Shown here in pieces: positions 1-37,490 of a stretch of DNA of 37,490 bases. The notes under the pieces were generated by a model that had not been told where the DNA came from, ran no database searches, and saw only the letters and a list, made by a program, of their open reading frames with translations. Position numbers and translations under genes: made by a program. Position 1 is the stretch's first letter. Each line of letters starts with the position of its first letter. The stretch comes from Verrucomicrobiaceae bacterium (GTDB taxonomy: Bacteria > Verrucomicrobiota > Verrucomicrobiia > Verrucomicrobiales > Verrucomicrobiaceae), in the NCBI GenBank assembly GCA_027487315.1, contig JAIYDW010000057.1:1-37490 (forward strand). The letters are read 5' to 3'.

Positions 1-105
1 AAGAAAATGACCAAGGAGGAAAAACAAAAAGCCCGAGACATGGAGCGCGCCAAAAAACGCCAAACCCCTTCTCCAAACGCAACCCCTGAAGCACCCAAAT
101 CATGA
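1..105 (+). CDS. 3' end of an unidentified gene (Lys/Arg-rich C-terminal tail)
   Basis: The first frame is open from base 1 to a TGA at 103-105 and gives the last 34 residues of a protein whose body lies outside the window. The tail is very basic (KKMTKEEKQKARDMERAKKR, then a Pro/Ala-rich end). Its stop overlaps the ATG of the first sulfatase as ATGA, so the genes are probably co-transcribed and translationally coupled. The sulfatases downstream also end in Lys-rich tails, so this could be another sulfatase or an associated secreted protein, but the visible part does not identify a family. Confidence 0.6.
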   Translation, partial: KKMTKEEKQKARDMERAKKRQTPSPNATPEAPKS

Positions 106-1505
106 AATCCTTCCTTCTTTTCCTAGTCCTCAGCACTTCGATTCTAGCCGCCGACAGACCCAACATCGTCCTCATCATGGCGGACGATCAAGGCTTGGGC
201 GACACCAGCTACAATGGTCACCCCGAACTCAAGACACCGAATCTTGATGAACTCGCAACAAGCGGCGTTCGGCTGAATCGCTTTTACACCGCGCACTTCA
301 ATTGCTCGCCGACTCGTGCCAGCGTCATGACAGGACGTCACCCGCATCGCATGGGCACTTTCGGACCAGGATCACCCATTCGCGCGCAGGAAGTCACCAT
401 CGCTAAAGTCCTCCAGTCTGCAGGCTACGCCACCGGACACTTCGGCAAATGGCATCTCAACGGCAAAAACGGCGACAAAAACACCACCGCATTGCCCGGG
501 CGTGCAATCCTCGCAGACGATCCCCTTTCGCCAGGTAAGCTCGGTTTTGATGAATGGGTCTCCGCAGACAACTTCTTCGATCTCGATCCCGTTCTGGGCA
601 GGCAGGGCGTGCCGGAGGCCTTTCACGGCGATAGTTCCGACATCACCACTGACGAGGCACTGAAGTTCATCAAGAAACAAGCCGCTTCAGGCAAGCCGTT
701 TCTCACCGTCGTCTGGTTCGGCTCGCCACATGTGCCTCATCTCGCTTTGCCGGCCGACAAGGCGCCTTACAGCCATCTGCCCGAGGCCGAGCAAAACTAC
801 TTTGGCGAGATCGCCGCCATCGATCGAAGCGTGGGCCGACTTCGCACCGCTTTGCGCGAACTGAAAATCGCCGACAACACGCTGCTCTGGTACAACAGCG
901 ACAATGGCGGCGCCGCAGGCCCCAAATCCACCGGCAATCTCCGGGGCAAGAAAGGTCAACTTTGGGAGGGTGGGGTGCGCGTCCCAGGCCTCGTCGAATG
1001 GCCTGCTCGCATCACTCAGCCATTCTCCAGCGAGACGCCTTGCTCCACGCTCGATATCTACCCCACTGTGCTCGAGGCCATCGGTATCGCCGCGCCGAAA
1101 CAAATCCTACCGCTTGATGGCATCAGCCTGATTCCGTTGCTTGATCGTAAGACGGAAACCCGGGCCAAGCCGATTCCATTCTGGAGCAATGCCCGCGAGC
1201 ACAACAGTCATGCCGTGCTACTCGACTGGCCCTACAAGCTGCATACAAACCCAAGTGCGAAGACCTCAAAAAAAGGCGGCAAAGCTTCCGCCGACACTCC
1301 TGTCGCCACTCTGTTATTGTATGATGTTTCCAAAGATCCCCAAGAAACCACCGACCTCGCCAGTCAACAGCCCGAACGCGTCACCCAGATGACCTCCGCT
1401 CTAGAAGCCTGGAAAACCTCCGTCGAGAAAAGCCTCACCGGCGCCGACTACGGCAGCGACAACACAATCGTCACTCCACCCAAGTCCAAGAAAAAGAAGC
1501 CGTAG
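102..1505 (+). CDS. Secreted arylsulfatase-family enzyme (Cys-type sulfatase)
   Basis: This 467-residue protein is a type I sulfatase that hydrolyses sulfate esters, probably on polysaccharides or glycosaminoglycans, outside the cytoplasm. Residues 1-16 form a signal peptide. The metal-binding start of the alkaline-phosphatase-like fold is NIVLIMADDQG (D28, D29). The sulfatase signature is CSPTRASVMTGR, with C68 as the residue expected to become formylglycine. Further family motifs are GKWHL (115-119), GSPHVPH (207-213) and NSDNGG (265-270). The C-terminus is Lys-rich (KSKKKKP). It needs a maturation enzyme (FGE or anSME), which is not in this window. The start overlaps the upstream stop (ATGA) and a second sulfatase follows after 35 bp, so this is an operon. 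The substrate cannot be read from the sequence. Confidence 0.93.
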   Translation: MKSFLLFLVLSTSILAADRPNIVLIMADDQGLGDTSYNGHPELKTPNLDELATSGVRLNRFYTAHFNCSPTRASVMTGRHPHRMGTFGPGSPIRAQEVTIAKVLQSAGYATGHFGKWHLNGKNGDKNTTALPGRAILADDPLSPGKLGFDEWVSADNFFDLDPVLGRQGVPEAFHGDSSDITTDEALKFIKKQAASGKPFLTVVWFGSPHVPHLALPADKAPYSHLPEAEQNYFGEIAAIDRSVGRLRTALRELKIADNTLLWYNSDNGGAAGPKSTGNLRGKKGQLWEGGVRVPGLVEWPARITQPFSSETPCSTLDIYPTVLEAIGIAAPKQILPLDGISLIPLLDRKTETRAKPIPFWSNAREHNSHAVLLDWPYKLHTNPSAKTSKKGGKASADTPVATLLLYDVSKDPQETTDLASQQPERVTQMTSALEAWKTSVEKSLTGADYGSDNTIVTPPKSKKKKP

Positions 1506-1540
1506 GCCTCAATCTATCCTCCACCCACGACCAATCGCCC

Positions 1541-2917
1541 ATGAAACCCGGCCTTCTTCTCCTGGCGCTCTTCGCGCTCCTCAGTCGTGCGGCTCTTGCC
1601 GAGTCCAAACCCAACATCATATACTTTCTGATCGACGACCTCGGCTATGCCGATTGCGGTTTCAATGGCGGCCAAGACATCCGCACTCCCAACATCGACA
1701 AGCTGGCCAAGGAAGGCGCCGTGTTGAAGTCCTACTACGTTCAGCCCGTTTGCTCCCCCACACGCTCAGCCTTGATGACCGGTCGCTACGCCACTCACAC
1801 AGGTGTCTACAATGTCGTGCGGCCAGGCGCCCCCTGGGGCCTGCCTTTGGCCGAGCGCCTGCTGCCTCAGGCCCTCAAGGAAGTCGGTTACACGACCGCC
1901 ATCACAGGCAAGTGGCACCTCGGCGAATTCCAGTCCGACTACACGCCCACCCGTCGCGGCTTCGACCATCAGTATGGACATTACTTTGGCGCACTGGATT
2001 ACTTCACGCACGACCGCGATGGTAAAATGGATTGGTATCGCAATGACAAACCGCTCGAGGAAGAAGGCTATACCACCCATCTCGTCGCAAAGGAAGCCAC
2101 CCGTCTTATCCGCGAACAAGCCACCGATAAACCGCTGTTCCTCTACGTTCCCTTCAACGGCATCCACTCTCCTCACCAAGTGCCCGACAGCTACACAGAA
2201 CCCTACAAGCATCTCCCCAAACTCCGCCAATCCATCGCTGGCATGTTGTCAGCCGTCGACGAAGCCATCGGCCAAATCACCGCCGCGCTCACTGAAAAAG
2301 GTCTGCGCGAAAACACCCTCATCATCTTCTCCAGCGACAATGGCGGCCCCGGACCCGGCAGCGCCACCATGAACACACCGCTGCGCGCTGGCAAAGGTAC
2401 CCTCTATGAAGGCGGCATCCGCGTCTGCTCTTTCGCCACTTGGCCAGGCAAAATCCCCGCTGGCATCACCATCGACGAACCCATGCATGCTGTTGATTGG
2501 TATCCCACCCTGGTCAAACTCACGGGTGCCCCCGCCACTCAAGCCCTGGCACCCGATGGTCTCGATATCTGGCCCGTGCTCACCCAAGGCGCCAAATCCC
2601 CCCACGAAGCCCTCCTCCTTCCCGGAATGGCTCCAGATAAAATGGCCCTCCGCATGGGCGACTGGAAACTCCTGCTCAACGCCTCGGACAAAGACGCCGA
2701 AGAAGCCAAAGGCAGTGACAGAGCAATCGGCAAAATGGAGCTCTACAACCTCGCTAACGACATCGCCGAAGAAAACAATCTCGCAAAATCCCAACCCGAG
2801 AAACTCGCCGAGATGCGCGCCCGCCTTGACGCCCTCCTCCACGATGCTGTTCCCGCAGGCGGCCCCAGCGAAATCGCACCGACTAAAAAGGGTAAGAAGG
2901 GCAAGGGAAAGAAGTGA
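1541..2917 (+). CDS. Secreted arylsulfatase-family enzyme (Cys-type sulfatase)
   Basis: A second sulfatase of 458 residues lies 35 bp after the first. It has a signal peptide (residues 1-20, ending AALA), the metal-site segment NIIYFLIDDLGYAD (D32, D33), the signature CSPTRSALMTGR with C71 as the formylglycine precursor, GKWHLG (123-128), YTPTRRGFDHQYGHY (134-148) and SSDNGG (264-269). The phrase after GKWHLG is typical of the arylsulfatase A/B branch. The two paralogues are clearly diverged, which suggests that they act on different sulfate positions of one polymer rather than being a recent duplication. The C-terminus is again strongly basic (KKGKKGKGKK). No hairpin with a T-run follows the stop. 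Confidence 0.93.
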   Translation: MKPGLLLLALFALLSRAALAESKPNIIYFLIDDLGYADCGFNGGQDIRTPNIDKLAKEGAVLKSYYVQPVCSPTRSALMTGRYATHTGVYNVVRPGAPWGLPLAERLLPQALKEVGYTTAITGKWHLGEFQSDYTPTRRGFDHQYGHYFGALDYFTHDRDGKMDWYRNDKPLEEEGYTTHLVAKEATRLIREQATDKPLFLYVPFNGIHSPHQVPDSYTEPYKHLPKLRQSIAGMLSAVDEAIGQITAALTEKGLRENTLIIFSSDNGGPGPGSATMNTPLRAGKGTLYEGGIRVCSFATWPGKIPAGITIDEPMHAVDWYPTLVKLTGAPATQALAPDGLDIWPVLTQGAKSPHEALLLPGMAPDKMALRMGDWKLLLNASDKDAEEAKGSDRAIGKMELYNLANDIAEENNLAKSQPEKLAEMRARLDALLHDAVPAGGPSEIAPTKKGKKGKGKK

Positions 2918-3266
2918 CACCAGCAGTGCATAGTCATCCCGTCTCCATCAATTCATCGAGATTGGTCCGGTAAAGGATGGCCTCCTTAGACAAGGAAATT
3001 GCACCCCTGTGCCATCAGACCAGAACTTCGAAATCCGGTCTACCTCTCCATCGCCGAACAAAACTCTTGGCTTAGATCCATGCAGGGTTATCTCCAGAGC
3101 AGCGAAACTTTTTTCTTTCATTCACTTCCAAAATGTCTAACACACCCCACCCCATTTAGATTCATTCGCTCGATGGCAATCACCTGTCCCTGCCGCTTTT
3201 AACTCCTTACTCAGCACCAAGCACCTCACCGCTTTTTCCCCCTCCATTGCCTCTTCCCTGCAAACG
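2918..3266. other. Intergenic region without a recognised gene
   Basis: These 349 bases separate the sulfatase operon from the YkgJ-type gene. Composition falls to AT-richer sequence around 3100-3180. An open frame at 2999-3202 has no recognisable protein features. I found no convincing -35/-10 pair, terminator hairpin or RNA structure. Confidence 0.5.
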
Positions 3267-3821
3267 ATGTCCCCTGAAGATTACTCCATCGCCGCCTCCC
3301 GCTTGTGTGTCACCTGCGGAATGTGCTGCGATGGCACCCTGTTTCACATCGTCCGCATGCAGCCCTCAGATTCAGTCGCTACGCTCAACGTGCTGGGCCT
3401 CAAGCTCAAAAAAAAGAAAGGACAGAATTGCATCGAGCAGCCCTGCCCCATGCTCAAACAACAGCAGTGTTCGATCTACTCCGGCAGACCACAGCGCTGT
3501 CAGTTGTTCGAGTGCCAACTCCTCAAACGTCTCGCTGAAGGCACCATCACCGAAGCAAACGCTGCAGTCACGATCAGCGAGGCCCGGCGGCAGGTCACTG
3601 AGCTCCTGGACCTGATCGAAAAGTCCGGGCATCACAACAAACGTCAGCCTCTAACCGTCCGATATGACCGAGTCATCGCCCAACCCGTCAGCGATGATTG
3701 GGACCCTACGGAGGTCCAAAGACGCGAAGAACTCAAAATGCGAATGCGGGTCCTGCAAAGTTTGTTGTCCGATGAATTCCGCCCACCTCCTCAGCCGTCA
3801 CCAGCCAACCCGCAGGCATAA
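3267..3821 (+). CDS. YkgJ-family cysteine-cluster protein (putative metal or Fe-S binding)
   Basis: A 184-residue protein with nine cysteines in its first half: C14, C17, C20 and C21 (CVTCGMCC), then C55, C60, C68, C78 and C83. The spacing CxxCGxCC ... PCPML ... CSIYSGRPQRCQLFEC matches the YkgJ/UPF0153 family, described as a zinc- or iron-chelating domain; the biochemical role is not established. The second half is helical, charged and poorly conserved, ending in a Pro-rich tail. No signal peptide, so probably cytoplasmic. The gene faces the oxidoreductase gene with only 12 bp between stops, leaving no room for a separate terminator. The start is the first ATG that keeps the CxxC block near the N-terminus. 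Confidence 0.8.
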   Translation: MSPEDYSIAASRLCVTCGMCCDGTLFHIVRMQPSDSVATLNVLGLKLKKKKGQNCIEQPCPMLKQQQCSIYSGRPQRCQLFECQLLKRLAEGTITEANAAVTISEARRQVTELLDLIEKSGHHNKRQPLTVRYDRVIAQPVSDDWDPTEVQRREELKMRMRVLQSLLSDEFRPPPQPSPANPQA

Positions 3822-3833
3822 GGTCAATCGCCG

Positions 3834-5003
3834 TCAAACAACCTCCCAGCGCTGGGACTTGCCACTCCTCAAAATAGCCTCGCATAACTCGACTTCATGG
3901 TGCCCATCCGCCGCAGTCGCAAACAGTACTGGGCTCGTTTTGCCGCTGGCGATGTGTTCATAGACCGCGCGGTAATGCATCTTATGCACATCCGAAAAGC
4001 CCTCCGCATGGCCTCCTGGATAATCGGTGAAATTCGCCACATCGACATCAAACCCCGGCGTGTTCCGCTGCAAAATCTGGTTCGGCTGATCTCGACGACC
4101 CAAAAGGATCTCGTTCGATTGCTGCGAGTCCCACCGCACGCTGCCCTCGGTTCCGTAGATGCCAAAATAGAGACTGCACTTCCATCCAGCCGCCACTTGA
4201 GACACGGCACAATTCGCGTGCACTCCGTTCACATGGCCGTGCTTGGCTTTGCCAAACTCGAGCAGGACACTCGCAAAATCCTCGGTATCCACCGCAAACG
4301 ATTCCATCTTCTTCGGATCGATCTTGGCAAAGGTCTTCACCTCATCCTTCGGACGCAGTCGGGTCTTGTGAAACGTCTTCATCGTGCCGAATACCTTCTT
4401 CACCCGCGCCCCAAGAATGAACGATACGGAGTCGATCCAGTGGGTCCCAATGTCACCCACCGCGCGCAACTCGCCGCCTTCATTCGCCAGCAATCGCCAA
4501 TTGTAATCCGTCTCCTTCAGCAGCCAGTCCTGAAAAAAATGACCCTGCACATGGATGATGCGCCCCAACTCACCTCGCTCCACCATCGCCCGCATCTGCA
4601 AGACCGCCGGAAAAAAGCGGCTCACATAATTGACCGCGAACACTCGCTTCGCCTTCCTGGCCGCTGCCACCACCTGCGCCGTCTCTTCGCTCGTCATCCC
4701 CAAGGGCTTCTCACAAATGACATGCTTTCCCGCAGCCAACGCCGCTAGCGATTGCTCGACATGGACCTTGTTCGGTGAAGTGATGTGAATCACGTCGATC
4801 TCTGGATTCGCATACATCGCCTCGTAATCGTAGTCGCCATACGCTTCCGGAATCCCCCACTGCTCAGCACACGCCAATGCGCTGGCGGTCGAGCCGCACA
4901 CTCCCTGAACCTGAACCCCCAATCGCTTCAGCGCCTCGATGTGAACCGGCCCAATAAATCCCGTTCCGATAATCCCTGCTCGTAGATGGTGTAGCGGTGT
5001 CAT
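3834..5003 (-). CDS. Gfo/Idh/MocA-family NAD(P)-dependent oxidoreductase
   Basis: A 389-residue protein with an N-terminal Rossmann fold: AGIIGTGFIGP (GxGxxG at 13-18), then the family hallmark CEKPLG (97-102) containing the catalytic lysine region, and the second-domain motif GDIGTHWID (183-191), whose histidine is expected to act in hydride transfer. The family oxidises or reduces sugars, inositols or amino sugars with NAD(P). These enzymes are numerous in Verrucomicrobia and often sit near glycan degradation genes, consistent with the nearby sulfatases, but the substrate is unknown. No signal peptide is seen. It diverges from the tetR gene across a region of about 320 bp. Confidence 0.9.
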   Translation of the reverse strand: MTPLHHLRAGIIGTGFIGPVHIEALKRLGVQVQGVCGSTASALACAEQWGIPEAYGDYDYEAMYANPEIDVIHITSPNKVHVEQSLAALAAGKHVICEKPLGMTSEETAQVVAAARKAKRVFAVNYVSRFFPAVLQMRAMVERGELGRIIHVQGHFFQDWLLKETDYNWRLLANEGGELRAVGDIGTHWIDSVSFILGARVKKVFGTMKTFHKTRLRPKDEVKTFAKIDPKKMESFAVDTEDFASVLLEFGKAKHGHVNGVHANCAVSQVAAGWKCSLYFGIYGTEGSVRWDSQQSNEILLGRRDQPNQILQRNTPGFDVDVANFTDYPGGHAEGFSDVHKMHYRAVYEHIASGKTSPVLFATAADGHHEVELCEAILRSGKSQRWEVV

Positions 5004-5266
5004 GAGTGAGTCAGCAACAAGCTGACGCCCACCCTGAACGTGCCTCGCTCACCAAGCAACCCCGCGCGAGACCGGTTCTCGAAAAGAAGGTCATTTTGAT
5101 CCGGCGAGCGCAGCGGCTTCAGTGGCAAGGAAGTCGCGCAGCCCGCTATTAAATCAAGAGCTGGCAAGCGGCTGACGCAGCCAATGAGGCTGCTCCGCCG
5201 CCGGGCAAGGTGACAAGCCTTTCGAGCACCGGTCCAGGCCCCACCTCCCAGCCTCTGCCATTTCAC
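5004..5266. other. Divergent intergenic region upstream of tetR
   Basis: No supported gene lies between the oxidoreductase start and the tetR promoter. The region holds GC-rich sequence rich in GCGCAGCGGC and CTGACGCAGCC-like words. An open frame covering it on the minus strand has no recognisable domain. The oxidoreductase promoter should lie here but I could not pick a convincing one. Confidence 0.45.
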
Positions 5267-5294
5267 TTGATCTATGTGAGTGTTCACTTACAAT
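5267..5294 (+). promoter_or_regulatory. Candidate sigma70 promoter of tetR
   Basis: TTGATC (5267-5272) is followed after 16 bp by TACAAT (5289-5294), a 4/6 and 5/6 match to the consensus. Transcription would start near 5301, which excludes the long upstream open frame beginning at 5210 and leaves GTG 5303 or ATG 5330 as translation starts. Confidence 0.6.
5276..5291. promoter_or_regulatory. Candidate TetR operator inside the tetR promoter
   Basis: GTGAGTG-TT-CACTTAC is an inverted repeat with 7-base arms and one mismatch. It lies in the -35/-10 spacer and overlaps the first bases of the -10 box, so a bound dimer would block RNA polymerase. Length and placement fit an autoregulated TetR-family repressor. 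Confidence 0.55.
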
Positions 5295-5329
5295 CCAACA
5301 CCGTGTCCATCATCGCTCCCTCAACTCGA

Positions 5330-6004
5330 ATGCCCAGCGACGAGCGCCGCGACCAGATCCTGGATGCGGCTCTAAAGGTCTTTGCTGAGCGCGGATTCCA
5401 CGGCGCCACCACCCGCGAACTGGCCAAAGCCTCCGGCGTCTCCGAGGCCCTCATGTTCCGCCACTTCCCCTCCAAGGAAGACCTCTACCTCGCCCTCCAG
5501 TCTCACTGCTGTCAGGCCAAGTCAGGAGAAAAGGCTGAAATGCTCGGCACGCTCGAAAATTCCACCGCTTCCCTGGTCACTCTCGTCCACTACATGATGG
5601 CTAAAATGCTCCGCCCCCCGGATCGCGTGCCCGAGTTGGAACAAGCCCTGCATCGCCTGCTGGCCAATAGCTTTATCGAAGATGGACGATTCGCCCGCGG
5701 CTTCATGGAAAAGGTCGGACGCGAGTTCATCGACAAACTCGAAGCCTGCCTGCGCGCCGCCGTCATCGCCGGCGATGCCATCGAAACGCCGGTCGGTAGC
5801 CACGTCGGTGCCTGGTTTGTTCAACACTTTGCAGCCATGCTCATGCTCAACGAAATGCCCGGCAAACCCGTTGTCGCTCTGAATATCGATCGTGCCGCCC
5901 AAGTCGAACAATCCGTCTGGTTCGCTCTCCAAGGCCTCGGTGTCAAAACCGAAGCCATCCGCCGCCACTATCACCCGCAGGCATTCGCCCTGCTCATGTC
6001 CTGA
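5330..6004 (+). CDS. TetR/AcrR-family transcriptional regulator
   Basis: With the start at ATG 5330 this is a 224-residue protein. Residues 5-55 form the TetR DNA-binding domain: RRDQILDAALKVFAERGF, then GATTRELAKASGVSEALMFR (helix-turn-helix) and HFPSKEDLY. The remainder is the all-helical ligand and dimerisation domain, whose ligand cannot be predicted. The in-frame GTG at 5303 would add nine residues; starts further upstream would lie before the likely transcription start. Only 39 bp separate it from the propeller gene, and the next four genes are closely spaced on the same strand, so it probably heads the lipid-transport operon and represses it in response to a membrane or lipid signal (inference). 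Confidence 0.9.
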   Translation: MPSDERRDQILDAALKVFAERGFHGATTRELAKASGVSEALMFRHFPSKEDLYLALQSHCCQAKSGEKAEMLGTLENSTASLVTLVHYMMAKMLRPPDRVPELEQALHRLLANSFIEDGRFARGFMEKVGREFIDKLEACLRAAVIAGDAIETPVGSHVGAWFVQHFAAMLMLNEMPGKPVVALNIDRAAQVEQSVWFALQGLGVKTEAIRRHYHPQAFALLMS

Positions 6005-6024
6005 TTTTTTCACCCCTTAACGAA

Positions 6025-6036
6025 GTAAGCACTCAC
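6025..6036. promoter_or_regulatory. Second operator-like element before the propeller gene
   Basis: GTAAG-CACTCAC matches the reverse complement of the tetR operator (GTAAGTG-AA-CACTCAC) with four central bases missing. It lies between the tetR stop and the next start. The shortened spacing changes helical phasing, so it may be a weak or half-site; chance similarity is possible. Confidence 0.35.
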
Positions 6037-6043
6037 TCTAGCC

Positions 6044-7639
6044 ATGGCCTCTACCCCTGAAAACACCCCTCCCACGACCCCACTCCGTCGTGGTCTCCCC
6101 CTTTTCCCTCTCTCAATCCTCATCCTCGCCATCAGCAGCGTGGCCTACGTCCGCTCGCTACCCGAGTTCGAACGCAACCTGAAAAGCTGGCTCACCGCTG
6201 GCATCCCCCTACTCGCCAGCATCCTCATTCTGCTCTGGTTCTTGCTCACCAAACGATTCTCCGGACGCACCCGTCTGAAAGGACTCGCGGTCGTCATCCT
6301 CCTTGGCCTCGCCTGGAAAGCCGCCGTCCGCGTGGACGGCACCGTCGACGGCACCGGCATGCCCAACTGGGTCTGGAAATGGTCCACCCCTCAGCAGCCC
6401 GGCTTGAAAGCCCTCACCCCCTCAATCACCACCACCGCCACCCCCCTGCCCTCCGATCCACGCCTCAGCGAAGCCGCCGATGTCCCCCAGTTCTTTGGCC
6501 CTTCACGCAACGGCGTCGCCCCATCCACCACCTTTTCCGACGACTGGAAAACCCATCCACCCAAGGAACTCTGGCGTCAGCCCATCGGTGCCGGCTGGTC
6601 CGCCTTTGCCGTCGTCTCAGGTCTCGCCTACACCCAGGAACAGCGTGGCGAGGAAGAACTCGTCACCTGCTATGAACTCCTGACCGGAAAGCTCCGTTGG
6701 GCACACGCCGACAAAACCAAATTCACCCAGTGGCAGGGCGGCGAAGGACCCCGTGCCACGCCCACCCTGCATGAAGGCCGCGTCTACGCCTACGGTGCCA
6801 CCGGCCTGCTCAATTGCCTCGATGCCAACACCGGAAACCCCATCTGGCAACGCTCGGTCCTCAAAGAAAACAAGCTCGAAAACATCGAATGGGGAGTCAG
6901 CGCCTCACCTCTGATCGTTGGCGACCATGTCATCATCACCGGCGGCAACCCGCGTGGCCCGGTCCTCTTTGCCTACCATCAGGAAACCGGAGCCCCCGTC
7001 TGGAAATCCGGCGACGATCAAGCCAACTACGCTTCTCCCCTCCTCGCCACTCTGGCAGGCAAACAACTCATCCTGAGCAACAACGTCCGCGCGCTCACCG
7101 CCTACGACCCCGCCGATGGCGCGATTCTCTTCGACCACACCTGGGGTGGCGAAAAATTCCCCAAAGCCTCCCAACCCGTCATCGTCAGCCCCACCCGCCT
7201 GTTCATCTCAGCCGGCTACGGCATGGGCTGCCAACTCCTCGAAGTCAAAGCCTCACCCGACGGCAAGCTCAGCGTCACCGAAATCTGGTCCAGCATGAAA
7301 ATGAAGACCCAATTCAACAGCCCCGCCCTCCTGGACGGCCACCTTTACGGCCTCGATGACGGCCGACTCGCCTGCCTCGACATCGCCACCGGGGATCGCC
7401 TGTGGAAAGACGGCCGATTCGCCTCCGGCCAAAGTTTGCTCGCAGGCAATCGGATCATCGTCCAAAACGAAAGCGGGCCGGTTCACCTCTGCGCCGCCAA
7501 GCCTGACGGCTTCACCGAACTCGCCAAACTGGACGCCCTCAGCAGCAAAACCTGGAACCACCCCGTCCTCGCAGGACGCTTTCTCCTGGTTCGAAACGAC
7601 CGCGAAGCCGTCTGCTACGAGCTTCCGACCGCTCCATGA
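6044..7639 (+). CDS. Membrane-anchored PQQ-like beta-propeller protein
   Basis: A 531-residue protein. The N-terminal 95 residues contain three predicted membrane helices (about 18-36, 50-69 and 77-95). From about residue 147 it has the PQQ-like (quinoprotein/BamB-type) beta-propeller seen often in Planctomycetes and Verrucomicrobia: FFGPSRNGVAPS, LWRQPIGAGWSAFAV, TGKLRW, NTGNPIWQRS, TGAPVWKSGD and TGDRLWKDG are blade repeats of the TGxxxW type. Real PQQ-binding and dehydrogenase residues are not evident, so a scaffold or recognition role outside the inner membrane is more likely than catalysis. Its stop overlaps the mlaE start (ATGA), which ties it to the transporter genes. Its role there is unknown. 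Confidence 0.85.
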   Translation: MASTPENTPPTTPLRRGLPLFPLSILILAISSVAYVRSLPEFERNLKSWLTAGIPLLASILILLWFLLTKRFSGRTRLKGLAVVILLGLAWKAAVRVDGTVDGTGMPNWVWKWSTPQQPGLKALTPSITTTATPLPSDPRLSEAADVPQFFGPSRNGVAPSTTFSDDWKTHPPKELWRQPIGAGWSAFAVVSGLAYTQEQRGEEELVTCYELLTGKLRWAHADKTKFTQWQGGEGPRATPTLHEGRVYAYGATGLLNCLDANTGNPIWQRSVLKENKLENIEWGVSASPLIVGDHVIITGGNPRGPVLFAYHQETGAPVWKSGDDQANYASPLLATLAGKQLILSNNVRALTAYDPADGAILFDHTWGGEKFPKASQPVIVSPTRLFISAGYGMGCQLLEVKASPDGKLSVTEIWSSMKMKTQFNSPALLDGHLYGLDDGRLACLDIATGDRLWKDGRFASGQSLLAGNRIIVQNESGPVHLCAAKPDGFTELAKLDALSSKTWNHPVLAGRFLLVRNDREAVCYELPTAP

Positions 7640-8517
7640 TCGCCCCCTCTGCCTCCACCCGAAGCCCCCAGTTGCCAACACCCCAGTCCGTGTCATCTTT
7701 ACGCCGCATGGATGACTCCTCTCGCGGCCTGATCAGCACCTTGGGCCGGGCCGTTTTGAACTTTATCAACTACTTCGGCCAGCTCGGAATCCTTCTGGGC
7801 GAGGGCTTCGAATCCCTGGTCAAAACCAAACCCAGACTCCACCTCATGATGGAGCAAATCGTTCGCATCGGCTTTGGCTCCCAGGTGGTCGTCATCGTTA
7901 CCGGCGCCTTCACCGGTGCCGTCTTCACCGCCCAGTCCTATTTCAAATTCCGCGACTTCGGCATCGAATCCACCGTCGGCAGCATCGTCAGCGTTTCCCT
8001 CTTCCGCGAACTGGGCCCCGTGCTCACCGGCCTCATGGTCGCCGGCCGCGTCGGCGCCGCCATGGCCGCCGAAATCGGCACCATGAAAGTCTCCGAGCAA
8101 ATCGACGCCCTCCGCGCCATGGGCGTCCACCCCGTCGACTACCTCGCCATGCCTCGCTTCTTCGCGATGACCATCTCCATGCCCCTGCTCATTGCCGAAG
8201 CCGTCGCCTTCGGCCTTGGCGCCTCCTGGTTCGTCGCCGTCCTCGGCTTCGGCATCCCCAGTGCCTGGTTCTGGATGCACACCATCGACCACACCAACCT
8301 TGAAGACCTCAGCTACGCCATGATCAAAGGCCTCGTCTTCGGCATGCTCATCGTCGTCATCTCCTGCCATCAAGGCCTCAGCACCACCAACGGCGCCGTC
8401 GGCGTCGGCCAAAGCACCACCCGCGCTGTCGTCTTCTCCTCCCTCGCCCTCCTCGTCACCAATTTCTTCCTCACGCTCCTCCTCAACTACATCTTCCCGA
8501 TGGGGACAATCACCTGA
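7636..8517 (+). CDS. mlaE: MlaE-family ABC lipid transporter permease
   Basis: A 293-residue inner-membrane permease of the MlaE/YrbE family, which moves phospholipids or related hydrophobic molecules together with an MCE protein and an ATPase. The family core is visible: GSQVVVIVTGAFTGAVFTAQ, then ELGPVLTGLMVAGRVGAAMA and AEIGTMKVSEQIDALRAMGV, followed by several hydrophobic helices and GVGQSTTRAVV near the C-terminus. The first about 24 residues are Ser/Pro-rich and atypical; an internal ATG at 7708 (MDDSSRG) could be the true start, but ATG 7636 forms an ATGA overlap with the gene before. The ATPase gene begins 8 bp downstream. Confidence 0.92.
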   Translation: MIAPSASTRSPQLPTPQSVSSLRRMDDSSRGLISTLGRAVLNFINYFGQLGILLGEGFESLVKTKPRLHLMMEQIVRIGFGSQVVVIVTGAFTGAVFTAQSYFKFRDFGIESTVGSIVSVSLFRELGPVLTGLMVAGRVGAAMAAEIGTMKVSEQIDALRAMGVHPVDYLAMPRFFAMTISMPLLIAEAVAFGLGASWFVAVLGFGIPSAWFWMHTIDHTNLEDLSYAMIKGLVFGMLIVVISCHQGLSTTNGAVGVGQSTTRAVVFSSLALLVTNFFLTLLLNYIFPMGTIT

Positions 8518-8525
8518 TCAAACCT

Positions 8526-9302
8526 ATGCCCGCACCCCCATCGGCGGAGCCCGCTGCGTCCCCTTTCATTCAGATCCGCGGCCTCCACAAAAGCTTTGAT
8601 TCCCAAAAGGTCCTCCAAGGGATCGACCTCGACATCAGCCGGGGCGAAACCCTCGTTCTCGTCGGCCCTTCCGGCGAGGGCAAAAGCGTCCTGCTCAAAC
8701 ACATCATCGGTCTCCTCCAACCCGACGCCGGCTCCATCCAGTTCGACGGCACTTCCCTCTGCGGCCTCTCCGAACGTCAACTCGCCCCCCTCCGCCGCCG
8801 CATCGGCTACCTCTTCCAAAACGCAGCCCTCTTCGATAGCCTCACCGTCGCCCAAAACGTCGCCTTCCCCCTCATCGAGGCTGGCATCAAAAACCCCGCC
8901 GAAATCAAAAGCCGCGTCCAGGAAGCCCTCGAAGTCGTCGAACTCGACGCCCACACAGAAAAAATGCCCATCAACCTCTCCGGTGGCATGCGCAAACGCG
9001 TCGGCATCGCCCGCGCCATCGTCGGACGCCCCGAAATCATCCTCTACGACGAACCCACCGCCGGCCTCGACCCCATCGTCACCGACGTCATCGACCACCT
9101 CATCAAACGCCTTCAAAAACGTTATCATGTCACCTCCGTGGTCATCACGCACGACATCGCCAGCGTCTTCAAAATCGCCGACCGCATCGTCATGCTCAAA
9201 AATGGCATCGTCTATTTCAACGGCAGCCCCGACCAACTCCGCCACTCCCCGGACACCTTCATCCAAGACTTCATCGCCGGTCGCTCCGGCATGACGTCCT
9301 AA
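8526..9302 (+). CDS. mlaF: MlaF-family ABC transporter ATP-binding protein
   Basis: A 258-residue cytoplasmic ATPase. Walker A is GPSGEGKS (47-54), the Q-loop is in YLFQNAALFDSLTV, the signature is LSGGMRKRVGIARAI (from 151) and Walker B is ILYDEPTAGLDP (172-183), followed by the switch histidine in VVITHD. The LSGGMRKRV signature and the ALFDSLTV segment are typical of MlaF-type ATPases of MCE transporters. Gene order mlaE-mlaF-mlaD differs from the E. coli mlaFEDCB order but is common outside Proteobacteria. It energises lipid movement through MlaE. Confidence 0.93.
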   Translation: MPAPPSAEPAASPFIQIRGLHKSFDSQKVLQGIDLDISRGETLVLVGPSGEGKSVLLKHIIGLLQPDAGSIQFDGTSLCGLSERQLAPLRRRIGYLFQNAALFDSLTVAQNVAFPLIEAGIKNPAEIKSRVQEALEVVELDAHTEKMPINLSGGMRKRVGIARAIVGRPEIILYDEPTAGLDPIVTDVIDHLIKRLQKRYHVTSVVITHDIASVFKIADRIVMLKNGIVYFNGSPDQLRHSPDTFIQDFIAGRSGMTS

Positions 9303-9332
9303 CCCTCACCCCGTTCCCCTTTTCCACCCATC

Positions 9333-10382
9333 ATGAATCCCAATCGTAAGACCGAACTCCTCGTCGGCCTCTTTCTCCTCGTCGGCCTCTTCATGGTCGG
9401 CGCCCTCATCCTCCAGTTCGGCCGCGTGAACGAAATGTTCACCGACTCCTACACCCTCAAACTCGCCTTCCCCAACGCCCCAGGCATCAAAAAAGGTTCC
9501 CCCGTTTACCTCGGCGGCTCCCGCATCGGCAAAGTCAAAGACAAACCCCTCCTCGAACCCGACTCCTCCGGCGTCACCCTCGAAATCGAAATCTTCGGCG
9601 ACAAACGCGTCCCCAAAAGCTCCAGCTTCCTCGTCGGCACCAACGGCCTCATGGGCGACGCCCTCATCGACATCAAAATCGACCTCAAAGACGATGGCTC
9701 CGACATCACCGACTTCTACCCCTTCGACTATTCAGAGATCATCCAGGGCGCACGCGACGGCGGCCTCGGCGGCCTCCAAGACACCGCCGCCTCCGCCGCC
9801 AAAAAAGTCGATGTCGTGCTCGATGACGTCAAACTCGCCCTCGTCGACGTCCGCACCGCCATGAAAAAAGTCAACGAAGGCGCCCTCTCAGACGAAGTCA
9901 TCGGCAACTTCAAACAAAGCATGGAGCACCTCAACAAAACCATGACTCGAGTCGACGACAAAGTCCTCGGCGAGGAAAACGCCGCCAACCTCAAAGCCGC
10001 CATCAGCGACATCAAAGACGCCGCTGCCAGCTTCAAGAAAACCGCCACCAATCTCGAAACCACCACCGCCAAACTCGGCCCCATGTTCGACAAACTCGAC
10101 CCCGCCATTGCCAAGGCCGACAAAGTCATGACCTCCGCCGACGAAGCCCTCACTTCCGTCAAAAAAGGCGTCGACGACTTCGCCGCCATCGCCCGCACCA
10201 TGCGTTCCGGCAACGGCCTCATGGCCGCCCTTCTCAACGACCCAGAACTCAAAAGCGAATTCAAGTCCCTCATCGGCAACCTCAAAGAGCGCGGCATCCT
10301 GCGCTACAAAGACCTTTCAACGCCAGCACCCGCCCCAGCACCCAGCAGCTCAGACGCCCGCCGCGGACTCTTCAATCGCTGA
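9333..10382 (+). CDS. mlaD: MlaD-like MCE-family lipid-transport protein
   Basis: A 349-residue protein with one N-terminal membrane helix (about 8-27), an MCE domain (about 39-118; core PNAPGIKKGSPVYLGGSRIG and VGTNGLMGDALIDI) and a long helical C-terminal region (about 150-300) with repeated Lys/Asp/Ala heptad-like stretches, then a Pro/Ala-rich tail. MCE proteins form hexameric rings that carry lipids across the periplasm. The long helical region resembles needle-type MCE proteins (PqiB/LetB or Mce-like) more than the short E. coli MlaD (183 residues), and may span towards the outer membrane. This would explain the lack of an MlaC carrier gene nearby (inference). Confidence 0.9.
   Translation: MNPNRKTELLVGLFLLVGLFMVGALILQFGRVNEMFTDSYTLKLAFPNAPGIKKGSPVYLGGSRIGKVKDKPLLEPDSSGVTLEIEIFGDKRVPKSSSFLVGTNGLMGDALIDIKIDLKDDGSDITDFYPFDYSEIIQGARDGGLGGLQDTAASAAKKVDVVLDDVKLALVDVRTAMKKVNEGALSDEVIGNFKQSMEHLNKTMTRVDDKVLGEENAANLKAAISDIKDAAASFKKTATNLETTTAKLGPMFDKLDPAIAKADKVMTSADEALTSVKKGVDDFAAIARTMRSGNGLMAALLNDPELKSEFKSLIGNLKERGILRYKDLSTPAPAPAPSSSDARRGLFNR
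9357..9392 (+). repeat. 18-bp tandem duplication in the mlaD membrane helix
   Basis: The unit CTCCTCGTCGGCCTCTTT occurs twice in a row with one mismatch at the last base. It encodes LLVGLF-LLVGLF, residues 9-20 of the membrane anchor. The repeat is in frame, so gain or loss of a unit would lengthen or shorten the helix by six residues. Confidence 0.85.
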
Positions 10383-10404
10383 CCCCTAAATCAGGGCACA
10401 AAAA

Positions 10405-10427
10405 AAGCCGCCCTCTTCAGGCGGCTT
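10405..10427 (-). terminator. Intrinsic terminator of rpsT
   Basis: AAGCCGCC (10405-10412), a 7-base loop, then GGCGGCTT (10420-10427). Read on the minus strand the stem ends in a run of seven T, a strong Rho-independent terminator 26 bp after the rpsT stop. On the plus strand the T-run is weak, so it may also partly end mlaD transcription. Confidence 0.85.
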
Positions 10428-10453
10428 CCTTCAAAAAGGGGTTTCCTTCGGGC

Positions 10454-10720
10454 TTACGCCTTCAGCGCCTTCAACTTCAACGCCATCCGGCTCTTCATGC
10501 GGGAAGACGTGTTGGAGTGAATCACCTTCGTCTTCGAAGCCTTGTCCACCGCAGCAGCAAAAGCGCTCAATGAAGTCTGAGCCGCAGCCGCATCACCCGA
10601 ATCCACAGCAGCAAGCACCTTCTTGCGAAGCGTGCGGAGTTTGCTCTTCACAGAGTTGTTTGCCAGCGTGCGCTTAGCGGTTTTACGGATGTTTTTTTCT
10701 GCGGAACGTGTGTTAGCCAT
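10454..10720 (-). CDS. rpsT: 30S ribosomal protein S20
   Basis: An 88-residue basic protein with the S20 pattern: MANTRSAEKNIRKTAKRTLANNSVKSKLRTLR at the N-terminus (quoted in parts: ANTRSAEKNIRKT, RTLANNSVKS), the central TKVIHSNTSSRMKSRMALKL-type segment and Lys-rich ends. S20 binds 16S rRNA early in assembly of the small subunit. Length matches the family (about 85-90). It is a single-gene unit with its own terminator and a candidate promoter, convergent to the lipid-transport operon. Confidence 0.95.
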   Translation of the reverse strand: MANTRSAEKNIRKTAKRTLANNSVKSKLRTLRKKVLAAVDSGDAAAAQTSLSAFAAAVDKASKTKVIHSNTSSRMKSRMALKLKALKA

Positions 10721-10746
10721 GACAAAAAGGGGCGAGAAGGGCAGAG

Positions 10747-10775
10747 TGTTTAGTCGCTCTTACCGCTCAGGTCAA
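10747..10775 (-). promoter_or_regulatory. Candidate rpsT promoter
   Basis: Read on the minus strand, TTGACC (10770-10775) and TAAACA (10747-10752) are separated by 17 bp, 20-50 bp upstream of the rpsT start. The -35 box is good and the -10 box is moderate. Confidence 0.5.
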
Positions 10776-10794
10776 GCAGATTTCATGGTTTCAA

Positions 10795-10870
10795 CCCGGA
10801 GTCCGACATTCGAGGTGCTTGAGCGACCAATGCTCAAGCCTATCGGGTGCCTCCAATGTCGGAGTTCGGG
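10795..10870. repeat. Nested inverted repeat at the 3' end of the TPR gene
   Basis: Arms of 16 bases (10795-10810 and 10855-10870) are inverted copies with 14 of 16 positions matching; nine bases (TCCGACATT/AATGTCGGA) match perfectly. The 44 bases between them contain a perfect 8-bp hairpin, GCTTGAGC (10817-10824) and GCTCAAGC (10832-10839), next to the stop codon of the TPR gene at 10840-10842. No T-run follows on the minus strand. It may be a terminator-like or REP-like structure. Confidence 0.6.
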
Positions 10871-13800
10871 TTCAACATCCCGGCACGCCAAAGCACCTCC
10901 TTCTCAATCCCGCTCGCCAATCGATATCGCGCCACTTGCACCGGCATTTCCCCCAGCCGTTGCCAACCCGTGAACAGCTCCACCAACACCTCCGGCAGCT
11001 CCCGCGTCAGCAGGTAATCGTGCGCCAAAACAAAACTCTCCGCCGCCGGAAACGCCTTCTGCCGAATCAAAAACCGCGCCCACCCCACCGCCAACGCCGG
11101 TGTCAGCGTCGCCGTATCCCGCGCCTGCTTCAGCCCCGCCTCCCAAAGCTCCTTTGCCAGCTCCTCACGCCCCACCTTTTCAAACACCGCCGCCCAATCC
11201 GCCAACCGGTCTCCCCCCACACCCGGCATGTGCACCACTTCGGTAAACAGCTCCTGTATCCGATCCTCCCGTCCCATCGCCGCCGCCGCCTCCACCATCA
11301 CCGGCAAATGCCGCCCCACCCGCCGCACCGTCGCCAGCTCCCCCGCCACCACCGCCGCCTCCCACGCCGCCCCCGCATGCCCCCCCGCCAGCAGCACGCC
11401 CGCAGCCACCTCCACACACCGCCGATCCCCCTCCGTCCTCGCCCCCGCCCGCCAAGCCCCCAGCACCTCCCCCAACACCTCCTCGCCATCCCCCCAGTGC
11501 CCCGCCCACCCGCACAACACCGCCGCCGCCAGCACCCCATCCGCACCCGATCGCACCTGCGCCCGCAAAAACCGCACCCACCCCTGCGCCACCGCCCCCT
11601 CAACCTTCCCCGCCAGCTCCGCCTGCCACTCCAGCAACCGCTTCTCCGCCGCCGCCTCCCGCCCCCCCATCCGCAGCAGCACCCCCACCCGCGCCTGCAA
11701 CGCCCCCAACTCCGTCTTCCCCCCCGCCTGCAACACCTCCACCAGCTCCAACCTCAACCGGAACCGATCCGCCTCCACCTTCGTCCGCCGCTCCGCCTGC
11801 GTCAGCAGATTCAGCGCCTCCACCTCCCGCCCCAGGCCCCTCAACATCGCCGCCAACCGCACCACAGTCTCCGCATCATGCTGCTCCACCGCCCGCAGCA
11901 TCAGCGGCCGCACCGCCTCCCACTGCCCCGCCGCACCCGCCAGCTCCGCCTCCAAAAGCAGCGCCTCATGCTCCATCATCCCCGGATTCGCCACCGCCGG
12001 ATGCCCCCGCAGCAAAGCCAGCGCCTCATCCTTCCTCCCCGCCTCAGCCCGCAACCGCGCCTGCCTCAGCACACACTCCGTATCCGGCACCAACCCGTCA
12101 TCCTCATGATGCAAAAAACACCCGTGATACCGGTCCCACGCCTTCAACTCCTCCTCTTTCAATCCCATCCGCCCCAGCAAACGACCCAAAGCCCGCAAAT
12201 ACGCCGTCTCCGGTGGCAACCTCCCCGGCAGCGTCGGCACCTTGTTCTCCCGAAACGCCCGCTCCCGCAGCGCCACCACATCAAAATCCATCGCCAAAAA
12301 CCCCGCATGCATCTCCCTCAACGCATCGTCCCCCGGCGTCGGCGGCTTGAACGGCGGCACCGCATCGATCAACTGAATCGAGAAACTCCTCCCAGGCTCC
12401 ACCTCCCGCGCCCCCTCGCTCGCCCGCAGCAGCCACGACGCATACTCACTGTTCGTCGGCGCCCGCTCCGGCAGCAGCCGATACACCTCGATCGCCTCTC
12501 TCGCCATCGCCGACGCCTCCAGCTTCGCCCCCAGCTCCCCCAGCAGCTCCACCGACGACTCCGCCTTCATGTCCACTGGCGCCAGCCACTGCCGAATCAA
12601 CCGCAACCGGTTCACATGGTCCGTCTCCCTCAGCGACCGGATCAAATGCGCAATCCGCAACTCATTGAACTCATACCCCGGCCGCGGCCCCAACTGCACC
12701 GCCCCCCACCGCTCCAGCAGCCGCTCCTCCGCTCCCGCCGACACCCCCGCCAGCCCCTGCTGCGTCAGCAACGCCCCGATCTCCCGCGTCTCCTCCCACA
12801 GACTCTGCGCCTGCGGAGCCTCATCAAAACGCAGCGACCCCTGTGGCATCAGTCCCCCCGGCCGACTCCCCAAAGGCCGATTGCCCAAAAAATCCTCCGT
12901 CACCCACCGATCCAACCGCTCCACCGCCAGCCCCTCCGCCCCCGCCAACCCCGCCACCGCCGCCCGCCTCAACTCCGTCATGTCCGAGTCCGGCGTCTTC
13001 TGCAAATGCCGCCACGCCTTCTCCAGCGCCGCATCCCGCTCCTGCCGCGACCGCGCCGTCCGCGCCAAAGCCCCCACACCATACAAAAACGGATCATACA
13101 CCCCCTGATACCGACCCGGAGGCGTCGGCGAACCCACCGCCAGCTCCAAGTAATGCCGCGCCAAATCCCAACGCTCAGCCGCCTCCGCCATTCGCGCCAT
13201 CATCAGCGCATAATCCGCCCCCAGCGTCCGCGAATCCTGCCTCAGCCACTCCCCCAGCGCCAGCGCCGCGTCAAACTGCTGCCGATCCTGCAGCTTACGC
13301 GTCAGCTCCAGCAGCCCCGTATTCGGCAGCACCCGCGCCTCCGCCAACACCTCCATCTCACGCGCCGACCACCCATGCCCGGGCAAATCCACCAGCGCCA
13401 GCAGCCCCGCCTGCAGCATCCGCACCCGCCTCCCCTCCTCGCCCTTCGCCACCCCCGCCGAATCCTTCGCCCAGCTTAGCGCCGCCCCCATCGCATGCCC
13501 CCGCAGCAGCACCCACACCCGCGCAAACTCCCCCTCCACACCCCCCGCACCCTTCAGCACCCCATCCACCAGCCCCGCCAGCTCAGCCCCCCCATCCGAC
13601 TCCTCCGCCGAGTAAAACAACGCCCACAACACCTCCACCCGGTTCCCCCCCGCCGCCTTCAGCCAGCGCGCCCGCCATGCCACCCGCTCCTCCCCCGCCT
13701 GCAACCGCGCCAGCTCCTCCACCGCCCGCAACCGCTGCATCTCCGCCACCTCCGGCAACCGGGCAAACTCCGCCCGGGGCAGCTTCAAAAACACCCGCAA

Positions 13801-16800
13801 CCGCTCCAGCTCCCCCGGCTCGATCCCGCTCACCGACTCCAGCAGCTCCGCCACATCCGTCGCCGAACCCCGCTTCCCCTCCGACCTCACCTCCGTCATC
13901 GGCAGCGGCAAACTCGCCAACCCCTGACCACCCACCGCCTTCACCGGCAGCTTCTCCAGCAGCCGCTCCAGCTCCGCCACCGCCGCCGCCTTATCCCCCA
14001 CCTTCACACACTGCAACGCCAGCTCCAGCCGCACCCGCCCATCCCATGGCTGCACCCGCACCATCTGCTCCAGCACCCGCCGCTGCGCCTCATCCTGCCC
14101 CGTCTCCTGATAATGTTTCGCCAGCCCCTGCAGCGCCTTCACATCCTGGGAAAACCGACGCTCCAGCCGCCGCCTTACCTGATCCGCCTGATCCATCTGA
14201 AAATCCCGCTCCAACAACTCCACCAAAAACCTCGACTCCTTCGACACCTCCCCCGGCCCTGCCGACGCCGCCACCTGCTTCTGAAAATAAATCGCCTGCT
14301 TCATGTCCTCCACCCCCAGCGCCGCATCCCGCAATTGATCCAGCGAAAACGGCGTCTCCGGTGCCGTGTAATACGCCCGCTTCATCGCCGCAAACGCCGC
14401 CACCGCATCCTCCGCCCGCAGGTGCACCTGCGCCAGCGCCTCCGGAAAAAACCCGTCAAACGGCCGCCGCCCCGCCGCCGCCTCCAGCGCCTTCACCACC
14501 ATCGTCAACCGATCCCGCAGCACCGACGCCTCCAGCTCCCGCCCCGACCCATCCGCCGCCGTCAGCCGATCCAAAAACCGCTTAAACGCCTCCCGCCGTC
14601 GCCCCACATCCGTCTCCAACTCCACCACCTTCAGCCCCGTTTGAATGTGCCCCGGCAGATCCTGCAACGTCAGCATCAGCTCCGCCTGCCGCTCCAGCAG
14701 CGGCATCGCCGCCACCCCGCTCACCCGCTCCGCCGCCGCCTGCCACCGCGCCAGCGCCTCCTCCGGCCGCCTCTGCAAAATCAAAATCCGGCTCAGCGCC
14801 GAAAGCAATAGCTCATTGCCCGGTTCCCCCCGCAGCGCCTCCTCCAGCGCCGCCACCGCCTCCTGCCCGATCGGCGCCTCCTCCCCCGACGACTGCCCCA
14901 CCTGCCGCCCCGCCACCTCCCGCCGCTGTTGCTCCGCCTCCAGCATCAGCTCCACCTCCCTCAGCAAATACCGCGTCTGACTCCCCGGATCCCGCCGCTT
15001 CAACTGCCCTAAAACCCGCATCGCCAGTGCCCGATTCTGATCCTCCAGCGCCACCTCCAGCATCAAATGCTCCGCCTCCAGTGACACCTCCCCCCCCTTC
15101 GAATCCAGCGCCAACCCCCGCAGCATCTCATACGCCACCTCCAGCGCCCCACACCGCAGCGCCCACCACCCCGCCCGAAACCGCTCCGCCGCCGACGCCC
15201 CCTCCCCCCGCGCCACCGCCACCACCCGCTCCAACTTCGCCTTCATCCCCGGCGTCGGCCCCTGCTTCTCCGGCGGATCATCACTCGCAAACCCCGACCC
15301 CGTAAACACACTCGGCAGCCTCAATTCCAACGGCGCCCCCGTCGACCCCGCCCCCGCCAGCTGCCCCCCCATCAGCAGCGTCAGCAACCGCTCATCCACC
15401 TCCACCCGCTCCTCATCCGACTTCCCAGCCGCCCACGCCTTCTCCAAAACCGCCTCCACCTCCCCGACCTCCCCCGCCTCCACCAGCAAATCCGCCAACC
15501 GCAGCCCCTCCTCCCGACCCGCCCCCGGCATCGCCACCGCCCGCCGCGCCCGCTCCAACGCCCCCGACACATCACTCCCCCCCATCAAAAACGACGTCGC
15601 CTCCCCCAACCGCACCCGTTGCTCCTCCGGCTTGCCCGCCGCCCCCACATACCCATCCAAAACCGCCTGCGCCTCCGCCCCCTGCTGCCGCCCCCGCAAA
15701 TGCGTCGCCAGCTCAAACACCGCCTCCGTCCGCCCCGGCTCGCGCCTCACCCGCTCCCGCAGCACCCGCTCCACCACCGCATCCAAAGCCCGTTGCTGGG
15801 CAAAACTCAGCACCTCCTTCTCCACCGCCGCCCCCCCCGCATCCAGCACCCCATTCAACCGCACCACCGCCGCCTCCGGATCCCCCGCCCGCAGATCCGC
15901 CTCACACCTCAGCAAAATCCACGCCACCGGCGCCCGCGCCCCCAACTCCGCCAGCCGCCCATCCAGCCACCCCTTCGCCTCATCCACCTCCCCCTGATCC
16001 AGCACCGCCCGCACCCACTCCCAGCGATACCCCTCCTCCCCCGGCACCGCCTCCACCAGCAACCGCAGCACCCGCAGCCGCTCCTCCGGATTCACCGTCA
16101 ACGCATAAAAAGCCGCCAACTCATGCAGCATCGCCTCCCGTCCCCCCACCTTCGCCTCCGCCACCGCCTTCTCCAAACTCACCCGCAGCTCCTCCAACCG
16201 CCCAAACCGCTCATGCAACCGCACCCGCTGCAAAAAAAACGCCGCATGCCGCGCATCGCGGAAATGCAGCATCCCCAACCCCGACCGCAGCGCCGCATCC
16301 GCCTCCTCAAACTGATCCGCATGCGCCAAAATCCGCGCCAGATCTCCCAGCGCATTCAGCTTCTCCTGCGGCTCCGCCTTCTCCGCCAGCGCCTTGAAAA
16401 ACACCGCCGCCCGCCCCGAAAGCCCCGCCTGCAACAGCCGCTGCGCCACCTGCCGCGCCACCTCCAAACTCCCTGGCTGCTCCCCCGCCGCCTTCTCCCA
16501 AAACCCCGCCGCCCGCTCCACCTCACCCCCACCCAACGCCAAATCCCCCGCCTCCAGCCACACCGCCAACCGCTCCCCGCTCCCCGCCTCCAGCACCCCC
16601 GCCAGCGCCTCGTAAAACCCGATCGCCTCCCCCCGCCGCTCACGCTCCGCCGCCGTCCGCGCCGCCGCCCGCAGCGCATACCGATTCCCCGGCACCGCCT
16701 TCAGCACCTCCGCATACAGCCCCGCCGCCGCCTCCAAATCCCCCTTCTTCTTCAGCAAATGCGCCCGCACCAGCGTCACCGAAGGATGCGGCCGCGCCAC

Positions 16801-17019
16801 CGCCTGCGCCGCAATGTTCGCGATTAACAGCTCAGTCTCCCCGTGGGACGCATACAACTGCCACAGCAAATCCAAAACCCGCCCCTCCTCCGGCTGCGCC
16901 ACCAAAAGCGCCAGATACTCATTCGCCAACCGCGTCTCCCGCGCCGACCACGCCCCCTTCTCCTCCGCCCCACACAACCCCGCCAACAGCAGGCAGCAAC
17001 CCAGAGCAAAGCGTTTCAT
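10840..17019 (-). CDS. Giant exported TPR-repeat protein (2059 residues)
   Basis: The open frame extends upstream to 17076, but the start at 17019 begins a signal peptide (MKRFALGCCLLLAGLCGAEE), so this start is preferred. The mature protein is almost wholly helical with tetratricopeptide-type pairs, for example GDLEAAAGLYAEVLKAVPGN near residue 90 and GEVERAAGFWEKAAGEQPGS near 165; similar ALxLxxxxPxN units recur to the C-terminus. No enzymatic domain was recognised. Very long periplasmic TPR proteins act as scaffolds for envelope or secretion assemblies, but the partner is unknown. Coding GC is extreme (about 82% in the line at 15181) and third positions are G-biased, which creates long stop-free antisense frames. 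It diverges from the toxin-antitoxin pair and lies head-to-tail with rpsT. Confidence 0.85.
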   Translation of the reverse strand: MKRFALGCCLLLAGLCGAEEKGAWSARETRLANEYLALLVAQPEEGRVLDLLWQLYASHGETELLIANIAAQAVARPHPSVTLVRAHLLKKKGDLEAAAGLYAEVLKAVPGNRYALRAAARTAAERERRGEAIGFYEALAGVLEAGSGERLAVWLEAGDLALGGGEVERAAGFWEKAAGEQPGSLEVARQVAQRLLQAGLSGRAAVFFKALAEKAEPQEKLNALGDLARILAHADQFEEADAALRSGLGMLHFRDARHAAFFLQRVRLHERFGRLEELRVSLEKAVAEAKVGGREAMLHELAAFYALTVNPEERLRVLRLLVEAVPGEEGYRWEWVRAVLDQGEVDEAKGWLDGRLAELGARAPVAWILLRCEADLRAGDPEAAVVRLNGVLDAGGAAVEKEVLSFAQQRALDAVVERVLRERVRREPGRTEAVFELATHLRGRQQGAEAQAVLDGYVGAAGKPEEQRVRLGEATSFLMGGSDVSGALERARRAVAMPGAGREEGLRLADLLVEAGEVGEVEAVLEKAWAAGKSDEERVEVDERLLTLLMGGQLAGAGSTGAPLELRLPSVFTGSGFASDDPPEKQGPTPGMKAKLERVVAVARGEGASAAERFRAGWWALRCGALEVAYEMLRGLALDSKGGEVSLEAEHLMLEVALEDQNRALAMRVLGQLKRRDPGSQTRYLLREVELMLEAEQQRREVAGRQVGQSSGEEAPIGQEAVAALEEALRGEPGNELLLSALSRILILQRRPEEALARWQAAAERVSGVAAMPLLERQAELMLTLQDLPGHIQTGLKVVELETDVGRRREAFKRFLDRLTAADGSGRELEASVLRDRLTMVVKALEAAAGRRPFDGFFPEALAQVHLRAEDAVAAFAAMKRAYYTAPETPFSLDQLRDAALGVEDMKQAIYFQKQVAASAGPGEVSKESRFLVELLERDFQMDQADQVRRRLERRFSQDVKALQGLAKHYQETGQDEAQRRVLEQMVRVQPWDGRVRLELALQCVKVGDKAAAVAELERLLEKLPVKAVGGQGLASLPLPMTEVRSEGKRGSATDVAELLESVSGIEPGELERLRVFLKLPRAEFARLPEVAEMQRLRAVEELARLQAGEERVAWRARWLKAAGGNRVEVLWALFYSAEESDGGAELAGLVDGVLKGAGGVEGEFARVWVLLRGHAMGAALSWAKDSAGVAKGEEGRRVRMLQAGLLALVDLPGHGWSAREMEVLAEARVLPNTGLLELTRKLQDRQQFDAALALGEWLRQDSRTLGADYALMMARMAEAAERWDLARHYLELAVGSPTPPGRYQGVYDPFLYGVGALARTARSRQERDAALEKAWRHLQKTPDSDMTELRRAAVAGLAGAEGLAVERLDRWVTEDFLGNRPLGSRPGGLMPQGSLRFDEAPQAQSLWEETREIGALLTQQGLAGVSAGAEERLLERWGAVQLGPRPGYEFNELRIAHLIRSLRETDHVNRLRLIRQWLAPVDMKAESSVELLGELGAKLEASAMAREAIEVYRLLPERAPTNSEYASWLLRASEGAREVEPGRSFSIQLIDAVPPFKPPTPGDDALREMHAGFLAMDFDVVALRERAFRENKVPTLPGRLPPETAYLRALGRLLGRMGLKEEELKAWDRYHGCFLHHEDDGLVPDTECVLRQARLRAEAGRKDEALALLRGHPAVANPGMMEHEALLLEAELAGAAGQWEAVRPLMLRAVEQHDAETVVRLAAMLRGLGREVEALNLLTQAERRTKVEADRFRLRLELVEVLQAGGKTELGALQARVGVLLRMGGREAAAEKRLLEWQAELAGKVEGAVAQGWVRFLRAQVRSGADGVLAAAVLCGWAGHWGDGEEVLGEVLGAWRAGARTEGDRRCVEVAAGVLLAGGHAGAAWEAAVVAGELATVRRVGRHLPVMVEAAAAMGREDRIQELFTEVVHMPGVGGDRLADWAAVFEKVGREELAKELWEAGLKQARDTATLTPALAVGWARFLIRQKAFPAAESFVLAHDYLLTRELPEVLVELFTGWQRLGEMPVQVARYRLASGIEKEVLWRAGMLNPNSDIGGTR

Positions 17020-17115
17020 AAAACAAAAATCCCGACCCCCCATTGAAAACGAAACCCACCCCCCATGAAAGCGCATTTTTCAATCAACTCGAGTCATGGG
17101 TCAGCCCAACATACC

Positions 17116-17150
17116 CCTTGAGTGCCTTCCCGCAGGTCCTATATTCAAGG
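17116..17150 (+). promoter_or_regulatory. Promoter of the DUF433/DUF5615 pair with overlapping inverted repeat
   Basis: TTGAGT (17118-17123), a 16-bp spacer and TATATT (17140-17145) form a good sigma70 promoter. CCTTGA (17116-17121) and TCAAGG (17145-17150) form an inverted repeat that brackets the promoter and could be the autoregulatory operator. Transcription would begin at or near 17152, the A of the ATG. Confidence 0.6.
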
Positions 17151-17151
17151 C

Positions 17152-17376
17152 ATGAGTGATTGGAGCAGTTGTCCGGCTGTTGAGCGTGATCCAGAGCGCG
17201 TCAGTGGCGCGTGGGTCTTCAGCGGCACTCGCGTTCCCGTGACAGCATTGTTTGAGAACCTTGAAGACGGCGCTTCAACCGACGACTTCATCGAGTGGTT
17301 CCCCGGTGTTCGACGATCCCAAGTCGAAGCCGTGTTGAGGCACGCCGAATCCAGCCTTCTCGTCCCTGCGGAATAA
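17152..17376 (+). CDS. DUF433 antitoxin-like protein
   Basis: A 74-residue protein beginning MSDWSSCPAVERDPERVSG, followed by GTRVPVTALFENLEDG and FPGVRRSQVEAVLRHAE. The order VSGAWVFSGTRVPV ... FIEWFPGV is the DUF433 pattern; DUF433 proteins are winged-helix-like and are widely paired with PIN-like DUF5615 proteins as putative antitoxins. An in-frame GTG at 17122 would add ten residues but lies inside the promoter, so ATG 17152 is chosen. The stop overlaps the partner's ATG (TAATG), giving tight translational coupling. GC content is clearly lower than in the flanking genes. Confidence 0.85.
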   Translation: MSDWSSCPAVERDPERVSGAWVFSGTRVPVTALFENLEDGASTDDFIEWFPGVRRSQVEAVLRHAESSLLVPAE

Positions 17377-17699
17377 TGAGGATTTTGTTCGACCAAGGGA
17401 CGCCCGCGCCCCTCCGCCGCCATTTGCATCCTCACACCGTGGACACAACCGCCGAAAGGGACTGGTCGACAGCTACAAATGGCGACTTGCTCAAATTGGC
17501 CGAAACCGATGGCTACGAGGTGTTCATAACCACCGATCAAAACCTTCGCTATCAGCAAAATCTCCCCGGTAGAAAGCTCGGGATTGTCGTGTTGATGACC
17601 GCTTCATGGCCCCGAATCCAAAAACACGTTCCCGACATTGTCGACGCGATCTCAAGGGCTCAGGGCGGAGGCTACATTGAGGTAGTCATCAACAGATGA
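17376..17699 (+). CDS. DUF5615 PIN-like putative toxin
   Basis: A 107-residue protein with the N-terminal MRILFDQGTPAPLRRHL (acidic D6 as in the LLxDxNLP pattern of PIN-like folds), an acidic stretch around LLKLAETDGYEVFITTDQNL with D54 and D60-type residues, and IVVLMTASWP near 70. This matches DUF5615, a PIN-like nuclease family paired with DUF433. It is expected to be an RNase toxin neutralised by the upstream protein; activity is inferred from the family only. The start overlaps the antitoxin stop, and its own stop overlaps the next ATG (ATGA), so the oxygenase gene follows without a gap. Confidence 0.8.
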   Translation: MRILFDQGTPAPLRRHLHPHTVDTTAERDWSTATNGDLLKLAETDGYEVFITTDQNLRYQQNLPGRKLGIVVLMTASWPRIQKHVPDIVDAISRAQGGGYIEVVINR

Positions 17700-18598
17700 C
17701 TGACGAGCCTACTCCCTTTTGGCACATCGCCCGCCATTCCAAACCCAACCCCCCCGTGCCAAGCCCAAGCCGACCCATGCTGAATCTGCCGGAGTTCTCA
17801 GACAAAGGCTTGTTCGGCCCGGAATCCGTCATGTGGAAGCTCAACCGGGAACAGGCCATCATTCTAGGCGGCCCCGCCGCCGCCGTCCTGCAAATCGCCC
17901 ATCCCAAAGTCGCCCAAGGCGTCGCCGACCACAGTGACTTCCGCCACGACAGCTACGGCCGCTTCAAACGAACCCTGTCCGCCATTCGGACCATCACCTT
18001 CGGCAGCCGAGACGAGGTCCTGAAAATGGCCCACGGCGTCCAACGCATGCACCAGCGGGTTCAGGCGGACTCTCAAGCCCCCGGCGGCCCCTACTCCGCC
18101 TTCGATCCCGACCTGCAACTCTGGGTCCTCGCCACCCTCATCCAAGGCGCCGTCTCCAACTACGAACTTTTCATCGGCCCGCTCACTCCGGAGGAAAAAC
18201 AAGCCTACCTGGAAGACATGAAACTCTGGGGCGAGTTCTTTGGACTGCCCCGCACCCACGGCCCCGACACCTGGGCCGCCTTTCAGGATTACTTCAACGC
18301 CATGCTGCACGGCCCTCTGCTCGGCTCCGAACCCGTTTGCGCCGAAGTCGCGCAACGCGTCGTCTACCTGGAGCGCCCGCACCTGTTCCGGCTCGCCACC
18401 TCCCCAATGCGATTCCTCGTCACCGAAAGAATCCCCCAACCCCTGCTCGAACGCCTCGGCCTCAGCTCCAGCTCATGGACTCGCGCCGGTTGGTCAGCGG
18501 CCCAAACCCTCGTGCCCGCACTCTACGCCTGCCTGCCGCAATGTTGGCGATACCCCGTTGAATACCGCCGCGCCCTGCCGCGTTGGCAGACAGCCTGA
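17696..18598 (+). CDS. MpaB-type oxygenase family protein (DUF2236)
   Basis: A 300-residue protein of the DUF2236 family, which includes the latex-clearing rubber oxygenase domain and fungal MpaB. The diagnostic block is WKLNREQAIILGGPAAAVLQ, then IAHPKVAQGVADHSDFRHDS with H69, H79 and R88-type residues, and YGRFKRTLSAIRTITFGS. Further match: WVLATLIQGAVSNYELFIGPL and LPRTHGPDTWAAFQDYF. Members bind haem b and oxidise organic substrates; here the haem ligand and substrate are not established. No signal peptide is visible. ATG 17696 overlaps the toxin stop; an internal Met at residue 28 also exists. The HAD phosphatase gene follows 16 bp downstream. Confidence 0.85.
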   Translation: MTDEPTPFWHIARHSKPNPPVPSPSRPMLNLPEFSDKGLFGPESVMWKLNREQAIILGGPAAAVLQIAHPKVAQGVADHSDFRHDSYGRFKRTLSAIRTITFGSRDEVLKMAHGVQRMHQRVQADSQAPGGPYSAFDPDLQLWVLATLIQGAVSNYELFIGPLTPEEKQAYLEDMKLWGEFFGLPRTHGPDTWAAFQDYFNAMLHGPLLGSEPVCAEVAQRVVYLERPHLFRLATSPMRFLVTERIPQPLLERLGLSSSSWTRAGWSAAQTLVPALYACLPQCWRYPVEYRRALPRWQTA

Positions 18599-18614
18599 CC
18601 GCAAAAATCGCCGC

Positions 18615-19364
18615 ATGCCTCTCGAACGCATCACCCATTCTCTCAAACGTCTCCTGGGACGCCGCGAACCGACTTCCAGCGCACCCCGGGATTTGAAACT
18701 GATCCTTTTTGACTTCGACGGCACCCTCGCAGACACCTTCGAAGCCGGCTTCCGCATCTTCCAGGAACTCGCCCCCGAGTGGGGATGCCGGACTATCGAC
18801 CGCTCCGAACTGCCCGCCCTGCGCACCATGCGACCGCTGGAACTCATGCGCTTCCTAAACCTCCCACTCAAAAAAATCGCTCCCATGGCCCGCCGCTGGT
18901 CCGCCGAACTGCAAAAACAAATCGACGACATCGCTCCATTCCCCGGCACCAAGGAAACCCTTCAACAGCTCACCACCGCCGGCTTTCGACTCGGCATCCT
19001 CACCTCCAACACGCAATCCAACGTCAGCCGCTTCCTCGCCAATCACGACATGCAAGGGTTTGAATTCATCCGCGGTTCCTCCCGCCTCCTCGGCAAGGCA
19101 CGGGAAATCCGCTCGCTCCTAAAAAAACACCACCTCCACCCCGCCGAAGTCATGCTCGTCGGCGACGAAACCCGCGACATCGAAGCCGCCCGCCAGGCCG
19201 GCATCCCCGTCACCGCCGTCTGCTGGGGCTACGCCCACAAAAGCGCCCTCGCAGACCTGCAACCCGACCTCCTCGTCAACACGCCCACCGAACTCCTCAC
19301 CGCCTTTCAGCAGTGGGCCAGCCATCACTCGTCGACGGACACCCAGACCCGAGAGGGACATTGA
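18615..19364 (+). CDS. HAD-superfamily phosphatase (phosphoglycolate-phosphatase-like)
   Basis: A 249-residue protein with all four HAD motifs: DFDGTLAD (33-40, nucleophile D33 and acid D35), GILTSNT (127-133), the lysine around K161 in LLGKARE, and VGDETRDIEAAR (182-193). The cap inserted between motifs I and II fits subfamily IA. An N-terminal extension of about 25 basic residues precedes the fold. The substrate could be phosphoglycolate or another small phosphate ester. The frame is open further upstream to 18240, but this overlaps the oxygenase and lacks domain content, so ATG 18615 is used. It ends 28 bp from the convergent lipoprotein gene. Confidence 0.9.
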   Translation: MPLERITHSLKRLLGRREPTSSAPRDLKLILFDFDGTLADTFEAGFRIFQELAPEWGCRTIDRSELPALRTMRPLELMRFLNLPLKKIAPMARRWSAELQKQIDDIAPFPGTKETLQQLTTAGFRLGILTSNTQSNVSRFLANHDMQGFEFIRGSSRLLGKAREIRSLLKKHHLHPAEVMLVGDETRDIEAARQAGIPVTAVCWGYAHKSALADLQPDLLVNTPTELLTAFQQWASHHSSTDTQTREGH

Positions 19365-19392
19365 TGACAGCCCAGACTTTTTTCGGAATGGC

Positions 19393-21057
19393 TTAGCGGG
19401 AAGTGGTGCCTTTGGCGTGAAGCATCAGGATGCGTTCGACTTCGGCAATGGCTTGGGGGTTCTGATGGGCCCCGTGGCCGGAGGGGACGATGAGCTCGCT
19501 TTTGGCGTTGGGGAGGTAACTGCTCCAGTAGGGGACGAGGCCGTCTGAACTGACAGGCTTGGTTTTGTCTTTGTTGCCCCCTTTGCCACGGTCGCCGACG
19601 ATGGCGTGATAAGGAATGGTGGAGGACAAGGGGAAGGTGTTGATGGTTTTGACGAAGCGATTGTTCGGGGACAGAGTGTCAACACTGTTGGGCATGCGTT
19701 TCATGGTTTTGGCGTCGGGGTCATCCGTGACTTTTTCGATGATCTCGTTGCCAGCCTGAAGCAGGGTGAAGGGGGATTTGACCAGTTTCGCGCCGAATTG
19801 ACCGAGCTTGCTTCCGGCTTTGTCCGCGCCGCGCAGAGGGGCGGCGATGAAGATGACACGACCGATTTCGCGCCGTTGATTGAAGATGAGAGCATCAGAG
19901 ATCAGCTTTTTGGTGGCGGGTCCCATTTCGGTTTGCTCGGGCGACTTGCCGAAGTAGTCCATCCACATTTTGTCGCCGACATCGGTGATGAGAAGCCGGC
20001 TGATGCAGCCACCCATGGAGTGGCCGATGACGACCATTTTCTTCTTCATGGGGAAGCGTTTTTCGATGGCGTCGAGGTTTTGGCGCAGGATGGCGGCGGA
20101 GTGCATGTAAGGGTAGCCGCTGGGGTAACTGAAGACCCAGAACTGGAAGTTGCGGCGAATTTCCTCGTTGTTGCGGAGGCTGTTGATCATGGGGGTCCAG
20201 GTAGCAGGGGAGGAATTCAGGCCGTGGACGACAAGGATGACGGCCTTGTTCGGGTCGTAGGGCTGGAGGCGGGTGATGCGGGCGGTGTCAGCGTACTTTT
20301 CGGGGTTGATGAGGCGGGAAAGACCCATTTTTTCAGCATTGCTGTTGGCCAGCATGACGGCAATCGGGACGGTGAAATCAGCAGCGAGAGGGAAGGTCTT
20401 GCCATTGAACTGGACGGTTTCCGTGGCGAGGGGGTCTTCAAAACCGAGCTCGCAGGTGCGGCCTTTGAAGCGTGCGATGGCGGTGACGCCGTAAAAGGTT
20501 CGGGGAAGGTTGAAGTCTTCTTTGGCGGTCGCGTTGCCTTGTTTGCCGGTGGCAACAATGGGGGCGCCGAGGCCGTCTTTTTTGTTGTGTTCATTGATGA
20601 AGACGCCGCCGATGTCGAACTGGTCCGCAGGGGTGAAGGTGTAGAGCGCGGGGTTCCAGGCCTTGCGGGCATCGGGTTTGCGCGTGAGGACGAAGTCGCC
20701 GTCCTTGGAAGGAACGGTCAGGGGCTTGGTCCAAGGATCGAGTTGGGAGTCCTGAATGACGGTGAGGATCCGGGCGACAGCGAAGTTGTACTCTTCGCGG
20801 ACGACGGCGTCGTTGGGAGTGAGTGCCAACTGCTTGGCGGCGATCTCAGCGGCGGTGAGGTATCCGGCGAGGGCCGTCATGGGCTCCCGTTTGCTTTGTT
20901 TGAGGGAGTCGTGAAGGGCCTGATGAATCGCGCCAACCGTTCCGACCGTGGCGCTGATGGGGCGCAGGACGGGCCGGACTTCGCGGACTTTGGCGAAGTG
21001 CTTGCAGCTTGGGAGGAAGGAGCACAGGGCGAGCGCGAGGAGGAAGTGGCTTTTCAT
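19393..21057 (-). CDS. Alpha/beta-hydrolase lipoprotein (lipase/esterase-like)
   Basis: With the start at 21057 the protein has 554 residues and a lipoprotein signal, MKSHFLLALALCSFLPSC, with C18 in a lipobox-like LPSC. The C-terminal half has the alpha/beta hydrolase fold: the oxyanion-hole segment VVHGLNSSPATW (about 276-287), the nucleophile elbow GHSMGG (345-350, S347) and a likely catalytic histidine in SGHGAHQNP near the end. An acidic residue in the DGLVPYWSSYLP segment may complete the triad. The N-terminal 250 residues are a helical/beta domain of unknown function. It is probably an envelope-anchored lipase or esterase. The frame extends 17 residues upstream but without a signal peptide at its start. 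Confidence 0.88.
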   Translation of the reverse strand: MKSHFLLALALCSFLPSCKHFAKVREVRPVLRPISATVGTVGAIHQALHDSLKQSKREPMTALAGYLTAAEIAAKQLALTPNDAVVREEYNFAVARILTVIQDSQLDPWTKPLTVPSKDGDFVLTRKPDARKAWNPALYTFTPADQFDIGGVFINEHNKKDGLGAPIVATGKQGNATAKEDFNLPRTFYGVTAIARFKGRTCELGFEDPLATETVQFNGKTFPLAADFTVPIAVMLANSNAEKMGLSRLINPEKYADTARITRLQPYDPNKAVILVVHGLNSSPATWTPMINSLRNNEEIRRNFQFWVFSYPSGYPYMHSAAILRQNLDAIEKRFPMKKKMVVIGHSMGGCISRLLITDVGDKMWMDYFGKSPEQTEMGPATKKLISDALIFNQRREIGRVIFIAAPLRGADKAGSKLGQFGAKLVKSPFTLLQAGNEIIEKVTDDPDAKTMKRMPNSVDTLSPNNRFVKTINTFPLSSTIPYHAIVGDRGKGGNKDKTKPVSSDGLVPYWSSYLPNAKSELIVPSGHGAHQNPQAIAEVERILMLHAKGTTSR

Positions 21058-21193
21058 AGGGCAATTCAGGAGCGACCGACTTTTGGATGGGGACGGTGGG
21101 AATGGCAAGCGTCAGTTCAGTTGCAATCGATCTGCCTGCGGGGGTTTTGGTGTGGCAAAGGGGGTGGGGGTGGCGTAACTCTGGGACCTGGGT

Positions 21194-21463
21194 ATGCCTG
21201 CGAAGAAGAAAAAAGACTCGGCACCGCTCACAGGAAGTGCGCTGGTGAAGGAGACCTGTCGTCGCATCCGGGCGGCGCGGGTGCTTTGGGATGCCCACAA
21301 AAACGGGCCGTGCCGGGGCGAGCGTGAGAAGGCCATGGCGCTGTATGAGAGCCTGGATGAGGCGCAGAAGGAGCAGGTGCCGCAGGTGTTGCGGGTGTGG
21401 CTGCGCTATCGCAGTGAGAAATACTTTGGCGATCATCGAACACCGCCTGGAGGGGGACGATGA
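21194..21463 (+). CDS. Small basic protein of unknown function upstream of rlmF
   Basis: An 89-residue charged, mainly helical protein (MPAKKKKDSAPLTG, then KETCRRIRAARVLWDAHKNG and YESLDEAQKEQVPQVLRVWL). No family was recognised. Support for a real gene: codon use matches the neighbours, and its TGA overlaps the rlmF start as ATGA, which indicates translational coupling. It may be an accessory nucleic-acid-binding protein, but this is a guess from charge alone. Confidence 0.7.
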   Translation: MPAKKKKDSAPLTGSALVKETCRRIRAARVLWDAHKNGPCRGEREKAMALYESLDEAQKEQVPQVLRVWLRYRSEKYFGDHRTPPGGGR

Positions 21464-22362
21464 GTGAGGTGAAGGCAGGACTGCATCCTCGAAATCGGTT
21501 TCGGGCGGGCTATGACTTTGCGGTGTTGGTGCGGGTGAGTCCGGCTTTGAGTTCGTTTGTGAGAGTGAACGAGCATGGGGGGACTTCGATTGAATTTGCG
21601 GATGCAGGGGCGGTGAAGGCGCTCAATCAGGCGCTGCTGCGGCAGGCGTATGAATTGCAGACCTGGGATTTGCCGCCGGGGCGGCTGTGTCCTCCGGTGC
21701 CGGGACGGGCGGATTATGTGCATCATTTGGCGGATTTGCTGTCGGGCGGAGATGAGGCGATGATCCCTCGCGGCAAAAAGGTTCGCGTGCTGGACATTGG
21801 GACAGGGGCGAGCGCGATTTATCCGCTGATCGGGGCGTGCGAGTATGGGTGGCAGTTTGTGGGCACAGACATCGATGCGGGGGCGCTGCGTTGGGCGCGG
21901 CAGTTAGTGGCGGCGAATGCGGCAGTGGCGGGGTTGATTCAGTTTCGGCAGCAGGCGAATCCGGCGGAGTGTTTTGAAGGGGTGATTCGCGGTGGGGAAT
22001 CGTTTGCAGCGAGCCTGTGCAATCCGCCGTTTCACGCGAGCGAGGCGGCGGCGGCTGCAGGGACCGGGAGGAAACTGAAGGGGTTGGGTAAAGGTGGGTC
22101 GGTGGAGACGCGGAACTTTGGGGGGCAGGCCAATGAGCTATGGTGTGAGGGCGGTGAGTTGGGGTTCATCCGGCGGATGATCGCTCAGAGCGAGCGGGTG
22201 GCGGAGCGGTGTCGGTGGTTCACGACGCTGGTTTCTCAGAGCGCGCATTTGCCAGCGCTACGGTCGGCTTTGAAGCAGGTGCCGGTGACCGAGGTGCGGG
22301 TGATTGAGATGGCTCAGGGGCAGAAGAAAAGCCGTGTTCTGGCGTGGACGTACCAGGATTGA
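21460..22362 (+). CDS. rlmF: 23S rRNA (adenine-1618-N6) methyltransferase
   Basis: A 300-residue class I methyltransferase. The N-terminus, LHPRNRFRAGYDFAVL, matches the RlmF family HPRNxHxxxYDF pattern; ALNQALLRQAYELQTWDLPP and LCPPVPGRADYVHHLADLL follow as in E. coli RlmF (308 residues). The SAM site is VLDIGTGASAIYPLIG (110-125) with TDID at 136-139, and the catalytic motif is NPPF (188-191), typical of N6-adenine methyltransferases. It methylates A1618 of 23S rRNA using S-adenosylmethionine in the cytoplasm. It overlaps the small gene before it and is followed after 21 bp by another small gene. Confidence 0.92.
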   Translation: MSEVKAGLHPRNRFRAGYDFAVLVRVSPALSSFVRVNEHGGTSIEFADAGAVKALNQALLRQAYELQTWDLPPGRLCPPVPGRADYVHHLADLLSGGDEAMIPRGKKVRVLDIGTGASAIYPLIGACEYGWQFVGTDIDAGALRWARQLVAANAAVAGLIQFRQQANPAECFEGVIRGGESFAASLCNPPFHASEAAAAAGTGRKLKGLGKGGSVETRNFGGQANELWCEGGELGFIRRMIAQSERVAERCRWFTTLVSQSAHLPALRSALKQVPVTEVRVIEMAQGQKKSRVLAWTYQD

Positions 22363-22383
22363 AGCGTTAGCCTCGCCTTGACT

Positions 22384-22608
22384 ATGTCTGTTGGAACCAA
22401 AACTCGTCTGCAACAAAACGCTGCGGCCTGTCGCGAACATTTGCGAACCGCATTTCCGGATCAAACGGCTTTGGTGACGGAGTTCATCAAAGAAGTGGAG
22501 GGTCCGTCAGCGGATGCAGCGGCGTGGTCGCGTTTCACGGATTTGTCCCACAGTCATACGGCCATGCTGGGCCGTGTGGAGGCCGAGTTCCGTGAGTGGT
22601 TGGGGTGA
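22384..22608 (+). CDS. Small helical protein of unknown function
   Basis: A 74-residue protein (MSVGTKTRLQQNAAACREHL, ending AEFREWLG) predicted to be wholly helical and acidic. No family was recognised. It follows rlmF by 21 bp on the same strand, and reads cleanly to a stop just before the shared terminator hairpin. A TTG two codons upstream is a less likely start. Confidence 0.6.
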   Translation: MSVGTKTRLQQNAAACREHLRTAFPDQTALVTEFIKEVEGPSADAAAWSRFTDLSHSHTAMLGRVEAEFREWLG

Positions 22609-22618
22609 GGTAACAAAA

Positions 22619-22655
22619 AGCCCGGCTCGCCGCGTTGAATTCGGCAGGCCGGGCT
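22619..22655 (-). terminator. Intrinsic terminator of the DUF5069 gene
   Basis: AGCCCGGC (22619-22626) pairs with GCCGGGCT (22648-22655). On the minus strand the stem is followed by TTTTTG, a good Rho-independent terminator 20 bp after the DUF5069 stop. On the plus strand the stem lacks a T-run but could still slow polymerase after the rlmF operon. Confidence 0.75.
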
Positions 22656-22674
22656 CAAAAGGGCTGGTTGAAGC

Positions 22675-23115
22675 TTACTTCAGCTCTTGGGCGTGGAAGG
22701 TGCCCCAGTCGTCGATGTTGTTGAGGTCGACGGCGCCGGGGTTGCAAGAGCCGTCATCCGGGAGACCAACGGAGTCGAGGATGCCTTTGCGGGTATCGTC
22801 GCCGTGGCAGTAGCCGAGGATGGCTTGGTTGTGGCGGTAGATGTCGGCCTGGCTGAGTTTGACTCCGGGAAAGGCTTTCACCCACGCTTCGCACTGCGGG
22901 TAGGTGGGCTTGCTGTCTTTGATGAAGGCGTAGAAGTCATCCCAAGGGATGCCGAGAGCATCGGTGGTCATTTTGTCGTAGCCGCAGCCGACAGTGTAGT
23001 CGGGGTGGATTTTGCCGGCGGCATGAAGGGAGGCCTTCAGCCAAACGCGTGGCAGGTGAAGAACGCCGAGGGGACCGGCGGTGCCGGAGGAGATCATGGG
23101 GATGATTTGGCTCAT
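22675..23115 (-). CDS. DUF5069-family protein
   Basis: A 146-residue protein starting MSQIIPMISSGTAGPLGVLH. The pattern GPLGVLHLPRVWLKA, then TVGCGYDKMTTDALGI and FPGVKLSQADIYRHNQAILG matches DUF5069, a family common in Verrucomicrobia whose function is unknown. No signal peptide or membrane segment. The frame is open to 23325 but the added 70 residues cover intergenic DNA and overlap the ABC transporter, so the internal ATG is chosen. It has its own terminator; a perfect palindrome lies 66-79 bp upstream. Confidence 0.85.
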   Translation of the reverse strand: MSQIIPMISSGTAGPLGVLHLPRVWLKASLHAAGKIHPDYTVGCGYDKMTTDALGIPWDDFYAFIKDSKPTYPQCEAWVKAFPGVKLSQADIYRHNQAILGYCHGDDTRKGILDSVGLPDDGSCNPGAVDLNNIDDWGTFHAQELK

Positions 23116-23180
23116 GGTAACGGATGAATGGTGGTTCGAGTTAACGCGAGCGTTCGCCGCGCGCGAGCCTGACTGTTTGA

Positions 23181-23194
23181 AGTTACAGGTCTGT
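23181..23194. promoter_or_regulatory. Perfect palindrome upstream of the DUF5069 gene
   Basis: TTACAG-GT-CTGTAA has two perfect 6-base arms. It lies in the 121-bp gap between the ABC transporter stop and the DUF5069 start, in a locally AT-richer stretch, a plausible dimeric repressor site. No clear -35/-10 pair was found with it. Confidence 0.4.
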
Positions 23195-23236
23195 AAGCAA
23201 GCCTTTTTATGGGGAGATTTTGGCGAATATGGGACT

Positions 23237-24973
23237 TCAGGTGGGGCTGTTTTGCTCCGCTTGGGCGGCGAGTTCGGCGTAGTAGGGGCAGGTTTCGAGC
23301 AGCTCGGCGTGAGTGCCACGGGCAAGGAGGCGGCCCTGACGCAGGACGTGAATGACGTCAGCGTCGATGATGGTGGAGAGGCGATGGGCGATGACGAGGC
23401 TGGTGCGATCTTTTTGCAGCGTTTTGAGAGCCTGCTGGATGAGGTGCTCCGACTGGTTGTCGACGGCGGAGGTGGCTTCGTCGAGGAGGAGGATGGGAGC
23501 GTCCTTCAAGAAGGCGCGGGCGATGGTGATGCGCTGGCGTTCGCCACCGCTTAGCAGAACGCCGCGCTCACCCACCTGGGAGTCGAGGCCGTCGGGTTTG
23601 GCTTTCACGAAGGTTTCAGCGCACGCTTGCCGGAGGGCGGTCCAGAGTTCGTCTTCGGTGGCGTTGGGGTGGCCGAGAAGGAGGTTGCTGCGGATGGTGC
23701 CGGCGAAGAGAAAGGCGTCCTGGGTGACGTAGGCGATGGCGTCACGGAGGGGGCCTTTGGCGAGTTCGGTGATGGGGGTGCCATCGAGGGTGATGCGACC
23801 TTCCTGGGGGTCGTAGAAGCGAGTGAGGAGTTGGAACAGAGTGGTTTTTCCAGATCCGGTGCCACCGACGAAGGCAACGGTTTGGCGGGGTTTGACTTCG
23901 AAGCTGACGTCGTTCAGGACGTTGACTTCGGGGCGGTAACCAAAGCGGAGGTTTTCAAAAACAAGATGGCCAGTGACGGGATTGGGGTCGCGCCCGGTTT
24001 CGAGGTCTTCTTCGCCTTCTTGATCGAGGATGTCGAAGACCCGTTTGGCGGCGGAGAGGCCGTTCATGAGGGTTTGATTGACGCCATGCAGGCGGGCGAT
24101 GGGTTCGTAAAGGAAGCCAACGAGGAGGATGAAACGCATCAGGCCGCCGGTGGTGAGGTTTCCGGCGATGCACCACGAGGCGCCGACCATGAGGAGGATG
24201 ACGAGGCCAAGGCTTCCGAGGAAGGTCATCGAAGGGGAGTAAAACGCCCAAGCCGCCATCAAGTGGGTCTGGCGTTTGCGGAGAACATTGCTGGCGGTAA
24301 GGAATTCGTCTCGCTTGAGGTTTTCAGCCGTGTAGCTCTTGATTTGGCGAATGCCGGCAAGGGTATCATGCAGCGTGGCGTTGAGGGCGCTGGCGGCTTC
24401 CCGGGCGGCGGTGGAGCGGGGGCTGACCCAGCGGGAATAGATCCAGCCACCAGCAGCGATGAAAGGCGTGGGGGCCAGGATGATGAGGGTGAGTTTCCAA
24501 TCGGCGGCGAACATCATCGCGGCGACGATAAGGATCTGCATGGTGGCCGTGAAACCTTGCTCAATACCTTCAAGGATGACGCGCTGCGTGGCGGGCACGT
24601 CATCGGCCATTTTGGTGAGGATGTCGCCCGTGCTTTGGCGATCAAACCAGGCAATGGGGAGGTGAGAGATTTTGCGATGGAGCTGGCTGCGGAGGTCGAT
24701 GATCATTCGCTGCTCGAACTCGGTGTTCACGCGGGTGCGAACGTAGAAGAGCATTTCCCGGACGAGGAAGGCAGCGACGGCGAGGCCACCGGCGCTCCAG
24801 ATGAGGTGCGTTTGTTTGGAAGGGATGATTTCGTCGATGAAGCGCTGGACGATGCCTGGGAAGACGAGGATCAGGAGAGTACCTGCGATGGCTAAGGAGA
24901 GCTGAAGCAGCGCCATGCTTCGGTGACGAAGGGCGAAGGCGAGGAGGCGTTTGAGCGGAGAGGGAGCGGGCAT
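23237..24973 (-). CDS. MsbA-type ABC exporter (fused membrane and ATPase domains)
   Basis: A 578-residue half-transporter. Residues 1-300 form a six-helix type I exporter domain (FPGIVQRFIDEIIPSKQTHL at 38-57; FDRQSTGDILTKMADDV at 110-126 is a typical coupling-helix region). The ATPase domain has Walker A GGTGSGKT (370-377), Q-loop AYVTQDAFLFAGTIRSNLLL, signature LSGGERQRITIARAF (474-488), Walker B ILLLDEATSAVD (494-505) and the switch histidine H530 in VIAHRLST. It would function as a homodimer exporting lipid A, lipids, peptides or drugs; sequence alone does not decide. The preceding gene on this strand ends 109 bp upstream. Confidence 0.92.
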   Translation of the reverse strand: MPAPSPLKRLLAFALRHRSMALLQLSLAIAGTLLILVFPGIVQRFIDEIIPSKQTHLIWSAGGLAVAAFLVREMLFYVRTRVNTEFEQRMIIDLRSQLHRKISHLPIAWFDRQSTGDILTKMADDVPATQRVILEGIEQGFTATMQILIVAAMMFAADWKLTLIILAPTPFIAAGGWIYSRWVSPRSTAAREAASALNATLHDTLAGIRQIKSYTAENLKRDEFLTASNVLRKRQTHLMAAWAFYSPSMTFLGSLGLVILLMVGASWCIAGNLTTGGLMRFILLVGFLYEPIARLHGVNQTLMNGLSAAKRVFDILDQEGEEDLETGRDPNPVTGHLVFENLRFGYRPEVNVLNDVSFEVKPRQTVAFVGGTGSGKTTLFQLLTRFYDPQEGRITLDGTPITELAKGPLRDAIAYVTQDAFLFAGTIRSNLLLGHPNATEDELWTALRQACAETFVKAKPDGLDSQVGERGVLLSGGERQRITIARAFLKDAPILLLDEATSAVDNQSEHLIQQALKTLQKDRTSLVIAHRLSTIIDADVIHVLRQGRLLARGTHAELLETCPYYAELAAQAEQNSPT

Positions 24974-24987
24974 GCGCGTGACTAGGC

Positions 24988-25016
24988 ATCATACGCGGGA
25001 AAAGGGCGCTGGCCAG
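24988..25016 (-). promoter_or_regulatory. Candidate promoter of the ABC exporter gene
   Basis: On the minus strand TATGAT (24988-24993) lies 17 bp after CTGGCC (25011-25016). The -10 box is a 5/6 match, the -35 is poor. The leader would be less than 10 bases. Confidence 0.35.
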
Positions 25017-25082
25017 TGTGCGGTTTGGAAGGAGTGCCTTCTTGCTTCTGTCTGGCGTCGCATTGAAGCCGTTTTCCCGGAT

Positions 25083-25601
25083 CTACCGATACTTGTTCAT
25101 CAACCGTTTCGCGCATTGGGTTTGCTCACTCGTTTCCAAGCAGCATTTTCGGCGGGCTCGAATCCATTGCACCGGGTCGGTGTTGGCGGGGATGTATCCC
25201 GCTTTGGCGCACCAGGCGATGATGAACTGCCCGGTTCTGCCACAACCGGCGACGCAATGGACGACGACGGGTTCCTTGGCTTGATGATGCTGATCCATCA
25301 GGGTCACGAAGCGTTCGATTTGGGCATCGGTCGGAACGCCATAGTCGGGAACGTTGAAGTGGTGGTATTGAAAATGGCCGGGCACGTCCTGCCGATTGTC
25401 GAATTCGCAGCAATTGACGACGGCTTGGATCTTGTTTGCCTTGTAGATGTCAAAAACATAGGGGTCGGGCCACCAGGAGGCAGCGATGACGTCTTTAACA
25501 ATCCAAGTGAAGGGTTCGGTTCGTTCGGGTTGTCCCCTTTCGGGCCAATACCAGGGTCGAATGGGCTGGGGCATGGATGTTGGTTTGAGCCTGGACTCCA
25601 A
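25083..25601 (-). CDS. Protein-tyrosine/dual-specificity-type phosphatase
   Basis: A 172-residue protein with the PTP signature HCVAGCGRTG (115-124; nucleophile C116, phosphate-binding R122) and an aspartate in NVPDYGVPT (D86) as the likely general acid. This is the CX5R loop of dual-specificity-like phosphatases; substrates may be phosphoproteins, phosphoinositides or nucleotides. The N-terminus is Pro/Trp-rich. ATG at 25574 (MPQPIRPW) is an alternative start that would remove nine residues. It begins 15 bp after the SMP-30 gene stop, so the two are probably one transcript. Confidence 0.85.
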   Translation of the reverse strand: MESRLKPTSMPQPIRPWYWPERGQPERTEPFTWIVKDVIAASWWPDPYVFDIYKANKIQAVVNCCEFDNRQDVPGHFQYHHFNVPDYGVPTDAQIERFVTLMDQHHQAKEPVVVHCVAGCGRTGQFIIAWCAKAGYIPANTDPVQWIRARRKCCLETSEQTQCAKRLMNKYR

Positions 25602-25616
25602 CGGGGTGCTTGAATG

Positions 25617-26780
25617 CTAGCAGTGATGGGCGCCTCGGGTGTTCACATGCAGGGAGAACAGGCTTTGGCTGGCGGTGATGAAGAGGCGGTTCCGTTTCGG
25701 GCCGCCGAAGCAGAGGTTGCTGGTGGTTTCGGGGAGTTTGATAAGACCGATGCGTTTGCCTTCGGGATTGAAGACGTGGACGCCGTCGAGGCCCGGTCCC
25801 GCCCAACCACCACTTGCCCAGACGTTACCTTCCACATCGCATCGCACGCCGTCTGAACCTAAGGCATCGATTTTTGTTGTGAGTCGTGGATGGCTCTCGA
25901 TCAGAATTCTCCGATGGTCATTTCCATTGGCAGCATTCTGAGGATCGTTGGGTATCGTGTCGGGATAAAACATCAAGTTCCACTCAGGTTTGCCGCCAAC
26001 AGTATGATATCCCAGGCCATTCATCATAGTGTTGAAAGGCTTTCCTTTGCCTAGCTTGACTCCGTCCACGACATCAAATACCAGGATGTTCTTCGGCGCG
26101 CCTGTGTCGACGACGTAGAGCTTTTTGTAGTCAGGGGAGAAGCAGAGGCCGTTGGGTTTGGCGAGTTCGTCAGTGACTTTTTCGATTTTGCCGGTGGGGT
26201 CGATGCGATAAACGGCTTCTTTGAGCTGCAGCTCGCCTTTGTTGCCCTCGTAATCCATCATGCTGCCGTAGCCGGGGTCGGTGAACCAGATGCCGCCGTC
26301 GGGGTGGACGGCGCCGTCGTTGGGGGCGTTGAGGGGTTTGCCGTCGAAGGTGTCTGCGAGCACGGTGATTTGGCCGTCGAGCTCATAGCGGACGACGCGG
26401 CGGGTGGCGTGTTCGAAGGAAATCTGGCGGCCTTGGAGGTCGAAGGTGTTGCCGTTGCTGTTGTTGGCGTTGTTGCGCATGACGGAGACGTGGCCGTCTT
26501 CGGGGAGGTAGCGCATTTGGGCGTTGTTGGGGATGTCACTCCAGACGAGGTAGTTGCCAGAGCCGTTCCAGGCGGGGCCTTCGGCCCAGAGCATGCCAGT
26601 GTGGAGGCGGCGGATGGGGGAGTTGCCCTGAATGAGTTTTTTGAAATCGGGGTCGAGGGCAACGACGTCGGGGTCGGGGTAACGCTCGGGGGTTTGGCCT
26701 GACCAGTTGCGGGCGAGAGCCGAAGTGGCTGTGGCGGCAAGGGTCGTCAGGAAAGCACGGCGGTTGGTGGGCGAAGACAT
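25617..26780 (-). CDS. Tat-exported SMP-30/gluconolactonase-family protein
   Basis: A 387-residue protein with a twin-arginine signal (NRRAFLTTLAATATSALA, R7-R8). The mature part is a six-bladed SMP-30/gluconolactonase beta-propeller: WAEGPAWNGSGNYLVWSDIP near 66-85 carries the metal-binding glutamate, PNDGAVHPDGGIWFTDPGYG (about 152-171) the conserved Asn/Asp, KPNGLCFSPDYKKLYVVDTG the next blade and GVRCDVEGNVWASG a later one. Members bind a divalent metal and hydrolyse sugar lactones. Export by Tat suggests folding or cofactor loading before export. Base composition changes inside the gene: the 3' portion is about 45-52% GC in sampled lines, the 5' portion about 65%. Confidence 0.9.
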   Translation of the reverse strand: MSSPTNRRAFLTTLAATATSALARNWSGQTPERYPDPDVVALDPDFKKLIQGNSPIRRLHTGMLWAEGPAWNGSGNYLVWSDIPNNAQMRYLPEDGHVSVMRNNANNSNGNTFDLQGRQISFEHATRRVVRYELDGQITVLADTFDGKPLNAPNDGAVHPDGGIWFTDPGYGSMMDYEGNKGELQLKEAVYRIDPTGKIEKVTDELAKPNGLCFSPDYKKLYVVDTGAPKNILVFDVVDGVKLGKGKPFNTMMNGLGYHTVGGKPEWNLMFYPDTIPNDPQNAANGNDHRRILIESHPRLTTKIDALGSDGVRCDVEGNVWASGGWAGPGLDGVHVFNPEGKRIGLIKLPETTSNLCFGGPKRNRLFITASQSLFSLHVNTRGAHHC

Positions 26781-26837
26781 CCCGTGGTTGTATCGAAAAC
26801 CGTTGGGGTTGCCAAGAGGAATGAATCCGTCAGGGGA

Positions 26838-28064
26838 TCACATTTTGAAGATGTCTTCGCCGAAAACGATGCGGGCGGCCTGGGCGACGTCTTTGTCGCC
26901 CCGTCCCGAGAGGTTGACGACGATGATGTCGTCCGGGGACATGAGGGGTGCGATTTTTTTGACGTGGGCGATAGCATGCGCGCTTTCGAGGGCGGGGATG
27001 ATGCCTTCGACGCGGCTGAGTTCCTGGAAGCCGTCCATGGCTTCATCATCGGTGGCGTAAGTGTATTCAACGCGGCCCTGCTCATGCAACCAGGCGTGCT
27101 CGGGTCCGATGGCGGCGTAGTCGAGGCCGGCGCTGACGGAGTGGGTGAGTTCGATCTGGCCGTCGGCGTTGGCGAGGAGCCAGGTTTTGGTGCCCTGAAG
27201 GACACCGAGGCGGCCACCCTGGAAACGGGCGGCGTGTTTTTCCGGGAGGATGCCCTCACCGCCGGCTTCGACGCCGATCATGCGGACGCCTTCGTCGTTG
27301 AGGAAGGGGTGGAAGAGGCCCATAGCGTTGCTGCCACCGCCGACACAGGCAACGAGGAGGTCTGGAAGGCGGTTTTCACGGGCGAGGATTTGTTCCCGGG
27401 CTTCGACGCCGATGACGCGGTGGAAATCGCGCACCATCATGGGGAAAGGGTGCGAGCCGAGGGCGGAACCGAGGATGTAGTGGGTGGTGTCAACGTTGGT
27501 GACCCAATCGCGCATGGCTTCGTTGACGGCTTCTTTGAGGGTGGCCTGGCCGGCGGTGACGGCTACGACTTTGGCGCCGAGGAAACGCATGCGGGCGACG
27601 TTGAGGGCCTGGCGCTCCATATCCACTTTGCCCATGTAAATGGTGCAGTCGAAGCCAAACCGGGCACAGACGGTGGCGGTGGCGACGCCGTGCTGGCCGG
27701 CACCGGTTTCGGCGATGATGCGCTTTTTGCAAAGGCGGAGCGCTAGCAGGGCTTGGCCGAGGGCGTTGTTGATTTTGTGGGCCCCGGTGTGGAGCAGGTC
27801 CTCGCGCTTGAGGTAAACTTTGGCCCCGCCGAGTTTTTCGGTCCAGCGTTCAGCGAGGTAGAGAGGGGTGGGGCGGCCAACATAATCGCCAAGAAGGCGG
27901 TCGAGCTCAGCCTGGAAAGTCGGGTCTTTGCGGGCTCGGTCGTAGTGGTCGGCAAGGTCGGTGAGGGCGGCCATGAGGGTCTCTGGCACGAACATGCCTC
28001 CGAAACGGCCAAAGTGGCCGTGGGTGTCTGGCATGACGGGGAGGGGCAAGGTGGCGGTGCTCAT
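26838..28064 (-). CDS. trpB: Tryptophan synthase beta subunit
   Basis: A 408-residue protein that joins indole and serine to form tryptophan with PLP. Start chosen at [20 protein letters not shown] because homology begins at [15 protein letters not shown]; the longer frame to 28226 adds unrelated residues. Motifs: [19 protein letters not shown] (86-104; PLP lysine K97), [12 protein letters not shown] (119-130), [11 protein letters not shown] and GGGSNAMG (242-249; PLP phosphate loop), [13 protein letters not shown] and LSGRGDKD near the C-terminus. This is the TrpB1 type that normally works with TrpA, but no trpA is adjacent; the next gene on this strand is SMP-30. Confidence 0.96.
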
Positions 28065-28098
28065 GGAAGATTTGGACAGAGATTCGAAAGGAACCCCA

Positions 28099-28126
28099 AC
28101 CATACACAAACGTGCCTGGAGGCCAA
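28099..28126 (-). promoter_or_regulatory. Candidate trpB promoter
   Basis: On the minus strand TTGGCC (28121-28126), a 16-bp spacer and TATGGT (28099-28104), preceded by TG (extended -10 form). The start of trpB lies about 35 bp downstream. Confidence 0.4.
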
Positions 28127-28188
28127 ATGGGATTCCGCGAGTTTGATCGGGGAAAAACAAGAGTTCCCTGCAACCCGATGAGAATGCC

Positions 28189-28218
28189 TTGACCTTTGGA
28201 TTCGGATTTTGATACGCT
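28189..28218 (+). promoter_or_regulatory. Candidate promoter of the first prepilin gene
   Basis: TTGACC (28189-28194), an 18-bp spacer and TACGCT (28213-28218). The spacing equals that of the second prepilin gene promoter. The leader of about 90 bases contains a small GTCT/AGAC hairpin near 28232-28245. The -10 box is weak. Confidence 0.4.
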
Positions 28219-28315
28219 TGGGGCAATTCAGTCTGAAAAAAGACGGAGCTTTACGGCCCGCAGGGGGGTCGAGCAGCTCAAACATCAAAGACCCTGCCGA
28301 CAGGAGTGCATGCCC

Positions 28316-28921
28316 ATGAAAGCTCATCCCTCGCCCACCCGGAGACAGTCGATTTGCTCCCGCGGTTACTCATTAATCGAACTGTTGGTGGTGATTACCA
28401 TCATCTCCATTCTGGCAACTCTCGCCTTTTCAGCGACCCGTGCCGTCTTGGCTCAGGCCTACAAAGTTGAGACGAAAACCCAGTTGGCCGCCCTGGAAGT
28501 CGCCGTGCAGAGCTATTTCACGGAGTACAATCGTCTCCCTGGCCGTGGCACGACTGATGAAACGGTTCGGCTCAATCAGAGCACCGATGTCCTTCAAATA
28601 CTGCTTGGCGACGCCTCTGGATCAGGTCAAGGAGGTGCACCGGGCATTGTCTTTTTGCAGGCTAAATCCGCTAAAGCAGGTAGAAGTGGCCTGCTCGAAC
28701 ATGGTGATAACTTCCTGTCTTTGCTTGATCACTGGGGCAATCCGTACTTTTTGATCTTGGATCGCGATCGTGACGAGCGTCTGTCCAATCCAGATGCAAA
28801 CAACGAGGATCGCCGAGTTTCCGACTCAGCTTCCAAAGGACTGCGCACGCGGGTAGCTGCGTTTTCCAGCGGTCCAGATGGAAAACCTGGAACTGGAGAC
28901 GACATCGTCAGTTGGCGCTAA
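28316..28921 (+). CDS. Prepilin-like protein, GspG/type IV pilin family (first copy)
   Basis: A 201-residue protein with a class III prepilin leader: basic N-terminus, cleavage after G17 (RG-YSLIELLVVITIISILA), glutamate at +5 and a 20-residue hydrophobic helix. The C-terminus, GPDGKPGTGDDIVSWR, matches the calcium-site region of type II secretion major pseudopilins (GspG) and of many Verrucomicrobia prepilins. The protein would be processed by a prepilin peptidase and assembled by machinery encoded elsewhere. ATG 28316 is preferred over ATG 28310 because AGGAG at 28302-28306 is then 9 bases away. It is paralogous to the next gene. Confidence 0.9.
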   Translation: MKAHPSPTRRQSICSRGYSLIELLVVITIISILATLAFSATRAVLAQAYKVETKTQLAALEVAVQSYFTEYNRLPGRGTTDETVRLNQSTDVLQILLGDASGSGQGGAPGIVFLQAKSAKAGRSGLLEHGDNFLSLLDHWGNPYFLILDRDRDERLSNPDANNEDRRVSDSASKGLRTRVAAFSSGPDGKPGTGDDIVSWR

Positions 28922-28937
28922 CGACCCAATTTGGTCG
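28922..28937 (+). terminator. Weak hairpin after the first prepilin gene
   Basis: CGACC (28922-28926) and GGTCG (28933-28937) flank a six-base loop immediately after the stop codon; the following sequence ATTCTATTCG has some T. This may be a weak terminator. Confidence 0.35.
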
Positions 28938-28956
28938 ATTCTATTCGTGGACAGGG

Positions 28957-28986
28957 TTGACGACAGGACTGAAATTTGACTATACT
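28957..28986 (+). promoter_or_regulatory. Promoter of the second prepilin gene
   Basis: TTGACG (28957-28962), 18-bp spacer, TATACT (28981-28986): 5/6 matches in both boxes. This is the best sigma70 promoter in the window. The predicted transcription start is near 28993. Confidence 0.7.
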
Positions 28987-28993
28987 CGCTAAC

Positions 28994-29029
28994 AAATCCG
29001 GTTTGAGCTGCCTAACAGCCGCCGGGTTT
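28994..29029 (+). promoter_or_regulatory. Stem-loop at the predicted 5' end of the second prepilin mRNA
   Basis: AAATCCGG (28994-29001) pairs with CCGGGTTT (29022-29029) with one G-U pair; inside, GCTG and CAGC form a second stem around CCTAA. A T-rich stretch (TTTTGTCTTCTCC) follows, as in a terminator. Because it starts at about +1 it could be a stabilising 5' hairpin or an attenuator; it could also end transcripts of the first prepilin gene. Confidence 0.55.
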
Positions 29030-29067
29030 TGTCTTCTCCCCCTTAGCACCCCCTCCAATCGAATCGA

Positions 29068-29670
29068 ATGAAATCCCCTGCCCTCCGTTTCCCCAGTCGC
29101 GCTCGGCGCTCCGGCTTTACCCTCATTGAATTGCTGGTCGTGATCGGAATCATCGCCATTCTCGCCTCCCTCGCCTTTCCGGTGACCCAGGCCGTTTTGA
29201 ACCGAGCCTACAAGCTCAAAGCTCAGGCGATGGTCAAAGATCTGCAAGTTGCCATCAACAATTACCTCACGGAATACAATCGCCTCCCTCAACAAGGCGA
29301 TACCGAGACACCCACTCCCACGGATGGTGGCTCGCAACTGATTGGTATCTTGATGGGAGAGTCTTCCGGTCAAAACAGCATGAATCCGCGCGGCATCGTT
29401 TTCCTGAATGCTAACACGGCCAAGAACAACCGCGGCGGTATCATTGACAACGGAGGAGCCCAGATCTCCCTCGTCGATCAATGGGGCAATCCTTATTACG
29501 TGGTGATGGACGGCAACTACGACAACAAAATCGCCAATCCTGATGTCCAAAGCCAAGACCAAACCGTCTCTCAAGGTGCCCCGCCGCAGCTCCGCACCCG
29601 GGTCGCTGTTTACTGCATTGGACCAGACGGTCAGCTCAATACCAAAGACGACATCGTCTCCTGGCGCTAA
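29068..29670 (+). CDS. Prepilin-like protein, GspG/type IV pilin family (second copy)
   Basis: A 200-residue paralogue of the preceding gene product. The leader is RRSG-FTLIELLVVIGIIAIL with cleavage after G16 and glutamate at +5. Shared elements: YLTEYNRLPQQGD-like stretch, PRGIVFLNA, DQWGNPYYVVMDGNYDNKI, LRTRVAVY and a C-terminus GPDGQLNTKDDIVSWR. The two proteins share the WGNPY motif and the acidic C-terminal loop but differ in the central loop. It has its own strong promoter and terminator, so the two copies can be expressed independently. Confidence 0.92.
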   Translation: MKSPALRFPSRARRSGFTLIELLVVIGIIAILASLAFPVTQAVLNRAYKLKAQAMVKDLQVAINNYLTEYNRLPQQGDTETPTPTDGGSQLIGILMGESSGQNSMNPRGIVFLNANTAKNNRGGIIDNGGAQISLVDQWGNPYYVVMDGNYDNKIANPDVQSQDQTVSQGAPPQLRTRVAVYCIGPDGQLNTKDDIVSWR

Positions 29671-29702
29671 TCGCGCTGTCGGTTTCAAGCCAAATCCTTT
29701 TG

Positions 29703-29733
29703 ACGCCGGGCTCAGAGCCCGGCGTTCTTTTTA
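29703..29733 (+). terminator. Intrinsic terminator after the second prepilin gene
   Basis: ACGCCGGGC (29703-29711), loop TCAGA and GCCCGGCGT (29717-29725), a perfect 9-bp stem, followed by TCTTTTTA. A strong Rho-independent terminator, ending only 17 bp before the next start codon. Confidence 0.9.
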
Positions 29734-29750
29734 TCCCTCAATCAAAACTC

Positions 29751-30767
29751 ATGAAACCTATCGTCACCTTTGCCTGCTTGGTAGCCTGCGTCCTCACTTC
29801 CCAAGCCGCTGACTCGGGTCGAAAAACGCTCACTGCCCGTGCCAGTGAGCTGGATCCCAAAGCTCAATCCCATCCAGAGATTGATTTCGTCTTTGAAAAA
29901 GACGGCAAACCCCAAGACATCCAGAACGCCTCCGTCAATACCAGCGTGAAGATGCAGGGCAAATTGGTCATCTGGCTTATGGGCCATAGCGATGCCCTTT
30001 TTGAACGCCTCAATGGCTACGGCTTGCACGCCATCCAGGTTCATTATGCCAACAAGTGGTTCGGAAAATTGAAGCCGACGGACCGTATGGCGCGCGGTAA
30101 TGTTCGTCTGGAAGCCGCCATCGGTCGCGATGTGAGTGACCAGATCGACATTCCTCAACCCGACAGCATGATGGAGCGCTCCTACAAGTTCGTAAAATGG
30201 CTGGCCAAAGAGCACCCCGCCGGAAAATGGAAGCAATTCCTGACCGCAGACGGCAAAAGCCTGCAGTGGGAAAAGGTGATCATCAGTGGCAGCTCCCACG
30301 GCTCAACAACAGCGGCTCGCTTTGCCAAGGAGGTTAAGGTGGATCGAGTGGTGATGTTGTGCGGTCCACGGGACCAGGACCAGGATTGGCAGGGCATCCC
30401 ATCAGCAACCCCTGCCAACCGCTACTTCGGTTTTTCACATGTCCTTGATGGAGGTTGGTCCGGCGATCACTACTGCAGATCCTGGGAACTACTCGGCATG
30501 CATCAGTTTGGTCCGATCATGAATGTGGATGACAACCAACCTCCCTATGCGAATTCACGCCGCCTGATTTCAGCGGCCGATGTCGGCGGAAACGCCGACA
30601 AAGCCCACAGCGCGGTAACTCCTAGCAAAAACTCTCCCAAATCTGCCGACGGCACCTTGGCTTATGAACCCGTTTGGAAGTATCTCTACACGCACCCAGT
30701 GGAATTGACGGGAGAGCCCGGTGCAATCGATCCCAATTGCCAAAAGGATCATCCTTTGGGCAAATAG
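29751..30767 (+). CDS. Exported alpha/beta-hydrolase-like protein (BPSS1187-like)
   Basis: A 338-residue protein with a signal peptide (MKPIVTFACLVACVLTSQAA, cleavage near 20). The nucleophile elbow is VIISGSSHGSTTAARFA (177-193; S182 in GSSHG). Further segments are LVIWLMGHSDALFERLNGYG and WSGDHYCRSWELLGMHQFGP, the latter with a histidine that may complete the triad. The fold and the GSSHGS motif resemble the BPSS1187 family of alpha/beta hydrolases, recognised with moderate confidence. The substrate is unknown. The frame opens earlier (29700) but inside the terminator, so ATG 29751 is used. A LysR regulator follows 27 bp downstream. Confidence 0.8.
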   Translation: MKPIVTFACLVACVLTSQAADSGRKTLTARASELDPKAQSHPEIDFVFEKDGKPQDIQNASVNTSVKMQGKLVIWLMGHSDALFERLNGYGLHAIQVHYANKWFGKLKPTDRMARGNVRLEAAIGRDVSDQIDIPQPDSMMERSYKFVKWLAKEHPAGKWKQFLTADGKSLQWEKVIISGSSHGSTTAARFAKEVKVDRVVMLCGPRDQDQDWQGIPSATPANRYFGFSHVLDGGWSGDHYCRSWELLGMHQFGPIMNVDDNQPPYANSRRLISAADVGGNADKAHSAVTPSKNSPKSADGTLAYEPVWKYLYTHPVELTGEPGAIDPNCQKDHPLGK

Positions 30768-30794
30768 AGGCACAGAGGCTGCTCCAAAAACGCC

Positions 30795-31691
30795 ATGGAA
30801 CTCCGGCAACTGCGCTCGTTCATTGCCGTCGCTGAGGACGGGGTCATTAGCCGTGCAGCCCAGCGTCTGCATTTGACCCAATCGGCTCTAAGCCGCCAAA
30901 TCAAGGCATTGGAGGAAGATCTGGGAGTCACTCTCCTGGAGCGCAGCGCCCATTCAGTGAAACTCACTCAGGAGGGAGAGGTGCTTCTGAAAGAGGGACG
31001 CGGTGTCTTGGAACGCGCGGACGCCGCCGTGACGAAAGTGCGGGCGGCGGGCAAAGCTGTGCTGCTCAGAGTTGGCTACGCCCCCACGTTGACCGCTGGC
31101 ATCCTACCCCTGGCAATCAGCGCTTTCACTCAGAAGCACCCGCGCGTGCGCGTCGAGTTACTCGATCTCTCCAGCACGGAAATGCGCACCGGCTTGGATC
31201 AAGGCTCGCTTGATGTCGTGATGACCGTGAAACCCGCGAAGCTCGATGAGTCGATCCATTGGGAATCGCTGCTTCAGGAAGCTTGGTGTGTAGCGATGAG
31301 TCCCAACCACCCTTTGAACGCTAAAAAATCCATTTCGCCTGCCCTTTTGGATGGTGCGCGAATGGTGCTCTTTTCCCAACAAGAGTATCCCGAATACTGG
31401 CAGAGGGTGACCTCATGGTTCAAAGGCCACGGTATGAATGCCCTCATCGCCGGGGAGTATGATGGAGCAAACAGCCTAGCCTCTGCGATTGAGGCTGGAC
31501 TAGGGGTCGCCCTCGTCGTCGAACGCATGGCGTGCTCCTTTCCCCGGCTTTCGTTGAAACCGCTCAAACCGGAACCCGAGCCCGTGTGCATCGCAGCCGG
31601 GGTATCAGCCACACGCCGTAGCGACGTGATTCTGCAAGTGTTTGTGGAAGAACTGAAGCGGGCGGCGAAAGAATCGGCCCGCCGATTTTAG
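30795..31691 (+). CDS. LysR-family transcriptional regulator
   Basis: A 298-residue protein of typical LysR length. Residues 1-60 form the winged helix-turn-helix (MELRQLRSFIAVAEDGVISR, RLHLTQSALSRQIKALEEDL, LLERS). The effector domain (about 90-298) is the periplasmic-binding-protein-like LysR substrate domain; segments LLRVGYAPTLTAGILPLAIS and GVALVVERMACSFPRL match its sub-domain edges. Targets usually include a neighbouring gene; here the hydrolase before it or the large transporter (which ends 9 bp away and is convergent) are candidates. The effector is unknown. Confidence 0.92.
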   Translation: MELRQLRSFIAVAEDGVISRAAQRLHLTQSALSRQIKALEEDLGVTLLERSAHSVKLTQEGEVLLKEGRGVLERADAAVTKVRAAGKAVLLRVGYAPTLTAGILPLAISAFTQKHPRVRVELLDLSSTEMRTGLDQGSLDVVMTVKPAKLDESIHWESLLQEAWCVAMSPNHPLNAKKSISPALLDGARMVLFSQQEYPEYWQRVTSWFKGHGMNALIAGEYDGANSLASAIEAGLGVALVVERMACSFPRLSLKPLKPEPEPVCIAAGVSATRRSDVILQVFVEELKRAAKESARRF

Positions 31692-31700
31692 CAAGAGTAA

Positions 31701-34700
31701 TCAAACCCGAGTCAGCTGGCGGCGCAGACTCCACTCCAAACTGGCGACCACAAATCCTAGGCTCAGAAAAATGACCACTCCATTGATCCACAATGTGTTG
31801 AAGTCAGTGCCAAAGTAGCGCTTCACCGTGCCAAAAAACACATTGGGACCGATGTTATGGCGGTAGTCTTCCCGCTCCATTTCTGCCTTAGTCACCAAAT
31901 CGAGCACCTTCCGGTTCACATAGATCTCTTCCGCGCTGGTGCCCCGGCGCAGTTCCATCGCACTGGCGATCAAATCACGGTTGAGAGTACCCTCAATCGC
32001 AGCTGTGCGTATCCGGTCCAAAAGAACAGCCACCTCCTCACCGCGCTTGCCATACAGCCCGGAAACGGCAGCGAGAGCTTGTTTTGACAAGTCCAACTCT
32101 GTCCTTTGCTCCTCCGTGAAAGGAATGCTGGTTGGCAGATTCACCAACTCCTGAATTCGGGCCTCTAACAGATCTTGTGTCCGTGTTAGCGGGTTCATTT
32201 TCGCCTGCGAAATCAAGATTCCTTCATAGGTCCACCGCAGTGGCATGAACTGGCAGATAAACGGCACTTTCAGGCGACTCCCTGACTGGTTTTCATCAAG
32301 CCCGGCTTTCAGCAGCCACCGTTCGACCGAATAAGCCAAATCGAGGTTTCGATTCATCTCCTCATATTTGATGAGGGCCCCCCCCAAGATAATCTGTGGA
32401 ATGAGCAGGAGCGGGATGGCGTTGAGTGCTGTGCGAATGTCATTGACCAAAGACGAGATGAGCAGCCCGAGACAAACGCCAGTAAGGGCCGTGGCAAACA
32501 TCCACCACAGATGGATGAAGAACATGTCTCGAATCTCCAGCAGCCAATTGCCAATCAACAGGTAGATGACACACTGAATCAGAGCAAAGGTGGCCAGAGA
32601 AATGATCTTGCCTGAGATGTAGTAGAACGTGCGCAGGTTGTGATTCCTCTCCCGGCTGAGCATGAAACGGTCTCGAATGATCTCGTCAGCACTGTTCGTC
32701 AGACCCAAAAACATCGCCACCACGAGACTCATGAAAAGGTAGGTGGGAATGTGGAAAGCTGAAGCAAAGGTGTAGTTGTCCTCTTCGGAGTACTTCAACA
32801 CACTGGAAATGATGAAAGCCAAAGCCGGTGCTTCCAGTAAGGTCGCCAAGAGGTTCGTTCGATTGCGTAGCTTGCTCAGGAACGCCCGCTTCAAGTGAGT
32901 GCCGAATAGGATGCCTTCTTCGCGTAGGCTGTGGGAGGGCGTTCGCGGAGCCTCGCGTGTCCGGGACACCGATTGGCTGTCGTCGCGGGCGGTGCGCAGC
33001 AGCGTGAGCGAGCCGCCACCGCCAGTACTGGCGCTGCCATCGGGGGTGTTCGTGAACGACTCCAGCATTGTGTGACTCTGGAACCGATCCCGCCAAAAAT
33101 TAGGAGGAAACCGCCGTGCCGCCACCAGGTGTCCATCGGCGCTGCGTTCTTGAATGATGTCGCCGCTGATGTCCCGCAGGGGTGTTTCCAGCACGTCAAA
33201 AACGAAATCCGGCGTCAGGCTTGCCGGGGCATTTTCCGACGTGTCCGCACTGCCCGTCTCCTCGTTGTAAGCGCGCCAGAAGTAATCCAGCATCTCCTGT
33301 GGCGTCCCGAAGAAGACCATCTTGCCGCCTTTATCCAGCAGGAGCGCCTTATCAAACATGTTCAGCAACCGCGAGCTCGGCTGGTGGATTGAGGCAAGCA
33401 CGATTTTGTTTTTCGCGAGCGAGCGAATGATGTCCAGAACATGTTCCGAGTCCTTGGACGAAAGACCCGAGGTCGGTTCGTCAAAGAGGTACACATCAGA
33501 GATCCCGATCATGTCGAGGCCGGCGTTCAGACGCTTGCGCTCGCCGCCGCTGAGATACTTCTGCTGCGGTGTTCCGGACAATCGCAGCCGCAAATCGGCT
33601 AACCCCAACTCAGCAAGCTTCGCCTCCACTCGCCGCCGCCGATCCTCGGTGCGCAAGTGGGGGCACCGGATGGCCACCGAGCAATCGAGGTTTTCCTGAA
33701 CCTTGAGCAGCGGATCGAAAGCGTCCTCCTGGGGGATGTAGGCGATGTAGGGCGCCAAGCTGCCGAGGTTGCCATAGAGCGGCAGGCTGTTCATCAGCAC
33801 CTCCCCGTTCTTGGGTTTCAATTGCGCGCCGAGAACCCGCAACAGCGTACTTTTTCCACAGCCACTGGGACCCATGACGCAAACCATCTCGCCGCGGCGC
33901 GCCTGAAAACTCATCCCATCCAGGGCGGTATTGCGACCATCAAAACGGTGGTAAAGCTCACGCACCTCCAATAACCGCACAACATTTCGTTCCTCTTCAA
34001 TGATGCGGTCCGCAAAGTGGCAGCGCAGGTACTGACCCTCTCCCAGAGTGATGGTCGCCCCATCCTCCAGCTCCATGCGCTCCCGCACTGGTGCGGCCCC
34101 GACGAAAATCGGCCGTGCCGCCCGAAGCACTTCCACAGCCCCATTTTTTTGCGCGTAATTGCACTCGATCCGAAGCAGGATTTCTCCATCGGTATCTTCA
34201 GACAAAAGGATGTCGCCCTCTTCAAGTAGTGCGGGGTTGTTAGAGACGAGGTAGGTGTTCCGACTGCCAGGCAAACGGAACTGCCCGCCAAACTCCTGCG
34301 CCCGGCGGCGAAGCTCACGCAAAGAAATCTCCACTTCACCCTGTGCAATCAGACTGTCCTCAAGCGACGCCTCAACGATCGTGCCGGCAACCAGCCGCTC
34401 TCCATTCAAGGTGGCGTTCGTGTTGCGTAGCGCTTCGACCTTCACCCCAAGACCGAAGCTGACACGCAAATTCGTTCCTCGAACACGTTGCGGTGAAATC
34501 TCCGCATCGCCCGCTGACGTCAGGGTCAGATAAAGCTGGGTTCCAGCCAAGGTTTTCTTGGCGTTGAAATAAGAGATCAGGTCGGCGTAATCCAACGTCA
34601 CGTCTTCCAAAACCAACCGCTCCCCGGGATACAATCGCGAGAATTCTCCCGGTGGTTGACGCCGGCTGCGCACCAGGATGTTCACACTGCCCGTGTTTTT

Positions 34701-35399
34701 CAGCAGCACCAAGCCCTCAAAGCGAAAAGCCACCACCGAGCATTTTCCTGACAGCGAGCGCAGTAACACATCCCCCGGTTGCTGGGCCGCGATGCGCAGC
34801 ATTTCCAGAGGCTGACTGCTTTTGGTGCCAAAGTCTTCCTCCAACGGATTGTCTCCGGCATTGAGCTGATAAACGATATCGATCGCCTGGGCCGCGATGC
34901 CCAAGTTCGTCATGAACAGGTAAAACTCGACCATCTGCCGCTGGTTCGAGGAGGATCGGGAGATCAGCAGATAGAGTTGCACCCCGAGCAGGATCTTCTG
35001 CTCCATGGTCAAACTGCGCCCCAACTCCTTGGCCCGTTGATTTAGGTCTTGGGGCGTTTGTAAGGCTTCGAAATAGCGGCGGCGCAGGTCGGCATAGATG
35101 GCCTCAGGATAGTCGTAGCGCAGGTAGCCGAGACTGGAGTCGATTTCCGCTTCATCGACCATGCCATCGAGTTTGCTAAACCCGGCAAAAACCTCGATCA
35201 ACACTGGCAGCATTTGATTGCCCCCTGTCGGGAGGTGCGTTCCAATCGATCGCGACCCCTTCAATGCCGCCCACCAAGCCGAAGGCTGCTTCAGTAGCTC
35301 CAGTGGAGGCAAGGCCCCGCGCACACGACCCCACCAGCCACCCAGACGGGTCGGCATCACCGGGGGTTCTTCGGGCTCAGGACTGTCGGCAGAAACCAT
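31701..35399 (-). CDS. Very large ABCG-type transporter with N-terminal regulatory region
   Basis: With the start at 35399 this is a 1232-residue protein (ATG 35426 would add nine). Domains in order: a Pro-rich N-terminus; residues about 60-180, an acidic helical region resembling a TerB-like fold (VEIFAGFSKLDGMVDEAEID-type start, hesitant assignment); about 210-470, beta-rich repeats of unknown type; an ABCG ATPase with Walker A GPSGCGKS (510-517), signature LSGGERKRLNAGL (616-628) and Walker B YLFDEPTSGLSS (637-648); a linker; then an ABC2-type membrane domain (about 850-1010) and a final helix at the C-terminus. It is probably an inner-membrane exporter; such regulator-ATPase-permease fusions occur in cyanobacteria and PVC bacteria. 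Substrate unknown. Confidence 0.85.
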   Translation of the reverse strand: MVSADSPEPEEPPVMPTRLGGWWGRVRGALPPLELLKQPSAWWAALKGSRSIGTHLPTGGNQMLPVLIEVFAGFSKLDGMVDEAEIDSSLGYLRYDYPEAIYADLRRRYFEALQTPQDLNQRAKELGRSLTMEQKILLGVQLYLLISRSSSNQRQMVEFYLFMTNLGIAAQAIDIVYQLNAGDNPLEEDFGTKSSQPLEMLRIAAQQPGDVLLRSLSGKCSVVAFRFEGLVLLKNTGSVNILVRSRRQPPGEFSRLYPGERLVLEDVTLDYADLISYFNAKKTLAGTQLYLTLTSAGDAEISPQRVRGTNLRVSFGLGVKVEALRNTNATLNGERLVAGTIVEASLEDSLIAQGEVEISLRELRRRAQEFGGQFRLPGSRNTYLVSNNPALLEEGDILLSEDTDGEILLRIECNYAQKNGAVEVLRAARPIFVGAAPVRERMELEDGATITLGEGQYLRCHFADRIIEEERNVVRLLEVRELYHRFDGRNTALDGMSFQARRGEMVCVMGPSGCGKSTLLRVLGAQLKPKNGEVLMNSLPLYGNLGSLAPYIAYIPQEDAFDPLLKVQENLDCSVAIRCPHLRTEDRRRRVEAKLAELGLADLRLRLSGTPQQKYLSGGERKRLNAGLDMIGISDVYLFDEPTSGLSSKDSEHVLDIIRSLAKNKIVLASIHQPSSRLLNMFDKALLLDKGGKMVFFGTPQEMLDYFWRAYNEETGSADTSENAPASLTPDFVFDVLETPLRDISGDIIQERSADGHLVAARRFPPNFWRDRFQSHTMLESFTNTPDGSASTGGGGSLTLLRTARDDSQSVSRTREAPRTPSHSLREEGILFGTHLKRAFLSKLRNRTNLLATLLEAPALAFIISSVLKYSEEDNYTFASAFHIPTYLFMSLVVAMFLGLTNSADEIIRDRFMLSRERNHNLRTFYYISGKIISLATFALIQCVIYLLIGNWLLEIRDMFFIHLWWMFATALTGVCLGLLISSLVNDIRTALNAIPLLLIPQIILGGALIKYEEMNRNLDLAYSVERWLLKAGLDENQSGSRLKVPFICQFMPLRWTYEGILISQAKMNPLTRTQDLLEARIQELVNLPTSIPFTEEQRTELDLSKQALAAVSGLYGKRGEEVAVLLDRIRTAAIEGTLNRDLIASAMELRRGTSAEEIYVNRKVLDLVTKAEMEREDYRHNIGPNVFFGTVKRYFGTDFNTLWINGVVIFLSLGFVVASLEWSLRRQLTRV

Positions 35400-35597
35400 G
35401 GTTTTGGACAAACATCGGGTCAGCACCAGTCACTACCCGCCCCCGATCATGGCCGCAACCGGGCACTGTGGCAAATGAACAGTCAGCCCGTGGAGGGGGT
35501 GCTGAGCACGATTTCGGAATCCACCCACACTTGGCCCCAAATCTGCACCCGTGTGGAGTGGACTGGAACCTCCAAGCGTGGTTCAGTCGCTCGTTTT

Positions 35598-35885
35598 ATG
35601 ACGCTCGCGCTCCCCCTCGCCATTCTTTGCATAGGCTACGTCGTAATCATCGCTCTATCCGCTTATCTGATTTACAACTGGATGGTCGTTCCTGATTCGA
35701 AACGAGGTCCGCGATTTAGGATGTTGCAACGGTTGAACATCCTGGTCATCGCACTGGCCTGCTTGGCAGCTTTGGCGGTCATCACAGGCTATTACCTGAG
35801 TGGACGAATCACGTTCGTCGGACTTCCGATCGTGATCCTCTTATTCCTTTCTGCCGGACAACCCAAGCGCTTTGAAAACAGGTAA
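35598..35885 (+). CDS. Small predicted membrane protein
   Basis: A 95-residue protein with three hydrophobic segments (LALPLAILCIGYVVIIALSA, ILVIALACLAALAVITGYYL and ITFVGLPIVILLFLSAG). No family recognised. The frame opens at ATG 35475, adding 41 polar residues; the start at 35598 places the first helix at the N-terminus and is preferred, but neither start has a good ribosome-binding site. It is divergent from the transporter gene and 118 bp before pckG. Confidence 0.6.
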   Translation: MTLALPLAILCIGYVVIIALSAYLIYNWMVVPDSKRGPRFRMLQRLNILVIALACLAALAVITGYYLSGRITFVGLPIVILLFLSAGQPKRFENR

Positions 35886-36003
35886 CCGAGGTCAAACGAC
35901 ACTTCTCCTCGTCCAGACGCCAAGATTGGGGAGGCAAAACACAGCGACGAACGGAAAGTTTTGCGCATAATGAAGTGTCAAGCCATTCGAACCCCCTCAC
36001 GTC

Positions 36004-37490
36004 ATGCTCTCCCCCGATCCTTCCGTCCCTCTTAGCACCAACGTTCACCTACTTCGTTGGGTGCAAAAAATGACCGCTCTCTGCAAGCCCGACCGTGTTC
36101 ATTGGGTCGACGGCTCCCAGGAGGAATACGACCTTCTCTGCGAACAAATGGTCGCGTCAGGCACTTTCACACGGCTCAACGAAGAAAAATGGCCCGGCTG
36201 CTTCCTCGCTCGTTCAGACGCAAGCGATGTGGCCCGTGTCGAAGACCGCACCTACATCTGCAGTGCCTCCAAAGACGGAGCGGGGCCCACCAACAACTGG
36301 ATGGACCCCTTCGAAATGAAGAAAAAACTGCGCGGTCTTTTCGACGGCTGCATGAAGGGCCGTACCTTGTATGTTTTACCTTATAGCATGGGTCCTTTGG
36401 GGTCACCCATGTCTCAGATTGGGGTTCAATTGACTGACTCGGCCTACGCCGTCGTGAACATGCGCATCATGGCGCGCATTGGGAAACCCGTCTTTGAAAT
36501 CATCGATACCACCGACAAGCGCGTGGTGCCCTGCATGCACACGGTTGGAGCACCACTGGAACCCGGCCAAAAAGACGTGCCCTGGCCCTGCAACACAGAA
36601 AAATACATCGTTCACTTCCCTGAGTCCCGTGAGATTTGGAGCTATGGCTCCGGCTATGGAGGCAACGCGCTCCTGGGTAAAAAATGCTTCGCCCTGCGCA
36701 TCGCATCCGCTATGGCCCGCGATGAAGGTTGGATGGCTGAGCACATGCTGATCCTGGGTGTCGAAAATCCGGAAGGCCAAAAGACCTATGTCGCCGCCGC
36801 CTTTCCTTCCGCTTGTGGCAAAACCAACTTTGCCATGTTGATTCCGCCCAAGCATTTCGCTCAAAAGGGATGGAAAATCTGGACCGTGGGAGACGATATT
36901 GCCTGGCTCAAGCCCGGACCGGATGGCCGCCTTTACGCCATCAATCCGGAAGCAGGCTTCTTTGGCGTGGCTCCTGGAACCAGCGACAAAACCAACCCGA
37001 ATGCGATGAAGTCGCTTCGCAAAAACACCATTTTCACCAACGTCGCACTGACGCCGGACGGTGGCGTTTGGTGGGAAGGCATGACCGATGAGCCGCCCGC
37101 CCACGCTATCGATTGGCAAGGCAACGCCTGGACGCCAGAAATCGCCAAAGCCACGGGTGCCAAGTCATCGCACCCGAACTCCCGTTTCACCGCTCCTGCC
37201 TCGCAATGCCCGACGATTGACCCAGACTGGGAAAAACCCGAAGGCGTGCCAATTGCGGCCATCATTTTCGGCGGGCGTCGTGCCACCACCATGCCGCTTG
37301 TCTTCCAGGCCTTCAACTGGACCAGCGGCGTCTATGCCGGCGCCACCATGGGCTCTGAAATGACTGCTGCGGCCGCAGGCACGATCGGCAAAGTGCGCCG
37401 TGACCCGATGGCCATGCTGCCTTTCTGTGGCTACAACATGGGCGACTACTTCCGCCACTGGATTTACATGCAGCGCACCCTGACCGAAAC
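36004..37490 (+). CDS. pckG: Phosphoenolpyruvate carboxykinase (GTP), 5' part
   Basis: The frame opens at ATG 36004 and runs through the end of the window, giving 495 codons of a protein of about 600 residues, so only the C-terminal fifth is missing. Markers of the GTP-dependent class: [40 protein letters not shown] (PEPCK signature), the P-loop [13 protein letters not shown] with catalytic C271 and nucleotide-binding K273, VGDDIAWLK and the [11 protein letters not shown] segment. It converts oxaloacetate and GTP to phosphoenolpyruvate in gluconeogenesis, with Mn/Mg at the active site. A CATAAT at 35966-35971 may be its -10 box, without a clear -35. Confidence 0.95.

Follow-up and report, generated by a model that had tools for sequence, protein, structure and literature searches.

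SlmA of Escherichia coli is the described TetR protein whose operator comes closest to the second of the two sites reported here. It binds GTGAGTACTCAC (PMC3116907), and is found on its site as a dimer of dimers (PMC4726725; also PMC4117426). A SlmA site inserted between the -10 and -35 boxes represses a reporter (PMC3573117). Overlapping palindromes are bound by two dimers also in the case of QacR, CprB (PMC4150764) and DarR (PMC10636190). FadRSa of Sulfolobus acidocaldarius, a single TetR-family regulator, occupies some operators as one dimer and others as two (PMC6449355). At the Chlamydia trpRBA locus the operator of YtgR lies between a regulator gene and the target genes, and YtgR reportedly both represses a promoter internal to the locus and terminates upstream transcripts between trpR and trpB (PMC6504234). 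Termination at roadblocks made by DNA-bound repressors is established (PMC10310618). Judged by title and abstract, no openly licensed paper among the search matches listed describes the system presented below.

The locus resides in the window, the whole stretch of 37,490 nucleotides analysed, from a Verrucomicrobiaceae bacterium. It features a tetR gene with two related palindromes, called site 1 and site 2:

5267..5294, plus strand: tetR promoter found by consensus scan, TTGATC (5267-5272), 16-bp spacer, TACAAT (5289-5294)
5276..5291, no strand assigned: site 1, operator GTGAGTG-TT-CACTTAC of single-dimer geometry (GTRAG N6 CTYAC), predicted from sequence and conservation
5303..6004, plus strand: TetR-family repressor gene, stop codon included, GTG start proposed at 5303 (TetR_N; alignment of 11 orthologues)
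6005..6010, plus strand: T-tract, a run of 6 T (a U-tract once transcribed) which follows the tetR stop codon immediately and precedes site 2 by 13 nt
6024..6037, no strand assigned: site 2, palindrome AGTAAG-CA-CTCACT (GTRAG N2 CTYAC), operator predicted from conservation
6044..7639, plus strand: BamB-like (PQQ_2) beta-propeller gene (PQQ_2, E 4.4e-23)
7636-8517, plus strand: mlaE (Pfam MlaE)
8526-9302, plus strand: mlaF (Pfam ABC_tran)
9333-10382, plus strand: mlaD (Pfam MlaD); mlaEFD span 7636..10382

The arrangement is probably a local, autoregulated TetR-family repressor circuit served by two operators of different geometry. As far as sequence and conservation tell, the circuit is real and conserved; its type, a local TetR which regulates itself, is an ordinary one, and the second operator is a variant. 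Since site 1 fills the spacer between -35 and -10, a TetR dimer sitting there would shut the tetR promoter. Site 2 would take a pair of dimers, as in the case of SlmA, QacR or DarR, and TetR bound there would prevent transcription that started at tetR from entering the propeller gene (and, in this genus, mlaEFD) or, alternatively, repress an internal promoter. A ligand would release TetR; fatty acids and acyl-CoA are a guess based on a weak similarity of the HTH to those of FasR and FadR.

The TetR_N domain (PF00440) is recognized in the protein with E 1.2e-19 and 70.2 bits (cut-off 24). GTG 5303, probably the start codon, aligns with the ATG or GTG of relatives, several of which lack ATG 5330; the tetR mRNA would be nearly leaderless if transcripts start near 5301, as proposed in the initial annotation. 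The AlphaFold2 model, all-helical and of modest quality (pLDDT 69.5), features the helical ligand-binding C-terminal domain of the TetR family. It aligns with TetR structures over 170-200 residues (best Z 13.3, rmsd 3.8, 201 aligned). The nearest solved structures are TetR proteins generally, AvaR1, FadR of Bacillus and many others being tied at Z ~12-13, and the model thus supports assignment to the TetR family, and to nothing narrower. We know of no characterised member of this TetR subgroup.

SlmA shares with this regulator the operator type, GTGAGTACTCAC being the closest sequence to site 2, and a nearly identical recognition helix (VSEAALYRHFPSK in SlmA, VSEALMFRHFPSK here). The two proteins align by BLASTP over the HTH alone (23/52 identical), and the SlmA fold match (Z 11.6, rmsd 4.1, 172 aligned) is tied with those of many other TetR proteins. 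Orthology to SlmA was rejected, as the score against NCBIfam NF007015 is 38.9 bits, versus a cut-off of 120. SlmA acts on FtsZ and binds at 24-52 scattered places; here, in contrast, a single such site is found beside the gene of the regulator itself, and GTRAGYRCTYAC, far from marking dozens of scattered places, occurs once in the 5.87-Mb genome, at site 2 (7 occurrences for the reversed control). The layout of overlapping palindromes is that of QacR, CprB and DarR, the pairing of dimers being suggested here by sequence alone. FadRSa differs as it is archaeal and has another operator sequence and other genes. YtgR differs in being iron-dependent and in acting within a 348-bp intergenic region; the text of PMC6504234 gives no match to poly-U.

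Site 1 corresponds exactly to GTGAGTGTTCACTTAC, occupies the spacer of the tetR promoter, and has 3 bases in common with the -10 box. A palindrome at 5276-5291, between TTGATC and TACAAT and overlapping the -10 box, had been reported in the initial annotation, and its sequence and coordinates are correct. At up to 3 mismatches GTGAGTGTTCACTTAC matches nowhere else in the window (0.06 expected), and the one exact match to the general form GTRAGTGNNCACTYAC in the 5.87-Mb genome is site 1. At up to 2 mismatches GTRAGTGNNCACTYAC yields 17 matches per strand in the genome versus 23 for the reversed control and, as it is no commoner than the latter, a large regulon is not indicated. A wider regulon was rejected also because the exact patterns of sites 1 and 2 mark just these two places in the genome.

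Site 2 is a palindrome in its own right, AGTRAGYRCTYACT (6024-6037), with one unmatched pair besides the centre; the core GTAAGCACTCAC is located at 6025-6036, where a related GTAAG-CACTCAC between tetR and the propeller gene had already been spotted. Its half-sites are those of site 1, placed 4 bp closer together. The general form is AGTRAG-NN-CTYACT, flanked in most cases by one further purine/pyrimidine pair; the outer left base is T, and not a purine, in G020, G004, G014 and G239.

Full-length matches to the TetR protein (60-100% identity) were found in 12 of 57 relatives, other matches being N-terminal or weak, and in 14 of 68 genomes of the family. Throughout the phylum, matches at E 1e-20 are found in 6 of 387 genomes, five in the family and one in G239, a class-level relative with an orthologue of 38% identity. 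A scan of named genomes added L075, a Verrucomicrobia subdivision 3 MAG (TetR 54% identical), and L076, an Opitutaceae MAG (35%). The 14 family genomes and L075 form the set of 15 genomes used below, in all of which the TetR orthologue is 54% identical or more; L074, a record of G020, was left out of all counts, except the T-tract background count of 75 ORFs.

Both sites are present in 15/15 genomes, AGTRAGNNCTYACT being located 741-768 bp beyond site 1; related genomes in these counts are not independent events, and the search demanded both a TTGA close to site 1 and an exact match to the site-2 pattern, with which all 15 complied. TTGA directly precedes site 1 in each of the 15. Several relatives have a weaker -10 box. 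Mean pairwise identity, calculated for 10 representatives, is 0.78 at site 1, versus 0.27 and 0.26 farther out; at site 2 (16 bp) it is 0.85, versus 0.33 in the 12 bp to the left and 0.31 in the 20 bp to the right. G239 has TTGACA-AA-GTAAGCATTCACTTAC before tetR, site 1 thus residing in the promoter spacer there too, and AGTAAACGCTTACT after tetR, with one mismatch to the site-2 pattern. L076 has one similar palindrome before tetR; a palindrome was looked for after tetR, and none was seen. These two genomes are the limits of the conservation. Presence of site 1 before orthologous tetR genes, which had been set beforehand as the test of the proposed operator, is hence observed in all 15 genomes and in G239. 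A conserved palindrome in its own promoter is the mark of an autoregulated local repressor. The autoregulation suggested in the initial annotation fits both position and conservation, since an operator filling the -35/-10 spacer is as expected for autorepression; binding to site 1 and repression by TetR of its own gene are what these sequences predict.

Propeller genes are common in the family (66 of 68 genomes at E 1e-60), and provide a natural control. In the 30 best propeller loci, one per genome, the 14-bp site 2 precedes all 14 propeller genes which follow this tetR, and none of the 16 others. The latter are 46-74% identical to the propeller of the window, and their loci showed no match to tetR at E 1e-5. 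It is hence the regulator, rather than the target, that site 2 accompanies. L075 keeps site 2 though the next gene is metallo-hydrolase-like (named by eye), and the gene following site 2 in G239 is efflux membrane-fusion-like, as judged by eye from the DNA. By itself, the 14-bp pattern was found in 21 of 57 relatives, 12 at this locus and 9 with other matches only.

The conserved partner of this tetR is the BamB-like propeller gene, which adjoins it in 12 of 12 family genomes examined. The start of mlaE overlaps the propeller stop codon, and the lipid-transport genes are therefore probably under the same control in the genus of the window. Among 12 family genomes, mlaEFD come after the propeller gene in 3, namely the window, G001 and G003, all of this genus; some of the stretches retrieved for this count extend a short way past the propeller gene only. 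Conserved adjacency to mlaEFD, which would mark a dedicated Mla regulator, is thus limited to 3/12 genomes of one genus. Control of a lipid-transport operon, put forward in the initial annotation, is plausible in this genus but does not hold generally, the conserved pair being tetR and the propeller gene. Farther along, the minus strand of the window carries an open frame of 2078 codons (10840-17076).

Operators of these types were searched also in a distant set of 78 TetR loci (80 minus L074 and L075). Either form is found within 200 bp upstream of the gene in 12 of the 78, or in 13 when the search extends 40 bases past the estimated start. Elsewhere in the distant loci (805,671 bp) there are 4 matches to one form and 0 to the other, a rate at which ~0.08 would be expected. 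In all 13 cases the third residue of the recognition helix of the TetR concerned is acidic (13/28 genes with such a residue versus 0/50 of the genes without it); the p value of this association, 1.7e-7, is too small because many of the 50 genes are closely related (Thiobacillus and others). The operator is absent in the other 15 of the 28 genes with the acidic residue. In L015 (G018), another TetR gene, located upstream of an apparent efflux operon, is accompanied at ~1440-1485 by two palindromes in tandem, GTAAGTAACCACTTAC and GCAAGTAGTCACTTGC, whose half-sites are of this type too. In L036 (G037), a 20-bp palindrome, GAAAGTAAGCACTTACTTTC, is found at ~1500-1520 directly after TTGACA at a different TetR gene, and includes a core of the site-2 type.

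What site 2 represents may be judged from its spacing. The four central bases of site 1 are missing, and in the initial annotation site 2 was accordingly allowed to be a half-site. That it is a chance half-site is extremely improbable, as the palindrome is kept in 15/15 genomes, is single in its own, and is missing where tetR is missing; conservation and the comparison of loci with and without tetR led us to reject both a half-site and a chance origin. The half-site idea is unsupported, since the half-sites of site 2 are spaced differently and form a conserved palindrome, which accompanies this TetR and is missing in its absence. Site 2 is best read as two overlapping registers similar to site 1, with centres 4 bp apart, which would leave room for a pair of dimers. 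A matrix built from 16 site-1 sequences alone, and made symmetrical, scores site 2 of the window at offsets -2 and +2 with 11.3 and 9.1 bits; the two scores have common bases, and are thus not independent. Such values are reached at 0 and 2 of 141,690 control positions, respectively, and scores in other genomes are as high as 16.2 bits. In the window, all remaining offsets between -6 and +6 score negatively. Registers -2 and +2, the overlapping palindromes expected for a TetR protein acting as a pair of dimers, are found in 15/15 genomes. An acidobacterial TetR whose helix is related (locus L081) is associated with GTAAGTAAGTGCTTACTTAC, in which both registers are complete. Alternatively, one dimer might bind both geometries by opening and closing its DNA-binding domains, with no dimer pair at site 2. 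The GTRAG half-site is indeed identical in both sites, and spacing alone (6 or 2) differs. We regard this as improbable: a 4-bp shift rotates the half-sites by roughly 140 degrees (an estimate, at ~10.5 bp per turn), the centred register is strongly negative in the matrix, and two SlmA dimers occupy the same type of sequence (PMC4726725).

Site 2 may be the operator of a separate propeller promoter, which has a substantial chance of being correct, though somewhat below even, as an operator directly 5' of the target gene is in the usual place. No consistent -35/-10 pair surrounds site 2 in the 15 genomes, and a conserved sigma-70 promoter was rejected on this ground; the tetR promoter is the sole promoter-like site in the 4900-7200 interval, though a non-standard promoter may be present. 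One regulator with two operators on one stretch might also form a DNA loop joining sites 1 and 2. The distance between them (741 to 768 bp) tracks the length of tetR and of the gap, and its variation without helical phasing makes phased looping unlikely; a loop of any kind seems very improbable. A further feature is the T-tract. Tracts of 5-8 T are found 12-16 nt 5' of site 2 in 15/15 genomes and in G239, including those where the downstream gene differs (L075, G239), and are rare by chance (background, 311 of 30,598 positions). Runs of at least 5 T within 45 nt of the stop codon were found in 12 of 75 long ORFs (11 loci), and 10 of the 12 are this tetR. No consistent stem adjoins the T-tract in the 15 genomes, and an intrinsic terminator was for this reason rejected.

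Site 2 and the T-tract together might instead form a repressor-dependent terminator, a specific mechanism within the favoured circuit which we consider possible, yet rather doubtful. On leaving tetR, RNA polymerase would run into TetR bound to site 2 and halt while the 3' end of its RNA is the U-tract, the weak hybrid would favour release, and tetR would be transcribed without the target until a ligand removes TetR. RNA polymerase halts ~14 nt before EcoRI-Q111. If this distance applies, the RNA 3' end of the halted enzyme would fall approximately at the T-tract; the figure was not found in the parts covered of PMC9098449, PMC10310618, PMC11014978 and PMC4132739. Repressors are known to cause roadblock termination (PMC10310618), and YtgR is reported to do so (PMC6504234). 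Against a terminator, the T-tract could belong to an unrecognised promoter or aid translation. A U-tract, 12-16 nt and a double TetR operator could make up a portable repressor-dependent terminator, uncoupling autorepression at site 1 from downstream control, a tentative view to which we give less than even weight by a wide margin. It is with the same reserve that the downstream gene can be seen as swapped between lineages, being a propeller, a metallo-hydrolase-like or an efflux membrane-fusion-like gene.

The analysis provides a sequence-tested operator assignment for this TetR subgroup, and ties one type of recognition helix to GTRAGT half-sites across several phyla, as well as to SlmA. If the reading of the T-tract is true, a single repressor would perform two tasks through operators of two architectures: it would block initiation at the tetR promoter, and elongation between tetR and the target.
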